The notes under the pieces are model-generated. The model was not told where the DNA came from. It saw only the letters and a program-made list of their open reading frames with translations, and made no database searches. DNA of 63,081 nt from Hassallia byssoidea VB512170 (lineage in GTDB: Bacteria > Cyanobacteriota > Cyanobacteriia > Cyanobacteriales > Nostocaceae), in assembly GCF_000817785.2 (NCBI RefSeq), contig NZ_JTCM02000030.1:1-63081 (forward strand). The letters run 5' to 3'. Shown piece by piece: positions 1 to 63,081 of the stretch. The position numbers were made by a program, and so were the translations under genes. Position 1 is the first letter of the stretch. Every line of letters begins with the position of its first letter.

Positions 1-1
1 G

Positions 2-79
2 ATTGCAACTGCCCTGGATTTAGTCAATCCCAAGCATTTAAAAAACTGGTTTACAAATTGCTGTTACTGTACCTCATAA
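2..79 (+). CDS. C-terminal end of a probable IS630-family transposase (runs off the window)
   Basis: An open frame enters from the window edge and stops with TAA at 77-79. Its last 25 residues include LKNWF followed by a C-terminal NCCYCTS. From memory, a Trp-Phe plus CCYC-type tail is how many cyanobacterial IS630-family transposases end. Catalytic residues and the left terminal repeat lie outside the window, so intactness cannot be judged, and no clear right inverted repeat was found before the next gene. The family call rests on this short tail only. Confidence 0.5.
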   Translation: MATALDLVNPKHLKNWFTNCCYCTS

Positions 80-114
80 ACCTGCAATACGCTGTATATT
101 ATTCCCATTAAATT

Positions 115-1728
115 TCACCCTCCCCCATTTTCATCGTTCTCAACTTGACTTCTAGAATAAGATGCAGGTCGTCTCCCCGCATTACGCACATTCACAAATT
201 TACCAAGCAAATCGAACCAAAAAGGCGCACCCATAGCAATAGCAATACCACTGAAAATCCAACCAGGAATCATATATAAAATTCTCAAAAAAGGGAAACT
301 CTGGTTTTTCTTAGGTGTCCAGGCAATCTGCTGATCTAAGTTAACATCAGACCAACCAATCGGTAAAGCAACGTTATTTAAAGCACCATCAGCTTGCTGT
401 GTCAACTGATTTAAAGCATAATTAACTTGGTCTTGCTGAGAATTTGGATCGGCGATCGCCTGATTATTTTGATTTCTCAGTAATATTTCCCCAGCATTAT
501 TAGTAATTGTTTCTCGTAAAGCCGAATCTTTTGATAATCTACTAATCATGTGAAATGCATCCGCATTAGCGATAATAGCAAGACTTAAGCCCAGCATAAT
601 CGCTACACCTTTAGCATTACGCTTGTAAACACCAGAAGCTCGTTCCATTGAAGTATCAAACGTGCGTTCAATTTCTTTTTGTAATGTATGAATACCTTCT
701 TCTGTAGTTTGAATCCTTGATTGGGCACGTTTTCCTAAAATAGTAATATTTTCTACAACAGATTTTGGAAGTTTGTCAATTAAATCTATAGTTTTAACTA
801 CATTTATAATTCCTTGATTGGTAGCGCTATCTTTATCTCTGACAGCTTCTTGAATTTCCTTATAAACAGCACTATCTCTTGTAATAGTTTCGACAACTTC
901 ATTGATATTAGGTCTTAAACCTCCTGACAAAATTGCCTGTTCGATATCTTCAAAAATATCTTTTTTGATAAATTTTACTCTTCGCAATGCTTTCTCAAAT
1001 AAATTTTGTTTCGGCATCTCTGTCTGAAAAGTTTCTATATATCTATCCAGACTTTCTCCCAAACGAGTAACGCTAGTATTCAAATCAGCTTTTTTATTTT
1101 GAAAATTCCAACTTATTTGTTCAAAGTCTGCTTGAGTTTCTGCATATTGCTGAAACATAGTATTGATGAATGAAGCAGAACTTTCATCATCTTTTGTCTG
1201 TTCTTTCAATTCGGTTAAAACTTGTTCTATTTTAGCTAATTGGGCATTCTTAAATTTTTCCAGCCTGGATTGAGTTAATGTTTGAACCATTATCGGTAAT
1301 TGCAAGGTTTCCATTAACGTAGTCGCAAATATGTCTGAGGGAATGTAAGAAGGACCGCTACGTTTTTTCTCTCCAAAAATAGTTTCATCTTTATCACCTC
1401 CTGGTCGCGCTGTTTTTATTGAACGATATAATGAGCCAATTCCCCACGTAAGTCTGCGCGGTAAAGTTACAAGAAATCCTTTAGCTTCTTGGTTAATATT
1501 TCTTACTAAAGGATGAGAATAAATATCATTAGCTAGTTGGATGACATGAGCATCTTCTGAGTTGTCAACATCACCAGCTAAAAAGATTTCAACTGATTTT
1601 TTGAGGTGTTCGGCTCGCCATTGCAACACAGTGGCAATCAATTCCTGAATTTCTGAGGCTAATAAACTTAAAATTAAGTAAGTAAATACTAAACCCAACG
1701 CCAAATCGAAAATAACAGGTAGATTCAT
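115..1728 (-). CDS. Unknown membrane protein with terminal TM segments and a long helical middle
   Basis: I do not recognise a named domain. The 537-residue protein starts with a hydrophobic segment (residues 1-28, with LGLVFTYLILSLLASEI), followed by a mostly polar, Lys/Glu/Gln-rich helical region to about residue 370 that probably forms coiled coil. A second hydrophobic stretch (MLGLSLAIIANADAF, about 377-391) follows. Near the C-terminus a pair of hydrophobic segments contains GAPFWFDLLGKFVNVRNAG, a motif I associate with a family of uncharacterised bacterial proteins. The layout suggests a membrane-anchored protein with a large soluble helical domain. It is transcribed divergently from the GT39 gene, with 263 bp between the starts. 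Function unknown. Confidence 0.8.
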   Translation of the reverse strand: MNLPVIFDLALGLVFTYLILSLLASEIQELIATVLQWRAEHLKKSVEIFLAGDVDNSEDAHVIQLANDIYSHPLVRNINQEAKGFLVTLPRRLTWGIGSLYRSIKTARPGGDKDETIFGEKKRSGPSYIPSDIFATTLMETLQLPIMVQTLTQSRLEKFKNAQLAKIEQVLTELKEQTKDDESSASFINTMFQQYAETQADFEQISWNFQNKKADLNTSVTRLGESLDRYIETFQTEMPKQNLFEKALRRVKFIKKDIFEDIEQAILSGGLRPNINEVVETITRDSAVYKEIQEAVRDKDSATNQGIINVVKTIDLIDKLPKSVVENITILGKRAQSRIQTTEEGIHTLQKEIERTFDTSMERASGVYKRNAKGVAIMLGLSLAIIANADAFHMISRLSKDSALRETITNNAGEILLRNQNNQAIADPNSQQDQVNYALNQLTQQADGALNNVALPIGWSDVNLDQQIAWTPKKNQSFPFLRILYMIPGWIFSGIAIAMGAPFWFDLLGKFVNVRNAGRRPASYSRSQVENDENGGG

Positions 1729-1991
1729 TGATAAACTCTCCTTCTTCGGTAGAATATTGTGTATTGTATTATGGGTATCAGTTTTTTTGGGAAATATTTG
1801 TTAAATAATTTAAAAAAAATTATGAGAAGAAATTCTTAAAAAAGATTATTCCCGATCGCGCAAATTTGAGCTAATTTTAAATCTAGGAATTATTCACAAA
1901 GGCAGTGATTGTTACGTGTTGGCAACATTGGAGACTCCAAAACGTCTGGAGTGTAATCGAAGTGTGCTTTTCATACTTATTATCCTAGATT

Positions 1992-3605
1992 ATGCAAGAA
2001 GGAAGCTTTACTTGGAGTCGCCTAGAAAAACAATATCGCGTGGTTGAAAAAAGGATTGATTGGGGATGGGTGATAGTGCTGTTGTTGGCAGCAGTGTTAC
2101 TCTTTAGCATAAATCTTGGGGAATTGCCACTGCGAGATTGGGATGAAGGTACTGTGGCACAAGTTGCCCGTGAAATTTGGCGTGCGCCGGCTGGTTCAAT
2201 GCGTTGGCTTTACCCGATGCTAGGAGGTCAACCATATCACAATAAGCCACCGCTGATGCATTTGCTGATTGCTTGGACTTATTCGCTGTTGGGCGTAAAT
2301 GAGTGGACTACGCGCTTACCAGGAGCAATGTTAACAGCTATTTCTGTACCTTTGTTGTATTGCATTGGTAGAGAGATATTTCGCCAACGTTGGGCAGCGA
2401 TTTACAGTGCTTTGATTTATCTAACGATGTTGCCGGTAGTGCGTCATGGACGCTTGGCGATGTTAGATGGTGCGGTAATCTGCTTTTTTATGGTGATGAT
2501 GTTGTGTGTATTGCGATCGCGTCGCGATTTGCGATACTGTCTGGGCATTGGCATCGGTTTTGGCTTAATTTGTCTAACTAAAGGCATGTTAGGCATATTA
2601 TTAGGAGCTTTAGCATTTTTATTTCTTCTGTGGGATACCCCACGACTTCTCACCAGTTGGTATATGTGGATAGCCATCATCATTGGCAGTATACCGATAG
2701 TTTTCTGGTCTGGTTCCCAGTGGATACATTATGGTGAAAGTTTCGCCCGCATTGGTATTATGGGTCAATCCCTCAACCGCATCAACACAAATGTTGAGAA
2801 TCATTCCGGACCACCCTGGTATTATCTGTTAGAAATTTTCAAGTACGCATGGCCCTGGCTGATGTTTTTGCCGCAAGCGTTACGCTTAACTTGGGAAAAT
2901 CGCAATCTTAGCTGGGCAAAACTCGTACTGGTGTGGAGTGCTGTTTACCTGCTAGCGATTTCCCTGATGGGAACCAAACTACCCTGGTACGTCTTTCCGA
3001 TTTACCCCAGTTTCGCTTTAGCTTTTGGTGCGCTGCTGGCAGAGACAGAAAATCCATCTTTACAGTCATCTTATCCCCGCGCTTGGGTAGCTAGTTTTTC
3101 ATTACTAGCTGTAGTAGCTTCTGCTGGCAGCATTTATTACAGCTGGGGCACAACAGGTAAATCTGACTTACAGATGATTTTTGCTGCTGTAGCTGTAACT
3201 ATGGCTTTAGCCGCTATTTTAGCAGAGCGAGGTGACGGACAATTCCTGAAAATTTTGTTTTGGGGAAGTTATATTTCGCTGCTGCTGTTGATGAAATCAA
3301 ACTATTGGGTTTGGGAATTAGAAGAAGCCTATCCTGTTAAACCAGTCGCTGTGATGATTCAGCGGGCAAAACCCACAGTCAGAAAGATTTATACATCTTT
3401 TCCATATCATCGCCCGTCATTGAATTTTTATAGCGATCGCAACATTATTCCCGCTTCTGATGCTGAACTAAAATATTATTGGCAATACAACGAGCAACCC
3501 TACTTTTTACTCGATGCATCTGCTCTGAAAAATCTCCATTTAGAATCAGTGAAGCGAATTGACGAAACCGAAGGTTTCACACTGATTACAAAAGACACAT
3601 ATTGA
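1992..3605 (+). CDS. GT39-type (ArnT/PMT-like) membrane glycosyltransferase
   Basis: A 537-residue polytopic membrane protein of the GT-C fold. After a cytoplasmic N-terminus and a first TM segment (about 25-42), the first periplasmic loop carries RDWDEG (48-53), whose acidic pair is the catalytic signature of GT39/ArnT enzymes, followed by HNKPP (83-87). At least eight further hydrophobic segments and a soluble C-terminal domain follow. Family members transfer a sugar from a polyprenyl-phosphate donor to lipid or protein acceptors on the outer face of the membrane; the acceptor cannot be deduced here. The gene stands alone, divergent from the unknown membrane protein, and ends in a heptamer-array hairpin shared with the convergent zinc-ribbon gene. 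Confidence 0.88.
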   Translation: MQEGSFTWSRLEKQYRVVEKRIDWGWVIVLLLAAVLLFSINLGELPLRDWDEGTVAQVAREIWRAPAGSMRWLYPMLGGQPYHNKPPLMHLLIAWTYSLLGVNEWTTRLPGAMLTAISVPLLYCIGREIFRQRWAAIYSALIYLTMLPVVRHGRLAMLDGAVICFFMVMMLCVLRSRRDLRYCLGIGIGFGLICLTKGMLGILLGALAFLFLLWDTPRLLTSWYMWIAIIIGSIPIVFWSGSQWIHYGESFARIGIMGQSLNRINTNVENHSGPPWYYLLEIFKYAWPWLMFLPQALRLTWENRNLSWAKLVLVWSAVYLLAISLMGTKLPWYVFPIYPSFALAFGALLAETENPSLQSSYPRAWVASFSLLAVVASAGSIYYSWGTTGKSDLQMIFAAVAVTMALAAILAERGDGQFLKILFWGSYISLLLLMKSNYWVWELEEAYPVKPVAVMIQRAKPTVRKIYTSFPYHRPSLNFYSDRNIIPASDAELKYYWQYNEQPYFLLDASALKNLHLESVKRIDETEGFTLITKDTY

Positions 3606-3768
3606 AAGGGGGAAGGGGGAAGGGGGAAGGGGTAAAGGGGAAAGGGGAAAGGTATGGAGTTATTTAAAATTCACACCGATGTTTCAAATCACTTCTTCCC
3701 CTTTGCCCTTTGCCCTTTGCCCTTTCCCCCTTTCCCTTTCCCCTTTCCCCTTTCCCCCTCTTCAAATC
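3606..3768. repeat. Complementary heptamer arrays forming a long hairpin between convergent genes
   Basis: The left arm is GGGGAAG/GGGGAAA repeated, the right arm is CCCTTTG/CCCCTTT repeated, and about 60 bp of AT-rich sequence separates them. The arms are mutually complementary, so RNA from either side can fold. It sits between the stop codons of two convergent genes, so a bidirectional terminator or insulator role is plausible but inferred. Confidence 0.8.
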
Positions 3769-3769
3769 C

Positions 3770-4141
3770 CTATTCCCTATTCTCCACCTTCTCCGTTCCT
3801 GGAAGACTAGGGACTTCGGAAGTCTTTTGCTGAGTGACACCAATCATCCCGAAAAGAATAGCACTTACTACAGCTAAAGCTAGCAAAGGACGCTTGAGGA
3901 CGATAAAATCTCTTATAATCCTAGCTAAAGGACTGCTTTGACGACGTAGCGATGATGAGATTATCATCTGTCTCAAGATAAACGGATCGCGGACGTAGTG
4001 ACCGCTTTGAGAAACTACTAGGCGTTCCTGGCAATACGGACAGCTAAATAAGCCAATGCACGTCTTAACTGGCTTTGGCGTTGCATTTCTCCGGCAAATT
4101 GGGCAAGTAACATAATGATTATCAAAGGTGTGTGTATTCAT
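3770..4141 (-). CDS. Small zinc-ribbon protein with a C-terminal membrane segment
   Basis: The 123-residue product opens with a treble-clef or zinc-ribbon pattern: CPIC at about residues 13-16 and CPYC at about 34-37, spaced as for one bound zinc. A basic middle region rich in Ser and Arg follows, then one hydrophobic segment (ALAVVSAILFGMIGV, about 93-107) and a short polar tail. This suggests a cytoplasmic zinc-binding head tethered to a membrane. I do not recognise a named family. The stop codon lies at the edge of the convergent heptamer hairpin. The ATG at 4141 is the only reasonable start. Confidence 0.65.
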   Translation of the reverse strand: MNTHTFDNHYVTCPICRRNATPKPVKTCIGLFSCPYCQERLVVSQSGHYVRDPFILRQMIISSSLRRQSSPLARIIRDFIVLKRPLLALAVVSAILFGMIGVTQQKTSEVPSLPGTEKVENRE

Positions 4142-4774
4142 CTACCTTGTCCGCTTAGTCCACTCACTCGCTCTATAACAATAACTATATTCAATTTCCG
4201 AACACCCTCGTAAATTACTGAGTGTGGTTTGACCCTTCGGGTCAGCAAGTTTCCCATCTCCCAAAGGGAGACGCAAGCGAACGACGCAAAGCGCCAAGAC
4301 GGGAACTTGCTGACATAAGTCATGAATCACACATTTAGTATTTCTACGACAAGCGGGATGCTTATCTTACTAAGCATCACTTAAGTTCCGAAGTTTTGAG
4401 CAGTTGCCGCTCGACACTTCTTTTTGCAACACGAGTGTAGCTACATTTGGCGTAGTTATGACTCCTAGTTGCTTTTGCTGTGGGTGTGCGTCTGTGAGCT
4501 TACAGGTACTACATTTTCGCGCTCAGAGAATAGAGTCTGCGCTAAAAAAGCATTCCCTTAGCTCACTATTGACCATTAATTCTCTCCCATTCAACCATTA
4601 TCCCTATAAAAGTATGAAGTAGTGGCAAGTTTTTACGAAAGCTTTGTAAAGCAAGCAAAAAAACTAAATAATTAACACACAAACTCTTTACTTGTCTAGA
4701 TGCTAAATCATGCTTCACAATAAGAATTAACACATAAAAATTTAATTTTTTTCTTACATTTACCCCGCCTATCA
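4142..4774. other. Intergenic region upstream of the ClC gene, no gene seen
   Basis: The short ORFs here have no protein-like composition. The region holds a hairpin mini-element (4241-4314, listed separately) and an AT-rich stretch from about 4620 to 4774 that probably carries the ClC promoter. No convincing -35/-10 pair or regulator site could be assigned. Confidence 0.6.
4241..4314. repeat. 74-bp hairpin mini-element with 14-15 bp inverted ends
   Basis: Starts GTCAGCAAGTTTCCC and ends GGGAACTTGCTGAC, which are reverse complements apart from one T. The interior contains CTCCCAAAGGGAGACGC, the palindromic core also seen at 18023 and 52577. It is therefore probably a composite of a small inverted-repeat element and a small dispersed repeat. 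Confidence 0.7.
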
Positions 4775-6673
4775 ATGACTCTCCTGCCTCCCGCCGAACT
4801 TAGGAAGGTAACGGAACAACCTGCCTTTCCTACTTTTTCCCTGCGCTTAACTCGCTTGGTTAATCGTTTTCAACCATCTCCAGAAACTGTTGTACTCTTT
4901 TTAGCGGTGCTAATTGGTGGCGGCACGGGTATGGGTGTCGTCACGTTTCACTATTTGATTGAGCTAATTCACCGCTTGATGCTAGAAAATTTCATGGGCG
5001 CGATCGCTCATTGGGGTGCTTGGACTTTAGCCTGTGTCCCTACCCTTGGCGGCTTAATTGTCGGCTTGATGCGCTGGCGCACTCAAGATTTTGGACCTGG
5101 GCTTTCAACTCTCATCGCCTCCCAAGGAACAGAAGTCACGCGACAACTACGACCAGTAACCAAAATGTTAGCGGCTTCTGTTTCTTTAGGAAGCGGTGCT
5201 TCCCTCGGACCCGAAGGACCGAGTGTGGAAGTTGGCGCAAATTTGGGAATGTTGATGTCTCAAGTGATGCAAGTATCTCAAGAGCGACAGCGCTTGCTTT
5301 TGGGTGCTGGGGCTGCGGCTGGCTTGGCTGCGGGCTTCAATGCGCCGATCGCTGGTGTGTTTTTTGCTTTAGAGGTGGTATTGGGTGCGACATCTTTCGC
5401 GTCTTCTGCTGTCAGTGTGGTGCTGTTAGCAGCGGTGGTGGCAGCGTTGATTGCTCAAATTGGTTTGGGAACACAACCCGCTTTTGATTTACCTGTTTAT
5501 CAAGTCATCAGTCCGCTGGAATTACCACTTTATCTTGGCTTGGGTTTGGGAGCAAGTTTAGTTTCTTTGACTTATACCCAGTCGATTTCTCTAGCGAAAG
5601 CCTGTTTTGCCGGGAAAGTTCCCGGTTTTGAATTTTTGGGACGAATTCCGCAGCCAATTCATCCAATTATTGGCGGTGCAATAGTAGGTACTGTAGCTTT
5701 AAAATTACCCCAAATTTTGGGTATCGGTTACGGAACTGTGGAAGCGATGCTTCAAGATGTCAAGTTTTCGCTTTCACTGTTGGTTGTACTGCTAATAGTC
5801 AAGCTGTTGATGACAGCAATTAGTGCTGGTAGCGGTTTGGTTGGTGGGGTGTTTGCCCCAGCAATGTTTTTAGGCGCTTCTTTTGGAAGCGCTTACGCCA
5901 AAATTTTGGCAATGCTTATTCCGGGAATCGCCGCACAAATGGCGGCTCCCCCAGCTTACGCGATGGTGGGAATGGCGGCGGTTTTGGCTGCAAGCGTCAG
6001 AGCGCCGTTAACATCAATTTTATTATTGTTTGAATTAACGCGAGACTATCGGATTGTTTTACCGTTGATGGCGGCGGTGGGTTTGAGTTTTTGGCTGGTG
6101 GAGCGGATGAAGCCAACTTTTAACTCTAACTCAAATTTACAGCAAATCGGTCTTGCGGAATTAAAAGATGAAAAAGTAGAAATTCTTTCTTCAATTTTGG
6201 TAGAAGATGCTATGCTTTCATCTCCAAAAAAGCTGCTGGCAACCATGAAGGTGTTCGAGGCAGCTTTGGAAATGACACGCGATCGCGCTTCTAGTGCTTT
6301 AGTAGTTGATGAAAAAGAGCGATTAGTGGGTATCCTTTCTTTAGAAAATATTAACCGCGCCCTTTCTGTTTCGGAATATCCAAATTCACAGAGCGAAATG
6401 CAGGCGCAAATATCCAATCTAAGCCTCATGGAAATTTGTACCAGAGAAATTGTTTATGCTTACTGGGATGAACTTTTATCTGACGCTTTAGACCGCATGT
6501 CTGTTCGAGGTTTGCGACAGTTACCCGTGGTAGCACGAGACAACCACGAGCGCATTTTAGGTTTACTACAAAAAGAGCAAATTGCTTTAACCTGCAATTT
6601 AGCAGTAACACGCAAAGCAATTCACCACTATTTACCAGTAATCCAAAAAACTGGTCTAGCTATTCGTCAGTAG
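4775..6673 (+). CDS. ClC-family chloride channel/antiporter with two C-terminal CBS domains
   Basis: A 632-residue ClC protein. The membrane part (about 35-445) contains the family signatures GSGASLGPEGP, with the gating glutamate in PEGP, and GLVGGVFAPAMFLGASFG. ClC proteins move chloride or similar anions, either passively or in exchange for protons; the retained glutamate allows exchange, but the mode cannot be settled from motifs. The C-terminal 150 residues form a CBS pair (about 475-595) that in other ClCs senses nucleotides. The gene is monocistronic, with its own AT-rich upstream region, and ends at a hairpin-forming array convergent with the cyAbrB gene. Confidence 0.93.
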   Translation: MTLLPPAELRKVTEQPAFPTFSLRLTRLVNRFQPSPETVVLFLAVLIGGGTGMGVVTFHYLIELIHRLMLENFMGAIAHWGAWTLACVPTLGGLIVGLMRWRTQDFGPGLSTLIASQGTEVTRQLRPVTKMLAASVSLGSGASLGPEGPSVEVGANLGMLMSQVMQVSQERQRLLLGAGAAAGLAAGFNAPIAGVFFALEVVLGATSFASSAVSVVLLAAVVAALIAQIGLGTQPAFDLPVYQVISPLELPLYLGLGLGASLVSLTYTQSISLAKACFAGKVPGFEFLGRIPQPIHPIIGGAIVGTVALKLPQILGIGYGTVEAMLQDVKFSLSLLVVLLIVKLLMTAISAGSGLVGGVFAPAMFLGASFGSAYAKILAMLIPGIAAQMAAPPAYAMVGMAAVLAASVRAPLTSILLLFELTRDYRIVLPLMAAVGLSFWLVERMKPTFNSNSNLQQIGLAELKDEKVEILSSILVEDAMLSSPKKLLATMKVFEAALEMTRDRASSALVVDEKERLVGILSLENINRALSVSEYPNSQSEMQAQISNLSLMEICTREIVYAYWDELLSDALDRMSVRGLRQLPVVARDNHERILGLLQKEQIALTCNLAVTRKAIHHYLPVIQKTGLAIRQ

Positions 6674-6790
6674 TCAATAGTCAACAGTCACAAGTCAAGA
6701 GTCAATAGTCAACAGTCAAAAAATATCGACTATGGACTATGGACTTGTGACTATGGAATGCGTGACTATTGATTATTGACTATTGACTAG
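6674..6790. repeat. AGTCAAT-type heptamer arrays in inverted arrangement
   Basis: Left arm repeats AGTCAAT/AGTCAAC, right arm repeats GACTATT/GACTATG. The two are complementary around an AT-rich loop near 6720. It fills the convergent gap between the ClC and cyAbrB stop codons. Confidence 0.8.
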
Positions 6791-6793
6791 TTA

Positions 6794-7210
6794 TTAAGCT
6801 GTAGCTTCTTCGAGTACATCAGCATCTTCTTTTTCGTCTGCGTCTACCTGTCGCAGACGAATGTGCTTTTTGCCTAAAGTAATTAGAAACTCATCTCCGG
6901 CTTTCAGACCCATTTGTTTTGTGTACGCCGATCCTATCAGCAAGTTACCATTAGACTGCACGCTAATTCTATAACTAGCACTACGTCCACCACGCCCATT
7001 GGCACTGGGAGCGCTGTCCAACTGAATGCCTTCAGCATCAATTAGGGCATTTAAGAACTTCATCATATTGACGCGCTCTATACCGTTTTTGGTAACGGTG
7101 TAGTAGCCACACTTCTTAGCTTTGTCTTCTTTGCTAACGTTTTCTAGCTCTTTGACTTTATGGAGCAGATCTTCACCGACTAGGGGTTCAATTTTTTTCT
7201 GTTTAGCCAT
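6794..7210 (-). CDS. cyAbrB-type transcriptional regulator
   Basis: A 138-residue protein with the layout peculiar to cyanobacterial AbrB proteins: a conserved N-terminal part (KCGYYTVTKNGIERVNMMKF) and an AbrB-like swapped-hairpin DNA-binding domain at the C-terminus (ANGRGGRSASYRISVQSNG, then GLKAGDEFLI). In other cyanobacteria cyAbrB proteins are abundant global regulators of carbon/nitrogen balance, hydrogenase and heterocyst genes. Close similarity to the Nostoc CalA/CalB type is likely, but I cannot decide between the paralogues. The ATG at 7210 is preferred over an in-frame TTG at 7213. It is divergent from the Rrf2 gene, with 446 bp between them. Confidence 0.9.
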   Translation of the reverse strand: MAKQKKIEPLVGEDLLHKVKELENVSKEDKAKKCGYYTVTKNGIERVNMMKFLNALIDAEGIQLDSAPSANGRGGRSASYRISVQSNGNLLIGSAYTKQMGLKAGDEFLITLGKKHIRLRQVDADEKEDADVLEEATA

Positions 7211-7656
7211 CAACTTAGATCGAAAATGAATGGTTGAACTTTTTGAATCGATTTTATTTTAGCTGACAAATAGCTCACACGCTCAAAATCGTGAGTGGGA
7301 ATTATTTAGTTTTTATCTCAGCCTAGCCAAGTATATTACACGAATCGACAGAATTTTTACGATTTATCCAATATTTTCCAGGGCAATATATCTTAAAGAA
7401 GATTGTTATGGATATATCTATAGTTTGTGAAATACTGCTACACTATATTGGTTGAAGTTTCCTTGCCTTTGTTGCGATTGGCAAGTTGTTCAGTTGCCAT
7501 CAGGCGATAATACAAGACGCAGAATGATAAGCAAAACCGATCCTTTGTGTCAATAGCTAGTGTTTGGTGGGAGCGTGGGAGCGTGGGAGCGTGGGAGCGT
7601 GGCTGTAATCTAACTTAAATAACCAACAACTTACAAGCTGACTCTTGCGTTGCTGA
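7211..7656. other. Divergent intergenic region between cyAbrB and Rrf2 genes
   Basis: No gene seen. The region is AT-rich from about 7240 to 7460, fitting promoter space for the highly expressed cyAbrB family. At 7567-7604 a GTGGGAGC unit repeats four times, just upstream of the Rrf2 gene. No regulator box was identified with confidence. Confidence 0.6.
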
Positions 7657-8100
7657 ATGAAACTAACTACCAAAGGACACTATAGTGTAAAAGCGTTGCT
7701 AGATTTGAGCTTACAGACAGGTATTGGTCCTGTATCTGTCAGAGCGATCGCGCTTCGTCAAGATATCCCCGCTGCTTATTTAGAAAAATTACTTATAGAA
7801 ATGCGTCGATCTGGTTTGGTAAAATCAATTCGCGGCAGTGTTGGTGGATATCAATTAGCGCGATCGCCCGAACTAATCTCTGTAGGACAAATTTTAGAAG
7901 CTGTCGGTGAAAGCATTACCCAATTACCTCATTCTGACATCAAAACTACACTTGCTGAAGATTGGGTAACATATACTTTATGGCAGAGGCTACAGCAAAA
8001 ACTTAAAGAAGCTTTATATAGTATTACCCTCGCAGACCTCTATTATGATGCTCGTAGTTGGCAAGCAGCTCAAGGGGAAGAAGCTAGTTTTATTGTTTAG
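7657..8100 (+). CDS. Rrf2-family transcriptional regulator without cysteines
   Basis: A 147-residue winged-helix regulator. It begins MKLTTKGHYSVKALLDL, the typical Rrf2 start, and has the recognition-helix region with LEKLLIEMRRSGLVKSIRG and the wing GGYQLAR. Characterised members (IscR, NsrR, RirA) use three cysteines in the C-terminal half to hold an Fe-S cluster; this protein has no cysteine at all, so it cannot bind a cluster that way. It may be a cluster-independent Rrf2 regulator. CbiB lies 108 bp downstream on the same strand across a heptamer-array hairpin, so co-transcription is uncertain. Confidence 0.9.
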   Translation: MKLTTKGHYSVKALLDLSLQTGIGPVSVRAIALRQDIPAAYLEKLLIEMRRSGLVKSIRGSVGGYQLARSPELISVGQILEAVGESITQLPHSDIKTTLAEDWVTYTLWQRLQQKLKEALYSITLADLYYDARSWQAAQGEEASFIV

Positions 8101-8205
8101 TCTATAGTCAAGAGTCAATAGTCCATAGTCCATAGTCGAAAATTCTTAACTGTTAGCTGTTGACTGTTGACTTTTGACTTTTGACTCTTGACCTTTGACT
8201 CATAG
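8101..8205. repeat. AGTCAAN / TTGACTN heptamer arrays in inverted arrangement
   Basis: AGTCAAG, AGTCAAT and AGTCCAT units on the left face TTGACTG and TTGACTT units on the right. The array fills the gap between two co-directional genes, so the folded RNA could attenuate read-through into cbiB. Confidence 0.75.
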
Positions 8206-8208
8206 CCA

Positions 8209-9177
8209 ATGACACCATCTGTTATTTTAATCATTGCCGCCACTTTAGATTACTTAATCGGCGATCCTTCGGGTTTTCCTCATCCAGTGCAAGTTATGGG
8301 ATGGGTAATTTCTCGTTTGAGCAAATTCGCATTTCAATTTTGTCAAAATTCCATAACACAGCGAATAGCGGGAATTTTACTAGGCACAATTGTCATAATA
8401 GGTAGCGGCATTGTTGGCGCTTTTATAATTCAAACTGCGAGATGGCTGCATCCGCTATTGGGAATAATATTAGAAAGTATTCTTCTTGCCAGCTGTTTTG
8501 CTTTGAGAAGTTTAAGAACAGCCGCTTCTTCAGTTTTACTACCTTTAGGTGCAGGACAAATCGCTTCGGCTCGGTCTATTCTAAGTAATTATGTAGGACG
8601 AGATACAGAAAACCTCACCGAAGCCGAAATTTTGCGAGCTGTTCTGGAAACAGTTACGGAAAATGCTACCGATGGGGTGATGGCTCCTCTTTTTTATGCA
8701 ATTGTGGGAGCATTTTTGCCATTTGTGGGGGCAGCGCCCCTAGCTCTAGCATATAAAGCTAGTAGTACACTTGATTCAATGGTGGGCTATCGCTCTTATC
8801 CCTATACTTATTTAGGTTGGTTCAGTGCGCGGTTAGAAGATTGTTTAACTTGGCTTCCTTGTCGGTTAACAGTGATAACATTAGCGCTTTTATCAGGTAA
8901 ACCATTGCATGTTTTCAGGATTTGTCAGCGAGATGCGATTAAAGACTCCAGTCCTAATTCGGGTTGGAGTGAATGCTGTTATGCTGCTATTTTGGGTGTG
9001 CAAATGGGAGGTACAAACTACTATCGCGGTATAGCTACATATAAACCACTGCTAGGAGACGCGATTTATGCGATCGCACCAACTCACATCCAAAAAGCTT
9101 TGCAATTAACTCGATATTGCTTTTTACTGTGGTTATTCCTAACTACATCTCTATTCTTTTTACTCCTAATAAGGTAG
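8209..9177 (+). CDS. cbiB: Adenosylcobinamide-phosphate synthase (CbiB/CobD)
   Basis: A 322-residue polytopic membrane enzyme that attaches the aminopropanol arm to adenosylcobyric acid in cobalamin synthesis. Seen: LDYLIGDPSGFPHPVQVMG (about 13-31) with the conserved GDP and HPV, TENATDGVMAPLFY (about 145-158), KASSTLDSMVGYR (about 184-196) and a hydrophobic C-terminal helix. Length and order match the family. The cyanobacterial product is probably used for pseudocobalamin. No other cobalamin gene adjoins it, although a cobalamin riboswitch lies at 34.2 kb. Preceded by a TTGACT heptamer array, which leaves the ribosome site poor. Confidence 0.94.
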   Translation: MTPSVILIIAATLDYLIGDPSGFPHPVQVMGWVISRLSKFAFQFCQNSITQRIAGILLGTIVIIGSGIVGAFIIQTARWLHPLLGIILESILLASCFALRSLRTAASSVLLPLGAGQIASARSILSNYVGRDTENLTEAEILRAVLETVTENATDGVMAPLFYAIVGAFLPFVGAAPLALAYKASSTLDSMVGYRSYPYTYLGWFSARLEDCLTWLPCRLTVITLALLSGKPLHVFRICQRDAIKDSSPNSGWSECCYAAILGVQMGGTNYYRGIATYKPLLGDAIYAIAPTHIQKALQLTRYCFLLWLFLTTSLFFLLLIR

Positions 9178-9252
9178 CGATCGCTCATAAATCTCGATAA
9201 ACTGCCTACACAACCCAAGATAAAAATAACTCTTCCCCCTTCCCCCACTTTT

Positions 9253-9281
9253 GTACAGACGTTCCGTCGGAACGTCTCTAC
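9253..9281. repeat. Palindromic dispersed repeat (AGACGTTCC hairpin)
   Basis: AGACGTTCC and GGAACGTCT flank a 3-nt loop. Related palindromes with a GAGACGTT core lie at 37633 and 46547. It sits between cbiB and pyrR and could act as a terminator for cbiB. Confidence 0.7.
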
Positions 9282-9327
9282 CTCAGAAAAACGGTATAAT
9301 CACTAACTCAGGGTATTGTTTATGATT

Positions 9328-9864
9328 ATGTCTGCCAAAGTCGTTGAAATTCTCTCAGCAGAAGAAATACGTCGTACCGTAACCCGTCTTGCCTCTCAAA
9401 TCGTCGAAAGGACACGCGACTTATCCAACTTAGTACTATTGGGTATTTATTCTAGAGGTGCATTGTTAGCCGAATTGCTAGCACGTCAGATTGAGACACT
9501 CGAAAACGTATCCGTGTCAGTTGGAGCATTAGATATTACATTATATCGGGATGACCTTGACCAAATTGGCTTGCGAACTCCGGCAAAAAGTGATATTTCT
9601 ATTGACCTGACAGGAAAAACGGTTGTCCTTGTCGATGATGTAATTTTTAAAGGACGGACAATTCGTGCTGCTTTGAATGCAATACAAGAGTATGGCAGAC
9701 CAGAAGTGGTTCGTTTAGCTGTACTGGTAGACAGAGGTCATCGTGAGTTACCAATTCATCCTGATTTTATCGGTAAGCAACTACCCACTGCTAAGGAAGA
9801 GGTTGTCAAAGTTTACCTGCAAGATTGGGATGGACGAGATGCGGTAGAGTTAATTGGGGATTAG
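9328..9864 (+). CDS. pyrR: PyrR bifunctional pyrimidine regulator/uracil phosphoribosyltransferase
   Basis: The 178-residue product has the type I phosphoribosyltransferase PRPP loop in [18 protein letters not shown] and the PyrR-specific stretch [20 protein letters not shown]. In Gram-positive bacteria PyrR binds pyr leader RNA and also makes UMP from uracil and PRPP; in cyanobacteria the enzyme role is safer. The frame also opens at TTG 9316 and ATG 9322, but ATG 9328 gives the family-like start [10 protein letters not shown]. The frame runs nearly to the downstream array. No pyr biosynthetic gene is adjacent. Confidence 0.9.
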
Positions 9865-9866
9865 TA

Positions 9867-10034
9867 ATTGGGAATGGGGAATGGGAAAATTTCTTCAGGG
9901 GAAAGGGAAAGGGGGAAGGGGGAAAGGTTAAGAAAAACCTCTTCCTTTACCCTTTACCCTTTACCCTTTACCCTTTTCCCTTCCCCCTTGTCTCCTTGTC
10001 TCCTTGTCTCCTTGTCCCCTTGTCTCCCCATCTC
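9867..10034. repeat. Purine-rich and pyrimidine-rich heptamer arrays between pyrR and the convergent gene
   Basis: Left half: GGGGAAT and GGGGAAA units. Right half: CCCTTTA units, then a CTCCTTGTC series. The halves are complementary and can fold. Located between convergent stop codons. Confidence 0.8.
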
Positions 10035-10415
10035 CTAGCGCATAATCGGGCTACCATGATGATGAATTAAATACCACTTTCCACCAAGAAGTTCAAATAC
10101 GTTGGTAGCGATTGATTGTGCTTGAATTCGTCTACCCTCAATGACTTGAAAGACGTTTTCAACAAGTACAATGCAGGCAATATTATCGCGAACTTCTGTA
10201 GTAATTATGTCTGTGTTTATTTCAATGTAGGCAGTATTTTTAAATATCTGTTCCCAAGAGGTGCGAACTTGCTTCCAACCCCGCAGTACATTCCATCCGG
10301 GGTGAATACAAAGACTACCAGTTAAGAGCGACCATACTACACTCATTGCTTCGATGTCTTTCTTTTCAAAAGCTCGATAAAAAGCTGTGTTAGCGGCTAA
10401 AACTTCAGGTGTCAT
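10035..10415 (-). CDS. NTF2/SnoaL-like fold protein
   Basis: A 126-residue single-domain protein with the cone-shaped NTF2-like pattern: an N-terminal helix (VLAANTAFYRAFEKKDIEAM), a central SWEQIF helix and C-terminal strands ending in GGKWYLIHHHGSP, matching the DUF4440/SnoaL-like group whose members bind small ligands or act as hydrolases/isomerases. The specific role is unknown. The open frame extends 22 codons upstream, but that part is pure translation of a GGGGGAGT array, so ATG 10415 (MTPEVLAANT) is taken as the start. Confidence 0.82.
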   Translation of the reverse strand: MTPEVLAANTAFYRAFEKKDIEAMSVVWSLLTGSLCIHPGWNVLRGWKQVRTSWEQIFKNTAYIEINTDIITTEVRDNIACIVLVENVFQVIEGRRIQAQSIATNVFELLGGKWYLIHHHGSPIMR

Positions 10416-10559
10416 GGGGAGTGGGGGAGTGGGGGAGTGGGGGACAAGGGGGACAAGGGAGACAAGGGAGACAAAGAACAACTATCAATTATCAACTAAT
10501 AACTAACAACCAACAACCAACAACGCTCCAACTATCAACTATCAACTAACCACTAACAA
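10416..10559. repeat. GGGGGAGT and CAACTAT/CAACCAA heptamer arrays
   Basis: Two array types abut: GGGGGAGT/GGGACAA units next to the NTF2-like gene start, then ATCAACT, CAACCAA and TAACTAA units that reach the stop codon of the downstream histidine kinase, whose TAG lies inside the array. No coding content. Confidence 0.75.
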
Positions 10560-12446
10560 CTAACTATTTTTAACTGTATTAATTGTTTCCAATAATTGCT
10601 TTGCGGTGTAAGGTTTGGATAAGAAAGCTTTGATTCCTAAATCGTATGCTGCATTCATTTTATCGCTGGTAGCAAGTCCGCTGATGACAATAATCTTGAC
10701 GTTAGGGTTAATTTTGTACAAGGTGCGAATGGTTGTGATGCCATCCATTGAGGGCATTAGCATATCTGTTAAGACTATAGATATTTTATCGCGATATTCT
10801 GCATAAAGAGCGATCGCTTCTATGCCATCACTAGCGGTTATCGCTTTGTAGTTGTAGGCTTCTAGGGATGTTTTGGTAATCTCTCGAATCGATGGTTCAT
10901 CATCGACGATCAAAACCAACTCTCCGCTGCCATGTGGCAATTCTAGTTCTTTTTCTTCGGGGGATTCTGCTGTTTCTTGGGCAGGTAAATATATTTCAAA
11001 TTTGCTGCCTTTGCCTACCTCGCTGTATACATTGATGAAACCACCGTGACTTTTGACTATACCAAGTACTGTGGAAAGTCCTAAACCTGTGCCTTTACCG
11101 AGTTCTTTAGTGGTAAAAAATGGCTCAAAAATCCGGTCTAATACTTCATGTGTAATGCCAATTCCTGTATCAGCAACTGTAGCGACGATATAAGAACCAA
11201 TTTTCGCGTCAAGATGCATTTTAGCATAATGCTCATCTACGATGAAATTTTCGGCAGAGATTGTCAAAATTCCGCCATTGGGCATAGCATCACGAGCATT
11301 AACACACAAATTCATTAATACTTGATGCAATTGGGTAGCATCTCCAGAAACAGTCCAAAGATTTCGTGAGGTTTCGCAGTCAACTTCTATTGATTTAGGA
11401 AATGTTTCTTTAATAACTTGGCGAATTTCTAATATTAAGTGCTTTAATTGTAAGATTGTACGATCGCCTTCGACACCGCGAGTAAAAGATAATACTTGCT
11501 TAACTAAATTCGCTCCACGTTTGGCGTTGGTTACTAATATCGGCAGCAGTCGCTTACTTCGCGCATCATGCAGCTGTGTCTCCAATAGCTGTGCGGTCAT
11601 TAAAATCGGTGCGAGGACGTTGTTTAGGTCGTGGGCAATACCGCTTGCTAAAGTGCCAATGCTTTCTAATCGCTGGGCGCGTAAAAATTGCGCTTCCAGT
11701 TGTTTTTTCTGTGTAATGTCAGTGTTAACAACTAGAATAGATTGTGATTTTTTATCAAATGGTACTAATGTCCAGCGGCTTTCGACAATGATTTCTTTGT
11801 CGTATTTTGTTGTTTGATATAACTCTCCTTCCCAAGAGCCATTTTTCATCAGAATGTTGAGGGCTTCTTGCAGTTGCAGTGCATGTTTTGTCTGCCAAAT
11901 ATCTTGGGTTCTTTTGCCGATCGCCTCATCTTTTCTACAACCATATAAACGTTCGGCTGCTTTGTTCCAAAATAAAATTTTATTGTCTAAATCGCGCACA
12001 TAAATCGCATCGGTAGCGACATCAAGTAAAGCAGCTTGTTCGCGAATTTTCTGTTCTGTTTGTTTGCGCTCAATCGCATAGCGAATCGAACGCTCTAACA
12101 AAGGTGCTGACAGCTGACTTTTTTCTAAATAGTCTGCTGCACCTGCTTTCATTGCCTCGATATCTATTTCTCTATCTCCTTTACCGGTAAGTAAAATTAT
12201 CGGAGCGGTGGAACCATTAGCGATCGCTTCGCTCAATAACTCCAGTCCATCCCCCTCACCCAAACGATAATCAACTAGATAGATATCGTGGCGATTTTGA
12301 GCGATCGCTTCTCTAGCTTTTGCATAACTACTGACCCATTCGAGTTCGCTACCAGTTACCTGAAATTCATCGAACCAATCACGAGTCAAAATATAATCAT
12401 CTTCGTCATCGTCAACTAGAAGAACTTTGATTGGACTGTTGTTCAT
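10560..12446 (-). CDS. Hybrid histidine kinase: REC - PAS - HisKA/HATPase - REC
   Basis: A 628-residue soluble signalling protein. An N-terminal receiver (1-120, VLLVDDDEDD and phospho-site Asp in YLVDYRLGEGDG) is followed by a PAS domain (about 135-250, RDLDNKILFWNKAAERLYG), a dimerisation helix with the phospho-accepting His in [13 protein letters not shown], an ATPase domain ([15 protein letters not shown]-box, [20 protein letters not shown]) and a C-terminal receiver (about 505-628, LTDMLMPSMDG). No membrane segment. The 35-bp overlap with the upstream response regulator gene implies translational coupling. It is a close paralogue of the kinase at 17106-19544. The stimulus is unknown; the REC-first layout suggests input from another kinase. 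Confidence 0.92.
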   Translation of the reverse strand: MNNSPIKVLLVDDDEDDYILTRDWFDEFQVTGSELEWVSSYAKAREAIAQNRHDIYLVDYRLGEGDGLELLSEAIANGSTAPIILLTGKGDREIDIEAMKAGAADYLEKSQLSAPLLERSIRYAIERKQTEQKIREQAALLDVATDAIYVRDLDNKILFWNKAAERLYGCRKDEAIGKRTQDIWQTKHALQLQEALNILMKNGSWEGELYQTTKYDKEIIVESRWTLVPFDKKSQSILVVNTDITQKKQLEAQFLRAQRLESIGTLASGIAHDLNNVLAPILMTAQLLETQLHDARSKRLLPILVTNAKRGANLVKQVLSFTRGVEGDRTILQLKHLILEIRQVIKETFPKSIEVDCETSRNLWTVSGDATQLHQVLMNLCVNARDAMPNGGILTISAENFIVDEHYAKMHLDAKIGSYIVATVADTGIGITHEVLDRIFEPFFTTKELGKGTGLGLSTVLGIVKSHGGFINVYSEVGKGSKFEIYLPAQETAESPEEKELELPHGSGELVLIVDDEPSIREITKTSLEAYNYKAITASDGIEAIALYAEYRDKISIVLTDMLMPSMDGITTIRTLYKINPNVKIIVISGLATSDKMNAAYDLGIKAFLSKPYTAKQLLETINTVKNS

Positions 12447-12909
12447 TTCTGCCTCCTACTGCTTCTAGTGGTAGTTCCACAATTTCAAACCAGTATTTGC
12501 CTATCGTTTTCATTACCTCAACTAAAGAGGCAAAGGTGACAGGCTTAATGATGAAGGAGTTTGCACCCAAATCGTAAGTACGGTAAATATCTTCTTCTGC
12601 TCTGGAGGTCGTCAAAACAACAATCGGAATTTTTCTCAGATTAATATCGGCTTTAATTTCTCTGAGTGCTTCCCGTCCGTCTTTTTTTGGCATGTTTAAA
12701 TCGAGCAAAATCAAACCCGGACGCGGTGCTAGTTTAGCGTTGGTATACTGACCACGGTGGTACAGATAATCCATCAACTCTTCACCATCACTTACGATGC
12801 GTAGCTCATTTGACAATCGGCTTTCTGCCAATGCTTCACGAGCTAACAAACAGTCGTCTTCATCATCATCCGCCATCAAAATTGTGACGGTTGTTTGCCG
12901 ACCTTTCAC
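12412..12909 (-). CDS. Single-domain response regulator (Rcp1-like)
   Basis: A 165-residue receiver domain with no output domain. Seen: the acidic pocket ILMADDDEDD, phospho-acceptor Asp in LILLDLNMPKKDGREAL, the conserved Thr/Ser in VLTTSRAEED and Lys in NSFIIKPVTF. The RREIK-like insertion and long C-terminus fit the Rcp1 class that partners phytochrome-type kinases in cyanobacteria. It is the first gene of a coupled pair, overlapping the downstream hybrid kinase by 35 bp, and it may also serve the phytochrome-style kinase that lies just upstream (13050-16349). Confidence 0.93.
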   Translation of the reverse strand: MKGRQTTVTILMADDDEDDCLLAREALAESRLSNELRIVSDGEELMDYLYHRGQYTNAKLAPRPGLILLDLNMPKKDGREALREIKADINLRKIPIVVLTTSRAEEDIYRTYDLGANSFIIKPVTFASLVEVMKTIGKYWFEIVELPLEAVGGRNEQQSNQSSSS

Positions 12910-13049
12910 TATGAATTTTCCCCTTAGCGCTGGTGATTGTATCTAGTTGGTATTAAATCGCAACAAATTATCAAGTAGTGTTGTATGATTAAATATCTCT
13001 ATGGGGGTATGATAAACCCTGGCGAGCAATAAAAAATGGGGAAAGCGAA

Positions 13050-16000
13050 TTACATCGGTAAAGTAACAATAAATTTTGCTCCGTGTCCGGGTTGACTTTG
13101 TGCGGTAATACTTCCGTTATGACGTTCGGCAATTTTGCGGCAGATAGCTAAACCGATGCCGGTGCCTTGATATTCGCTGCGACCGTGGAGACGTTGAAAA
13201 ACGTTAAAGATGCGTGATAGATACTTTTCCTCAAATCCAATACCTCGATCTTCGACGACTATGTGACAAAATTCTGAACCGTTAATCGCTCTAGTAGGTT
13301 CAGTGTAGATTTTGACAAAAGGCACTTCTTCTGGGCGATGAAATTTTAAAGCATTGCCGATCAAGTTTTGTAACAATTGGCGCATCTGGAACGGATCGGC
13401 GCGAAGGGTGGCTAACTCGCCGACTTCCACACATGCGCTGGTTTGCTGGATAATTACTTCTAAATCAGATAATACCTCTTGTGTTACTTGTGCTAAATCT
13501 ACAGATACAAAAGGTTGTGCTTTAGTGGTAACTCGTGAAAGTGTCAGCAAGTCTTCAATCAAACTTTGCATTCGTTGAGCGGCGTTTTGCATTCGTTCGA
13601 GATAATCGCGTCCTTGTACAGTGAATGCATCGCCGCAAGTAGCTTTTAAGCGATCGCCAAATGTTTTAATTTTCCGCAGTGGTTCTTGTAAATCGTGGGA
13701 AGCGATAAAAGCAAATTGTTGCAGTTCATCATTAGAACGGGCTAATTCTTGGCGTTGACGAGTTTCTTGTTCTAAAAGTTGTGCTTGGGAGACAGCAATA
13801 CCGATTTGGTCTGCTAGTTGTCGCAAAAGTTCTGTTTCCCAGGTAGTCCAGTCGCGGGGATGAGCGCACTGATGGGTAATTAGCAGTCCCCAAAGTTGAT
13901 TTTTAAAGAGAATCGGCACAACTAAATTAGCTTTGGCAGCAAACGATTGCAGCATTTCATAATAGCAAGGATCGATGTTAGCTTTGTCTATGTCGTGAAT
14001 AGAACCAATTCTGCCGTGGCGGTATTTTTCGATGTAATGTTCATTAAAGCAAGAGTCAATCATACTTCGTGCCTGAAGCACGGGAAAACCGGGAACTACA
14101 GCTTCTTTGACTATCGTTCCTGAACCATCAGACCACAGCCGAAAGATAAGTACGCGGTCTGCGTGTAGCAGTTGTTGCACTTCGGTGACGCTGGTGTGGA
14201 GAACTTCGTCAATATCTAAAGACTCGCGAATTTTTACAGTCACATCGCCGAACAATTGCGATCGCATGTTTTGCTTGAGTAATTCTTCTTCTACTCGCTT
14301 GCGATCGCTCATGTCCATCATCGCCCCAATCATCCGTACTGCTTTGCCAGTATTGTCATAAACGACATAACCGCGATCTAAAATGTCAGCATAAGATTTA
14401 TCGCCACGTTGAAAGCGGTATTCATTCGACCACAATTGTTTACCACTCTTCGTCGCCGCGTTTATATTAGAAACAACCCTCAGCCTATCCTCTGGGTGTA
14501 TATGTTCGCCCCACCATTTAGTATCTAAACTGATATTTTCTGTCGAGTAACCAAGTGTCTGCACATTTTGATTCCACCACACTTGATTTGTCAATAAATC
14601 CCAGTCCCAGACAACATCATTAGTAGCACGGACAACTATCTGGAAACGCTCTTCACTTTGGCGCAGTTGTTCTTCTGCGAGTTTGCGCTCAGTAATATCC
14701 GTATAAGAACCAACCATTCTTATTACATTACCATCTTCATCCCACTGTGCCTGACCGCGATCCAAAATCCATTTGTAAGCATTATGTTTACACCGCACTC
14801 GATGCTCGCTGATGTAAAACGGAGTTCTTTTGGCAAAGTGGTCTTGAATAAGTTGTCTCACCCGAACGATATCATCTGGATGCACTCGTGTTGACCATTC
14901 ATCCAAATAATTGGAAATCTCCTCCTGTTCAAAACCGAGCATTTCTTTCCAACGAGTTGAAACGAACATTTGATTAGTTTTAATATTCCAGTCCCAGATA
15001 CCATCATTAGTACCCTGCACGGCTAACTGCCAACGTTGCTCACTTTCCCTGAGTGCATCTTCCATCTTTTGACGGTCAATGGCTGTAGCCAAAATATTAG
15101 CAACAGCTTGGAGAAAATAAACTTCGTCTCGGCTGAAGTTGCGTGTTTGTGTTGTATGTGCGCCCAAAACGCCAAAAGGACGCTCTTTACCTTGAATAAT
15201 AACACTCATACCGCTAACTACCTGATGGTCGTGCAGCAGTTGCGATTCATTGAACCTAGTTTCTGTACGCAAATCATTGACAATAACAGGTTCAGCGGAA
15301 AGCAAAGCGTAGCCAGCTTGCGAATCAATGCCGGTGCTGACGGTTGCTTTTCCTACCAACCCTGGTTGCCAGCCTACACCCGCCCGTAACAATACTGCCT
15401 TACCGTCAGGCAGTAGTTCCAAAACTTTGCAATACTCAACTTTCAGCGATTGGGCAAGCAGCGTCACGGCTGAATTCATTAATGCAGTTAAATTTGTACC
15501 AGCTAAAGCGCTTTGGCTAAGTTCTGCCACCAACGCTTGCCGATTAGCGTAAAGTTCCAGACTTTCTTCCGCTTGCTTGCGCTTGGTGATGTCGATTGTT
15601 ACCCCAGACATCCGCACTGCCATCCCTCTGGAGTCGCGAAAAACAACTCCTTTACTTGCTGCCCAACGCAGGCTACCATCGCGGGTAACAAAGCGATATT
15701 CGATGTCGTATTCAACTTCTTCCCGAATCGCCTGGATTATCGAGCGGCTGATAAAATTGCGATCTTCGGGATGTACGCATTCAATAAAAGCTGCATAAGT
15801 ACTCTCAAAACTACCTGGTTCCAAGCCAAAAAGCACTTCTAAGTTATCTGACCAAGTTATTTGATTGGTCAGGACATCCCAATCCCAAGTACCCATGCGA
15901 GCTGCATCTAATGCCATCCGCAATTGCGCTTCTCGCAGTTGCGCTTGTTCTGTTTGCTGTCGCAACGCTTTCACATGAAGGCTAGCTTTGATCAAACGAC

Positions 16001-16349
16001 TGACTCGTTGCCGCAATACTTCCCATTGAATTGGTTTGGTAATATAGTCACTCGCACCAGCTGCAAAAGCTCGCTCTACAGATGTTTGATCGTAAAGAGC
16101 GGTAATCATTAAAATGGGTGTGTTTGCCCCACCAGGAAGTTTTTGTAATTCGGTGCAGCAGGTAAATCCATCCATCACGGGCATGATAGCATCAATCAGC
16201 ACAATTTCTGGCTGTAGGCGAGTATAAGCAGCTAGCGCTTGGGAACCATTACTTGCTTCTGCCACCTGATATCCTGCTTCTTGCATCAAGTCGCACAGCT
16301 GCATTCTTATTAAATCGTTGTCCTCTACAACCAGAATTAGATTAGTCAT
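13050..16349 (-). CDS. Large sensor kinase: REC - PAS - GAF - PAS - PAS - GAF - HisKA - HATPase
   Basis: A 1099-residue soluble sensor. Order by eye: receiver (1-125, LIDAIMPVMDG), PAS (about 150-260, TWDWDVLTNQITWSDNL), GAF (about 275-430), two PAS/PAC units (about 440-565 and 570-690, both with WDW and HPED motifs), a second GAF (about 700-870), then HisKA with SHDLQEPLRKIKTFG and an ATPase domain with DRGIGF and GTGIGLAICRKI. The SHDLQEPLRK motif is the phytochrome-type kinase core. Neither GAF shows a clear bilin-binding Cys-His pair, so chromophore binding is unsupported. Three tandem PAS units suggest redox or ligand sensing. It lies 140 bp upstream of the regulator/kinase pair and probably belongs with it. 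Confidence 0.92.
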   Translation of the reverse strand: MTNLILVVEDNDLIRMQLCDLMQEAGYQVAEASNGSQALAAYTRLQPEIVLIDAIMPVMDGFTCCTELQKLPGGANTPILMITALYDQTSVERAFAAGASDYITKPIQWEVLRQRVSRLIKASLHVKALRQQTEQAQLREAQLRMALDAARMGTWDWDVLTNQITWSDNLEVLFGLEPGSFESTYAAFIECVHPEDRNFISRSIIQAIREEVEYDIEYRFVTRDGSLRWAASKGVVFRDSRGMAVRMSGVTIDITKRKQAEESLELYANRQALVAELSQSALAGTNLTALMNSAVTLLAQSLKVEYCKVLELLPDGKAVLLRAGVGWQPGLVGKATVSTGIDSQAGYALLSAEPVIVNDLRTETRFNESQLLHDHQVVSGMSVIIQGKERPFGVLGAHTTQTRNFSRDEVYFLQAVANILATAIDRQKMEDALRESEQRWQLAVQGTNDGIWDWNIKTNQMFVSTRWKEMLGFEQEEISNYLDEWSTRVHPDDIVRVRQLIQDHFAKRTPFYISEHRVRCKHNAYKWILDRGQAQWDEDGNVIRMVGSYTDITERKLAEEQLRQSEERFQIVVRATNDVVWDWDLLTNQVWWNQNVQTLGYSTENISLDTKWWGEHIHPEDRLRVVSNINAATKSGKQLWSNEYRFQRGDKSYADILDRGYVVYDNTGKAVRMIGAMMDMSDRKRVEEELLKQNMRSQLFGDVTVKIRESLDIDEVLHTSVTEVQQLLHADRVLIFRLWSDGSGTIVKEAVVPGFPVLQARSMIDSCFNEHYIEKYRHGRIGSIHDIDKANIDPCYYEMLQSFAAKANLVVPILFKNQLWGLLITHQCAHPRDWTTWETELLRQLADQIGIAVSQAQLLEQETRQRQELARSNDELQQFAFIASHDLQEPLRKIKTFGDRLKATCGDAFTVQGRDYLERMQNAAQRMQSLIEDLLTLSRVTTKAQPFVSVDLAQVTQEVLSDLEVIIQQTSACVEVGELATLRADPFQMRQLLQNLIGNALKFHRPEEVPFVKIYTEPTRAINGSEFCHIVVEDRGIGFEEKYLSRIFNVFQRLHGRSEYQGTGIGLAICRKIAERHNGSITAQSQPGHGAKFIVTLPM

Positions 16350-16450
16350 TGGTCATTGGGCATGGGGCATGGGGATTTTAAAGAGGGGGAAAGGGGCAGG
16401 GGGCAGGGAGCAGGGGGCAGGGGGCAGGGGGCAGGGGGCAGGGGGCATTG
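16350..16450. repeat. GGGGCAG/GGGGCAT heptamer array
   Basis: CATTGGG and CATGGGG units followed by GGGGCAGG units directly upstream of the large kinase gene. A complementary array (CCCCATG and CCCCTGC units) lies at 17000-17105, so the two arrays bracket the 21-bp repeat block and a MITE. Confidence 0.75.
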
Positions 16451-16572
16451 GTGACTCGTTGGCAGTGTTTGACTGGGAATGTTTCACTACTGGCTGCTGT
16501 CTCCAAATTTAACACGAGCTTCAGACTCGGTAGTTACACTACAAGGCAGAGTCTTGTAACGAGAAAAAGGAG

Positions 16573-16824
16573 AAGTTTCGAGTTCGGAACATCAAGTTTC
16601 GAGTTCGGAACACGAAGTTTCGAGTTCGGAACATCAACTTTCGAGTTCTGAACACGAAGTTTCGAGTTCGGAACACGAAGTTTCGAGTTCGGAACACGAA
16701 GTTTCGAGTTCGGAACATCAACTTTCGAGTTCTGAACACGAAGTTTCGAGTTCGGAACATCAAGTTTCGAGTTCGGAACATCAAGTTTCGAGTTCGGAAC
16801 ATCAAGTTTCGAGTTTTGAGGCTC
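16573..16824. repeat. 21-bp tandem array R1, 12 contiguous units
   Basis: The unit is AAG followed by TTTCGAGTTCGGAACAYS (21 bp in all), eleven near-identical copies and a decayed twelfth. Within each unit TTCGAGTTC and GGAACACGAA form a 19-nt near-perfect dyad with one mismatch. Variants (ATC/ACG endings, AACTTTC starts) recur in a higher-order order, showing duplication of multi-unit blocks. There is no spacer, so it is not CRISPR. The open frames across it are heptapeptide translations of the repeat and have no start context. Confidence 0.9.
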
Positions 16825-16840
16825 AAAACTTTAACATTAG

Positions 16841-16979
16841 TAGGACTTACGCACGAATAATCGGATAACGAACCGCAGAGAAGCCAGCGCGTTGCGGAGG
16901 TTCCCTCCGTTGTAGCGACTGGCGCGACACAGAGTTAACAGAGAAATAAGAGTTTGTTGCCGTTTTTGCGTAAGTTCTA
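16841..16979. mobile_element. MITE with TAGGACTTACGCA inverted ends, carrying a nested palindromic repeat
   Basis: Left end TAGGACTTACGCA, right end TGCGTAAGTTCTA: terminal inverted repeats of 13 bp with one mismatch. The interior contains AACGAACCGCAGAG and ACACAGAG, a dispersed sequence also at 28548 and 50450, here split by a roughly 42-bp palindromic insertion (16882-16924). No coding capacity, so it would need a transposase in trans. Confidence 0.78.
16882..16924. repeat. Palindromic small dispersed repeat (GCCAGCGCGTTGCGGAGG type)
   Basis: Inverted ends AGCCAG/CTGGC and internal GGAGG/CCTCC. It interrupts the dispersed sequence AACCGCAGAGACGCAGAG inside the MITE. The same element is found in the Uma2 gene at 58974-59018 and twice at the window end. 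Confidence 0.8.
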
Positions 16980-16987
16980 ATTATGGA

Positions 16988-17105
16988 TTATAAACTTTAA
17001 CCAATGCCCCATGCCCAATGCCCAATGCCCAATGCCCCATGCCCCATGCCCCATGCCCTATGCCCCCTGCCCCCTGCCCCCTGCCCCCTGCCCCCTGCCC
17101 CCTCC
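16988..17105. repeat. CCCAATG/CCCCATG/CCCCTGC heptamer array
   Basis: At least six CCCAATG or CCCCATG units followed by six CCCCTGC units. It ends at the stop codon of the downstream kinase and is complementary to the array at 16350-16450. Confidence 0.8.
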
Positions 17106-19544
17106 TCAAATTGCCCCATGCCCAAGTACTTGATGTAAAGTGTGTAATAATTCTTGTGTGGTATAGGGTTTTGGCAAAAAGGCTGCGTGTTTATATGTTT
17201 TATTTAATAAAACTTGCTCGCTTATTGGCAATCCACTGACTGCAATAATAGGCAGTAGCGGATTCATTTTTTTCAAAGTGTTAATGGTGGTGGCTCCATC
17301 CATGTTGGGCATCATCATATCAATAATTGCGGCTTTAATTTCGTTTTTCTGCTGGGCGTAGAGTGCGATCGCCTCAATGCCATCACTTGCAGTAATTGCT
17401 TTGTAGTTATATTTTTCTAAAGAGGTTGTGGTAATCTCGCGAATCGAGGCTTCGTCATCGACAATCAAAATTAATTCTTTCTGTCCGGTGAGTATTTCTT
17501 GATTTTCTTCTTGCCGGATTGCGTCTGTATTCACCGCTGGCAAATAAACTTGAAATTTTGTACCAATGGCTTTCGCACTTGATGTGGTGATAAAGCCTCC
17601 GTGACCTTTAACAATGCCCATTACTGTTGAAAGTCCTAAACCTGTGCCTTTACCAAACTCTTTTGTGGTGAAAAATGGCTCAAAAATTCTCTCTAAGGTT
17701 TCTTGACTAATGCCAATTCCTGTATCTGCAACGCTCAAGAGTATATATGAACCAACTTTCGCATCAAGTTGCATTCTGGCAAAGTTTTCATCAATGAAAA
17801 TATTCTTTGCAGAAATGTTTAATGTGCCGCCATTGGGCATAGCATCACGAGCATTGACACACAAATTCATCAATACCTGATGTATTTGGGTGCTATCGCC
17901 ACAAATTTGCCATAAGTCTGGCTGAATTTCTTTCTCAACTGTAATTGATTTAGGAAATGTTTGCTCGATAATTTGCTTCATTTCTAAAATATGATATTTT
18001 AGCTGAAGCACAGTGCGATCGCGCAGCGTCTCCTTTGGAGAATCGCCTTCAATTCCCCGCGCAAAATAAAGCACTTGTTTAACCAAACTTGCACCGCGTT
18101 TGGCGTTGTTTTCTACTATCGATATAACTGCATGACTGCGCTCATCCGAAACTTTTGCTTTTAACAGTGGCACTGACATTAAAATCGGTGACAGCATATT
18201 ATTTAAATCATGAGCAATACCACTAGCAAGTGTGCCGATACTCTCCATCCGCTGGGCACGTAAAAATTGCGCCTCTATTTGTTTTTTCTGTGTTATGTCA
18301 GTATCTACAACCAAAATGGATTTAGCTTTTTGATGCTCATCGCGAACTAAAGTCCAACGACTTTCAACAATGATTTGTTTACCTGATTTGGTATGCTTTT
18401 GTAACTCTCCCTGCCAAGTTCCATTTGACAAAACAGCCTGAGAAATTTCTTGTTGCAGCAAAGGTTTATTATCTAATTGATTAATATTCCCGCACATAGC
18501 TTCTTCTGCTTTCCAGCCATAAAGCTTTTCGGCGGTTTTGTTCCATAATAAAATTTTGTTGGATAAATCTCGCACAACAATTGCATCTGTAGAGATATCA
18601 AGTAATGCTGCTTGCTCGCGGATTTGCTGTTCTGCTTGTTTGCGTTCTGTGATATCCTCAACTACATAAGCAAATCTTTGGGGGCTATCGCAACATACAG
18701 CAATTGAAGAGACAGTTGCTCTAAGCCATTTTTTAGCATCCCCATCGTGAAGATATTCAAAGCTGACAGGCGATCGCGTTTCTTCTGCTTGACGCAAGTG
18801 ATTAATCCACTCACGTACATACTTTTGAGGTACACCCATATTGCTCGCAAAGCGATTTTTTATCGCTTCGGGAGTGACTCCAAAAAATTTGGCGCTAGCG
18901 GCATTATCAGAAATATGTTTGATGTCATCATACCTTAGCTCCACAGTTCCCATCATCATTGGTGCGCTGTCGAAAAAGCTGCGGAGGGTAGATTCACTTT
19001 CCTGTAGTGCTTCTTTTGCTTGCTTGTAGTCAGTTTTAATGCTTGCTAATTCAGTTAAATTTCGCCGGGTTTCTAATTGTCTAACTATCAGACGGCTAAT
19101 AGTTTTAAGTGCTTCTAACTGTTCGTCATTAATTTGGCTTGGTTGGCTATCAACTATACACACAGTCCCTATCACTTCTCCACCTGGTGTTATCAAAGGT
19201 ACACCAGCGTAAAATCTGACGTAGGGTTCACTGGTGACTACAGGATCTGAAGCATATCGTTCATCAGCCAAGGTGTCCGGAATAACCAAAGTTTCGCCTG
19301 TTTCGATGCAAAACGGACAAAACCCAATATCTCTAGGCATTTGTTGTACACCCAGCCCGACTTTAGCTTTGAACCAGTGACGCTTGTTGTCTGTGAAATT
19401 AATTAAAGCGATCGCTGTGCCACAAATTTGCGCGGCTAAAAATACCAGATCGTCAAATACCTGTTCTGGTGGAGTGTCGAGAATTTGATATTGACGCAGA
19501 GCCTCAAGCCTTCTTGCTTCGTTTTTAACAGTTAAAGTATTCAT
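17106..19544 (-). CDS. Hybrid histidine kinase: GAF - PAS - PAS - HisKA/HATPase - REC
   Basis: An 812-residue soluble kinase. It begins with a GAF domain (about 10-165, [17 protein letters not shown] and [13 protein letters not shown]), a type common in cyanobacterial and proteobacterial sensors. Then a PAS unit (about 185-300), a second PAS (about 315-430, [20 protein letters not shown]), HisKA ([17 protein letters not shown]), HATPase ([34 protein letters not shown]) and a receiver ([11 protein letters not shown]). From the second PAS onward it is a close paralogue of the 10560-12446 kinase. It differs by eight extra residues (SPKETLRD) between GD and RT near the kinase core, encoded by a palindromic mini-insertion at a HIP1 site. 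Solo transcription is likely. Confidence 0.92.
18018..18046. repeat. In-frame small dispersed repeat inside the kinase gene, with 5-bp duplication
   Basis: On the plus strand ATCGC (18018-18022), then GCAGCGTCTCCTTTGGAGA (18023-18041), then ATCGC again (18042-18046). Removing 24 nt restores GGCGATCGC as in the paralogue and its protein sequence GDRT. Related cores lie at 52577 and, inverted, at 4257. Confidence 0.85.
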
Positions 19545-20260
19545 AAAATTTTCCTAAACTACGCTTAATTACAACTTGCCCTTGTCTTATTTATGGTTGT
19601 TGCTCGCTTCAACAAGCACCGAAGCTGTAATCATGGCTTGAGAATGCTGCAAACCTCAAATTTTTCCTTCCAGCCATACACATCTGCCAAAAACTTGCCT
19701 TGCGCTTAATTTGCCCCCATAGCTAGTAGGGCGATCGCACTGTGCTTAAGAGCTTCAAACAAGTCACTATCCGGATATCTAAAACAGTCAGCAGCTCAGT
19801 TCGTCACTGTCCCTATAGTAATATGTCTTTAGGAGGATGACAGTTTTATTTGGAAAATTCCGCAAATGCACCTAATAGATACATCAATTACGTATTTATT
19901 GGCATTTTTTTTGAGAAAAAGGCTGTTAAAACTAGAGTTTTAGGTTGAACTACTTAGTATTTATAGCGTAAATGAAGTAGTAAGGGGAGAGGGGGGAGAG
20001 GGGAGGGGGGAGACAAGGGAGACAAGGGAGACAAGGGAGAGGGGGGAGACAAGGGAGACAAGGGAGAGGGGGGAGACAAGGGAGAGGGGGGAGACAAGGG
20101 AGACAAGGTAGCTATTTCCTCCTTGTCCTCCTTGTCCTCCTTGTCCTCCTTGTCCTCCTTGTCCTCCTTGTCCCCCTAGTCCCCCTAGTCCCCCTTGTCC
20201 CCCCTGTCTGTTTAAATTAAGCAGCAGGTAAGCAAAACTTAAACTTAAGAGTAGATACTG
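19545..20260. other. Long intergenic region upstream of moaE, with a heptamer/nonamer array
   Basis: No gene was identified in 19545-19980; it is AT-rich near 19850-19970 and probably contains the kinase promoter on the minus side. From 19981 to 20212 lies an array: GGGAGACAA units on the left, CTCCTTGTC units on the right, complementary and able to fold. The open frames across the array (Gly-Gln-Gly-like) are translation of the repeat. Confidence 0.65.
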
Positions 20261-20764
20261 ATGCCGAATAAAATGAAAGTTAAGACAACAACACCTGCCT
20301 CTGCGATTAAACCAAGTGCTAAAGATAGCTTTGCGATTACTTTTGCGCCGTTGTCTGTTGAGGAAGCCTATGCTAAAGCTGACGATCAAGCCAATGGTGC
20401 GATCGTGCTGATGAGTGGAATGGTTCGCAATCAAACAGATGGCAAAGCTGTGATGTCACTGGAGTATCAAGCTTACGAACCGATGGCGCTGCGGGTATTT
20501 TATCAAATTGCGGCTGATATTCGTTCGTCTTGGTCTGATGTGAGTCGAGTTGTGATTTATCATCGCGTTGGGCACTTAAAAATCGGCGAAATCAGCGTTT
20601 TAGTAGCGGTGGGTTGTCCTCATCGCCGTGAGGCTTTTGAAGCTTGTCGTTATGCGATTGATACCCTCAAGCATACTGCACCGATATGGAAAAAAGAACA
20701 TTGGCAAGACGGTTCGAGTAGCTGGGTAAGCATTGGTGCTTGTGAAACCCAAGATTGTGAATAA
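20261..20764 (+). CDS. moaE: Molybdopterin synthase catalytic subunit MoaE
   Basis: The 167-residue protein makes molybdopterin by transferring sulfur from thiocarboxylated MoaD to precursor Z. Seen: GAIVLMSGMVRNQTDGKAV, LEYQAYEPMA, HRVGHLKIGE and the C-terminal PIWKKEHWQDGSS with the conserved lysines of the active site. The first 25 residues (MPNKMKVKTTTPASAIKPSA) are not family-like; the second Met at residue 5 is an alternative start. No moaD or other moa gene adjoins. It is preceded and followed by repeat arrays. Confidence 0.94.
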   Translation: MPNKMKVKTTTPASAIKPSAKDSFAITFAPLSVEEAYAKADDQANGAIVLMSGMVRNQTDGKAVMSLEYQAYEPMALRVFYQIAADIRSSWSDVSRVVIYHRVGHLKIGEISVLVAVGCPHRREAFEACRYAIDTLKHTAPIWKKEHWQDGSSSWVSIGACETQDCE

Positions 20765-20935
20765 AGGGAATTGGGAATTGGGAATTGAGAATTGGTAATT
20801 GGTAATTGGGCATTGGGCATTGGGCATTGGGAATTGGGCATTGGTAATTGGGAATTGGTAATCGCTAATTGTGAATTTTTTTACTATTACCCATTCCCCA
20901 TTCCCCATTACCCATTACCCATTCCCTATTACCCA
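20765..20935. repeat. ATTGGGA/ATTGGGC array facing CCCATTA/CCCATTC array
   Basis: About 14 ATTGGGN or ATTGGTA units are followed, after a T-rich loop near 20880, by about eight CCCATTN units. The arms are complementary. It follows moaE. Confidence 0.8.
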
Positions 20936-21062
20936 GCTTCATAATTTGTTTCAATTATTTACACTTTTCTCTGTTGATATTGCAGTTTGTTAAAGTTTTT
21001 TGTGTCCCAAAGGACTATTCCTTTAGACTGATCAACAATCGGAAAAGTTGGGACATCCAAAC

Positions 21063-21383
21063 ATGCATTCAGTAAACTTAATTTGTCACGAGTTTGTCGT
21101 TGCTGTCTCTTTTGTGGCTTGTATTGCTGGTTTGTTGCTTCTGTGGGATCGCAAGCAGCAAAAAGATGAATGGGAAGAAACAGAAAGAATTCTGTTGAGA
21201 ATGAGCTTTACTTACTGGTTAGTTTACTGCGTTGCTTTTGGTATTGAGAAAGTAATTTTACCGGAATGGTCAGCAGTAGTAATGTCGTTGAGAATGACAA
21301 CAGCATTGTCATATTTATTAACATTTTCTTGCATTCTCAGTCTGCCGCTACACAAATTTGCAGTGCATCAGGTTGAAGAATAG
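21063..21383 (+). CDS. Small membrane protein of unknown function
   Basis: A 106-residue product with three hydrophobic stretches: CHEFVVAVSFVACIAGLLLLW, MSFTYWLVYCVAFGIEKVIL and MTTALSYLLTFSCILSLPL. A charged DRKQQKDEWEETERI loop follows the first. No known family is recognised. The frame opens at TTG 21048, but ATG 21063 is the better start. The gene ends 35 bp before the convergent DUF2103 gene. No array separates these two, unlike most convergent pairs here. Confidence 0.6.
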   Translation: MHSVNLICHEFVVAVSFVACIAGLLLLWDRKQQKDEWEETERILLRMSFTYWLVYCVAFGIEKVILPEWSAVVMSLRMTTALSYLLTFSCILSLPLHKFAVHQVEE

Positions 21384-21417
21384 TTTTTTGTTATTTGTGA
21401 CTAAAGACAAATTACTA

Positions 21418-21711
21418 TTACTTTCTCATGGCGATCGCGATCGCTTGTTCGAGTTCATCCTGATCCAAAGTGGTCAGGATAAACACCTCTTGCACCGTTT
21501 TACCTTGACGTGCGATTACTTTAAAGCCTCCGCGAATCGGTACAGACACGCGCAATTGCATTTTTGGGCAGTGACCTTTCACCCGTCCAATCACTCCCGG
21601 TGTGACAGTTTGCAGTCCCTCGTGCTGGCAGAGACGTTCTAAAATCGGGATAAGACCGGGAATGTGGGTTGAGTGATTCCAAACTAATCTGGCATCAGTA
21701 GGTTTGCCCAT
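21418..21711 (-). CDS. DUF2103 family protein (predicted metal-binding)
   Basis: A 97-residue protein with NHSTHIPGLIPILERLC, TPGVIGRVKGHCP and KVIARQGKTVQEVFILT. This matches my recollection of DUF2103, small archaeal/cyanobacterial proteins with conserved His and Cys; the biochemical role is unknown. The open frame extends 31 codons further upstream into the clpS gene, but ATG 21711 lies 5 bp after the clpS stop and gives a typical start (MGKPTDARLV). Tight spacing to clpS indicates one transcript. Confidence 0.75.
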   Translation of the reverse strand: MGKPTDARLVWNHSTHIPGLIPILERLCQHEGLQTVTPGVIGRVKGHCPKMQLRVSVPIRGGFKVIARQGKTVQEVFILTTLDQDELEQAIAIAMRK

Positions 21712-21716
21712 TGTGA

Positions 21717-22043
21717 TTATGCTGCTTCTAAAGGAGCCATTGTTAAGCCAGCTCGACGCAACTGCTGATGATACAGTTCCGCTGGTTCTTGTGGACCAAC
21801 CCAAACGATCGCTTGACCTTCATAATGCACCTGGTTAGTCAAATCCCAAGCGCGATCGGGTGTCATCCCTGGTATATACTTTACCAAACACTCAGCCACA
21901 TGCTGAAATGTATTAAAATCATCATTTAAAACAATGACTTTAAAGTTTGGATAAAGCTTTTGAGTAGCTTGACTAGACCGTTCAGGAGCTACAGTTGGTG
22001 CTGTCGCCATTCCGTAAACAGCTGCTGAAAGTCTGGTAACCAT
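21717..22043 (-). CDS. clpS: ClpS, ATP-dependent Clp protease adaptor
   Basis: A 108-residue adaptor that delivers N-degron substrates to ClpC/ClpP. The core has FKVIVLNDDFNTFQHVAECL, the Asn-Asp pair of the N-end-rule pocket, followed by DRAWDLTNQVHYEGQAIVW with the His that lines the ClpS pocket. The last helix is short. The first 25 residues are not conserved in the family; Met12 (22010) is an alternative start. It is first in a two-gene unit with DUF2103. Cyanobacteria often carry two ClpS types; which type this is was not resolved. Confidence 0.92.
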   Translation of the reverse strand: MVTRLSAAVYGMATAPTVAPERSSQATQKLYPNFKVIVLNDDFNTFQHVAECLVKYIPGMTPDRAWDLTNQVHYEGQAIVWVGPQEPAELYHQQLRRAGLTMAPLEAA

Positions 22044-22083
22044 AAAAGAGGATTTTACAAAACTACACTATAAGTTACTAGTT

Positions 22084-22554
22084 TAGTTCATAGGTGGTGG
22101 ATAGTGGATAGTGGATGGTGGATAGTGGGTGGTGGATAGTGGATAGTGGGTGGTGGATGGTGGGTGGTGGATGGTGGGTGGTGGATAGTGGGTGGTGGGT
22201 GGTGGATGGTGGATAGTGGATGGTGGATAGTGGATAGTGGATAGTGGGTGGTGGATAGGAGTAATTTTTGACAACCATCAACCAACAACCAACAACCATC
22301 AACCAACAACCAACAACCATCAACCAACAACCAACAACCATCAACCAACAACCAACAACCAACAACCATCAACCATCAAGCATTAAGCATCAACCATCAA
22401 GCATTAAGCATCAACGATCAAACATTAACCACCAACCATCAAACATTAACCACCAACCATCAAACATTAACCACCAACCATCAAACATTAACCACCAACC
22501 ATCAAACATTAACCATCAACCATCAAGCATTAACCAACAACTATCAACTAACCA
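22084..22554. repeat. Extended GTGGATA and CCATCAA/CCAACAA heptamer arrays
   Basis: 22090-22258: about 24 units of GTGGATA/GTGGGTG/GTGGATG. 22270-22550: about 38 units of CAACCAT, CAACCAA, CATTAAC. Both have period 7, so all frames are open for long stretches, but the predicted peptides are low-complexity. The array extends to within two bases of the stop codon of the FAD oxidoreductase gene. Confidence 0.9.
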
Positions 22555-22555
22555 A

Positions 22556-24562
22556 TTACTTCCAATCTTCCCAATTTTGATTAAAAATCGAGGTATCCGG
22601 GAAAGCGGTGGGATTGCCATTTTGTTCTAACAGACGTTTGACCGCTTCGAGTTGCGGTTCTGGTTGCGGCAAATTGTCTACTAGTTGGTAAGGTGCGATC
22701 GCATTTTTCAAAGCAAAGGCACTAATAGTTCCCGCAGCGGCACCAGCTGACCATTCAAATGAGTGTACTCGATATGCGGCGGCGGCAATGTGACTGGTAG
22801 CAATACTTTTGCCCCCAACTAGCAAATTGTCGATTTTCTGGGGAATCATCGCTCTCAGGGCAATTTGGAAGGGATAAGCTTGTCCGGCGCCGCGTCTTTC
22901 ACCTGGACGTTCTTTATTACCAGGTGTTTCGGGTGGGCTGTTCACCATGCAAGGATGGAAATCTATCGCGTAGTGACCGATACCTATAGCATCCGGGAAA
23001 ATAGTAGAACGAGTTCGCCGCGCAGCGTTTTGTGCTGGGGTTTGTCCGGAAAGTACGGATGCGGCTTCTAAACCTGAAAGTGCTGCTCGTAACCTGCGAT
23101 ATTCTTTATCTCCCAGTGTTGTTGCGTAATAGGGATCGCTGTAATCGCGGCGAGAAATATCGATTTCCCAAATCATAAAGCCTGCGGGTTGTCCCCAACT
23201 AGGACGCCCGATAATTCTTCTTCCTTCGCGCATGTAAGGATATTTCGATAAACCATGCACTGTCCCCATCGGCGAATTTAACCCGGAAAGAAAGCGGTTA
23301 TTGGGTTGTGGCTGTTTTATACCATCTCCCAATTGAGAATCTGTAGTGCCGGCTACCAACCAGTAATAATATCCAAAGGCATTTTCTTCAGCTTTGCGTA
23401 AAGCGTCTGTCCGCAGTCCACCCATCCATCCTCCTGGCTGCAATTGCCCGCTAGCTTGCAACTGTTGACGCGAGTAGATTAAATTATCTTGGGCGGTTCC
23501 TGGGCGATAATCGTTACCCCAAGTCCAGTTTTGCATGGAAATGTCCCCAGGTGCGGGATTTGTAAACTTGACACCGCCAAATTGTCCTGCCTGTCCTGGT
23601 TGGGGACTCCAGATGCGACGATAGGTGAAAACTAAAGGAAAGCTTGCTAAACGCTTTAATTCGTAACTGTAATATGGCGAATATTGCTGGTAAAATGAAG
23701 GCATTGTTTGCGGTTGCGGGTCTTTGGTTGCCTCCATTGCAAAGGTGTAGGTAAAGCCTTGAGGACAATATTGGTCATTTGTGGCACTAGAAGAAGAAGG
23801 TTCTAAGTAAGAGCGATCGTCAATACCCAAACGGTAGGGAACATCAGCAAGAGCGATTATTTCTCCGGTTTCGCTGGTGTCTATAACGTACCAATTAGGT
23901 GCATTGCTACCTGCTTTACTGGTTTGCTTGGGGACGAAGCGAATAATGTTTTTAGTGAACTTGGATGTATTTTCGTAGCGATAAGCGTCTTCGATGCTTT
24001 GAGATAAAGTATAAGTGTTGAGCGGTATAGAAGCAGTTGGTTTGTGTTCGATCGCGATCGCACTATTAATTATTTTGCCATCGCTACTAAGTTCTAACTC
24101 CTTAATTACGGTGTTGGGAAACAATTGTAACTTGCCTTTACCGCGTTTTTCCGCATCTTTGAGCATTTGGGTGAGAATGTCGTGTCCATCGCGGGGAAGA
24201 AAGCAAGATTCGCTTACCCAACAGTTACCAGGGTTAAGTTTGCCATATTTCTTTTCAATCCGCTCTCGCAATTCCAGATAACCGCGAGAATAAAATTGTT
24301 TTGCGCGTTGGGTAGGACGTTCATCTAACGCAGATGTCCCCTGAGAAGAAATTTGTCCTCCCAACCAATCGGTAATTTCTGTGTGACAAACTGTTCTACC
24401 CGCAAGTAAAGCTTCATAAGCTGTCGCAACCCCAGATAATCCACCACCGACAACCAAGATGTCACAATTTACAGTTTTGTCTGGGTTTCTGGGTGGTGCA
24501 GCGATCGCGCTGAGTGGTGCGAGAAAGGTAGATATTAAGGCAAGACTGATAAAACGTTTCAT
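22556..24562 (-). CDS. Secreted FAD-dependent oxidoreductase
   Basis: A 668-residue protein with an N-terminal signal peptide (MKRFISLALISTFLAPLSAIA, cleavage near residue 22) and a dinucleotide-binding motif at CDILVVGGGLSGVATAYEA (GxGxxG at 39-44). DWLGGQISSQG continues the FAD site. The region LLVGGKSIATSHIAAAAYRVH near the C-terminus is the second FAD contact typical of the FAD_oxidored family. An export signal on a flavoprotein suggests periplasmic delivery, possibly by Tat-independent means since no twin Arg is seen. Substrate unknown. The gene is monocistronic, with the left MITE upstream of its start. Confidence 0.88.
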   Translation of the reverse strand: MKRFISLALISTFLAPLSAIAAPPRNPDKTVNCDILVVGGGLSGVATAYEALLAGRTVCHTEITDWLGGQISSQGTSALDERPTQRAKQFYSRGYLELRERIEKKYGKLNPGNCWVSESCFLPRDGHDILTQMLKDAEKRGKGKLQLFPNTVIKELELSSDGKIINSAIAIEHKPTASIPLNTYTLSQSIEDAYRYENTSKFTKNIIRFVPKQTSKAGSNAPNWYVIDTSETGEIIALADVPYRLGIDDRSYLEPSSSSATNDQYCPQGFTYTFAMEATKDPQPQTMPSFYQQYSPYYSYELKRLASFPLVFTYRRIWSPQPGQAGQFGGVKFTNPAPGDISMQNWTWGNDYRPGTAQDNLIYSRQQLQASGQLQPGGWMGGLRTDALRKAEENAFGYYYWLVAGTTDSQLGDGIKQPQPNNRFLSGLNSPMGTVHGLSKYPYMREGRRIIGRPSWGQPAGFMIWEIDISRRDYSDPYYATTLGDKEYRRLRAALSGLEAASVLSGQTPAQNAARRTRSTIFPDAIGIGHYAIDFHPCMVNSPPETPGNKERPGERRGAGQAYPFQIALRAMIPQKIDNLLVGGKSIATSHIAAAAYRVHSFEWSAGAAAGTISAFALKNAIAPYQLVDNLPQPEPQLEAVKRLLEQNGNPTAFPDTSIFNQNWEDWK

Positions 24563-24696
24563 ACTTTGAGAAATCCGTTCAACTCCTGTGTCACCTTTTA
24601 GACGCTACCACTTAGCAAATGTTCACTCAAGCTTTTTTGGGAAAAAACGTGTTTGGTGTGTGAGCGATCGCCTAAAATTGGCACATGGAGACTTTA

Positions 24697-24849
24697 ATAT
24701 TAAGTCCGTTTGCTGCCGTCATAATACTCACAGAACCCCACCCCCTTTTGGCTGACGCCAAAAGTCCCCTCCCCGCTTGCGGGGAGGGGATTTAGGGGTG
24801 GGGTGCTTCTTGAGCGTGGATAATATAACTAATTATATGGACACGATAT
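24697..24849. mobile_element. MITE, left copy flanking the AAA/TPR pair
   Basis: Outer ends ATATTAAGTCCG and (right, reversed) ATATCGTGTCC form an imperfect inverted repeat. The interior has CCCCACCCCC, then CCCTCCCCGC facing GCGGGGAGGGG, then GGGGTGGGG, giving a strong stem. It is in inverted orientation relative to the copy at 27759-27908. The right end stops 15 bp before the ATG of the AAA gene, so the gene is probably transcribed from or through it. Confidence 0.7.
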
Positions 24850-24864
24850 AACTAGGTTTAACCA

Positions 24865-26214
24865 ATGGCTTCATTTCCTCCTAACCGTGCTACTACTTTG
24901 AAAGCAGCATTTCGCGCTTGTGATGTCGGACCCTTGGTTGGTGCAGACATTGAGCGATATTATGTAGACTTATCCAACGTCCGCAACACAGAAGCAATTG
25001 AAAGTCTTAATACTCGGTTAGATTTTCTCGAACCCGCAGAATTTTGCAGCATATTGTTTACTGGGCATCGGGGATGTGGTAAAAGTACCGAACTAAGGAA
25101 GATTCAGAAACGTTGGGAAGTTGAATACAAAGTAATTTATATCGAAGCGGATGCGGAAATTGATATTTTGGATGCTGAATACACAGATTTATATTTGGTA
25201 ATTATTAAAAAAGTTGCTGATGAACTAAATAAATTAAATTTAAAGTTTGACGCTCAACTTTTACACAACTTTGAAACTTGGTTTAAAGAAATTACTCAAG
25301 AAACAGAACAAACAGTTGAAAGGTCTGTTAGTATCAGTGCCAGTGCCGAAGCTGGGGGACAAATTCCATTTATTTCTAAGCTTTTAGGAAAAATTCAAGC
25401 GCAAATTAAAGGGGCAGATAAACAAAAGCAAACAATTCGCCAATTACTACAAAAAGATATCGGGCGTTTGCAAGCCGATATTAATTTATTATTGGGTGAT
25501 GCTTTCGTTAAGCTCAAGCAAAAATATCCTGAATATGAAAAGGGATTTCTAATTATATTTGATAACCTAGATCGGGTTCCGCCCAATGTCGCCAATCATT
25601 TATTTTTTGACTATTCGGAACAATTGCAGAGCTTACATTGTACGATTGTTTTGACAGCACCAATTTCTGTAGTTTATTCCGAAAAAAATTTAAGTAACGC
25701 TTTCGACACACCCAACATTGTGCCGATGGTAAATATATATAAATTAGAGCGGCAACGCGGCGATTTAGAATATAATGATGTAGGGATAAAAGCGGTTGCG
25801 AGTTTGATAGAGCAACGAGTTGACATAGACGCTGTATTTGAATCGCCTCAAGATTTGCTCGAATTAGTCAAAGCTAGCGGTGGTCATGTACGTCAATTAA
25901 TGCGAATAACCGCAAAAGCTTTTCTCACAGCAGCAACTCGGAAACATAATAAAGTAACTACCGATGATGTTACTTATGCGATTAAGCAAGAGCAATTTAA
26001 CTTTGAACGGAGTATCCCGACAGAACTTTATTCTGAATTAGCAAAAGTGTGTTTAACTAAAGATGTTCCTAAAGATGAAAATGGATGGTTGATGCTGTTT
26101 AGTCTTTGGGTTTTTGAATATAACGGCAAAACCCGCTGGAATTATATTAACCCTACTGTGAGGCAAAGCGATGCCTTCCAAGAAGCCCTACAATCCATCA
26201 CGGCAAATCCCTGA
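24865..26214 (+). CDS. AAA/STAND-like P-loop ATPase
   Basis: A 449-residue ATPase. Walker A is GHRGCGKST (67-75); Walker B lies in GFLIIFDNLDRVPPN (about 230-244) with Asp-Asn-Leu-Asp; a sensor-like Thr follows in TIVLTAPISVV. The C-terminal 130 residues (GGHVRQLMRITAKAFLTAAT) look like the helical lid and a winged-helix-like region. The DNLD Walker B is typical of the AAA_16/ORC-STAND group. It overlaps the TPR gene by 44 bp, so the two are co-translated. I do not recognise a characterised homologue. Possible roles: substrate remodelling, or an NTPase switch in stress or defence. Confidence 0.85.
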   Translation: MASFPPNRATTLKAAFRACDVGPLVGADIERYYVDLSNVRNTEAIESLNTRLDFLEPAEFCSILFTGHRGCGKSTELRKIQKRWEVEYKVIYIEADAEIDILDAEYTDLYLVIIKKVADELNKLNLKFDAQLLHNFETWFKEITQETEQTVERSVSISASAEAGGQIPFISKLLGKIQAQIKGADKQKQTIRQLLQKDIGRLQADINLLLGDAFVKLKQKYPEYEKGFLIIFDNLDRVPPNVANHLFFDYSEQLQSLHCTIVLTAPISVVYSEKNLSNAFDTPNIVPMVNIYKLERQRGDLEYNDVGIKAVASLIEQRVDIDAVFESPQDLLELVKASGGHVRQLMRITAKAFLTAATRKHNKVTTDDVTYAIKQEQFNFERSIPTELYSELAKVCLTKDVPKDENGWLMLFSLWVFEYNGKTRWNYINPTVRQSDAFQEALQSITANP

Positions 26215-27775
26215 GTTTAATTCAGAGATAGAATTGTTTCTGGAAATCAATCAGCAGTCGTTAGCAGAACTGCTGACATTTATCGATTTTGCTGATGAGA
26301 AGTTAACAATCGGTTTTGTAGAAATCAACTTTGCTAAAGATAGAGATGCTTTAATAGCCATACTACAGAATCATCCACAATGTCAGGAAATACAATTTAA
26401 AATCTTTAATTTTTATAAAGAATTGCGGTTTTTGCGGGATGCAATAGTTGAAGAATTAGCCGTCATAAAAATTGAAGATAACAAAAAGTTAGTTATTATT
26501 CTTATCGGCTTAGAAAAATCAATAGGAATGTCTGGGGAATATCCCCCTGTATTGCAAGACCTCAACTTTGTCCGCGATGCTTTTACAACTAGCGTTCCTC
26601 ATCCTATTTTATTCTTTTTACCAAATTATGCCCTAACTCGCTTGGCAAAGTACGCTCCAGATTTTTGGGATTGGAGAGCAGGAATTTTTCATTTTCAAAC
26701 AGACGAAAGAACTAAAGATTACGCTATTGAACAAACGCTTGAGTCTGACAAAATAAGAGAAAGTTTGGAATTAGCAGAGAAACAAGAGCGCATTGATTTA
26801 CTTCAGCGGTTGTTAATGGAATACAGCCCGGATAATAATTATCAAGCATCAACTGATATACGTAGGAGCATTAATATTTACAAAGAGCTAGGAATCGTCT
26901 ATCGCAGCATTGGAGAGGTTGAAAAAGCAGAAGATAATTTACTAAAAGCTTTATATTTGATTGATGATAAGCAAGAGTTAGCTCAAGAAAAATCCAGTAT
27001 TCTCTACAATTTAGGTTGGCTTTATGATGATTTGGGGAAAATAGAAGAAGCGATCGCACTTTATAATCAATCTTTGGAATTATTTGAACGCATTGGTGAT
27101 ATTCAAGGGAAAGCAGAGACGTTACACAATTTAGCAAATATCTACGCTGACAGGGGGAAAATAGAAGAAGCGATCGCTCTTTATAATCAATCTTTAGAAA
27201 TAACTGAACGCATTGGTGATGTTCAAACCAAAGCAGGGACGTTACACTGTCTTGCAATTATCTACGCTGACAAGGGGGATGTGGATGAAGCGATCGCACT
27301 TTATAATCAAGTCCTTGAAATTGATGAACGCATTGGTAATCTTCAAGGCAAAGCAGCGACGTTACACTGTCTTGCAATTATCTACGCTGACAGGGGGGAT
27401 GTGGATGAAGCGATCGCTCTTTATAATCAATCTTTGGAATTAGAGGAACGCATTGGTAATCTTCAAGGAAAAGCATCCACGTTACACCAACTTGCAGGTA
27501 TCTACGCTTTGCGTGGGGATGTGGATGAAGCGATCGCACTTTATAATCAGTCTTTGGAATTAGAGGAACGCATTGGCAATGTTCACGGTAAAGCGATGAC
27601 TTTGTGGTGGTTAGGATATTTAGCACAAAAGCAAGGAGATTTTGTGACTGCAATAAACTATTTACAGCCATCTTTGGAGATATTACAACGGCTGAAATCT
27701 CCTCATGCAGAGAAGGTTAGTAAAATCATTGCCAAAGTGCAAGAAAAGGTAAAAAGTAATATCATGTCCGGGTAA
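26171..27775 (+). CDS. TPR protein with an N-terminal NTPase-like domain lacking a P-loop
   Basis: A 534-residue protein. Residues 1-195 form a globular domain with a strand KKLVIILIGLEKS and a closing motif NYALTRLAKYAPDFWDWRAG that I associate with degenerate STAND-like domains in TPR proteins; there is no GKS/T. From about 235 to 510 run TPRs of 40 residues (ALYNQSLELEERIGNLQGK type), at least six. The middle five are nearly identical in DNA (120-bp period, each with GCGATCGC), indicating recent expansion. It starts inside the AAA gene, and its last codons (IMSG-stop) come from the MITE at 27759. It is probably a binding partner of the AAA protein. Confidence 0.85.
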   Translation: MPSKKPYNPSRQIPEFNSEIELFLEINQQSLAELLTFIDFADEKLTIGFVEINFAKDRDALIAILQNHPQCQEIQFKIFNFYKELRFLRDAIVEELAVIKIEDNKKLVIILIGLEKSIGMSGEYPPVLQDLNFVRDAFTTSVPHPILFFLPNYALTRLAKYAPDFWDWRAGIFHFQTDERTKDYAIEQTLESDKIRESLELAEKQERIDLLQRLLMEYSPDNNYQASTDIRRSINIYKELGIVYRSIGEVEKAEDNLLKALYLIDDKQELAQEKSSILYNLGWLYDDLGKIEEAIALYNQSLELFERIGDIQGKAETLHNLANIYADRGKIEEAIALYNQSLEITERIGDVQTKAGTLHCLAIIYADKGDVDEAIALYNQVLEIDERIGNLQGKAATLHCLAIIYADRGDVDEAIALYNQSLELEERIGNLQGKASTLHQLAGIYALRGDVDEAIALYNQSLELEERIGNVHGKAMTLWWLGYLAQKQGDFVTAINYLQPSLEILQRLKSPHAEKVSKIIAKVQEKVKSNIMSG

Positions 27776-27908
27776 TTAATTATGATTTCCATAGTCATTG
27801 CACCCCACCCCTTAATCCCCTCCCCGCAAGCGGGGAGGGGAGACAAAGCGTAGCTTTGGCGGGGTGGGGTTTTCCGGGTTTAGTAAGTAATAAGTGCGGA
27901 CATGATAT
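27759..27908. mobile_element. MITE, right copy; supplies the stop codon of the TPR gene
   Basis: Left end ATATCATGTCCG, right end CGGACATGATAT: perfect 12-bp inverted repeats. The inner stem CCCCACCCC... GGGGTGGGG and the CCCTCCCCGC/GCGGGGAGGGG core match the copy at 24697 in inverted orientation. The TPR gene's final codons and TAA (27773-27775) lie within the left end. Confidence 0.8.
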
Positions 27909-27992
27909 AAAACAGTTGAATAGAAAGCGCTGCATATTTTTATTTATCTAATAACTGATGGCTGCATAAGGCACAAAATTATAAATCAAAAA

Positions 27993-28112
27993 AAGGTAAA
28001 AGGGTTAGGGATTAGGGAATAGGGCATAGGGCATAGGGCATTGGGCATTAATCCCCTTGTCCCCCACTCCCCCACTCCCCCACTCTCCCACTCCCCACTC
28101 CCCACTCCCCAT
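27993..28112. repeat. GGGATTA/GGGCATA and CCCCCACT heptamer/octamer arrays
   Basis: GGGTTAG, GGGATTA, GGGCATA and GGGCATT units, then CCCCCACTC units directly abutting the start of the 2TM gene. It leaves no room for an ordinary ribosome site. Confidence 0.75.
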
Positions 28113-28505
28113 ATGTCAAATTCGTATCGTTCAGAAGATGTACAACAAATTCTCCAGCTAGCCATGACACAAAAGGCGGAAGGCAGAGATTTTTCCCGTC
28201 AGGAATTGTTGGAAATGGCGGCAGATTTGGGAATTTCTCAAGAGGCGATCGCTTCAGCCGAAAAACAGTTAATGCAGGAATCGGAAAAACAACGTGCAAC
28301 GCAGGTATTAAGTAATATGAGTAATAGTCGTCGCCGCAAATTTAAGACACATCTTTTTTTATATCTCATCATTAACACTTTCTTAGTTGTCATCGATTTT
28401 ATGACAGATGGTAAGTTAAATTGGGCTTATTGGTCTATCTTGGGCTGGGGTTTGGGACTGGCTTTTGATGCTTTTGATACTTTTTATGGTTCAAAGGATG
28501 AATGA
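28113..28505 (+). CDS. 2TM-domain protein
   Basis: A 130-residue protein. The N-terminal half is a soluble helical region (YRSEDVQQILQLAMTQKAEG, then SRQELLEMAADLGISQEAIA). The C-terminal half is the 2TM domain: FKTHLFLYLIINTFLVVIDFM, then LNWAYWSILGWGLGLAFDAF. The domain is widespread in bacteria, sometimes joined to histidine kinases; the function of the stand-alone form is unknown. The open frame extends 24 codons upstream into a proline-rich translation of the CCCCCACT array, so ATG 28113 (MSNSYRSEDV) is preferred. Confidence 0.82.
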   Translation: MSNSYRSEDVQQILQLAMTQKAEGRDFSRQELLEMAADLGISQEAIASAEKQLMQESEKQRATQVLSNMSNSRRRKFKTHLFLYLIINTFLVVIDFMTDGKLNWAYWSILGWGLGLAFDAFDTFYGSKDE

Positions 28506-28547
28506 TTATATCGCAATCCTATATGGATTGTGAAAATTATTTTTTAA

Positions 28548-28588
28548 CGAACCGCAGAGACGCAGAGAACACAGAGGAAGAGGAAAGA
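28548..28588. repeat. Dispersed AACGAACCGCAGAGACGCAG repeat
   Basis: The same sequence recurs at 50450 and, interrupted, at 16868. It lies in the gap between the 2TM gene and the coiled-coil/TPR gene. Confidence 0.65.
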
Positions 28589-28723
28589 GGGTTTTACCGA
28601 ATGATTTAAGGTTGCTATGTAGACCAAAAGTGGTAAATAAAGTTTAGACTCGATATGCGTTTCTATCAGGGCTGCTAGATTAGAGATAGGTTCGCCACTA
28701 AAAAAACTCACCAACGGATACGG

Positions 28724-31228
28724 ATGGTTTGTATGAAGAGCAAAAAGCAGCTCGTCTACTCTAACCTAGCCTGCGGCAATCAGCCTGGAGCGCGTTTAGA
28801 AAAATTAACTCAAAGCGGCTCTAGGCGCGTTTCTGCTTTAATATTGAGAAGCGCTGTTATTTTTTCCACTTTTGTGCTGTCTGTTGGTGTTGCTAGAAGT
28901 CAACCTGCGTCACAGTCAACAACGAATGCAACATCTATTCAGATTCAACAGCAAGTGCAATCTGAAGTCGATCGCGCTTTAAGTCGTAGAACTATCCAAA
29001 GCAATGTTTGGCTAGTTATATTAACTTTACTTTCGGTGAGTGCGATCGCTTCACTTTGGCTATTTCGTCGCGCTGTAATTCGTGCGATCGTCGATCAAGC
29101 GATGAAACAGCTACAGCAAGTTGAACAATTACAAAATCAGTTAATCTCTGTTAAGCAATCAGCTGAAAATATTATACAACAAGTTAAAGATATTACCGAT
29201 GATTTAGAAGCAGAAGCCGCAGCATTACAAGAAAATATAAAATTAGAAAAAGATACTTTATCTAAATTTACATCAGAATTATTAGTATCAAAAGAAAACT
29301 TATTAGCAAAATTAGAAACTCAAATTCAATCGACTCAACAAAAAGTAGCAAATTTAGAATTTGATTTTGCTTCTCAACTATCTAAGTTACAGTCAAATGC
29401 TCAAAGACAAAAAGATATAACGTTAGAGAATTTAGTCAAGTTAGAATCTGCGGGCACAGATAAACTTTCAGAATTACAGTTAGATGCTCAAAAACAACAA
29501 GTTCGCATCCTGGAAAATCTACAAAACATCGGGTTAGAGTTTACATCTCAAGTATCAAGATTTCAGTCAGAGACGCAACAGCAAAAAGATGTAACGCTGG
29601 AAAATTTACAAAGCATAAAATCAGAGTTTACATCTCAAGTATCAAAATTCCACTCAGAAACGCAACAGCAAAAAGATTTCCAGCTGGAGAATCTGAAAAA
29701 GCTAGAAGCCGAATTGCAATCTCAAGTATCAAAATTCCAGTCAGAAACTCAACAGCAAAAAGATGTAGCGTTGGAAAATTTACAAAGCATACAGTCATTG
29801 ACATCACAAGTATCAAAAATCCACTCAGAAACGCAACAACAAAAAGATTTCCAGCTGGAGAATCTGAAAAAGCTAGAAGCCGAATTGCAATCTCAAGTAT
29901 CAGAATTTCAGTCAGAAACGCAACAGCAAAAGGAACTGACGCTGGAGAATTTACAAACGTTTACATCTCAAATATCAGGATTGCAGTCAGAAACGCAACA
30001 GCAAAAGAACCTGACGTTAAAGAATCTGAAAAAACTAGAAGCCGAATTGCAATCTCAAATATCAAAAATCCAGTCACAAACGCAACAGCAAAAAGATGTA
30101 ACGCTGGAGAATCTGAAAAAACTAGAAGCCGAATTGCAATCAGAAACACAACAGGAAAAAAATAAATATGTTGAAAGGTTAGAAAAAACGTATTTAGAAT
30201 TTCAAGAAAATGCCGCTCATCAAAAAGAGTTAATTATAGAGAATTTAGAAAAATCAGGTTTAGAGTTTATTTCGGAATTACAAACAGATGCAGAAGAAAA
30301 GTCTCTAATCAGGAAGAAGCTAGATAAATTAGAAAAAGATGTAGCTAAACTTTCTAAATTACAGATAAATGCTGAACAAAGAAAAGAGTTAATTATACAG
30401 CAAGTTTCGGAAAGTTCGCCACCATTAATTCAAGAAGCAGTAAATCGTGCAGTTGAAGAAAAAATACACGAATCGAAACAGCCAGAAGTATTAGAAGAAC
30501 CTGTATCTCCTCGGCTGAAATTAACTGCTGATGATTATCTGGAAAAAGGAGATGTTCTCTTAACAGAAAGACGCTATGAAGACGCGATCGCCTGCTATAA
30601 TAAAGCAATAAAAATCGAACCTGAGAAAGCTGTTGCTTGGTTTAAGCTAGGTATTGCTAATTCGAGGGTGAAACGATACACTGATGCGATCGCCTGCTAT
30701 GACAAAGCAATAGAACTGAAACCAGATTATCATCAAGCATGGCGCGATCGCGGTGTTGCTTTGGGAAATTTGCGACGACACCAAGAAGCTTTTATCTCGT
30801 TTGATAAAGCCACGCAATTTAAAAAAGATGACGCAGTAGCTTGGTTAAATCGAGGTTTAGCCTTAGAAGAGTTGGAAGAATATGAGCAGGCGATCACTTC
30901 TTTTGATAAAGTTATAGAGTTGAAGCCAGATTCATACAAAGCTTGGAATCACCGAGGTTATACCCTAGTTAGGCTAGGACGTGATGAAGAAGCGCTTTTA
31001 TGCTTCGATAAAGCGCTTTCAATTCAACCTGACTATGCTAATGCATATTACAACAAAGCAGCCTGTTATGCGCTGCAAAGGAAAGTTGAATTAGCCTTAG
31101 AAAATCTGCACTTCTCAATTGACTTGAATCCAAGTTATAAGCAAGATGCAGAAACCGACATAGATTTTGATGAGATTGCACAAGACAAGCGCTTTCAAGA
31201 ATTAGTTGCCTCGCTTCCCACAGATTAA
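28724..31228 (+). CDS. Membrane-anchored coiled-coil and TPR protein with internal repeats
   Basis: The 834-residue product has an N-terminal hydrophobic segment (about 44-60, VIFSTFVLSVGVARSQ), a second one (LVILTLLSVSAIASLWLF, about 97-114), then a long Gln/Glu/Lys coiled coil (about 130-590). Inside this, a module of about 29 residues recurs (SETQQQKDVTLENL, then QSQVSKFQ), roughly ten times with variants, so the gene has grown by internal duplication. Residues about 600-810 hold at least five TPRs (ALACYNKAI, WFKLGIANSRVKRY type). The role is probably structural or scaffolding at a membrane. Two Met codons (28724, 28733) could start it. Confidence 0.8.
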   Translation: MVCMKSKKQLVYSNLACGNQPGARLEKLTQSGSRRVSALILRSAVIFSTFVLSVGVARSQPASQSTTNATSIQIQQQVQSEVDRALSRRTIQSNVWLVILTLLSVSAIASLWLFRRAVIRAIVDQAMKQLQQVEQLQNQLISVKQSAENIIQQVKDITDDLEAEAAALQENIKLEKDTLSKFTSELLVSKENLLAKLETQIQSTQQKVANLEFDFASQLSKLQSNAQRQKDITLENLVKLESAGTDKLSELQLDAQKQQVRILENLQNIGLEFTSQVSRFQSETQQQKDVTLENLQSIKSEFTSQVSKFHSETQQQKDFQLENLKKLEAELQSQVSKFQSETQQQKDVALENLQSIQSLTSQVSKIHSETQQQKDFQLENLKKLEAELQSQVSEFQSETQQQKELTLENLQTFTSQISGLQSETQQQKNLTLKNLKKLEAELQSQISKIQSQTQQQKDVTLENLKKLEAELQSETQQEKNKYVERLEKTYLEFQENAAHQKELIIENLEKSGLEFISELQTDAEEKSLIRKKLDKLEKDVAKLSKLQINAEQRKELIIQQVSESSPPLIQEAVNRAVEEKIHESKQPEVLEEPVSPRLKLTADDYLEKGDVLLTERRYEDAIACYNKAIKIEPEKAVAWFKLGIANSRVKRYTDAIACYDKAIELKPDYHQAWRDRGVALGNLRRHQEAFISFDKATQFKKDDAVAWLNRGLALEELEEYEQAITSFDKVIELKPDSYKAWNHRGYTLVRLGRDEEALLCFDKALSIQPDYANAYYNKAACYALQRKVELALENLHFSIDLNPSYKQDAETDIDFDEIAQDKRFQELVASLPTD

Positions 31229-31583
31229 GGTAATGAGTGTGCGTAAACGCAAAGCGTCTTTTCGTCAGACATCGCCCTTATACTATCCATCAAACAATAA
31301 CACGAATTGAATGCGTGTTTGCCGCGATTTTCCAGCTATAATCTGATAAAAGCTTACTTCGGTAAGAGGTACTTTTTATACATTTGTGTACTTTTTGAGA
31401 AGTTACGCACCATTTACTCTTAAATTTAAAATAGAGACTTTTATATCTTGCAGTAGTCCCAACAACCCCCAAAAAAGAAATGGGGGAAGTCGGGGAGTAG
31501 GGGATGCTGCTTTTTTTACTACCTATACTCCCCATCATTCACACTTTTTAGGGCTTGCATCATTCGCAATCAAAATAAAAACA
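31229..31583. other. Intergenic region before the 31584 gene
   Basis: No gene accepted. The open frame beginning at 31386 has no protein-like content before Met 31584. A GGGGGAAGTCGGGGAG stretch and a complementary ACTCCCC stretch (31481-31535) could fold. 31247-31275 resembles a palindromic fragment (GCGTAAACGC). Confidence 0.5.
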
Positions 31584-32819
31584 ATGAATATTGCTGAAAA
31601 CAATAACAATAAAATACCAAATAAGAAGCTTGTATTAGTTGGATTGATTTCGGTAGTTCTGTTCGCAGGTGGCTTGATTGGCTGGATTAAATTTAAGCAA
31701 GAACAAGAGAAAAAAGTTCAGCAATCTCAAGCTTTGTTGACACAGGCATGTCAAACTGATATTTCTGCAAATAGCAATTTTTTAGATGCCTCTAAAAAAG
31801 TTAATGAAGCAACCAAGCTTTTATATAGCGTTCCAAATATACCAGGTTTAAGTTATCAACAAGCTCAAACCGGATTGAATAATTTTTCTACATGTATAAA
31901 AACCGTTAATGCCAAAGAAAACTTTTTTGAAGCAAAAAGGCTGAGTAGAAAAGCTTTCTTGTTTGATGATGAAATGACTTTATCGGTTCAAGAATGGGAG
32001 GGGATGCGCTCAGATTTAGGAAAAGCTATCGATTTATTGAAAAGTATTCCCAATGATGTGAATACCTATCCTCAATCTCAAAAAGCGCTAAAAGTTTATC
32101 AAAATCAATTTTCAAAAGTAAATCAAAGACTTCAGCAAGAACAAACAGCCGTTAACGCTTTTAATCGTGCCGAAGATTTGAATAATGAAGCCGATCAACT
32201 TACTCGGAATTCCCCAAGTTTAGAAACTTTAAATGAAGCCGAATCAAAAGTTAAAGATGCTATTAAACTTATAAAAACTATTCCGCAAGGTACAACAGTT
32301 AGCCAAAAAAGTCAAGATACTATATTAATCTATCAAGATAAAATAGAAGGTATTCGTTATCTAATTGGTTCGAGATTTCTAGAACCATTGGTGAAGCTTT
32401 TTTCTACATTTGCTGATTCGCTTAATAGTAAAACTGAATATCAAGACTATGCAAACAAAGTTAAGAATTTGAATAAAAAGTTTACTGATATTCTCAAAGA
32501 AGCTCCAGTTACAAAAAATCATTCCAGTGCTAAAGCGTTGAGAAGTGCTTTAAATAAATATAATGATGCTTTAATTGTTTGGCAATATTGCCAGCAACGA
32601 AAATGCCAGAATTCTTTATCTGCTGGGATTATAGAATTTAGAAATGTGTTATGGATACCTGATTCTTTTAAAATAAAAAATGTTCCGTTAACTAAAAAAT
32701 ATAAGCTGAAAGAAAGTTCTAATATATTTACGCAAAAATTCGTTCAATTAAATCAAGTCCGTTCAGCTATTTGGGAGCAAGCAGAAAGCGATATCCAAGA
32801 AGCTCAAGGACAAATTTAA
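31584..32819 (+). CDS. Unknown single-pass membrane protein with a helical exterior
   Basis: The 411-residue product has a short cytoplasmic tail, one TM helix (LVLVGLISVVLFAGGLIGWI, about 16-35) and a long Lys/Gln/Ser-rich helical domain that probably lies in the periplasm. The pattern SKVNEATKLLYSVPN... recurs loosely (KVKDAIKLIKTIPQG), suggesting weak internal repeats of TPR-like or HEAT-like helices. Cysteines are few. No known family. The open frame continues 66 codons upstream without protein-like character; ATG 31584 is the start. It follows the coiled-coil/TPR gene on the same strand with a 355-bp gap. A convergent array follows its stop. Confidence 0.7.
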   Translation: MNIAENNNNKIPNKKLVLVGLISVVLFAGGLIGWIKFKQEQEKKVQQSQALLTQACQTDISANSNFLDASKKVNEATKLLYSVPNIPGLSYQQAQTGLNNFSTCIKTVNAKENFFEAKRLSRKAFLFDDEMTLSVQEWEGMRSDLGKAIDLLKSIPNDVNTYPQSQKALKVYQNQFSKVNQRLQQEQTAVNAFNRAEDLNNEADQLTRNSPSLETLNEAESKVKDAIKLIKTIPQGTTVSQKSQDTILIYQDKIEGIRYLIGSRFLEPLVKLFSTFADSLNSKTEYQDYANKVKNLNKKFTDILKEAPVTKNHSSAKALRSALNKYNDALIVWQYCQQRKCQNSLSAGIIEFRNVLWIPDSFKIKNVPLTKKYKLKESSNIFTQKFVQLNQVRSAIWEQAESDIQEAQGQI

Positions 32820-32825
32820 GTTAAA

Positions 32826-32936
32826 CTGGGGACTAGGGACTAGGGATTAGGGACTGGGGATTAGGGATTAGGGATTAAGAAATATGAAGAGTCTTTTCCA
32901 GTCCCCAGTCCCTAGTACCCAATCCCCAGTCCCCTA
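32826..32936. repeat. GGGACTA/GGGATTA array facing CCCAGTC/CCCTAGT array
   Basis: About eight GGGAYTR-type units on the left, about six complementary units on the right, loop near 32880. It fills the convergent gap between the 31584 gene and the KTSC gene; the right arm ends at the KTSC stop. Confidence 0.82.
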
Positions 32937-32937
32937 T

Positions 32938-33375
32938 TCAATCGCAACAATCATCAAAATCTTCTGTGTTATCTATGCGATCGCACTCATATCTGCCTTT
33001 AATCTCGTGATTGTAATATCTGCCAATTGAATCAGCGTCATGTAAATCTTGCCAAGTATCCGCTTCTACCCCAGAATACTGATAAACTGCCCCGTTGTGA
33101 AACTCAACTTGCAATAGTTGTTCGTTTTTGTCGTATCCTATAGATGCAGCCATTGATGAATTCACACTTAACATGGCAATTGGTTCCTCTTCTGCGGTCA
33201 GTGCAGGAGAATCAGCGATAATTTCGTTTAAATCTTGCAGTCCGTCGTAAGCTTGTATAGGTGCAGGAATTTCTACAAATTCTAACTCATCGCCTCGGTC
33301 GAGTAATAATTGCAAGTATCCTTCAGAATGAGCGATCGCTATTAAACTGCTCAAGTCAACCTTAGATAGCTTCAT
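32938..33375 (-). CDS. KTSC domain protein
   Basis: The 145-residue protein has an N-terminal helical part (LSSLIAIAHSEGYLQLLLDRG) and a C-terminal KTSC domain: SSMAASIGYDKNEQLLQVEF, YQYSGVEADTWQDLHDADS and IGRYYNHEIKGRYEC. KTSC domains are short beta-rich modules named for lysyl-tRNA-synthetase-like C-terminal association; function unknown. Start at ATG 33375 is supported by an AGGAGAG stretch upstream; the open frame runs 11 codons further. An acidic tail DNTEDFDDCCD ends the protein. Confidence 0.78.
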   Translation of the reverse strand: MKLSKVDLSSLIAIAHSEGYLQLLLDRGDELEFVEIPAPIQAYDGLQDLNEIIADSPALTAEEEPIAMLSVNSSMAASIGYDKNEQLLQVEFHNGAVYQYSGVEADTWQDLHDADSIGRYYNHEIKGRYECDRIDNTEDFDDCCD

Positions 33376-33578
33376 TAATTTTACTCTCCTACTGACGTTG
33401 AGGTGCAATTTGGGAAATTATTTATAGTATATTTGTACTATATTTTTTGGTCTCGGTCAAGCTTTGTAACATAAAAATAAAAATATTCACTCTCTTTCAA
33501 ATCGTTTTGACTAACTCCTTAAATAGTAACTTAGCAGCCTTCGCAGAAATGCGCTCCGGGCAACTTAACATACAAGAT

Positions 33579-33604
33579 CCCCGACAACTTTTACGAAGTC
33601 GGGG
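33579..33604. terminator. CCCCGAC/GTCGGGG hairpin, probable terminator or dispersed palindrome
   Basis: A 7-bp perfect stem with a 12-nt loop, in the gap between the DUF1636 gene and the KTSC gene. No clear U-run follows on either strand. It may be a dispersed palindrome serving as terminator of the DUF1636 transcript. Confidence 0.5.
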
Positions 33605-33696
33605 AACTGAAGAAATATGCGATCGCGCTTTTAAAGAAGGCAGAAGGTAAACTTTTTTAATTTTTAATTCATCTGCTTTCTTTAACGCAAGATAAA

Positions 33697-34104
33697 CTAG
33701 TTTAATTCGCCTGCGTCAGCTTTTGGAGAAGGAATTCTTGCCAAAACTCCTTTTTTCAGTGGTTCCGGTCTTTCTGCCCAAGGCAACAATCCCTCAGAAT
33801 GATTGTAATACTTACTGGCACACTCCAGCACATTCGCAATTTCTGAAGTTGATAAATCTGGCGAGACATCACCAAATAAATAAGTGTATTTACCATTTGC
33901 CACAAAGCAAATAGCACATGCGCGATTGCAAGCACTCATGCATTCTACAGGCTGAATCGGAAATTCTTGATGCAATTCCCAGTCTTGGTGCAGTTCTTGC
34001 AATTGCTTGAATAATTTATCACCGCCACTTTCGCCAACTCGCTTTCCATCTTTCCAGACACTTGAGCAAGTGGTACAAACAAACAAAGCATGTTGAGTTT
34101 TCAT
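33697..34104 (-). CDS. DUF1636 family protein, probable iron-sulfur/metal protein under cobalamin riboswitch control
   Basis: A 135-residue small protein with cysteines in ALFVCTTCSSVWKDGKRVGE and ECMSACNRACAICFVANGKYTYLFGDV. The pattern looks like a thioredoxin-fold 2Fe-2S ferredoxin or metal-binding protein; DUF1636 genes are often near cobalamin or cobalt genes. Here a cobalamin riboswitch lies directly upstream, 35 bp before the start, so the protein probably has a role in cobalamin or cobalt metabolism and is switched off when the cofactor is abundant. The start at 34104 (MKTQHALFVC) fits. Confidence 0.82.
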   Translation of the reverse strand: MKTQHALFVCTTCSSVWKDGKRVGESGGDKLFKQLQELHQDWELHQEFPIQPVECMSACNRACAICFVANGKYTYLFGDVSPDLSTSEIANVLECASKYYNHSEGLLPWAERPEPLKKGVLARIPSPKADAGELN

Positions 34105-34138
34105 CTATACCTCGTAGATGAGTTGGAACTTACCTATT

Positions 34139-34254
34139 TGTCGGCGGGCATTCTGACTTACAAGAAAATTCTTGCTCACAGCTGCGGGACAGTGCCGGAT
34201 TTGCACCGAACTTTCCCCGTTACCTCTGGTGGCAGTTTTCCACAAGAACCGACG
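34139..34254 (-). promoter_or_regulatory. Cobalamin (AdoCbl) riboswitch upstream of the DUF1636 gene
   Basis: Read on the minus strand, conserved parts occur in the right order: GCCACCAGAGGTAACGGG, GGTGCAAATCCGGCACTGTC, CCGCAGCTGTGAG and GTCAGAATGCCCGCC (the B12-box end). The outer strands GTCGG (34252-34248) and CCGAC (34145-34141) pair as P1. The aptamer ends about 35 bp before the coding start, so control probably acts on translation initiation or early termination. Confidence 0.93.
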
Positions 34255-34362
34255 ATACATATATACTACAGTATTGCGAGACGCAAATTTTTCTCAAGAT
34301 TCAGACAAGGTTGAGCATTTGATTAATGCGATCGCTTTTTTAAATTGGGCAATAATACCCTG

Positions 34363-34551
34363 CAATGCCATTGCATCGGGTGACAATGCCATTGCATCGG
34401 GTGACAATGCCATTGCATCGGGTGACAATGCCATTGCATCGGGTGACAATGCCATTGCATCGAGTGACAATGCCATTGCATCGGGTGACAATGCCATTGC
34501 ATCGGGTGACAATGCCATTGCATCGGGTGACAACGCCATTGCATCGACCTG
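34363..34551. repeat. 21-bp tandem array R2, 9 contiguous units
   Basis: Each unit starts CAATGCCATTG and continues CATCGGGTGA. CAATG-C-CATTG is a perfect 11-nt palindrome. The nine copies differ by one or two bases, the last being more decayed. It lies between the riboswitch promoter region and the end of the HD gene, so it is transcribed from neither. No spacer sequence. Confidence 0.9.
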
Positions 34552-34581
34552 CATTTAAAAACGCGCTTTTTACACAAAACT

Positions 34582-35190
34582 TTACTTTGCAGCAGTCTCT
34601 TGGAGATAACCAGCTGCAACACAATCCTCAATTAGTTGCTGAATAAAGAACCAAAGTTCAGGGGCACCTGTTTCTACTGGTGCGATCCGTTTCATGACTT
34701 TATCGCCTGTAATTCCATGAATGCGCCAAGTACCACCCTGAGTTTGTTGGTTGTGCAGCAAGGGTTGTATGCGGTCTAAAGCTGCGGCAAACTTAGCTGT
34801 AGGCGTTTTTCGTGCTTCAAACTCTTGCCAAAGCGATCGCATTTCATCTGCTTGATCGACTGGCAAAAGTCCAAATAACCGCAATGCTGCTAATTCTTCT
34901 TTTGCTGCCTTGTTTTCGTTTGCCTGCACATCGTAGCAGAAAGTGTCACCCGCATCAATTTCTACTAAATCGTGAATCAGCAGCATTTTCAACGCACGCA
35001 ACTGATCGACTCCTGACGGCGCATATTCTGCTAATACTATTGCCATCAGTGCCAAATGCCAAGAGTGTTCGGCACTATTTTCTTGACGTGAACCGTCAGT
35101 TAACAGCGTTTGACGCAAAATCAACTTTAGCTTGTCGATTTCGATGATGAATTGAATTTGTTGAGTCAGTCGGTTGATTTGCACTTCCAT
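34582..35190 (-). CDS. HD-domain hydrolase (YfbR/5'-nucleotidase-like)
   Basis: The 202-residue protein has the HD metal site: ENSAEHSWHLALMAIVLAEY gives the first His pair, LLIHDLVEIDAGDTF gives the HD doublet with a downstream Asp. The family (PF13023-like) includes YfbR-type deoxynucleoside 5'-monophosphatases. Substrate here is not established. The gene is divergent from the small remnant at 35252. The 3' end abuts the 21-bp array R2. Confidence 0.88.
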   Translation of the reverse strand: MEVQINRLTQQIQFIIEIDKLKLILRQTLLTDGSRQENSAEHSWHLALMAIVLAEYAPSGVDQLRALKMLLIHDLVEIDAGDTFCYDVQANENKAAKEELAALRLFGLLPVDQADEMRSLWQEFEARKTPTAKFAAALDRIQPLLHNQQTQGGTWRIHGITGDKVMKRIAPVETGAPELWFFIQQLIEDCVAAGYLQETAAK

Positions 35191-35251
35191 CTTTGGGAAT
35201 TACCTTGCTAAAATATTCTCTCTTAATTTATTCCTTGATTGAGGCTTAACT

Positions 35252-35380
35252 ATGGATGCAGAGAAGCGTAAACGACTAGAAGCAGCGGGTTTTTCTGTTG
35301 GAGATGCAACCGACTTTCTGGAACTTTTGCCTGAAGAAGTAGCTTTTGTGGAAATATCGCACGAACAAATGAACTTTTAA
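35252..35380 (+). pseudogene. Truncated XRE-like antitoxin start
   Basis: A 42-codon ORF beginning MDAEKRKRLEAAGFSVGDA and continuing DFLELLPEEVAFVEI. The motif RLEAAGF.VG..DFL.L.PEE...VEI is what I recall as the N-terminus of a common cyanobacterial XRE-type regulator/antitoxin that normally continues with a helix-turn-helix. Here it stops early, right where the zinc-ribbon frame takes over. It is probably a remnant, though a tiny expressed protein cannot be excluded. Confidence 0.5.
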
Positions 35381-35532
35381 AGTGGATTGACTCTGGGGAT
35401 TACCAAGCGGTTCGAGAACGCAAAACCAAAATACAGCTAACTTCACTACCTAGTTTCTGTCGTCATTGTGGGGCTAAACTTGAGCTTTCACCCACTTTTT
35501 GTCCAAGCTGCGGAAAGAAAGTTTCTGCGTGA
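35335..35532 (+). pseudogene. Zinc-ribbon protein remnant without a start codon
   Basis: The frame is open from 35335 to TGA 35530-35532 and ends with CRHCGAKLELSPTFCPSCGK, a clear double CxxC zinc ribbon, preceded by ELLKWIDSGDYQAVRERK. No ATG/GTG/TTG in a sensible position; the upstream part overlaps the XRE-like ORF in another frame. It looks like the 3' part of a gene whose start was lost in a fusion or frameshift. Confidence 0.55.
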
Positions 35533-35559
35533 ATGTTAAGTGACTGGGAATTAATTTTT

Positions 35560-35593
35560 GTCGGATGCATTACACGAAAATACGGCATCCGAC
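35560..35593. terminator. GTCGGATGC/GCATCCGAC hairpin terminator
   Basis: A perfect 9-bp stem with a 16-nt loop, followed on the plus strand by ATTTTATTAG and preceded by AATTTTTG. It lies between the zinc-ribbon remnant and the convergent protease gene, so it can serve both strands. Confidence 0.75.
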
Positions 35594-35599
35594 ATTTTA

Positions 35600-36796
35600 T
35601 TAGTTTGTGGTTGATTTAGCGATCGCTCCCAACTGCAACCCAGGTGGAAAACTTCCTTCTTCTTTCACTCGCTTAATATCAGCATCGCTAAACCGCAAAT
35701 TCAACTTTTGTGCTAGAGTTCGCACAATGTCACCTCTGTCAATTACACCAGCGATCGCATCGGCGGGAGAAAGCACGGTAATATAAGATAGCTGTTCGTT
35801 TTCTAACTTGTTGATTACTTGCGCTAAATTTGTAGACTCAGCAACAGTTGGTATTTCTGTCAAGGGATGCACAATACTTTGTAAAGTTTTAGTTTCCCAT
35901 TCGCTTCTTTCACAAGAGCGCAAATCATCAATTGAAATCATCCCTTGATAACGTCCATCAGCCGCAGCAAAATAAATCTGTGGTGCGGTGCTTTCTAATA
36001 AGTATAGGTCGGCAAAAGAACGCAAAGTTTGATTGGCATCGACTACGCGAAACTCGCAAGTCATCGCTTCACTCGCAACCAATTTCAGCAAGCTTTCTTG
36101 CAATGTAGTCACGCTGTCATAGTTTTTGGCATTGCGAACACCAAACCAACCCAACAAAGCAATCCACAAGCCTAATGCTAATTCCCTGGTAAAGAAATCT
36201 ACCACAAATCCCAAGGCGATCGCACTATAACCCAAAATTTGCCCTGCCCGCGAAGCCCAGTGTACAGCTTGATAGCGGTTTCCTGTGGCTTTCCAAACTG
36301 CTGCTTTTAATACCTGTCCTCCATCTAAAGGTAAGCCAGGAATTAAGTTAAATAGCGCCAAAACTAAGTTAATTCGCGCCAAATCTCCCACCATTACACT
36401 CGCTGGGCTGGTGTCAGGCAACACATAAGCTATAACACCCAGTAGAAAAAACAGCGTCACACTAACCAATGGACCAGCGATCGCTACTTGAAATGCTTTT
36501 CCAGGAGTTTTCGATTCTTCCTCTATAGCAGCAATGCCACCAAAAAGAAACAGGGTAATTGAGTTAACTTTAATACCTTGTGATTTAGCAACCAAGCTAT
36601 GACCAAGTTCGTGCAACAACACAGAACCAAATAGCAATAGTGCCATCACCACCCCAGAACTCCAAGCTAGGACGGGTCCCCATTCTAGGTAAGCTACCCC
36701 AAAATTGAGAGTTGCCAGCCCGACAATCAAAAACCATAAAGGATCTAAAAATAGCGGAATTCCAAACAAAGACCCGATTTTCCAACTTTTTTGCAT
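35600..36796 (-). CDS. Site-2 protease family metalloprotease with CBS domains
   Basis: The 398-residue membrane protein has the zinc motif HELGH (62-66) in a transmembrane helix and the second-site motif NLIPGLPLDGGQ (about 152-163) that carries the Asp ligand, as in M50B proteases with C-terminal CBS pairs (here about 240-370). Such proteases cut membrane-bound substrates within the bilayer; the substrate is unknown. The frame opens at TTG 36817, but ATG 36796 (MQKSWKIGSLFGIP) is the family-like start. Confidence 0.92.
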   Translation of the reverse strand: MQKSWKIGSLFGIPLFLDPLWFLIVGLATLNFGVAYLEWGPVLAWSSGVVMALLLFGSVLLHELGHSLVAKSQGIKVNSITLFLFGGIAAIEEESKTPGKAFQVAIAGPLVSVTLFFLLGVIAYVLPDTSPASVMVGDLARINLVLALFNLIPGLPLDGGQVLKAAVWKATGNRYQAVHWASRAGQILGYSAIALGFVVDFFTRELALGLWIALLGWFGVRNAKNYDSVTTLQESLLKLVASEAMTCEFRVVDANQTLRSFADLYLLESTAPQIYFAAADGRYQGMISIDDLRSCERSEWETKTLQSIVHPLTEIPTVAESTNLAQVINKLENEQLSYITVLSPADAIAGVIDRGDIVRTLAQKLNLRFSDADIKRVKEEGSFPPGLQLGAIAKSTTN

Positions 36797-37153
36797 TACA
36801 TCACCCGACAATTTCAATATTTGCAGCAGTCTCGACGTTTGAGTTTTAAGTTATTTTTTCTACAAAATAATAATTTTTGCCGCTTCAGCAACGCCAAAGA
36901 AACCATACGCTTCAATTTCTAGAATAGACAATAACGCAGTTTATAAAGAAGGATGAAAATCTGTCTTTCCCAATGCCCAATGCCCAATGCCCCATGCCCA
37001 ATGCCCCATGCCCCATGCCCAATGCCCAATGCCCCATTTTCAAGTCAAAATGCAAAAAGGTAACAGGCGATCGCCTTCTGTGATTAGCAAACGAAGGTTA
37101 AAAGACCTGCCACCTTTTGAGGGCATTAGTAGCGATATGTTAAGCAAAAAAAT
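36797..37153. other. Intergenic region with a CCCAATG/CCCCATG array
   Basis: 36969-37036 holds nine or more CCCAATG and CCCCATG units. The rest is AT-rich and contains the promoter side of the protease gene on the minus strand. The open frame 36987-37208 translates the array and is rejected. One HIP1-like GCGATCGC lies at 37068. Confidence 0.6.
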
Positions 37154-37435
37154 TTACAAAACGCCGAGATTGGTCAACCCCAAAACCGCAGGAATGCCAA
37201 TTAAGTGACCAACACTCATTGAAGCGAGGAATGCACCCACGCTGGGATTATTAAAGACTTCGGGGAAAGGTAAAGGCATCTTCGGACCAACGTGGGGAAA
37301 GCGAACTATCCGGGGAATAATTAAAAGAGATAACACACAAGCGCCAATGATATATGGTGTTCCACTCCAGTTCCATTCGGTGCTAGTCTTAGCGACAGTT
37401 GATTGAACAGCGAATAAGATTGAGGACATCATCAT
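37154..37435 (-). CDS. PsaK-type photosystem I subunit (divergent paralogue)
   Basis: The 93-residue protein has two TM helices with PsaK character: [17 protein letters not shown] and [21 protein letters not shown], joined by a loop [15 protein letters not shown]. PsaK sits at the edge of PSI, and some paralogues (PsaK2) are induced in strong light and needed for state transitions. ATG 37435 is preceded by AGGAGAAG, which decides the start; the open frame extends 37 codons further upstream. It lies 237 bp from the second psaK on the same strand, possibly in one transcript. Confidence 0.85.
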
Positions 37436-37632
37436 AGTTGCTTCTCCTGCATGAACAAATTTATTTAAAGCTGTAGAAAACTGATATTTCGTTTTTTTAC
37501 AGCTACATTCATGCTGCGTCTGATGAAGCGCTAAGTCTTCCTTCAAAGGAGAGGTTTATACCTCCTCCCCCAGAAAGGGTGACAATAGTTGCTTTATCCC
37601 CACTTTGCGGATCGGTGAGAATTTTCTTTATG

Positions 37633-37658
37633 TAGAGACGTTACATGTAACGTCTCTA
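37633..37658. repeat. Perfect 26-bp palindrome with TAGAGACGTTAC arms
   Basis: Fully self-complementary. Core GAGACGTT is shared with palindromes at 9253 and 46547. It separates the two psaK genes and is positioned to terminate the upstream one on the minus strand. Confidence 0.8.
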
Positions 37659-37671
37659 TGTGTGATAAAAC

Positions 37672-37926
37672 TTACAAACTACCGATATTGGTCAATCCTA
37701 AAACGATGCCAATGCCGACAACATGACCGAAACACATCGCACCGATGAATGCCGGAATGCTGATAGGCAGTATAGGCAGTTTGGGACCAACTAAGGGTTT
37801 TTCAATTTTGAAAGTTAGCAAGAGTGCCACTAAACAGCTGACGCTGATGATAATAGCTACGGTGGGATTCCACTCAGGTGTAGCGGGAACAGTCGTAGCA
37901 GCTGCAAGTAAGATTGATGAAATCAA
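37672..37926 (-). CDS. psaK: Photosystem I reaction centre subunit PsaK
   Basis: The 84-residue protein has a short leader (MISSILLAAATTVPAT), TM helix VAIIISVSCLVALLLTF, the loop IEKPLVGPKLPILPIS, and TM helix IGAMCFGHVVGIGIVLGLTN, the classic PsaK layout with its conserved GHxxGxGxVLGLxN ending. It is an accessory peripheral subunit of PSI that binds chlorophyll and carotenoid. First of two tandem psaK genes on this strand. AAGGAG precedes the start. Confidence 0.93.
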   Translation of the reverse strand: MISSILLAAATTVPATPEWNPTVAIIISVSCLVALLLTFKIEKPLVGPKLPILPISIPAFIGAMCFGHVVGIGIVLGLTNIGSL

Positions 37927-38049
37927 GTTTGTATCTCCTTCCGATTCATAAAAGATTATAAAGTTAGAAAGACAAAAAAAGAGGAAAACTAGGAATTGTT
38001 TGTATAAGTTAAACTTAATGTAATTTTGTTACAAATATTTTAATTTTTT

Positions 38050-38694
38050 ATGCGGGTTAAGATTTGCGGAATTACTCAACCAGAACAAGGGAAAGCGATC
38101 GCAACAGAAGGTGCAACTGCACTAGGATTTATTTGTGTCCCATCTTCACCGCGCTACGTCAGTGCGGCGCAAATTCGCGCAGTGGTGACACAACTACCCG
38201 AAAATATTGACAATATTGGTGTTTTTGCTAACTCTACAGTTGACGAAATCGCTCAAACTGTTGCCGATTCTGGTTTAACTGGGGTTCAACTCCACGGAGA
38301 CGAATCAACCGATTTTTGCTACCAAGTACGCCAATCACTACCCAAGGTAGAAATTATTAAGGCTTTAAGAATACGCAGCTTAGAAGATTTTGAATTAGCT
38401 GCTACTTACACAACTTCAGTAAATACTTTGCTACTTGATGCCTATCATCCCCAACAGTTAGGCGGTACTGGTAAAACCTTAGATTGGAACATGCTACAGC
38501 AATTTAGCCCTAGTTGCCCTTGGTTTTTAGCAGGGGGACTAACGCCAGATAATATTGTTGAGGCTCTAAATCAAGTTCAACCCAGTGGTATAGATTTATC
38601 CAGCGGTGTAGAACGCGCTCCTGGTGATAAAGATTTAGACAAGGTAGCGCAGTTGTTTGCGCGACTGCGAGCGAAAACGCAATTGGATGGGTAA
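38050..38694 (+). CDS. trpF: Phosphoribosylanthranilate isomerase TrpF
   Basis: The 214-residue TIM-barrel enzyme converts N-(5-phosphoribosyl)anthranilate to CdRP in tryptophan synthesis. Seen: [14 protein letters not shown] with catalytic Cys, [40 protein letters not shown] with the catalytic Asp, and AGGLTPDNI and [15 protein letters not shown] for the phosphate site. Full length. Isolated from other trp genes, as usual in cyanobacteria. Confidence 0.96.
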
Positions 38695-38700
38695 GCTTAT

Positions 38701-38754
38701 TTCGTAGTAGGCACGAAGCGTGCCTTTTTCAGCGCTGAAGCGCCGACTACGAAA
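38701..38754. terminator. TTCGTAGT ... ACTACGAA hairpin after trpF
   Basis: Outer arms TTCGTAGT (38701-38708) and ACTACGAA (38747-38754) enclose GGCACGAAGCGTGCC and CAGCGCTGAAGCGC sub-hairpins. A related, simpler palindrome lies at 54707. Followed by a T-run (AAATTTTT), so it probably terminates trpF. Confidence 0.7.
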
Positions 38755-38860
38755 ATTTTTCGCTATTTCTGGAACAGTCCTTACTTTTTGGGAAGTCTAG
38801 AATTAGAGGTGATTTAATCGCCTGCTGTCAATGCCTTATAGAAAAGTAAAAATAACTGCT

Positions 38861-39286
38861 ATGAAATCTAATTATAATCGTCAATATATGTTAAAGCTAG
38901 GGTTATTTAGCGCAGGTGCATTGCTGTGCTTGATACCGTTGCTTTCTTTACCAACAGTAGTTTCGGCTTCAACTAGACCTCAAACAGTGCAGATAGCTGC
39001 TCTTAATGATTGTGTTAATGATATATCAGAAGGTTTCTCTGTGGAAACGAGAAATTATTATGTAGGTATTTGCTACACAAATAAAGGTAGCTTCTACGTT
39101 GGAAGAACTAAGAAATCAGGCGATCGCTTAGTTATTCCCGTATCTTATAACAAGGCAAAGAATGTATATCTTGCCAAAAATGGCGAGTATACTTACACCC
39201 TTGACTTAAACAAAAATCAGCTAGTTATCAAGTTACCAAATGGCAACCTCTATACTGACAAAGTGATTAGAGTAATTGATTCTTGA
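38861..39286 (+). CDS. Small secreted protein of unknown function
   Basis: A 141-residue product with an N-terminal signal: a basic start MKSNYNRQYMLK, then LGLFSAGALLCLIPLLSLP, cleavage near SAS at about residue 36. The mature part contains DCVNDISEGFSVETRNYYVG and DRLVIPVSYNKAKNVYLAKN, with two cysteines that may pair. No known family; similar small secreted proteins are common in filamentous cyanobacteria. Met1 of the open frame (38831) precedes a poor signal; ATG 38861 gives the better one. Confidence 0.65.
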   Translation: MKSNYNRQYMLKLGLFSAGALLCLIPLLSLPTVVSASTRPQTVQIAALNDCVNDISEGFSVETRNYYVGICYTNKGSFYVGRTKKSGDRLVIPVSYNKAKNVYLAKNGEYTYTLDLNKNQLVIKLPNGNLYTDKVIRVIDS

Positions 39287-39294
39287 CGAGTAGG

Positions 39295-39435
39295 GGGAGC
39301 GTGGTTGTTTGTTAGTGGGTAGTGGTTAGTGGGTAGTGGGAGCGTTGTTAGTAGAAAAACTAACAAATATCAACGCTCCAACCAACAACCAACAACCAAC
39401 AACTATCAACTAACCACTATCAACCAACAACTAAC
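39295..39435. repeat. GTTAGTGGGTAGTGG array facing CAACCAACAAC array
   Basis: Left arm of GTAGTGG/TTAGTGG units and GGGAGCGTTG, right arm of CAACCAA/CAACTAT units with CAACGCTCC. GGAGCGTTG at 39340 pairs with CAACGCTCC at 39372. It fills the convergent gap before folE. Confidence 0.78.
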
Positions 39436-39443
39436 CCCTAACC

Positions 39444-40151
39444 TTAAAAAAACGCTGCTTGATGGCGAATTAAATTAAAGAATTCTTCGCGGGTTTTTTG
39501 CTCATCTTGAAACACACCAATCATCGCACTGGTAACAGTCCAAGAACCGGGTTTTTGCACACCCCGCATTACCATGCACATATGGCTAGCTTCCATAACA
39601 ACGGCAACGCCTTGAGGTTCTAAAATAGCTTGAACGGCTTCGGCAATTTGGCGAGTTAGTCTTTCTTGTACTTGCAAGCGACGGGAATACATTTCTACAA
39701 TGCGAGCAAGCTTACTCAGTCCTACTACTTTTTGGTTGGGGATATAAGCAACGTGCGCTCTACCCATAAACGGCAGCATATGATGTTCGCACAAGCTAAA
39801 GAAATTAATATCGCGGACTAACACCATCTCGTTATGCCCTTCATCAAAGATGGCATCATTCACGAGGTCTTCTAGAGATTGGTTGTACCCGCTGGTAAGA
39901 AACCGCATTGCTTCTGCTACGCGCTTCGGTGTTTTCAAAAGTCCCTCACGTTCGGGATCTTCTCCGACACCCACCAGAATTGACCGCACGGCATCCTTCA
40001 TTTGCTTTATGTGTTCGTCTGAGGGTTCGTGCAAATCAGGTTCCCGTCCGTCGCGGGTATTGCGATCGGGTCTGGGATTAATGGCTTCTGACAAGTCGGG
40101 AATTAAAGGAGATTGAGAGGCATTGGAACCGTTGAAACCAGCAGTAGTCAT
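39444..40151 (-). CDS. folE: GTP cyclohydrolase I (FolE)
   Basis: The 235-residue enzyme turns GTP into dihydroneopterin triphosphate for folate (and pterin) synthesis. Seen: [40 protein letters not shown] with the zinc-binding Cys and His, [24 protein letters not shown] and [13 protein letters not shown] with the second zinc Cys. The N-terminal 40 residues ([20 protein letters not shown]) are a non-conserved extension common in cyanobacteria. Upstream lies a GAGTTAT heptamer array that forms its promoter gap. Confidence 0.96.
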
Positions 40152-40186
40152 AAAAGGTCAATCTTTATTAGGGTTTGAATTACTTT

Positions 40187-40408
40187 TGGGTTGTGAGTTA
40201 TGAGTTATGAGTTATGAGTTGTGAGTCATGAGTTATGAGTTATGAGTTATGAGTTATGAGTTATGAGTTATGAGTTATGAGTTATGAGTTAATTCTGCGC
40301 CTTTTAACTTCTAATTTTTAACTTCACGCCTTCTAATTCCTAATTCCTAACTTTTAATTCCTAATTCCTAACTTTTAATTCCTAACTCCTAACTTTTAAT
40401 TCCTAATT
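40187..40408. repeat. GAGTTAT heptamer array facing TAATTCC/TAACTTT array
   Basis: About 14 GAGTTAT or GAGTCAT units (40194-40290) followed by CTAATTC and CTAACTTTT units to 40408. Located between two minus-strand genes (folE start, SDR stop), so here it is not between convergent ends. Confidence 0.85.
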
Positions 40409-40420
40409 CAAGAGATGCAC

Positions 40421-41146
40421 TTATAAAACGCCTTTGCTGGGCATAATAATCAATTCGTCAACAACAGCTTGTTGTGGTAAAAGTGCGGTGTGAAGAATCG
40501 ATTGAGCGACGATTTCTGGAGTTAACATACTTGCGCGGTCAAGTTTGACGCGGACAGTTTCTGTGTCCCAGAGTTCGGTGTTGACAGCACCTGGACAAAT
40601 AGCTGTGACGCGAATGCCGCGAGCGCGTTCTTCTTGTGCCAAAGCTTGAGAAAGAGATATCAAACCAGCTTTGCTGACGCTGTATGCTCCCCAACTGGCA
40701 AAGGCTTGCTTGCCGGCAACAGAGGCAACATTGATGATTGTGCCGTGCCCGCGATCGCGCATTGAAGGTAAAATACCCAGAATGCACTGAAATACGCTGG
40801 TCAGATTTAAGTCGATTACCTGCTGCCAGTCAGCTAAAGAAGTTTCACTCAAGGTGGCTGTATATCCCATCCCAGCGTTGTTGACTAGAATATCTATATC
40901 GCCAAAGTCACGGGCGATCGCGCTCATCGACTCTTGTACTTGGGCAACATTTGCTAGATCAACAGTATAAGCTTTCGCTGTCACCTCTGCGTGCCTAGCT
41001 GCTACTGCTACTGCCTCTAACTTCTCAACAGAACGGCTCACTAAGGCGACATCTATTCCTGCCTTCGCAAATGCCAATGCTGTTGCTTTGCCAATTCCAC
41101 TGCTTGCCCCAGTAATTAGAGCGCGTCGTTTTTGCGTAACACTCAT
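40421..41146 (-). CDS. Short-chain dehydrogenase/reductase of the alkane cluster
   Basis: A 241-residue Rossmann enzyme: NAD(P) motif GASSGIGKATALAF, NNAG, catalytic Ser in VASVAGKQAF, YxxxK in GAYSVSKAGLI. Genes of this type commonly neighbour accA/aar/ado in cyanobacteria; the substrate is unknown. The open frame begins at 41176, but GGAG precedes ATG 41146 (MSVTQKRRALITGAS), which is the typical start. A 342-bp gap separates it from accA. Confidence 0.9.
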   Translation of the reverse strand: MSVTQKRRALITGASSGIGKATALAFAKAGIDVALVSRSVEKLEAVAVAARHAEVTAKAYTVDLANVAQVQESMSAIARDFGDIDILVNNAGMGYTATLSETSLADWQQVIDLNLTSVFQCILGILPSMRDRGHGTIINVASVAGKQAFASWGAYSVSKAGLISLSQALAQEERARGIRVTAICPGAVNTELWDTETVRVKLDRASMLTPEIVAQSILHTALLPQQAVVDELIIMPSKGVL

Positions 41147-41488
41147 GCTATCTCCAATTTTTTTGGTGGTTCCCAAACTGCACCGCCACCTAATTATTCA
41201 AAACTTTTCCAATGAATAGATTAAACAATTCTGAAAATCTGATAAGTTTTCCTCAACAACTGCTAATATTGCATTGCCAAGATAGGTATGTTCTCAGTTT
41301 TACGTTTTCCAAAGGAAGACTGTACAGCTTTCGCTACAGAAATTCTTTGTCCAAAGTGAAAATTGATTAGTTAGTCAATTAAAACACCAAAAATGTGAAT
41401 ACCTATGGCTGTTGAAGATTGTTAAAAATCTTTACATACCACAGGCAATTATAGCATTGCTGCAAAACGAATAAATTAGCTCATAGCC
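41147..41488. other. Intergenic region between accA and the SDR gene
   Basis: No gene or array seen. AT-rich near 41360-41460, probably the SDR promoter (minus strand). No operator recognised. Confidence 0.55.
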
Positions 41489-42472
41489 TTAAGAATGAGA
41501 AACTTCCGTGAAAACACCAATTTTGCGGAATTTTTCATAACGCAATTGACGCCGTTCGGCAGGAGTTAAGCGGTAAAGTTCTTCCAAATTGTCTAGCAGA
41601 GCTTGTTTAAGAGTATTAACGGCTTTGAGGGGGTCGGAATGAGCGCCACCGATGGGTTCAGGTAATATTTGGTCGATAATTCCCAAACCTTTCAGGTCAT
41701 GTGAAGTCATTTTTAATACAGCCGCAGCTTGAGGAGCTTTGCTGGCATCTTTCCATAAAATGGCGGCACAGGCTTCGGGAGTAATTACGGTATAAACGGA
41801 GTGTTCAAACATCATCAGGCGATCGCCTACACCAATACCGAGGGCACCACCAGAACCACCTTCACCAATGACTGTACAGATAATTGGCACATCTAAACAG
41901 AACATTTCTCGTAAATTGTAGGCGATCGCTTCACCTGCACCTTGTCGTTCCGCGATTACTGTCGGCAAAGCACCTGGGGTGTCAATAAAGCATAAAATCG
42001 GCATCCCAAACCTGTTAGCATGTTCCATTAAGCGCATTGCCTTGCGATAACCGCCAGGAGTTGCCATCCCAAAGTTACGGGCAATATTATCTTTAGTGTC
42101 GCGTCCTTTTTGATGACCCAACATGACAACCGGCATTCCACTCAAACGACCCACACCACCAACTAAAGCCGGATCGTCAGAACCACAGCGATCGCCATGT
42201 AACTCCATCCATTCATCACTGATTGCCTGAATGTAATCAAGAGTACTGGGGCGACGGGGATGACGAGCCACTTGCAACCGCTGAGACGGCGATAAACTAG
42301 TAAAAATTTCCTCACGCAGTTCCATAGAACGAGCTTCTAATTTACGAATTTCACTAGAAACATCGACGCCATTTTCTTCAGCAAGTTGACGAATCTGCTC
42401 AATTCGGCTAGCAAGTTCTGCAAGAGGCTTTTCAAAATCCAACAACAGCGGTTTGCGCTCAGTAGTAGTCAT
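41489..42472 (-). CDS. accA: Acetyl-CoA carboxylase carboxyltransferase subunit alpha (AccA)
   Basis: The 327-residue subunit helps move the carboxyl group from biotin to acetyl-CoA, giving malonyl-CoA for fatty acid synthesis. Seen: [67 protein letters not shown], and [22 protein letters not shown] for the CoA/biotin oxyanion site. Full length. It lies downstream of aar and ado, the usual cyanobacterial arrangement linking fatty-acid supply and alkane synthesis. Confidence 0.97.
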
Positions 42473-42482
42473 AACTTAGGGA

Positions 42483-42622
<140 letters not shown>

Positions 42623-42631
42623 CTCCACTCC

Positions 42632-43651
42632 CTAGACTAGCAGCGGTCTAAATCCGTGTTTGACTGACACCTGACCAATCTGCTCCATTTTTTCTACGGT
42701 AATTTGATTGCGCCCCCAAGAAAAGTTCGTATATAACTTCTCAAATTCCAGCAGCATTGATTCGGCGAAGCAAGCAAATAACTGCCTTGCGGGAACATCC
42801 ATATTGACTATGTTCATAATTTTCCAGTCAATATCTAGAGAATGTTCGACAATGCCACCATTTAATACATGCACGCCTGGATGCTGAATTTTCATGGCGA
42901 GGTTTTTCGGATAGCCTCCATCAATCAGCAAACAAGGTTGCTTCAATACAGTGGGGTCAATTTCCACGCCTTTGGGCATACTCGCAACCCAAACCACTAT
43001 ATCAGCTTGTGGCAGTGCTTCATCCAAAGACATGATTTTGCCCCGCCCCAATTCATCTTGCAAATTTTTCAGGCGATCGCAGTTACGCGCTATCAGCAAT
43101 AGTTCTTTAACATCAGTTCTCGCATCTAGCCAGCGGCAGATAGCACTACCAATATCTCCAGTAGCACCGCAGATAGCAACAGTCGCGTTTTTGAGTTCAA
43201 TTCCCAATTGCTTTGAAGCTTGCTCTACTTGCCGACAAATAATATAGGCAGTGTGAGTATTCCCTGTCGTGAAGCGTTCAAACTCTAGTTTAATGTTGCG
43301 GACTTGCCGAAACTGCTCCAAGTTAAAATTTTCAAAAATAATTGAGGAAAACCCACCCAAAGCCGTGATATTTATGCCATTCTTCTGGGCATGAGACATA
43401 GCATTGAGAATTTTGCGAGTTGCTGCCTTGATGCGTCGAGTCGCTAGCATCTCCGGCAAAAAGCAAGATTCTACATAGCGTCCTTCAATTTTCTGCCCAG
43501 TAACACTGGTAACAGTAATAGTATCAACAATTTGCGGCGGGGCGCTGCACCAAAAATCTAAACCTTGATCGGCATATTCTGGGTAGCCCAATTCTTTAGC
43601 TACCGCTTGCGCGTGTTCCAAACTAGTGAGGTGTCCGATTAGACCAAACAT
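42632..43651 (-). CDS. aar: Long-chain acyl-[acyl-carrier-protein] reductase (AAR)
   Basis: The 339-residue enzyme reduces fatty acyl-ACP to fatty aldehyde, the first step of cyanobacterial alkane production. Seen: [19 protein letters not shown] at the N-terminus, the long N-terminal domain with [15 protein letters not shown] and [15 protein letters not shown], a Rossmann NADPH motif [14 protein letters not shown], and [16 protein letters not shown]. Full length. Pairs with ado directly upstream (294 bp), divided by an array. Confidence 0.96.
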
Positions 43652-43689
43652 GTAGTGTTATTAAACGTGTGCTTTGTCGAAAGCGTGGA

Positions 43690-43922
43690 ATGGATGGGGG
43701 AGGGGGAGTGGGGAGTGGGGAGTGGGGAGTGGGGGATGGGGAGAGGGGGGGGAGGGGGAGTGGGAGAGGGGGAGATGGGGGAGACAAGGGAGACAAGGGA
43801 GAGGGGGAGGACAGGAAAGAAATTCCTCCTTGTCCTCCTTGTCCTCCTTGTCCTCCTTGTCCTCCTTGTCCTCCTTGTCTCCTTGTCTCCTTGTCCCCTT
43901 GTCCCCTTGTCTCCCACACCAC
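43690..43922. repeat. GGGGAGT/GGGAGACAA and CCTCCTTGT arrays
   Basis: A purine arm (GGGGAGT, then GGGAGACAA) and a pyrimidine arm (CTCCTTGTC, six exact nonamers) face each other. It lies between ado and aar. The nonamer unit CTCCTTGTC recurs at 9990, 20110 and elsewhere. Confidence 0.85.
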
Positions 43923-43945
43923 GCTTCCCCAACTCTGGGCAATAA

Positions 43946-44638
43946 TTAGGCGGCTGTGAGTCCGTAGGCTGACATACGCATAATGTCGCGGGTGGTGAAA
44001 CCGATGTTGCTTAAAGCTTCTCCGTATTGAATCATGAAGTCTTCTACCAAAGCTTCTTTTTCCATTGCCAAGGTGTGGGCATCTTTCTCAACAGAATTGA
44101 GCATTTTCCAGACGATGGGGAGGTTTTGGCGATTTGCGTCTTCTAATTCGGCTTTGGATTGGGTAAAGTTTTCTTTTAACCAAACTTCACCAAAGTTGAG
44201 ATGGCTATATTCATCTTTTACCACACCTTCAGTGATTTTACGAGCAAAATCATCGGCAACGGGGATGTAGATGTTGTATGCAGCGATCGCAAAACATTCA
44301 ATAATCAAAGATTGAATCAGCAGGCAAGTAACAACTTTACCCTCGGCTGCTGCATCTTGGAAATTTTGGTGCAATCCTGAGAAAAACTCGCGAGCAAATT
44401 GCAGATCCGGTGTAACCTTGAGATTGCGTCCACAAGCTTCAAATCCCTTCTTGTGGCGACTTTCCATTTTGGATAAGCGAATTAGTTCATCCTTGCTTTC
44501 TGGCAGCAGTTCAGCCAGTTTAATGTAATTTTCGTGTGCTTCTTGTTCCCCTTCAATCACAATTGCATTAATCCGGCTGTAAGCATCTTTGTAAATTTCG
44601 CTTTGAAAATTAATTTCCGATTCGGCTGCAAGCTGCAT
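43946..44638 (-). CDS. ado: Aldehyde-deformylating oxygenase (ADO)
   Basis: The 230-residue di-iron enzyme converts fatty aldehyde to alkane plus formate. Seen: ferritin-like metal ligands in [55 protein letters not shown] and [15 protein letters not shown], i.e. the two ExxH/E units and partner Glu/His. Full length. It is the upstream gene of the ado-aar-accA block, with its own 176-bp upstream gap before a divergent permease gene. Confidence 0.97.
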
Positions 44639-44814
44639 GAAATGAACGCTCCTGTAAATGTGAATCTAATTGATACCAGAGTTGAGTAGACCCTATCTTT
44701 CAGGGTAATAGTTGCCGTGATTTAATTTAACTTAACAACTTACTATGTTATAGATTAGCGGTTCTGTAGCGCGATGCTCTAGTGGTAGAGAAACAAATAC
44801 GGTTAGCAAAATTT

Positions 44815-45639
44815 ATGTCAAAACAAAGTTGGAATTTTAAATATACCGATTTTTTCAGCCTGGGAGTGCTTATATTAGGGGCTTTTATCGTTATTTTGCC
44901 GTGTGTGGTCGTCTTTGTTACCTCCTTTGCACCAACTGGTTCATCTTTGGAAATTTTACCGAATAAGTTATCTTTAGCCAATTACCGTGAGGCTTGGCAA
45001 CGAGGTAATTTTTTGCTGGCGTTTGCTAATTCTACCTTGGTGGCAGTGGCTGTGACGGCTTTTCAAATTGTGACTTCGGCGCTAGCAGGTTACGCTTTAG
45101 CCCGGTTAAAATTTCGAGGTAAGCAAGCATTGCTGCTAATTATCTTGGCGACGTTGGTGATACCCTTTCAGTTATTGGTGATTCCAATTTTTTTGGTTTT
45201 GAAGTGGGGACACCTGATAAACACTTACGGGGCATTGATTTTACCGACTGCGGTTAGTGGCTTTGGCATTTTTCTGTTACGTCAATATTTCCAAACAATT
45301 CCGGTAGAGTTGGAAGAAGCAGCAGCGATAGATGGGGCAAACCGACTACAAATTTTGTGGCGGGTGATGTTACCTTTAGCGCGTCCGGCTCTGGTAACAT
45401 TGTTTTTGTTCACGTTTATCGGTGAATGGAACGATTTATTTAAGCCTTTGGTGTTTACGACACGTCCGGAATTAAGAACGGTGCAACTTGCTTTGGCAGA
45501 GTTTCAAGAGCAATTTACGAGTAATTGGTCTTTGATGATGGCGGCAGTGGCGATCGCAACAGTACCTGTCATGGTATTATTTCTAATTGGGCAGCGTCAG
45601 TTCATCCAGGGTATTGCGACAACCGGGATAAAGAATTAA
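44815..45639 (+). CDS. Carbohydrate-type ABC transporter permease (MalG-like), orphan
   Basis: A 274-residue permease with six predicted TM helices and the EAA loop EEAAAIDGANRLQILWRVML, plus the typical MalG start FFSLGVLILGAFIVILP. Such permeases pair with a MalF-type permease, a binding protein and an ATPase; none of these is adjacent. A MalF-type partner may be encoded elsewhere. The frame is open from GTG 44782; ATG 44815 (MSKQSWNFKYTD) is the likely start. Confidence 0.9.
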   Translation: MSKQSWNFKYTDFFSLGVLILGAFIVILPCVVVFVTSFAPTGSSLEILPNKLSLANYREAWQRGNFLLAFANSTLVAVAVTAFQIVTSALAGYALARLKFRGKQALLLIILATLVIPFQLLVIPIFLVLKWGHLINTYGALILPTAVSGFGIFLLRQYFQTIPVELEEAAAIDGANRLQILWRVMLPLARPALVTLFLFTFIGEWNDLFKPLVFTTRPELRTVQLALAEFQEQFTSNWSLMMAAVAIATVPVMVLFLIGQRQFIQGIATTGIKN

Positions 45640-46224
45640 GCTCTTAAGGCAGGCAAGATGTTCGCATGGAACACCCTAGTACTCGACCAACCCAAAAATG
45701 ACGGGTGAAGGCAGGCTTTCTGTAGCAGGGGAAGCAGGGGAAGCAGGGGAAGCGGGGGGAGAAAATAACTTGATTTTCTTACCATAAACCCCGCAAAGTT
45801 GCTGTGGCGGACTCCTAGAATTAATGAGATAGGCAAAGTTTAGTACATTGCGTAACATCGAGGCGTTATAAGATAACATCGAGGCGTTATAAGATAACAT
45901 CGCGGCGTTATAAGATAACATCGCGGCGTTATAAGATAACATCGCGGCGTTATAAGATAACATCGCGGCGTTATAAGATAACATCGAGGCGTTATAAGAT
46001 AACATCGCGGCGTTATAAGATAACATCGCGGCGTTATAAGATAACATCGGCATGTATTGACATTGCAGGGTTGTCCCCATCTCCCTTGTGTCCCTCTAGA
46101 TGCTATTATCTGAAGGCAACGCGCGTATCAATCCCCTTTGAGAATCTCAATCAAGTTAACTCTCATGGTGGAGTTTTTCAGAATTCAACAACGCTAAACT
46201 CAGAATCTGTGACAATCAGGAAAT
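45640..46224. other. Repeat-rich intergenic region between two plus-strand genes
   Basis: 45640-45850 has no gene; 45724-45766 is a GAAGCAGGG array. The 21-bp array R3 follows (listed separately), then 46070-46095 with CTCCCTTGTG units, then 100 bp that probably holds the promoter of the small gene at 46225. The ORFs reading across the array are translations of the repeat. Confidence 0.6.
45854..46042. repeat. 21-bp tandem array R3, 9 contiguous units
   Basis: Each unit is AACATCGCGGCGTTATAAG plus AT; copies 1, 2 and 7 have GAGG for GCGG. ATAAC and GTTAT arms with CG in the centre form an 18-nt near-palindrome (one mismatch, one G-T). A seven-base tenth partial follows. No spacer. Confidence 0.9.
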
Positions 46225-46476
46225 ATGCAGAGACTGGGTTTAATTTTAATTGTCCTGTCATTTGTGCCGTGGGTCGCAATTCCTTTTGTTGTGCCATTTT
46301 TACCGCTTTCTGCTGCCCAAAAAGCGGCTTGTGTTCCTGTGTTGCTGGTTCTTGCGGAAATTTTGTTTTGGTTGGGTCTGCTGTTGGTGGGTAAAGAAGT
46401 CGCACAACGCTATCGGCAATACTTCAGTTTGGGCTTTTTGAAGAAGCAGGTAAGAAAATTTAGACGTAGAAGGTAA
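46225..46476 (+). CDS. Small two-TM protein (transporter-suffix-like)
   Basis: An 83-residue protein: TM helix LGLILIVLSFVPWVAIPFVV, TM helix VPVLLVLAEILFWLGLLLV, then a basic tail ending in RKFRRRR. I recall small cyanobacterial proteins of this form annotated as transporter-suffix domain proteins, but no function is known. The gene ends 118 bp before the convergent Uma2 gene; a palindromic terminator lies between. Confidence 0.65.
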   Translation: MQRLGLILIVLSFVPWVAIPFVVPFLPLSAAQKAACVPVLLVLAEILFWLGLLLVGKEVAQRYRQYFSLGFLKKQVRKFRRRR

Positions 46477-46546
46477 TGGCACATCTTGCATCAAGCGATG
46501 AAAATCATGTCCAAAAATTAACATTAATAAAAACAGCGTAACCGTC

Positions 46547-46576
46547 GTAGAGACGTTCCGCACCGAACGTCTCTAC
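46547..46576. terminator. GTAGAGACGTTC/GAACGTCTCTAC hairpin
   Basis: A 12-bp perfect stem with a 6-nt loop between two convergent genes. Same palindrome family as 9253 and 37633. Acts probably as a bidirectional terminator. Confidence 0.75.
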
Positions 46577-46593
46577 AATATGTGTGATTTCGC

Positions 46594-47439
46594 TTATCGC
46601 AATTGTTCTATCTCAGATTCCGACAAACCCGTTAACTGGACTACCTGTTGTATACCCATTTTTTGCTGCAACAAATTTACAGCTATCTGCCTGATTATTG
46701 ATTCTGCTTGTTCGGCACGTTGATGTTCTTGTTCAGCACGTTGATGTTCTTGTTCAGCACGTTGACGTTCTTGTTCGGCACGTTGACGTTCTTGTTCGGC
46801 ACGTTGATGTTCTAAGTCGGCTATTTCCTCGGCATTTGGCAGCAATTGTCCATCCAAAGTTGCCCAGCGCAGCCAAGTGGCATCAATGCCTTTGTATATT
46901 CCTTGCCAGCGCACCAACGCTAAACCTAATGATTGACTCACAAGCTGATTTTGGGCATTTGCTGGAATGGGTTGATAAACTCCGCGATTGAGAAAAAATC
47001 CAGCACAATCATCAGCATTAAAGGGGTCAAACCAGAAATATTCAGAGACACGTAACAGATTTTGATAAATTAGCTTTTTCTCGTGTTTGTCTTGGGTAGC
47101 GGTGCTGTCAGATAGCAATTCAATTACTACGTCAGGTCCTTTTCCTTCTTCCCAGACAACCCAACAAAGACGTTCTTTTTTCGGTACTCCCAATACTACA
47201 AAGAAATCGGGTCCTCGGAAATCTTGGTTTTTGACTTGTGCCAAGCTGTAGTAGACAAACATATTGCCCCCGACATACCCATCATCACGACTCGCTAACC
47301 AAAGAAATAAGGTATCAATAAGCATGTCCATTTGGACTTTGTGCCGTTGAGTTTCCATTGGGATACCGTCGTCGCTTATCAGTTCTGCTTGCGTTGGGGG
47401 CAGTGCCACGCTAGATTCAGCTAAGATAATTTCTGACAT
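46594..47439 (-). CDS. Uma2-family (DUF820) protein with a C-terminal heptad repeat
   Basis: A 281-residue protein with the PD-(D/E)XK-like Uma2 core: RGPDFFVVLG and GPDVVIELLSDST with the acidic and basic catalytic-like residues, LRVSEYFWFDP downstream. Uma2/DUF820 proteins are numerous in cyanobacteria and are presumed endonucleases of unknown substrate. Unusually, residues about 209-243 are five 7-residue repeats (ERQRAEQ type), encoded by a 21-bp tandem DNA repeat (46700-46804). The tail then returns to conserved sequence (MGIQQVVQLTGLSESEIEQL). Confidence 0.85.
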   Translation of the reverse strand: MSEIILAESSVALPPTQAELISDDGIPMETQRHKVQMDMLIDTLFLWLASRDDGYVGGNMFVYYSLAQVKNQDFRGPDFFVVLGVPKKERLCWVVWEEGKGPDVVIELLSDSTATQDKHEKKLIYQNLLRVSEYFWFDPFNADDCAGFFLNRGVYQPIPANAQNQLVSQSLGLALVRWQGIYKGIDATWLRWATLDGQLLPNAEEIADLEHQRAEQERQRAEQERQRAEQEHQRAEQEHQRAEQAESIIRQIAVNLLQQKMGIQQVVQLTGLSESEIEQLR

Positions 47440-47477
47440 GGCAGTTGAGCTTGAAAGTGTAAATTTCTGACTTTATA

Positions 47478-48179
47478 TTAACGTCGTTGCTGTATTCTCA
47501 TATAAGCTGCACCAATCAAGAATCCTACGCCATGTACCCAATAAGCAATGCTAGGTTGATTAATGCTGGTAGGAATGTTTAAACTACCGATGCCGTAAAA
47601 AAGTTGTTGGGCAAACCACCAAAATAAATAGAAAATTGCTGGTATTTGAACGGGGATATAGACAATCAGCAGGGGTAAAACTGAGTCGATTTTCGCTTTG
47701 GAAAATTTTACTAGATATGCGCCTAAAACGGATGCGATCGCACCATTCGCCCCAATCAATGATACGCTCAAATTCGGTTGGGCGATAATTTGTATCACCC
47801 CAGTCAATATCCCAGAAGCCAGGTAAAATCCTAAATAGCGTCTAGCCCCGAAAATGTTTTCTACAGTCTTCCCAAAAACCCACAAAAATAGTAAATTGCC
47901 TAATATTTGACTAAAACTGCCGTGTAGAAACATACTTAATAGCAGTGAAGTGGAACGCATCACTACTACTATCCAAGCTGCTGGATTGCCATTTAACGCT
48001 TGCGTAGCCGCCTCAGTAATTTGTGCCGGAATCACGCCTAAATTGCTGATAAAGTAGCTCAATTCCCCAGTCAGTTCTAATTTTAATTCCCATAAGAATA
48101 GAGCGATGTTAATGCCAATTAGCCAGTAATTAACAATCGGCTTTCTGCGCGTATAAATGTTATCACTAATAGGAATCAT
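47478..48179 (-). CDS. Rhomboid-like protein with the catalytic serine replaced
   Basis: A 233-residue six-TM protein with the rhomboid fold: SMFLHGSFSQILGNLLFLWVFG, GARRYLGFYLASGI, the loop region SLIGANGAIASVLGAYL, and the last-helix HGVGFLIG. In active rhomboids the loop motif is GASG with the nucleophile Ser; here it reads GANG, so Asn replaces Ser. The His remains. The protein is probably a pseudoprotease, or has another role as seen with inactive rhomboids. It is convergent with nothing and follows an array at 48228. Confidence 0.85.
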   Translation of the reverse strand: MIPISDNIYTRRKPIVNYWLIGINIALFLWELKLELTGELSYFISNLGVIPAQITEAATQALNGNPAAWIVVVMRSTSLLLSMFLHGSFSQILGNLLFLWVFGKTVENIFGARRYLGFYLASGILTGVIQIIAQPNLSVSLIGANGAIASVLGAYLVKFSKAKIDSVLPLLIVYIPVQIPAIFYLFWWFAQQLFYGIGSLNIPTSINQPSIAYWVHGVGFLIGAAYMRIQQRR

Positions 48180-48227
48180 CTGGATTTTGGATTTTAGATT
48201 TTAGATTTTGGATTTAAGATTAATATT

Positions 48228-48292
48228 TCTCCCCCTGCTCCCCCTGCTCCCCCTGCTCCCCCTGCTCCCCTCCCCCCCTCCTCCCCATCCCT
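48228..48292. repeat. CTCCCCCTG array
   Basis: Four CTCCCCCTG nonamers followed by CTCCCC stretches, in the divergent gap between the rhomboid-like gene and the kinase gene. It leaves little room for the kinase promoter. Confidence 0.75.
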
Positions 48293-48344
48293 TCATCCGG
48301 TTTGCCTGTGGCAAGATTGGAATTGTGATAATATCGCGCTGGAA

Positions 48345-50447
48345 ATGGCAAGGCAAATGCTGGGAAACACACTTGTTGGACGATACCAAATTATTAGACA
48401 TTTGGGAGGTGGTGGTTTTGGGGAAACGTTTGTTGCTTGTGATACTCAATTACCAGGTTTACCTCAATGTGTTGTCAAGAAACTCAAACCTCAGTCAAAT
48501 GACCCGGTATCTTTGCAAACAGCTAGACGTTTATTCGATACGGAAGCTCAAGTTCTTTATAAGTTGGGTACACACGATCGCATTCCCCAACTTTTGGCTT
48601 ACTTTGAGGAAAATCAAGAATTCTATCTCGTTCAAGAATTTATCGAAGGTCATGACCTTAGTCAAGAGTTAACATCACAAAAAATCACTCAAGCGGAAGT
48701 TATTTCTCTTTTAGAAGAAATCTTAGAAATATTAGAATTTGTCCATCGACAAAAGGTTATTCATCGCGATGTCAATCCGCGAAATATACTCAGACGAAAG
48801 CTAGATAATAAGTTAATTTTAATCGACTTTGGAGCGGTTAAAGAAATTACTACCCAAGTAATTAATCCGCAACTAAAAACAAAATCTACTGTTGCGATCG
48901 GAACTCCCGGATATATCCCTGGTGAACAAGCTCAAGGTAGTCCCAAATATAGTAGTGATATTTATGCTGTGGGGATAATTGCTATTCAAGCATTAACAGG
49001 TTTATCAACCGACCAAATTGAAAAAGATGCGGAAACAAATGAAATTATCTGGCAAAATCATATTTCGGTAATACCAGATTTCGCAAACTTTATCGATAAA
49101 ATGGTGCGTTATGACTTTCGACAACGCTATGCTTCGGCAACTTTAGCATTACAAACACTCAAGGATTTACAGAAACCACAATCTAAAACAGTTACATTAG
49201 CTTTTTCTCCGATAAAAAATCAAATAAGCAAAGTTAAAGAAAAACAAAAAGGTATATTACTAAAATCTGTAATCGCGTTAACTTTTATCGGGGTAAGTAT
49301 TGGAGCTTCTTTAGCGATTGTTCATAAAATTAATTCTAATAATGCGATTGAGTTATATAATCAAGCAAATACGCTTTATGATTTGCAACGCTATCAAGAT
49401 GCTTTATCTGTGTATGAACAAGCGGTAGATATTAAACCCAAATATGCTCAAGGATGGAATGGTCAAGGGAAAACTCTGTATGAGTTAAAGCAATATAAAG
49501 AAGCTTTGACTGCATACGATAAGGCAATTCAAATTAAACCTGATTATTTAGATGCTTGGAGTGGACGAGGTTTTGTTTTAGATAAGTTGCAGCGTTACAA
49601 TGAGGCGATCGCTTCTTTTGATAAAGCTTTACAATTAGAAAACAATCACTCAAATGTCTGGAATGCTAAAGGTGAAGCTTTAAGTAATTTAACACAATAC
49701 GATAAAGCTATTAAAGCTTATGATAAAGCAATTGAATTAAAAGCAGATTATTACGAAGCTTGGTATCATAAAGGGTTGGCTTTGCAAAATTTAAAACGAT
49801 ATGATGAGGCAATTACTGCATTCGACAAAGCTGTAGAATTAAAACCAGATTATTCGCTAGCTTGGTATAATCGCGGCAATGCGCTAGTTAATTTACAACG
49901 CTATCAAGAAGCGTTTACAGCTTATGATAAAGCTGTACAATATAAAGATAATTATTACCAAGCTTGGTTGTCTAGAGGCAATATGCTGATTAACTTGCAA
50001 CGCTATCTAGAAGCAATTGAATCTTTCAACCAAGTAATTAAATACAATCGCAACAGCTATCAAGCATGGTTTAATCGCGGTTGGGCACTGCATAAAATGC
50101 AACGTTATGATGATGCTGTTACATCTTATAATAAAGCGATAGAAATTAAACGGAACGATTATCAAGTTTGGTACAATCTGGGAAATTCGCTATTTAATTT
50201 AAAGAAATACCAAGAAGCGATCGCATCTTATAATAGAGCAGTTCGTTACAAAGCAGATTCTTACGAAACTTGGTATAGTCGAGGCAATGCGTTATATAAT
50301 TTGAAACGATATCAAGAAGCGATCGCTTCATATGAACAAGCGATTAAGTTTAAGCCAGATTACAAGGAAGCTATAGACGCTCGTAATCTAACTCTAAGTA
50401 TATTGCAAGCGGAGAAATCTAAACTTCCGGTTATTCCTAATTTTTAG
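48345..50447 (+). CDS. Serine/threonine kinase with TM segment and TPR domain
   Basis: A 700-residue protein: kinase domain 10-275 with glycine loop GGGGFGET (21-28), VxK lysine in CVVKKLK, HRDVNPRN (140-147), DFG (161-163) and GTPGYIPGEQ; then a cyanobacterial-type IIWQNHISV region; a TM helix SVIALTFIGVSIGASLAIV (about 305-325); and at least nine TPRs (WYNRGNALVNLQRYQEAF type) to the end. The catalytic-loop Lys of Ser/Thr kinases is Asn here (N144), so activity may differ. A second ATG (48357) may be the real start. A signalling kinase with a periplasmic TPR sensor or scaffold is likely. Confidence 0.9.
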   Translation: MARQMLGNTLVGRYQIIRHLGGGGFGETFVACDTQLPGLPQCVVKKLKPQSNDPVSLQTARRLFDTEAQVLYKLGTHDRIPQLLAYFEENQEFYLVQEFIEGHDLSQELTSQKITQAEVISLLEEILEILEFVHRQKVIHRDVNPRNILRRKLDNKLILIDFGAVKEITTQVINPQLKTKSTVAIGTPGYIPGEQAQGSPKYSSDIYAVGIIAIQALTGLSTDQIEKDAETNEIIWQNHISVIPDFANFIDKMVRYDFRQRYASATLALQTLKDLQKPQSKTVTLAFSPIKNQISKVKEKQKGILLKSVIALTFIGVSIGASLAIVHKINSNNAIELYNQANTLYDLQRYQDALSVYEQAVDIKPKYAQGWNGQGKTLYELKQYKEALTAYDKAIQIKPDYLDAWSGRGFVLDKLQRYNEAIASFDKALQLENNHSNVWNAKGEALSNLTQYDKAIKAYDKAIELKADYYEAWYHKGLALQNLKRYDEAITAFDKAVELKPDYSLAWYNRGNALVNLQRYQEAFTAYDKAVQYKDNYYQAWLSRGNMLINLQRYLEAIESFNQVIKYNRNSYQAWFNRGWALHKMQRYDDAVTSYNKAIEIKRNDYQVWYNLGNSLFNLKKYQEAIASYNRAVRYKADSYETWYSRGNALYNLKRYQEAIASYEQAIKFKPDYKEAIDARNLTLSILQAEKSKLPVIPNF

Positions 50448-50449
50448 AT

Positions 50450-50486
50450 AACGAACCGCAGAGACACAGAGAACACAGAGGAAGAG
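50450..50486. repeat. Dispersed AACGAACCGCAGAGACACAG repeat
   Basis: Same dispersed sequence as 28548 and 16868. It lies just after the kinase stop and before the recN array. Confidence 0.6.
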
Positions 50487-50499
50487 GATAAAGAGGATT

Positions 50500-52302
50500 T
50501 TATGATTTCCCCCCATCTCCCCCTGCTCCCCCTGCTCCCCCTTGTCCCCCTTGTCCCCTTGTCCCCTTGTCCCCCTCTCCCCCTCCTCTTCGTCGGTGGT
50601 TGGCAGCTTGTAATAAGAGAGATTCGGCAAAAGCGATCGCTTCATTTGCTGATTTACCTCCGGCTAGTTGTGCGAGTTCATCGCGGCGGGTGGTAATATT
50701 ATCTAGGCTGGTGACGCGCACGACTGTACGCACTTGATCGTTACCGTTATTATTGATGGTTTGCTTATCTACGCGGAAATGACGATCTGCCATTGCTGCT
50801 ACTAAAGGTTGGTGGGTAACACACAATACTTGCTGATGTTGACTGAGTTGATGTAATTTTTCGGCGATCGCTTGTGCTACTCTGCCAGAAACACCAACAT
50901 CGATTTCATCAAATACCATTGTTCCCGCACTATCAGCGAGAGAAAAACAAGATTTCAACGCTAATAAAAAGCGACTCATTTCTCCACCGGAAGCGATTTC
51001 TGTTAAAGGTTGCAGCGGTTCCCCCGGATTCGGACTAAACATAAAAGTGATTTTATCAGCACCAAATGCGGTGGGAGGAGTCAGCACTATTTCAACTTTA
51101 AATTTTACCTTTTCCATCGCTAAAGGTTTGAGTTCATTTAGCAATCGTAATTCTAAAGCTGCTGCTGCTGTGCGACGTAATTCAGTTAATTGCCCAGAAA
51201 CTTGAGTCAGCTTTTCTAAACAAACTTTTTCTTGCTGTTCTAAAGTTTCTATGGATTGTTCGCTGTCGTTAAGTTCGGCTAATTCTGATTGGATGTGCTG
51301 ATAGTAAGCGATCGCTTCGGTAAGTGTCGGTCCATATTTGCGGCAAATTTGCTTCAACTCGCGAATTCGCTCTTCTACTTCTTCTAATCGTTGCGGATCT
51401 GCTTCTAAACCTTCACCATAAGCGTTAATTTGTCGCGCTACTTCTACCACCGCAGTTTGAGCATCTCTCACCAAATCTAACAGCGATTGTAACTGCGAAT
51501 CGTATTCTACCATATGATTTAATGCGGCTTCGCTGTCTGCGAGTAAATCGCCGACAGTTAAAGCTTCATTATCGTTTTGGTACAACGCTTGATAAACTTT
51601 GTAGCTCATTTGTTGCAACTCAACTACATGATTCAAGCGCTGCTGTTCTTGTTCTAATTGTTCCAATTCATCAGGTTCGCACAAATTTGCGGTTCCCAAT
51701 TCTTGAACTTGATAAGTTAGTAAATCGAATTGTTGTAAACGTTCTCTTTCTGAGGTGCGGCGTTTTTCAGTTTGTTGATGCGCGATTTGGTAAGCTGTAA
51801 AGGCGGTTGTCACAACTTGACGCTGTTGCATCAACTTTTCCCCACCGTAAAGATCCAACCAGTCACGAACTTGAGCAGATTGTCCTACTTGTACAGTTTG
51901 ACCTTGAGCGGTGATTTCCACCAAGCGATCGCGTAACCCCGTCATCAATTGTCGATTTACCAACACTCCATTTACACGCGATCGACTGCGGATATTTCCC
52001 GAAGTCGCGGTGATTTCTCGGCTAATAACTACACAGTTATCATCTATTGAATCAATTTCTTGTTCGCTCAACCAAGCTGCAAAAGCAGAATTAGACGTGA
52101 AAGTAGCTTCTACCATCGCTCGACTTGTACCAGTGCGAATCAGCCTACTAGAGACTTTACCTCCCAAAGCCGCATCAATCGCATCCAGGATAATCGACTT
52201 TCCCGCGCCAGTTTCACCTGTTAATACATTTAGTCCAGCGCCAAAGTCTAATTCTAATTGGTCAACCAAGGCAAAATTTTCTATTCTCAGACAGAGTAAC
52301 AT
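50500..52302 (-). CDS. recN: DNA repair ATPase RecN with a repeat-encoded tail
   Basis: The 600-residue SMC-like ATPase for double-strand break repair: Walker A GETGAGKS (29-36), the coiled-coil arms with an EEQQRLN-like middle, signature SGGEMSRFLLALK and Walker B MVFDEIDVGVSG, then VLCVTHQPLVAAMADRHF. The native C-terminus is near residue 575 (SLLLQAANHRRR). The last 25 residues (GGEGDKGTRGQGGQGGAGG type) translate the adjoining CCCCCTG array, so the gene lost its own stop or extended into the array. Confidence 0.95.
   Translation of the reverse strand: MLLCLRIENFALVDQLELDFGAGLNVLTGETGAGKSIILDAIDAALGGKVSSRLIRTGTSRAMVEATFTSNSAFAAWLSEQEIDSIDDNCVVISREITATSGNIRSRSRVNGVLVNRQLMTGLRDRLVEITAQGQTVQVGQSAQVRDWLDLYGGEKLMQQRQVVTTAFTAYQIAHQQTEKRRTSERERLQQFDLLTYQVQELGTANLCEPDELEQLEQEQQRLNHVVELQQMSYKVYQALYQNDNEALTVGDLLADSEAALNHMVEYDSQLQSLLDLVRDAQTAVVEVARQINAYGEGLEADPQRLEEVEERIRELKQICRKYGPTLTEAIAYYQHIQSELAELNDSEQSIETLEQQEKVCLEKLTQVSGQLTELRRTAAAALELRLLNELKPLAMEKVKFKVEIVLTPPTAFGADKITFMFSPNPGEPLQPLTEIASGGEMSRFLLALKSCFSLADSAGTMVFDEIDVGVSGRVAQAIAEKLHQLSQHQQVLCVTHQPLVAAMADRHFRVDKQTINNNGNDQVRTVVRVTSLDNITTRRDELAQLAGGKSANEAIAFAESLLLQAANHRRRGGGEGDKGTRGQGGQGGAGGAGGDGGKS
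50505..50584. repeat. CTCCCCCTG and CCCCTTGT array overlapping the recN 3' end
   Basis: CTCCCCCTG and CCCCTTGT units between the convergent kinase and recN genes. The recN reading frame runs through them to its stop at 50500. Confidence 0.8.
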
Positions 52303-52359
52303 GAAACCAATTTCTCCGTTAAGGCAGACGCCGGATTTTCTAAATTAAGAGACACTAAA

Positions 52360-52404
52360 TAGAAAGGAATGGGGAATGGGGAATAGGGAATGGGGAATGG
52401 GGAA
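52360..52404. repeat. GGGGAAT heptamer array
   Basis: Five GGGGAAT/GGGAATA units in the recN upstream gap. Only one arm is present. Confidence 0.75.
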
Positions 52405-52473
52405 AAGCAAGTTACGTTTATTTCTGCCCACTACCTAGTTTAATTTGACTTTGACGTGAATTGACGATGTAAT

Positions 52474-52632
52474 ACCAAGTTGCGTTCATCTCTTTCTCTG
52501 CGCTCTCTGTGCCTCTGTGAGTCCACTTGCCGTCTTGGCGGTCTCCGTCACGATGGCAAAGTGGCGAACCCGTTCGCGCAGCGTCTCCCTTTGGGAGAAG
52601 GGCGGTTTTATTCTCCGTAAACGCAACTTGGC
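52474..52632. mobile_element. MITE with CCAAGTTGCGTT ends and a nested small repeat
   Basis: Left ACCAAGTTGCGTT, right AACGCAACTTGG: 12-bp inverted ends. The interior includes a CTCTGCGCTCTCTGTGCC stretch and the palindromic core GCAGCGTCTCCC/TTTGGGAGA (52577-52597), the same as the in-gene insertion at 18023. No coding capacity. It lies in the recN/ABC1-kinase divergent gap. Confidence 0.75.
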
Positions 52633-52720
52633 ATAAATCAAAGCCTATTTCCCCCAATGCTCGACTGTAATAAATTGTTACAATACTTAACGTGGACGTA
52701 TCGACGCGGTGGTTAACTTC

Positions 52721-54703
52721 ATGAGTGCTAAGACAATTTCCCCAACTGACCGACCGATTGATGTTGAAGTAGTGCCAGAGAATAGTGCGCTAGTTCCTGT
52801 AGTGACACCAAGCGTATCTCAAATAGCGATCGCACCAGAACACAAACCGGAATTGCGTTACGAACCGATCGCCCTCGCCGCGTATTATAAAAGACGACCG
52901 CTGCAAGTTTTGCGGCGTATTTTCACAATTTTGACACCGACTTTATCCTTTGCTTTTGGCTTGTGGTTGGACAGCAAACGGGGAGTTGTCGTCAAAAATG
53001 ACCAGCGTCGTGCGGTTCAGTTGCGACAACTGCTGACACGACTGGGACCGGCTTATATTAAAATTGGGCAAGCTTTATCTACCAGACCGGATTTGGTTCC
53101 CCCAGTATACTTAGAAGAATTAACTCGACTACAGGATCAGTTACCGGCTTTTCCCAATGAAATCGCTTATCAATTTATAGAAGAAGAATTAGGTGCGCTT
53201 CCAGAAGATATTTACTCGGAACTTTCCCCACAGCCAATTGCCGCAGCTTCTTTGGGACAAGTTTACAAAGGTAAATTGAAAAGTACTGGTGAGGAAGTCG
53301 CTGTTAAAGTGCAGCGTCCCGACTTACGCGAAGGTATAACAATTGACTTGTATATTTTACGTCGCCTTGCGGGGTGGGCGCAGAGAAACTTCAAAAGAGT
53401 GCGAAGTGACCTTGTAGGGATTTTGGATGAATTAGGCGATCGCATCTTTGAAGAGATGGACTACATCCACGAAGGACAAAACGCGGAGAGATTTTTTCAG
53501 TTATACGGTAACATGAAAGACGTTTATGTGCCGAATATTTACTGGGAATATACGAACCGTCGCGTTTTGACGATGGAGTGGATAAACGGCACTAAATTAA
53601 CGAATACAGCAGAACTTAGCGCCCAAGGCATCAATGCACGTTATTTAATTGAAGTGGGTGTGCAGTGTTCTTTGCGACAATTATTAGAGCATGGATTTTT
53701 CCACGCTGACCCGCACCCAGGTAACTTGTTAGCCACAACCGATGGTAAACTAGCTTATCTTGACTTTGGAATGATGAGCGAAATTAAGCCGCCGCAAAGA
53801 TATGGTTTAATTGAAGCGATCGTCCACGTCGTCAACCGCGATTTTGAAGGTTTAGCGAAAGATTACGTCAAGTTAGATTTCTTATCACCAGAAACCGACT
53901 TAACCCCAATTATTCCCGCTTTTGCCAGAGTATTTGCCGATGCTGAAGGTGCTAGCGTTGCTGACCTCAACATCAAAAGCATCACCGATGAATTATCAGC
54001 TTTGATGTATGAGTATCCCTTCCGCGTTCCACCTTACTACGCTTTAATTATCCGTTCATTGGTAACGCTGGAAGGCATTGCGATTTATATTGACCCGAAC
54101 TTCAAAGTTCTCAGCGAAGCTTATCCTTACGTTTCCAAACGCTTGTTAACCGACCCAGCACCGCAATTAAGAGCATCTTTGCAAGATTTGCTGTTTAAAG
54201 AAGGTACATTCCGCTGGAATCGTTTGGAAAATCTGTTAAAAAATGCTCGTAACAATCAAGATTATGACTTGAATGTGGTTTTGAATCAAGGATTGGAGTT
54301 TCTATCTTCCGATAGAGGAGCTTTTATTCGCGATCGCGTAGTCGATGAAATTGTCAAAGGAGTCGATGCTTTAGGCAGAAACGCTTTGCATAATTTTACA
54401 TATTTGCTGCGGGAACGGGTAGGTTTGACAGCAATTAACGAAACTCCCTCAGCATCAATTGAACAGCAACAAACCTTAGAGCATATTAAACGTATCTTTA
54501 ATATTCTTCAAGAAACCCGTGGTTTTGATGCAAAACAGCTTGTTCCCCAACTTGCACAGTTGGTAGTAAATCCAGGTGTGCAGCGATTGGGTCAGCAAGT
54601 TAGCAGTCTCTTAGTACAAAAAGCCATAGCAAGACTAATTCGGGAATTTTTAGCCCCGGAAGAAGTTGTTGTCAATCCCAGTCAACGAAAATTGCCTGCT
54701 TAA
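52721..54703 (+). CDS. ABC1/UbiB (AarF) family atypical kinase
   Basis: The 660-residue protein has the family core: RPDLVPPVYLEELTRLQDQLP, the AAASLGQVYKG N-lobe motif, VAVKVQRPDLREGI with the lysine, GFFHADPHPGNLL (catalytic Asp/Asn) and YLDFGMMSEI. UbiB/ABC1 proteins support ubiquinone or plastoquinone and tocopherol metabolism as ATP-binding regulators; in cyanobacteria several paralogues exist. Whether this one acts on plastoquinone is unknown. Start ATG 52721 (MSAKTISPTD) is preferred over 52709. An RNA hairpin follows the stop. Confidence 0.93.
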   Translation: MSAKTISPTDRPIDVEVVPENSALVPVVTPSVSQIAIAPEHKPELRYEPIALAAYYKRRPLQVLRRIFTILTPTLSFAFGLWLDSKRGVVVKNDQRRAVQLRQLLTRLGPAYIKIGQALSTRPDLVPPVYLEELTRLQDQLPAFPNEIAYQFIEEELGALPEDIYSELSPQPIAAASLGQVYKGKLKSTGEEVAVKVQRPDLREGITIDLYILRRLAGWAQRNFKRVRSDLVGILDELGDRIFEEMDYIHEGQNAERFFQLYGNMKDVYVPNIYWEYTNRRVLTMEWINGTKLTNTAELSAQGINARYLIEVGVQCSLRQLLEHGFFHADPHPGNLLATTDGKLAYLDFGMMSEIKPPQRYGLIEAIVHVVNRDFEGLAKDYVKLDFLSPETDLTPIIPAFARVFADAEGASVADLNIKSITDELSALMYEYPFRVPPYYALIIRSLVTLEGIAIYIDPNFKVLSEAYPYVSKRLLTDPAPQLRASLQDLLFKEGTFRWNRLENLLKNARNNQDYDLNVVLNQGLEFLSSDRGAFIRDRVVDEIVKGVDALGRNALHNFTYLLRERVGLTAINETPSASIEQQQTLEHIKRIFNILQETRGFDAKQLVPQLAQLVVNPGVQRLGQQVSSLLVQKAIARLIREFLAPEEVVVNPSQRKLPA

Positions 54704-54706
54704 CAC

Positions 54707-54751
54707 GTAGTAAGCGCTTCAGCGCTTATAAAGCGCTGAAGCGCTTACTAC
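54707..54751. terminator. Perfect 21-bp inverted repeat hairpin after the ABC1 kinase gene
   Basis: Arms 54707-54727 and 54731-54751 are perfectly complementary around ATA; core AAGCGCTTCAGCGCTT. It starts 4 bp after the stop codon, 16 bp before the next gene, so it is likely a terminator or attenuator. Confidence 0.8.
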
Positions 54752-54766
54752 AATATAAATTTAACA

Positions 54767-55306
54767 ATGAACGGTAACACACGCTTACAGATGATTTTGG
54801 TTGATTCACCTGTTGGGATGGTACTGAGTGCGATCGCGCAAAGCAACCTCCCAAATTGGTGGTTAGCAGGGGGTGCGGTGCGAAATACTGTTTGGCGTTA
54901 TATATTTGGTGAAGAATGTGAGTTAGTTATCAATGACTTTGATATTGCCTTCTTTGATGAACAAGGAAATCGTTCTCAAGAATTAGCAGCAAAAACAACT
55001 TTGACAAATCAATTTCCTGACTACAAATTTGATGTCAAAAATCAAGCTAGTTTCGCTCGTTGGCGTGATGGACGCCAAACCTACACCAGTGCTGAAGATG
55101 GCATTGCAAATTGGCTCCACACCGCCACTGCTGTAGGCGTGAAGCTAGATGCAGAGGGAAAATGGCAATTTTTAACTCCCTACGGCTTAGATGACTTGTT
55201 TGGCGGCATTATTCGACCGACACCAGCACATATTGATAATGCAGATGCTGAACAAAAAGCGTCTGGGTTTCTGCAAAAGTGTTGTTGCTTGCGTTTAGCA
55301 ATTTAA
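54767..55306 (+). CDS. Nucleotidyltransferase family protein (NTP_transf_6 type)
   Basis: The 179-residue protein has NWWLAGGAVRNTVWRYIFGE, INDFDIAFFDEQ (the two-Asp metal site), and KFDVKNQASFARWRDG with conserved residues. This matches the PF06042-type (DUF925) nucleotidyltransferases, found as stand-alone proteins with unknown substrate. The gene starts 15 bp after the hairpin that follows the ABC1 kinase gene. A MITE follows its stop. Confidence 0.85.
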   Translation: MNGNTRLQMILVDSPVGMVLSAIAQSNLPNWWLAGGAVRNTVWRYIFGEECELVINDFDIAFFDEQGNRSQELAAKTTLTNQFPDYKFDVKNQASFARWRDGRQTYTSAEDGIANWLHTATAVGVKLDAEGKWQFLTPYGLDDLFGGIIRPTPAHIDNADAEQKASGFLQKCCCLRLAI

Positions 55307-55332
55307 AATCTAGGTGATGGCGATCGCACCAT

Positions 55333-55639
55333 TAGACTTCTTGCATAAATATTTTGGCGTTGTTGAATATAGTGTGAAAAGCGATCGCACTCGTCAAGGC
55401 AGCGCGTTGCAAAGCCAGTGCGTTGGTCCGGCAGTGCGTTGCGGTGAGTCCACGGGCGCGGTTGCCTGTACCGTCTATTCGTAGTGGCGAACCCGAAGGG
55501 GGGTGGAGTCCTGTTGTAGCACCTGCCGTCGGAGATGCCGACAGTCACGCATCTGGCGTTGGGGTTCCCCCCGTTGTAGCGACTGCCGCGCAAAGACGCA
55601 AAGAAGAACCCGAAAATTAGGACTTTTGCAAGAGGTCTA
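55333..55639. mobile_element. 307-bp MITE with TAGACTTCTTGCA ends and nested palindromes
   Basis: Left TAGACTTCTTGCA, right TGCAAGAGGTCTA, 13-bp ends with one mismatch. The interior is a mosaic of small palindromic pieces: GGCAGCGCGTTG at 55398, GCGCGGTTGCCTGTACCG at 55453, and GTTCCCCCCGTTGTAGCGAC at 55562, matching the elements at 16882 and 58974. GCGCAAAGACGCAAAGAAG ends it. No coding capacity. Confidence 0.75.
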
Positions 55640-55714
55640 TTGTAGAGATTTTGTGACAGTATGTCTTAGCGTGTGATGAAACACGAGTGCGCTGCTGCCT
55701 TTGGCAGGCAATAG

Positions 55715-57076
55715 TTATTGACTAATTACAGGCAACCCAGCCAGCGCCATTGCTATTTCATCGCTGCTATACTCAGTATCGCGTAACAACCCGGCTTGAT
55801 AATCCATATAAGCCTGCATATCAAAGTGACCGTGACCGCATAAGTTAAATAAAATAGTCTTGCTAGCACCTTCTTCTTTGCAGCGCAATGCTTCATCAAT
55901 CGCACCCTTCACTGCATGATTGGCTTCAGGAGCAGGTAAAATGCCTTCAGCGCGGGCAAAGGTAAGACCAGCTGCAAAACAGTCAAGTTGTCCATAAGCT
56001 TTTGCCGAAATCAAACCTAAATCGACAACGTGACTTAAAAGCGGTGCCATGCCATGATACCGTAACCCGCCGGCATGAAAGCCTTGGGGAACAAACGAGC
56101 TACCGAGAGTGTGCATCTTGACTAAAGGAGTCAGATGTGCAGTGTCGCCAAAGTCATAAGTATATTTGCCTTTAGTCAGTGTAGGGCAAGCTGCCGGTTC
56201 GACTGCGACAAATTTGATATCGCGATCGCCTTTTAACTTTGCACTCATAAAAGGAAAGGCAATGCCAGCGAAGTTACTACCACCACCCGTACAGCCGACA
56301 ATAATATCAGGATAATCACCAGCCATTTCCAACTGTGCTAATGCTTCAATACCAATTACAGTCTGATGCAGCAGCACATGATTCAGCACACTACCTAAAG
56401 CATATTTAGTTTGCTCATCCTGTACTGCCACTTCCACCGCTTCGCTGATAGCAATGCCCAAACTGCCATTGCTGTCAGGATATTGTTTCAGAATGTTGCG
56501 TCCCGCTTCAGTTTCGTTACTGGGACTAGCTATTACCCGCGCTCCATAGGATTCCATAAAGGCACGACGGTAGGGTTTTTGATGGTAGCTGACTTTTACC
56601 ATGTAAACCACTACCTCTAAACCAAAAAAAGCACCAGCCAAAGAGAGCGAAGAACCCCATTGTCCTGCACCAGTTTCAGTGATTAGGCGTTTAACTCCGG
56701 CAATTTTATTGTAATAAGCTTGAGGAATAGCGGTGTTTGGTTTATGGCTGCCAGCAGGACTTACTCCCTCGTATTTGTAGTAAATCTTGGCAGGAGTATC
56801 AAGAGCTTTTTCTAGGCGTCTGGCACGGTAGAGTGGAGTTGGTCGCCACTGACGGTAGATTGATTGCACTTGGTCAGGAATCTCAATCCAACGTTGTTGG
56901 CTTACCTCCTGCTCAATCAGCTGCGTTGGAAAAAGCGGTTCTAAGTCTTTTGGTGTAATCGGTTGACCTGTACCAGGGTGTAGCACTGGCGGCATGGGAG
57001 CGGGCAAATCTGCCTGGATATTATACCAGAATTCAGGCATCTGGTCTTCTGTAAGCGTGTACTTGATAGTGTCCAT
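55715..57076 (-). CDS. TrpB2-type tryptophan synthase beta-like PLP enzyme
   Basis: The 453-residue protein has the PLP lysine in [17 protein letters not shown], the glycine loop [32 protein letters not shown], and [18 protein letters not shown]. TrpB2 enzymes can make tryptophan from indole and serine without TrpA; many serve as salvage enzymes. The long N-terminus ([20 protein letters not shown]) is the TrpB2 hallmark, distinguishing it from TrpB1. Gene alone, divergent from the methyltransferase. Confidence 0.95.
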
Positions 57077-57236
57077 CTGTCAAAAGCTACTGCTATCTTA
57101 CTCTGGTTGCCTTGCTCACCTTGTTGGTCAGGAAAAATACTATGGCAAGTGTATTCTCATTTTTAACAATTGTCTTAGTATTAAACAATGATTTTTTTTT
57201 GGAAACAACAGTCAAAACAACACAAATGAATGAGAT

Positions 57237-57935
57237 ATGTCTCAACCAATAGATTTTGACAACAATCCACCTATTTCTGCCGATGAATACGATCAAGGTG
57301 CTCAGTTAGCGCTACCTGGGTATGAAGTCATGCATACAATGGTTCTGGCGTGTTTGCAGGCTTATTTACCCGAAACTGCCGACTTACTTGTGGTAGGATC
57401 GGGTACGGGAATGGAACTAGCACGCTTAGGTAACGCTTGTCCTCAATGGCATTTTCTAGGAATTGACCCCTCAGAAAAGATGCAAGCGATCGCAAAACAA
57501 AAAATGTCTGATCATCAACTTTCTCAGCGAGTGAAGTTGATCCAGGGCTACACACAGGATTTACCTACAGATATCCTGTATAATGCTGCAACCAGCATTC
57601 TTGTAATGCATTTTATTCCACCATCAGGTAAATTAGAGTTTTTGCAAAGCATTGCTCAACGTCTTCATCCTTCTGCCCCGTTTGTACTTGTGGATGTTTT
57701 CGGGGAAAAGCAAGGAAAGGAATTGAAACAATTAATGCCTATACTACATGCCTATTGGAATGCAATGGGATTTCCACCGCAAAAGCAGCAAGAACTTTTA
57801 GCAGGATTTGACCAAGGGGTATATCCCGTAGCGGAAACCAGCATTTTGAATTTACTTGAGCAAGCTGGTTTTGAGAAAACGATACGTTTTTATACCGGAC
57901 TTTGGGTTGGTGGTTGGCTAGCCTTCAAAAGATAA
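57237..57935 (+). CDS. Class I SAM-dependent methyltransferase
   Basis: The 232-residue protein has the SAM-binding loop LLVVGSGTGMELARLG, an acidic second strand in FLGIDPSEKMQAIAKQKM, and a hydrophobic strand SILVMHFIPPS at the active-site level. Substrate unknown. The starting ATG 57237 follows TGAGATATG; no other start fits. Divergent from the TrpB2 gene. A GCAGGGG array follows its stop. Confidence 0.88.
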   Translation: MSQPIDFDNNPPISADEYDQGAQLALPGYEVMHTMVLACLQAYLPETADLLVVGSGTGMELARLGNACPQWHFLGIDPSEKMQAIAKQKMSDHQLSQRVKLIQGYTQDLPTDILYNAATSILVMHFIPPSGKLEFLQSIAQRLHPSAPFVLVDVFGEKQGKELKQLMPILHAYWNAMGFPPQKQQELLAGFDQGVYPVAETSILNLLEQAGFEKTIRFYTGLWVGGWLAFKR

Positions 57936-57937
57936 AG

Positions 57938-57972
57938 CAGGGGGCAGGGGGCAGGGGGCAGGGGGCAGGAGG
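57938..57972. repeat. GCAGGGG heptamer array
   Basis: Five units of GCAGGGG. Only one arm is present. Confidence 0.8.
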
Positions 57973-58138
57973 TTGATTATTGATATTACGTTGTTTGAGC
58001 CATTCAACATGTCCTAAACTTTGTGGCTACTGCTATAAAATTATAAATAACGATGCGATCGCACAAGCTTTTTATGTTGACTTTTCAGTAATTATATGTT
58101 TATACACCAGAGTCCGGAGTAGAGACGCGAGGAATATC

Positions 58139-58432
58139 GCGTCTGTAACGATGTTCGTCGCGTCTGTAACGGTGTTCGTCGCGTCTGTAACGGTGTTCGT
58201 CGTGCCTGTAACGGTGTTCGTTGCGTCTGTAGCGATGTTCGTCGTGCCTGTAACGGTGTTCGTCGCGTCTGTAGCGATGTTCCTCGTGTCTGTAGCGATG
58301 TTCTTCGTGCCTGTAACGATGTTCCTCGTGCCTGTAGCGATGTTCCTCGTGTCTGTAGCGATGTTCCTCGTGTCTGTAGCGATGTTCCTCGTGTCTGTAG
58401 CGATGTTCCTCTTGCCTGTAACGATGTTCCTC
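58139..58432. repeat. 21-bp tandem array R4, 14 contiguous units
   Basis: Unit of 21 bp: GCGTCTGTAACGATGTTCG plus TC, with variants (GTGTCTGTAGC, GTGCCTGTAAC, TTCCTC). Fourteen copies in exact register. It lies directly against the remnant start of a hicA copy (58437), so the minus-strand frame reads HicA residues, then a heptapeptide repeat. Confidence 0.9.
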
Positions 58433-58436
58433 GCGA

Positions 58437-58490
58437 ATGTTCCAGAACACAAATGACTTCAGAGGCTTTAATTCTGGGTAGCTTAGGCAC
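58437..58490 (-). pseudogene. hicA copy reduced to its first 18 codons, fused to the 21-bp array
   Basis: Sequence encodes MPKLPRIKASEVI.VLEH, identical to the intact hicA at 59797 except one residue; downstream conserved HicA residues (GSHVIL, catalytic His) are gone. From codon 19 the frame continues through R4 as a heptapeptide repeat (RGTSLQT type), giving an open frame down to 58092. It is not expected to work as a toxin. Confidence 0.8.
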
Positions 58491-58600
58491 TAGTCACCTC
58501 AAATGTAGTCAACAACCGACGAGGTGCGGTTTCCGAAAGGGGGAACTCATCTAAATATAGTTCAGTTGCTTCTTTGCAAAGAGTGCGATCGCTTCTTCAG
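58483..58600 (-). pseudogene. Degenerate hicB 3' end (first copy)
   Basis: DNA matches the intact hicB 3' half (59790-59900) closely, including GAAGAAGCGATCGC and CAACTGAACTATATTTAG, but two extra bases break the frame near 58575. The hicB 5' half is missing. With the hicA stub it forms one truncated hicAB copy. Confidence 0.8.
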
Positions 58601-58714
58601 GGTTAACCGATGCACAAAAAGCATCACTAAAAGTTCTAAGTCCCGTTGAGGCTGAGTAAGCGTTGTAGGCGTCGTAAATCACATAATTCAAGATAATCAA
58701 TTAAAAACCAAAAT

Positions 58715-59374
58715 TTACAAAGCCGAATCAAAAACTTGTTGCGCGGTCAATTTGAGGTTATGGAAAGTGGGAGAAATGATTAAGTCATTACCTGTAAATT
58801 TGGTAACTTGGTACTCATCTTCAACAAGCTGACATACCGAGAAAGTAGGCTGTTTAGGGTCTCCAATGAACTTTTTACCCCCTAGCGCCGCATAATCTGC
58901 AATCCAGAACTCAGGGATACCCATTTCCTCGTAGTCTCCAAACTTGTCGTAGTAATCATCTCGCCAATTAGTAAGGCAGCGCGTTGCGGAGGTTCCCTCC
59001 GTTGTAGCGACTGCCGTACTGACAACTTCGACTACTAAAGGTACAGATGCTGCTTGAGTAACCGTTGATTGTTTCCTCCATAGGGGTTCGTTTTCCAGAT
59101 TGTCAAGATTTAGTAATAATATATCCGGCGAATAAGTAGACTCGACACCAGGAGTTTTAACAAATGCGGTTTTAGGAATTGTGTAGAGTAAGTTAAGTCG
59201 GTCATACTCAATAGTTAGCTTGCGGATTAGAAATCCAACAACTTTTTCATGGTCTCCAGTTGGTGGTGCCATCTCAACAATTATTCCATTATGTAGCTCG
59301 TACTGTACCCCGTTATTGGGATACCACCCCATAAATTCCTCATGGGTTACTAATTTGGGTATGGCTTGGGTCAT
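58715..59374 (-). CDS. Uma2-family (DUF820) protein with a palindromic insertion
   Basis: The 219-residue protein has the Uma2 fold: YELHNGIIVEMAPPTGDHEK, TYSPDILLLNLDNL, VPLVVEVVS and FGDYEEMGIPEFWIADYAAL, with the acidic and Lys residues of the presumed nuclease site. Between VVEVVS and TNWRDDYYDKF sit 15 extra residues (TAVATTEGTSATRCL), encoded by a 45-nt palindromic insertion (58974-59018). The usual family length is about 200. The insertion lies in the middle of the core, so folding may be affected. Confidence 0.85.
   Translation of the reverse strand: MTQAIPKLVTHEEFMGWYPNNGVQYELHNGIIVEMAPPTGDHEKVVGFLIRKLTIEYDRLNLLYTIPKTAFVKTPGVESTYSPDILLLNLDNLENEPLWRKQSTVTQAASVPLVVEVVSTAVATTEGTSATRCLTNWRDDYYDKFGDYEEMGIPEFWIADYAALGGKKFIGDPKQPTFSVCQLVEDEYQVTKFTGNDLIISPTFHNLKLTAQQVFDSAL
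58974..59018. repeat. 45-nt in-frame palindromic insertion inside the Uma2 gene
   Basis: AGGCAGCGCGTTGCGGAGG ... CGACTGCC, 42 nt, followed by a repeated GTA that also precedes it, so a 3-bp target duplication. Excision restores VVEVVSTNWRDD. Ends GGCAG/CTGCC and inner GGAGG/CCTCC form a hairpin. Other copies: 16882, 55398-55591 (fragmented), 63001 and 63055. Confidence 0.88.
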
Positions 59375-59390
59375 AGCTACCAGTCAACAA

Positions 59391-59541
59391 GCGACGAGAT
59401 GCGGTTTCCGTTCTTCGGGAACTCATCTAAATATAGTTCAGTTGCTTCTTTGCAAATAGGCGATCGCTTCATAAGATCGTTTCTCCCTGACGCTTCAGTT
59501 CCCACCTCTGGACATTCTGCTACGTAAACATCTTCCTACTG
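59391..59541 (-). pseudogene. Degenerate hicB (second copy)
   Basis: DNA resembles intact hicB over about 150 bp: GTCAACAAGCGACGAGATGC at one end and CCACCTCTGGACATTCTGC at the other. One extra base relative to the intact copy lies next to GCGATCGC, so the frame is broken. No hicA copy is attached; the intact hicA begins beside it. Confidence 0.78.
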
Positions 59542-59545
59542 TAAG

Positions 59546-59797
59546 CTAAAGATTTTCAAGAAACTCCTCAACTGAAACTCCAGCTTGATTGAGAATACTC
59601 TTAAGTGTCCCAACAGCTACAGTTTTGCGATGCAGTGGGACAACACAACCGACTTCAATTACTTTCACATCTTCTCCTTCTTCTACCAGTTGCTTCTTCA
59701 AAATCACATGACTGCCACGTTGTCTTACCTGAACAAAGCCTAAATGTTCCAGAACACGAATGACTTCAGAGGCTTTAATTCTGGGTAGCTTAGGCAC
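59546..59797 (-). CDS. hicA: HicA-type mRNA interferase toxin
   Basis: The 83-residue toxin has the dsRBD-like HicA fold: EVIRVLEHLGFVQVRQRGSHVIL with the catalytic His, VGCVVPLHRKTVAVGTLKSIL and AGVSVEEFLENL. It cleaves mRNA when free of its antitoxin. Gene order here is hicB-hicA in transcription; the hicA start overlaps the hicB stop by 8 bp. Intact, with two degenerate copies downstream. Confidence 0.93.
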   Translation of the reverse strand: MPKLPRIKASEVIRVLEHLGFVQVRQRGSHVILKKQLVEEGEDVKVIEVGCVVPLHRKTVAVGTLKSILNQAGVSVEEFLENL

Positions 59798-60029
59798 TAG
59801 TCACCTCAAATGTAGTCAACAACCGACGAGGTGCGGTTTCCAAAAGCGGAAACTCATCTAAATATAGTTCAGTTGCTTCGCGCAAATTGGCGATCGCTTC
59901 TTCTATCGTTTCTCCCTGACTAGCAGTTCCCACCTCTGGACATTCAGCTACATAAACATCTTCTTCCCAGTGGAGAATTGCTGTAAAAGTTTGAGTTTTT
60001 TTGTCTTGAGTTTGTTTTAATGAACTCAT
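59790..60029 (-). CDS. hicB: HicB-type antitoxin
   Basis: The 79-residue protein has the partial RNase H-like HicB fold: TFTAILHWEEDVYVAECPEVGTASQGETIEEAIANLREATELYLDE is the typical pattern in order. Its short C-terminus lacks a DNA-binding domain, so it may neutralise HicA without strong autoregulation. First gene of the pair. Confidence 0.93.
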   Translation of the reverse strand: MSSLKQTQDKKTQTFTAILHWEEDVYVAECPEVGTASQGETIEEAIANLREATELYLDEFPLLETAPRRLLTTFEVTSA

Positions 60030-60065
60030 GTGCGTATTGAAAGTAACTTTGGGTTAATTATTTGG

Positions 60066-60563
60066 TCAATTTGGTCGGGCAAGGTTCTTGAACGTAGCAA
60101 ATTGCGGGTCAAACAAAAGCTTAATTGTTCCTGTGGGTCCGTTACGGTGTTTAGCTAGAATAACTTCTGCGATACCTCGGTCAGGAGTATCTGGCGTATA
60201 ATATTCATCTCGGTAAAGCATAATAACTAAATCAGCATCTTCCTCAATAGAACCCGACTCCTTCAAGTCTGACATCATTGGTCGTTTATTAGTTCGAGAT
60301 TCAACACTTCGATTAAGTTGTGATAAGACAATTACAGGAACATTAAGTTCTTTCGCTAGTCCCTTTAGGGAACGTGTAATTTTCGCTAACTCTCGCGCAC
60401 GATTTTCATCATTGTCACCTGCTAATAACTGTAAGTAGTCAATCACAATTAATCCCAGTACACCTTGGTGTTCGAGCATTACTTGGCGAGCTTTAGAGCG
60501 GATTTCACTAACACTAAGATTTGGGCGATCCTCAATATAAATTGGAACATCAGTAAACCGCCA
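60066..60563 (-). pseudogene. C-terminal fragment of a DnaB-type replicative helicase
   Basis: In the frame ending at 60066 a helicase part is read: TDVPIYIEDRPNLSVSEIRS, then LIVIDYLQLLAGDND (Walker B), VPVIVLSQLNRSVESR, SGSIEEDADLVIML, and AKHRNGPTGTIKLLFDP. The Walker A motif and the N-terminal domain are absent. The frame upstream of about 60563 continues as a different sequence, where the HNH gene reads in another frame. The residual ORF from ATG 60479 may be translated but cannot be a helicase. Confidence 0.85.
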
Positions 60564-60829
60564 AGTAGCCTTTCTTCTAATCTTTGGTCTGCAAGTCTCT
60601 CAACCTCGGCTAATGCCTCATGATAAAGTTGATGATGCTCAGAACAAAGCACTACTAAATCTTCTAAATTTTCCCGTTCATTGCCAAGATTATCATAAGA
60701 ATTATGATGTACGTCTAAAGAATTTTTTGAGCCACAAATTTGACATTTAGACCCAGAACGTTGCAACGCCAGTTTCCTAACTTCCTGCCACTCCTGAGAA
60801 TTTATATATTCATGGTATTTTAATGACAT
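60479..60829 (-). CDS. HNH endonuclease domain protein
   Basis: The 116-residue protein has an HNH module: EVRKLALQRSGSKCQICGSK (CxxC), LDVHHNSYDNLGNE (HH), LVVLCSEHHQLYHE (CxxH). A short helical tail follows, then frame-shifted DnaB DNA (LLMFQFILRIAQILVLVK) that is not genuine. ATG 60829 is preferred to TTG 60844. Its tail overlaps the helicase remnant in another frame, implying a join that removed the 5' part of dnaB. Confidence 0.8.
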   Translation of the reverse strand: MSLKYHEYINSQEWQEVRKLALQRSGSKCQICGSKNSLDVHHNSYDNLGNERENLEDLVVLCSEHHQLYHEALAEVERLADQRLEERLLGGLLMFQFILRIAQILVLVKSALKLAK

Positions 60830-60840
60830 AAGATTATTTC

Positions 60841-61125
60841 TCAACTAGTTGCGTATTTAAGTACTCGTTCCCATCCCCAACGCCATGCAGTCTCTACTAG
60901 CATTTCTTTGGTGTTGGTAAATACAATGTAATCTTTTCCTTTTTCGCAAACAATATTTACAACAAGCTGATTGCGTTGGTCATAACCCCAAACTTTAGCA
61001 GCACCCTCATACCACCTTTGCCCTTGAGATTGCAGCTGCGGTAAATTGAGCCATTCATCACGCCACGTTCTTGGCTTCCACTGTTCGTTAAGCGCACGAA
61101 TTAACACAGCGCTGGGGTATTCCAT
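60841..61125 (-). CDS. Unknown protein upstream of the HNH gene
   Basis: A 94-residue product: MEYPSAVLIRALNEQWKPRT, RWYEGAAKVWGYDQRNQLV, then NIVCEKGKDYIVFTNTKEML. The stretch PSAVLIRALNEQWKPR recalls replication-associated proteins in plasmids and phages, but I cannot name the family. Its ATG overlaps the stop of the preceding gene (TAATG), so the two are coupled. Confidence 0.65.
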   Translation of the reverse strand: MEYPSAVLIRALNEQWKPRTWRDEWLNLPQLQSQGQRWYEGAAKVWGYDQRNQLVVNIVCEKGKDYIVFTNTKEMLVETAWRWGWERVLKYATS

Positions 61126-61337
61126 TAGTCTTTCTTGCTGTTGCAACCACCCCAATAGGCAATGACAGATTTTAAGGCATCTTCCAACCCAAAACTACAC
61201 GCTTCGAGGATATCCTGTACATCTTCTCTGTCAAAATCTACACCAATTCTAGATAATGCATACTCGTACTGCTTGAATACTTCGTACTCGATTGAATCTT
61301 TTTCCCAAAACCACGCACTTACGCAACCTCCTAACAT
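61125..61337 (-). CDS. Unknown small acidic protein
   Basis: A 70-residue acidic protein: IEYEVFKQYEYALSRIGVDF, REDVQDILEACSFGLEDALK. First gene of the unit 61337-60066. It begins at ATG 61337 with an upstream AGGTTG. The TAA stop overlaps the ATG of the next gene. Unknown function. Confidence 0.6.
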   Translation of the reverse strand: MLGGCVSAWFWEKDSIEYEVFKQYEYALSRIGVDFDREDVQDILEACSFGLEDALKSVIAYWGGCNSKKD

Positions 61338-61570
61338 CAACCTAAAAGTTTTTTTAGTTATAACTATTTCTATTTTGTACCTATTTACTCTGATAATTCC
61401 CAGTTTCTTAAACTAAGTACAAAAACCTCGATTTTTTTAGTCCGCGCAGGCGGACTTTGTTTGTTTAGCCGAGCCAATGCTTCAAGTCGTCGGGGCGATT
61501 GATTCGCCATTGAGGGGATGTTGCAAATTCTCTCCCTCTCCACGAGTGAAGAGGGAATAAGAGAATGCAG
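61338..61570. other. Intergenic region between ispH and the replication-remnant unit
   Basis: Holds a hairpin AGTCCGC/GCGGACT (61439-61456) and an AT-rich stretch (61341-61385) for the downstream unit's promoter. No gene seen. Confidence 0.6.
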
Positions 61571-62779
61571 TTAAACCACCGCTGCTGTAGCTTTCAATTC
61601 AAAAATCTTCTCAATCACATCTTCAACTACCTTATCGGGTGTAGAAGCACCAGAGGTAATTCCCACTACAATTTCATTATCTGGCAACCAGTTTTCTGTT
61701 ATCTTCAACTCACCATTTAATAGTCGATGCTCAATCGCATTTCCTGATTTAATTCGCTCTACACAATCGATATGATAAGAAGGAATTTTCTGCTCGACGG
61801 CAATTTGTTGCAACTGAGTAGTATTAGAAGAATTAAATCCACCAATTACCACCATCAAATCTAGCTTTTGTTCAACTAAACCCAACATCGCGTCTTGCCG
61901 TTCTTGGGTAGCATCACAAATAGTATTAAAGCTTTGAAAGTGCTGATTTAAATCAATCGGACCATACTTTTTCAACATGGTACGCTCAAACAGTTTACCA
62001 AGTTGCTCGGTTTCGCCTTTGAGCATCGTTGTTTGATTCGCGATACCAACTCTTTCTAAATCTTGGTCGGGGTCAAATCCGGCGCTGACTGCTTTGCTAA
62101 ATTTGGCGAGAAATTCTTGACGATTCCCACCATTAAGAATGTAGTCAGCAACGTATTCAGCTTCATGCATATTCAGCACAATCAAATATTTCCCAGCAAA
62201 GGAACTAGTAGCGATCGTTTCTTCGTGCTTATATTTGCCGTGAATAATTGAAGTGTAATCGCCTTTTTTATGCTTTTCAACTGTGTTCCAAACTTTCGAT
62301 ACCCAAGGACAAGTAGTATCAACAATTTTGCAGCCTTTATCGTTAAGTATCTGCATTTCTTGGACGCTTGCACCAAAAGCAGGTAATATAACTACATCAC
62401 CAGTTTCTACCACATAAAAGTTTTTTTTACCAGCTTCAAAAGGGATAAATCCTACTTGCATTTCCAGCATTCGCTGATTTACAGAAGGATTGTGAATAAT
62501 TTCATTAGTAATCCAAATTCTTTCTGTAGGGAAATGCTTGCGGGTTTCATACGCCATTGCTACAGCACGTTCGACACCCCAACAAAAGCCAAAAGCTTGC
62601 GCTAGTTGAATAGTTGTATTACCGCGTTTTAGAGTGTAATTGTTATCGCGGATTTGTTGAATTAAATTGCTTTGATATTCGGATTGCAACTGGGTGGCAA
62701 CTTCGGCTTGATGACCAAACCCTTTGCGATGATAGTTTTCTGAATGTTGGAGCGATCGCTTAAAAGCTTTTGTATCCAT
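61571..62779 (-). CDS. ispH: 4-hydroxy-3-methylbut-2-enyl diphosphate reductase (IspH)
   Basis: The 402-residue iron-sulfur enzyme makes IPP and DMAPP in the last MEP-pathway step. Three cluster cysteines: [12 protein letters not shown] (C66), [12 protein letters not shown] and [10 protein letters not shown]. Substrate residues lie in IHGKYKHEE and [12 protein letters not shown]. The cyanobacterial form is longer than the bacterial one because of N-terminal ([20 protein letters not shown]) and internal additions; typical. ATG 62779 is preferred over 62833, which reads into the repeat. No neighbour from the same pathway. Confidence 0.97.
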
Positions 62780-62833
62780 TGTTTTTTTCTTTAGAGACTC
62801 CTCTGTTTTATTGTAGGAGCGCAAAGACACCAT

Positions 62834-62998
62834 TTAAGCGGGGGAGTGGGGGAGTGGGAGAGATGGGGAGACAAGGGAGACAAGGGAGACAAGGGAGACA
62901 AGGAAGACGAGGGAGATGGGGAAGACAAAAAAGACGAGGAAACAAACTCCCCCTTCCCCTTGTCACCTTGTCCCCTTGTCCCCCTTATCCCCCTTGTC
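62834..62998. repeat. GGGGGAGT/GGGAGACAA array facing CCCCTTGT array
   Basis: GGGGGAGTG and GGGAGACAA units on the left, CCCCTTGTC units on the right, loop near 62940. It is upstream of ispH, on its promoter side. Confidence 0.8.
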
Positions 62999-63000
62999 CA

Positions 63001-63042
63001 CGCCAGTCGCTACAACGGAGGAGACCTCCGCAACGCGCTGGC
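63001..63042. repeat. Palindromic small dispersed repeat, two copies at the window end
   Basis: CGCCAGTCGCTACAACGGAG ... GCGCTGG, the same element as 16882 and 58974 in the opposite orientation. A second copy begins at 63055 and is cut by the window end. Both follow CCCCTTGTCCA, so a 54-bp unit (element plus CTCCCCTTGTCCA) has been duplicated in tandem. Confidence 0.8.
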
Positions 63043-63081
63043 TCCCCTTGTCCACGCCAGTCGCTACAACGGAGGAGACCT

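What the first reader, a model, noticed from the sequence alone, without database searches (positions are those of the whole stretch)
18018..18046. Palindromic mini-insertion adds eight residues to a histidine kinase at a HIP1 site
The paralogue at 10560-12446 reads EGDRT where this kinase reads EGD, eight extra residues (SPKETLRD), then RT. At DNA level 24 nt are added inside GCGATCGC; 19 nt of palindromic core are flanked by ATCGC twice. The core is also found in the intergenic MITE at 52577 and, inverted, in the hairpin element at 4257. A multiple of three kept the frame. Small dispersed repeats are known in Nostoc-type genomes, so the element class is not new; a mobile palindrome landing in a HIP1 octamer inside a kinase gene, with a clean empty site in the paralogue, is a precise case.
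Basis: partly seen in the sequence, partly recalled or inferred. Interest (0 to 1): 0.72.

Follow-up and report, generated by a model that had tools for sequence, protein, structure and literature searches.

The report
Twin-hairpin repeat inserted in kinase gene
A 24-letter mobile DNA repeat that can fold into two tiny hairpins has landed exactly in the middle of a very common eight-letter cyanobacterial motif inside a sensor-kinase gene, adding eight amino acids without breaking the gene; this kind of insertion was already known, but here it is seen in many genes and cyanobacteria, with the pairing of its first hairpin kept while the letters change.

Summary
The kinase at 17106-19544(-) carries exactly 24 extra nt (18019-18042) in the middle of a HIP1 site, GCGA^TCGC; three same-genus relatives have the intact HIP1. 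The insert is an SDR5-like small dispersed repeat. Precise SDR5 insertion into HIP1 is already in print (PMC4390886, citing Elhai 2008, not held here).

GCGA precedes 67 of 82 copies followed by HIP1, against 190 of 4559 overall. Nine other genes have uninserted homologues. (2) The unit reads T-[5-bp hairpin]-[CGC nnn GCG]-A. A search leaving hairpin 1 free still gave perfect 5-bp hairpins in 92 of 150 listed family matches and 53 of 94 listed matches outside it, in 23 stems. (3) The "ATCGC duplication" is better read as the element's own GCGA end meeting HIP1. The mechanism, a folded single strand joined 3' of GCGA, is inferred (about 35%).

The parts
18019..18042 (-). 24-nt inserted element, TTCTCCAAAGGAGACGCTGCGCGA on the minus strand; adds eight residues (SPKETLRD)
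   Evidence: the three same-genus orthologues read lack it
18043..18046 (-). left half of the split HIP1 (GCGA on the minus strand)
   Evidence: intact GCGATCGC in orthologues
18015..18018 (-). right half of the split HIP1 (TCGC on the minus strand); with the element's terminal GCGA it makes a HIP1 at 18015-18022
18029..18041 (-). hairpin 1 of the element: TCTCC AAA GGAGA (5-bp stem, 3-nt loop)
   Evidence: fold; differing but paired stems
18020..18028 (-). hairpin 2 of the element: CGC TGC GCG (3-bp stem, 3-nt loop)
   Evidence: fold; its stem was fixed in the main searches, so its conservation was not tested freely
17106..19544 (-). host gene: 812-aa GAF-PAS-HisKA-HATPase_c-receiver hybrid histidine kinase; insert between HisKA (437-497) and HATPase_c (549-670)
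   Evidence: model puts the insert in a low-confidence linker
10560..12446 (-). paralogous hybrid histidine kinase without the insert (EGDRT; GAT CGT, so HIP1 not intact)
52581..52598 (+). related copy with a 6-bp stem (GCGTCTCCCTTTGGGAGA)
4257..4274 (-). related copy, inverted, same 6-bp stem

Best explanation
The insert is an SDR5-like small dispersed repeat: a 24-nt unit, T-[5-bp hairpin, 3-nt loop]-[CGC nnn GCG]-A, that enters HIP1 sites exactly at GCGA^TCGC. Shown: presence, exact length, empty sites, HIP1 specificity, pairing of the first hairpin kept with changing sequence. Inferred: the unit moves as a folded single strand joined 3' of GCGA (its own last four bases are also GCGA), without target duplication, and rebuilds a HIP1 on one side so that further units can be added in tandem. 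In this kinase it is probably tolerated because it falls in the flexible linker between the phospho-acceptor helices and the ATP-binding domain and keeps the frame; most likely it has no adaptive role (not tested). The confidence below is for the identity and the HIP1 insertion; for the folded-strand mechanism I give about 0.35.
For: Empty sites: 28 of 30 kinase homologues, intact HIP1 in 10 of the 14 read at DNA level. Same event in other genes: of 10 coding sites tried, 9 had uninserted homologues, 42 rows, 28 with an intact HIP1 at the very place, including valine-tRNA ligase. Family scan of 217 genomes: 4559 elements, 190 with left GCGA, 82 followed by HIP1, 67 with both; odds ratio 158. 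58 of 67 inserts are 24 nt; the matching 3-nt loop is found in 20 of 76 own-genome copies. Structure: the 32-nt site folds as a 5-bp outer stem with two hairpins. With hairpin 1 left free, 92 of 150 listed rows form 5 of 5 pairs (50 of 105 distinct 13-mers; shuffled arms mean 6.6, max 16 in 2000), and 53 of 94 listed rows outside the family (35 of 72 distinct; mean 3.3, max 10). Duplication not needed: among 29 own-genome copies other than the kinase one, 26 carry GCGA at the right end and 28 have CT on the left. Tandem units: two in G189, six in an FAD-oxidase-like gene of G024. Linker: model residues 73-84 have pLDDT below 50, between a helix ending at 71 and a strand at 87; the insert is 78-85.
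Against: Copies are not independent (shared descent; some of the 67 are orthologous), so the odds ratio overstates certainty. The fold of the window copy alone is only modestly better than shuffles (z -1.8). Hairpin 2 and the HIP1 halves were fixed in the main patterns. In 1.25 Mb of the own genome (60 stretches from 11 contigs plus the window, not chosen at random) spacing 24 is the commonest for pairs with HIP1 on one side (22, against 0-20 at the other spacings from 1 to 80), but only 4 of the 22 are twin hairpins. 14 of 42 uninserted rows have no intact HIP1, so there HIP1 was gained, lost or absent. The SDR5 consensus could not be checked. No mobilising enzyme was sought.
Confidence: 0.9

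Rival explanations
1. Conventional transposition of a 19-nt core that duplicates a 5-bp target (GCGAT).
For: GCGAT does flank the 19-nt core on both sides, and 24 = 19 + 5.
Against: Among 29 other own-genome copies, 26 have GCGA at the right end while the left neighbour is CT in 28, so GCGA looks element-owned; the 19 nt have no terminal inverted repeats.
Confidence: 0.2
2. No dedicated enzyme: replication template switching or repair of a break at HIP1, using the 4-nt GCGA identity between element end and HIP1 as microhomology. (The mechanisms listed overlap, so these odds are not meant to sum to one.)
For: GCGA is shared by element end and target; PMC4390886 itself suggests directed cutting at HIP1 as a partial explanation of SDR5 insertion.
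Against: Units of one length (58 of 67) and hairpin pairing kept with changing sequence suggest a recognised structure rather than random copying.
Confidence: 0.35
3. Gene conversion or homologous recombination from another copy that already sits in a HIP1, spreading element plus flanks.
For: In G123 several of the eight HIP1 copies share longer left flanks, so part of that genome's set spreads as larger repeats.
Against: Most other sites that are not evident homologues of each other show no shared flanks by eye, and homology of 4-8 nt is too short for ordinary RecA recombination (general knowledge).
Confidence: 0.15
4. Not an insertion: an old in-frame sequence lost in relatives, or a local duplication.
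For: L046 has another 9-aa insert at the same place, so this linker tolerates length change.
Against: 28 of 30 homologues lack it and the 24 nt match a repeat pattern found 76 times in the genome.
Confidence: 0.02

Closest known systems
SDR5, a small dispersed repeat of cyanobacteria (Elhai et al. 2008, Genome Res 18:1484; not held, known here through PMC4390886, passages and section 3.3 read)
   Same: Repeat module precisely inserted inside HIP1; the stated position between the third and fourth HIP1 nucleotides is one of the equivalent placements of this insert.
   Different: Sequence identity with the SDR5 consensus could not be tested. Whether the many-stem set found here is covered by the 2008 paper is unknown.
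REP sequences and REPINs with RAYT/TnpA-REP (PMC3116915, PMC3733652, PMC6006769: passages read)
   Same: Short hairpins, dispersed, non-autonomous, families differ in sequence but share a fold; single-strand processing next to a 4-nt foot.
   Different: No GTAG/GTGG or CGTC foot here (GCGA instead), two abutting mini-hairpins, a fixed octamer as target, often inside genes.
IS200/IS605 termini (PMC6006769: passages read; the absence of target duplication is recalled)
   Same: Subterminal hairpins, insertion next to a short target.
   Different: 24 nt in all, no coding capacity; no transposase linked.
MITEs such as Nezha (PMC3733652: passages read)
   Same: Non-coding, dispersed.
   Different: MITEs are given there as 70-300 bp with 15-30 bp terminal inverted repeats; this unit is 24 nt without them.

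Membership tests
SDR5 | Precise insertion between nucleotides 3 and 4 of HIP1 (as stated in PMC4390886) | tested here: met
   Insert splits GCGATCGC; the GCG|ATCGC placement is one of the equivalent ones
SDR5 | Match to the published SDR5 consensus sequence | not testable with these tools
   Elhai 2008 not held; a text search for GGAGACGC with cyanobacter listed 8 papers, none on repeats by title or abstract start
SDR5 | Very small size (21-27 nt, recalled) | tested here: met
   24 nt here; 24-27 nt in 67 of 67 HIP1-split copies (the search pattern allowed some range of length)
SDR5 | Dispersed, multi-copy, mobile by comparison of strains | tested here: met
   76 loosely related copies in the genome; empty sites in relatives
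REP/REPIN | GTAG/GTGG (or CGTC) tetranucleotide at the foot of the hairpin | tested here: not met
   The hairpin is preceded by GCGAT
REP/REPIN | Extragenic location | tested here: not met
   This copy lies in a gene; 37 of 67 HIP1-split copies lie in open frames of 150 codons or more
REP/REPIN | Cognate RAYT/TnpA-REP gene | not tested
   No transposase search was run
MITE | Length 70-300 bp with 15-30 bp terminal inverted repeats | tested here: not met
   24 nt, no terminal inverted repeats
MITE | Target-site duplication (recalled) | tested here: inconclusive
   GCGAT flanks the core, but other copies suggest GCGA is element-owned
IS200/IS605-type unit | Mobilised by a Y1 HUH transposase as single-stranded DNA | not testable with these tools
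   Needs an assay; the anatomy is only compatible

The most novel reading that the evidence does not exclude
HIP1 sites across cyanobacteria are landing sites for a structure-defined class of 24-nt mobile units: twin mini-hairpins in which the pairing of the first is kept while its stem sequence is free (at least 23 stems seen), so that the mobilising machinery reads shape plus GCGA rather than sequence. SDR5 would be one sequence family of this class, and the class would be a continuing source of stereotyped 8-residue inserts (such as RFSxGDAT, DSPxETLR, SRSVSxGE) and of tandem 8-residue repeats in proteins.
Probability: 0.4. Interest if true: 0.75.

Novelty: new member of a known kind. Interest (0 to 1): 0.5.

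Why it matters
HIP1 is highly over-represented in cyanobacteria (77 copies in this window against about 0.5 expected from base composition) and its relation to the methyltransferases that recognise it is described as a mystery (PMC4390886, section 3.3). A repeat that enters HIP1 exactly in its middle, with empty sites in sister species, gives a direct handle on what cuts or joins DNA there. The kept pairing of a hairpin whose sequence is free argues that a folded strand is the working form, which can be tested. It also shows a simple route by which ordinary enzymes gain fixed 8-residue inserts in frame.

Tried and rejected
Tried and rejected. (a) Target-site duplication: not needed (30 distinct copies from the 32 loci fetched of 76 places; one of the 30 is the kinase copy). 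(b) Frame selection as the sole cause of the 24-nt length: 22 of 30 copies outside long open frames are also 24 nt, though the four 25- and 26-nt copies all lie outside long frames, so selection may act too. (c) L046's 9-aa insert as a second copy: its pattern matched only itself among 12 genomes with up to 1 mismatch. (d) A spacing scan of 1.25 Mb gave its highest count at 24 but a weak one. (e) A freer test of hairpin 2 (GCGAT N22 ATCGC in all held DNA, itself enriched for elements) gave 124 twin hairpins with CGC/GCG and no other perfect twin hairpin; hairpin 2's 3' arm is also the HIP1 half, so this is expected. A mismatch-tolerant scan does show some double changes in hairpin 2 (CAC..GTG, GGC..GCC), in listed rows whose right half reads ACGC. 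(f) Paper searches gave only PMC4390886 on SDR5 at HIP1; I judged the rest from listings or passages and saw nothing on several stems or covariation. The 2008 paper is not held, so I do not claim that the multi-stem set is unpublished.

Left undone: a search for a linked HUH/Y1 gene; the fold model was not compared with structure libraries.

Full report
What is there. On the minus strand the 812-aa kinase at 17106-19544 reads [13 protein letters not shown]. The eight residues come from 24 nt inside a HIP1 octamer: GCGA-[TTCTCCAAAGGAGACGCTGCGCGA]-TCGC, window 18015-18046. Of 30 homologous loci, 28 lack the residues, one is the window copy and one (L046) has a different 9-aa insert. I read 14 of the 28 at DNA level: 10 keep an intact HIP1, including the three same-genus orthologues. 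Among the genomes seen the insert is confined to this one and is therefore probably recent.

A repeat family. The exact 16-nt core has 3 copies in the genome. The wider pattern GCGTCTCC-N1-6-GGAGA has 76, with none in the reversed control. The window copies at 4257 and 52581 belong to the wider family but have a longer stem. The two other exact-core copies sit in AT-rich repetitive sequence and end GCGCGAAC, not GCGATCGC; I did not test whether they are coding.

HIP1 specificity. In 217 genomes of the family I counted elements TTCTCC-N1-6-GGAGACGC (4559), those preceded by GCGA (190), those followed by HIP1 (82) and those with both (67). GCGA precedes 67 of the 82 followed by HIP1 and 123 of the 4477 others (odds ratio 158). 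Related copies make any p-value too small, but 44 of 217 genomes and 17 of 56 genera hold such sites. Of the 67, 58 are 24 nt, 5 are 27, 3 are 26 and 1 is 25. I fetched the 15 copies followed by HIP1 but without a left GCGA: the ten of 24 or 27 nt differ from GCGA at one or two positions, the five of 25 or 26 nt at two or three. That fits aged HIP1 insertions for the former.

The same event in other genes. For ten coding sites I searched 22 genomes with the flanking protein stretches and read the DNA. Nine sites had uninserted homologues: 42 rows, 28 of them with an intact HIP1 exactly at the junction and 14 without. The genes include valine-tRNA ligase and, by a recalled motif only, an acyl-activating enzyme. 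Both orientations of the element occur.

Length, frame and selection. Of the 67 copies, 37 lie in open frames of at least 150 codons with 25 or more on each side: 36 of 24 nt, 1 of 27. Outside such frames 22 of 30 are also 24 nt, so 24 is intrinsic; the four 25- and 26-nt copies are all outside. The reading frame matters: of 850 coding HIP1 sites in the own-genome sample, 448 are in the Ala-Ile-Ala frame, which holds 3 of the 37 coding inserts; the Arg-Ser frame has 133 of 850 but 20 of 37. Inserts are also somewhat rarer in long frames (37 of 67) than HIP1 itself (850 of 1219). The HIP1 background comes from one genome and the inserts from many, so this is a rough test.

Structure. The 24 nt have no spare bases: T, a 5-bp hairpin with a 3-nt loop, a CGC nnn GCG hairpin, A; the HIP1 halves plus T and A close a 5-bp outer stem. 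One fold alone is only modestly better than shuffles (z -1.8). The stronger test left the 13 nt of hairpin 1 unspecified (GCGAT N13 CGC N3 GCGATCGC). In the family, 92 of 150 listed matches form all five pairs and 120 form at least four; among 105 distinct 13-mers, 50 are perfect against a mean of 6.6 and a maximum of 16 when arms are shuffled. Outside the family, 53 of 94 listed matches are perfect (35 of 72 distinct; shuffled mean 3.3, maximum 10). Both lists are partial. Together they hold 23 different perfect stems, 7 of them in both (such as TCTCC/GGAGA, ACTCC/GGAGT, GCTCC/GGAGC, TCTCG/CGAGA). The pairing is kept while the letters change. Hairpin 2 and the HIP1 halves were fixed by the pattern and are not tested by this. 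A named-genome scan with the TCTCC stem reported 85 stretches (80 listed), in Nostoc, Fischerella, Spirulina, Moorena, Leptolyngbya, Oscillatoria, Prochloron and others. In the phylum sample, 55 of 386 genomes matched the freer pattern.

Other stems in genes. Among 20 fetched sites with other stems, several lie in long open frames. By NCBIfam match, below the whole-protein cut-off for these partial stretches, they include NAD synthase, a bacterial polynucleotide kinase-phosphatase and an ABC ATPase. In NAD synthase the three solved relatives shown have a 12-residue gap around the inserted place. An FAD-oxidase-like gene (best matches HpnE and zeta-carotene desaturase, both far below cut-off) of G024 has six tandem 8-residue units. 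Tandem units fit re-insertion at, or duplication of, the HIP1 that each insertion rebuilds.

Where it sits in the kinase. Pfam places HisKA at 437-497 and HATPase_c at 549-670; the insert follows residue 501. A model of residues 425-685 built on 21 sequences (mean pLDDT 75.6) has the insert (model 78-85) mostly in a low-confidence stretch (73-84) between the second long helix (44-71) and a strand (87-89). A flexible linker would explain tolerance; the residues invariant among the 21 sequences are by definition present in the window protein.

How it likely works. Shown: exact unit, exact target, no extra duplication required, kept pairing of hairpin 1. Inferred: a folded single strand is the moving form, joined 3' of GCGA. 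The element's own last four bases are GCGA, which recalls single-strand transposons and REP sequences, where a tetranucleotide at the foot of a hairpin guides cleavage (PMC6006769, passages; details recalled). Template switching with GCGA as microhomology is the main rival and I give it equal weight. No enzyme was sought.

Known or new. [quoted passage not shown] That placement is equivalent to the one here, so this case is a new member of a known kind. Whether the multi-stem class is described in the 2008 paper I could not check.

Noticed in passing
L046 (genome G010, C1:2970325-2971827), homologue of the window kinase: An unrelated 9-aa insert at exactly the same place as the window insert; its DNA pattern matched only itself among 12 genomes.
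   Followed up: partly
L364 (genome G024, C1:1658660-1660000): Six tandem copies of an 8-residue unit (DTPQESLR, the first DTPRESLR) in an FAD-oxidase-like gene; the last unit is an ACTCC-stem twin hairpin in a HIP1, the others are judged from the protein only.
   Followed up: partly
L184 (genome G189) and L094 (genome G002): Tandem 24-nt units: two with different loops in G189, three 8-residue units by protein in G002.
   Followed up: partly
window 3604-3777, 20008-20208, 22095-22548, 43695-43911 and many others: Dense heptamer and 9-mer short tandem repeat arrays, of the kind called STRR in heterocystous cyanobacteria (name recalled); 81 overlapping rows of all periods.
   Followed up: no
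window 34363-34546, 45853-46049, 46707-46813, 58137-58433, 16572-16815: Tandem arrays of period 21 (a multiple of three), about 5 to 14 copies, 89-98% matches; coding status not checked.
   Followed up: no
   Followed up: no
window, whole: 77 HIP1 octamers against about 0.5 expected from base composition.
   Followed up: no
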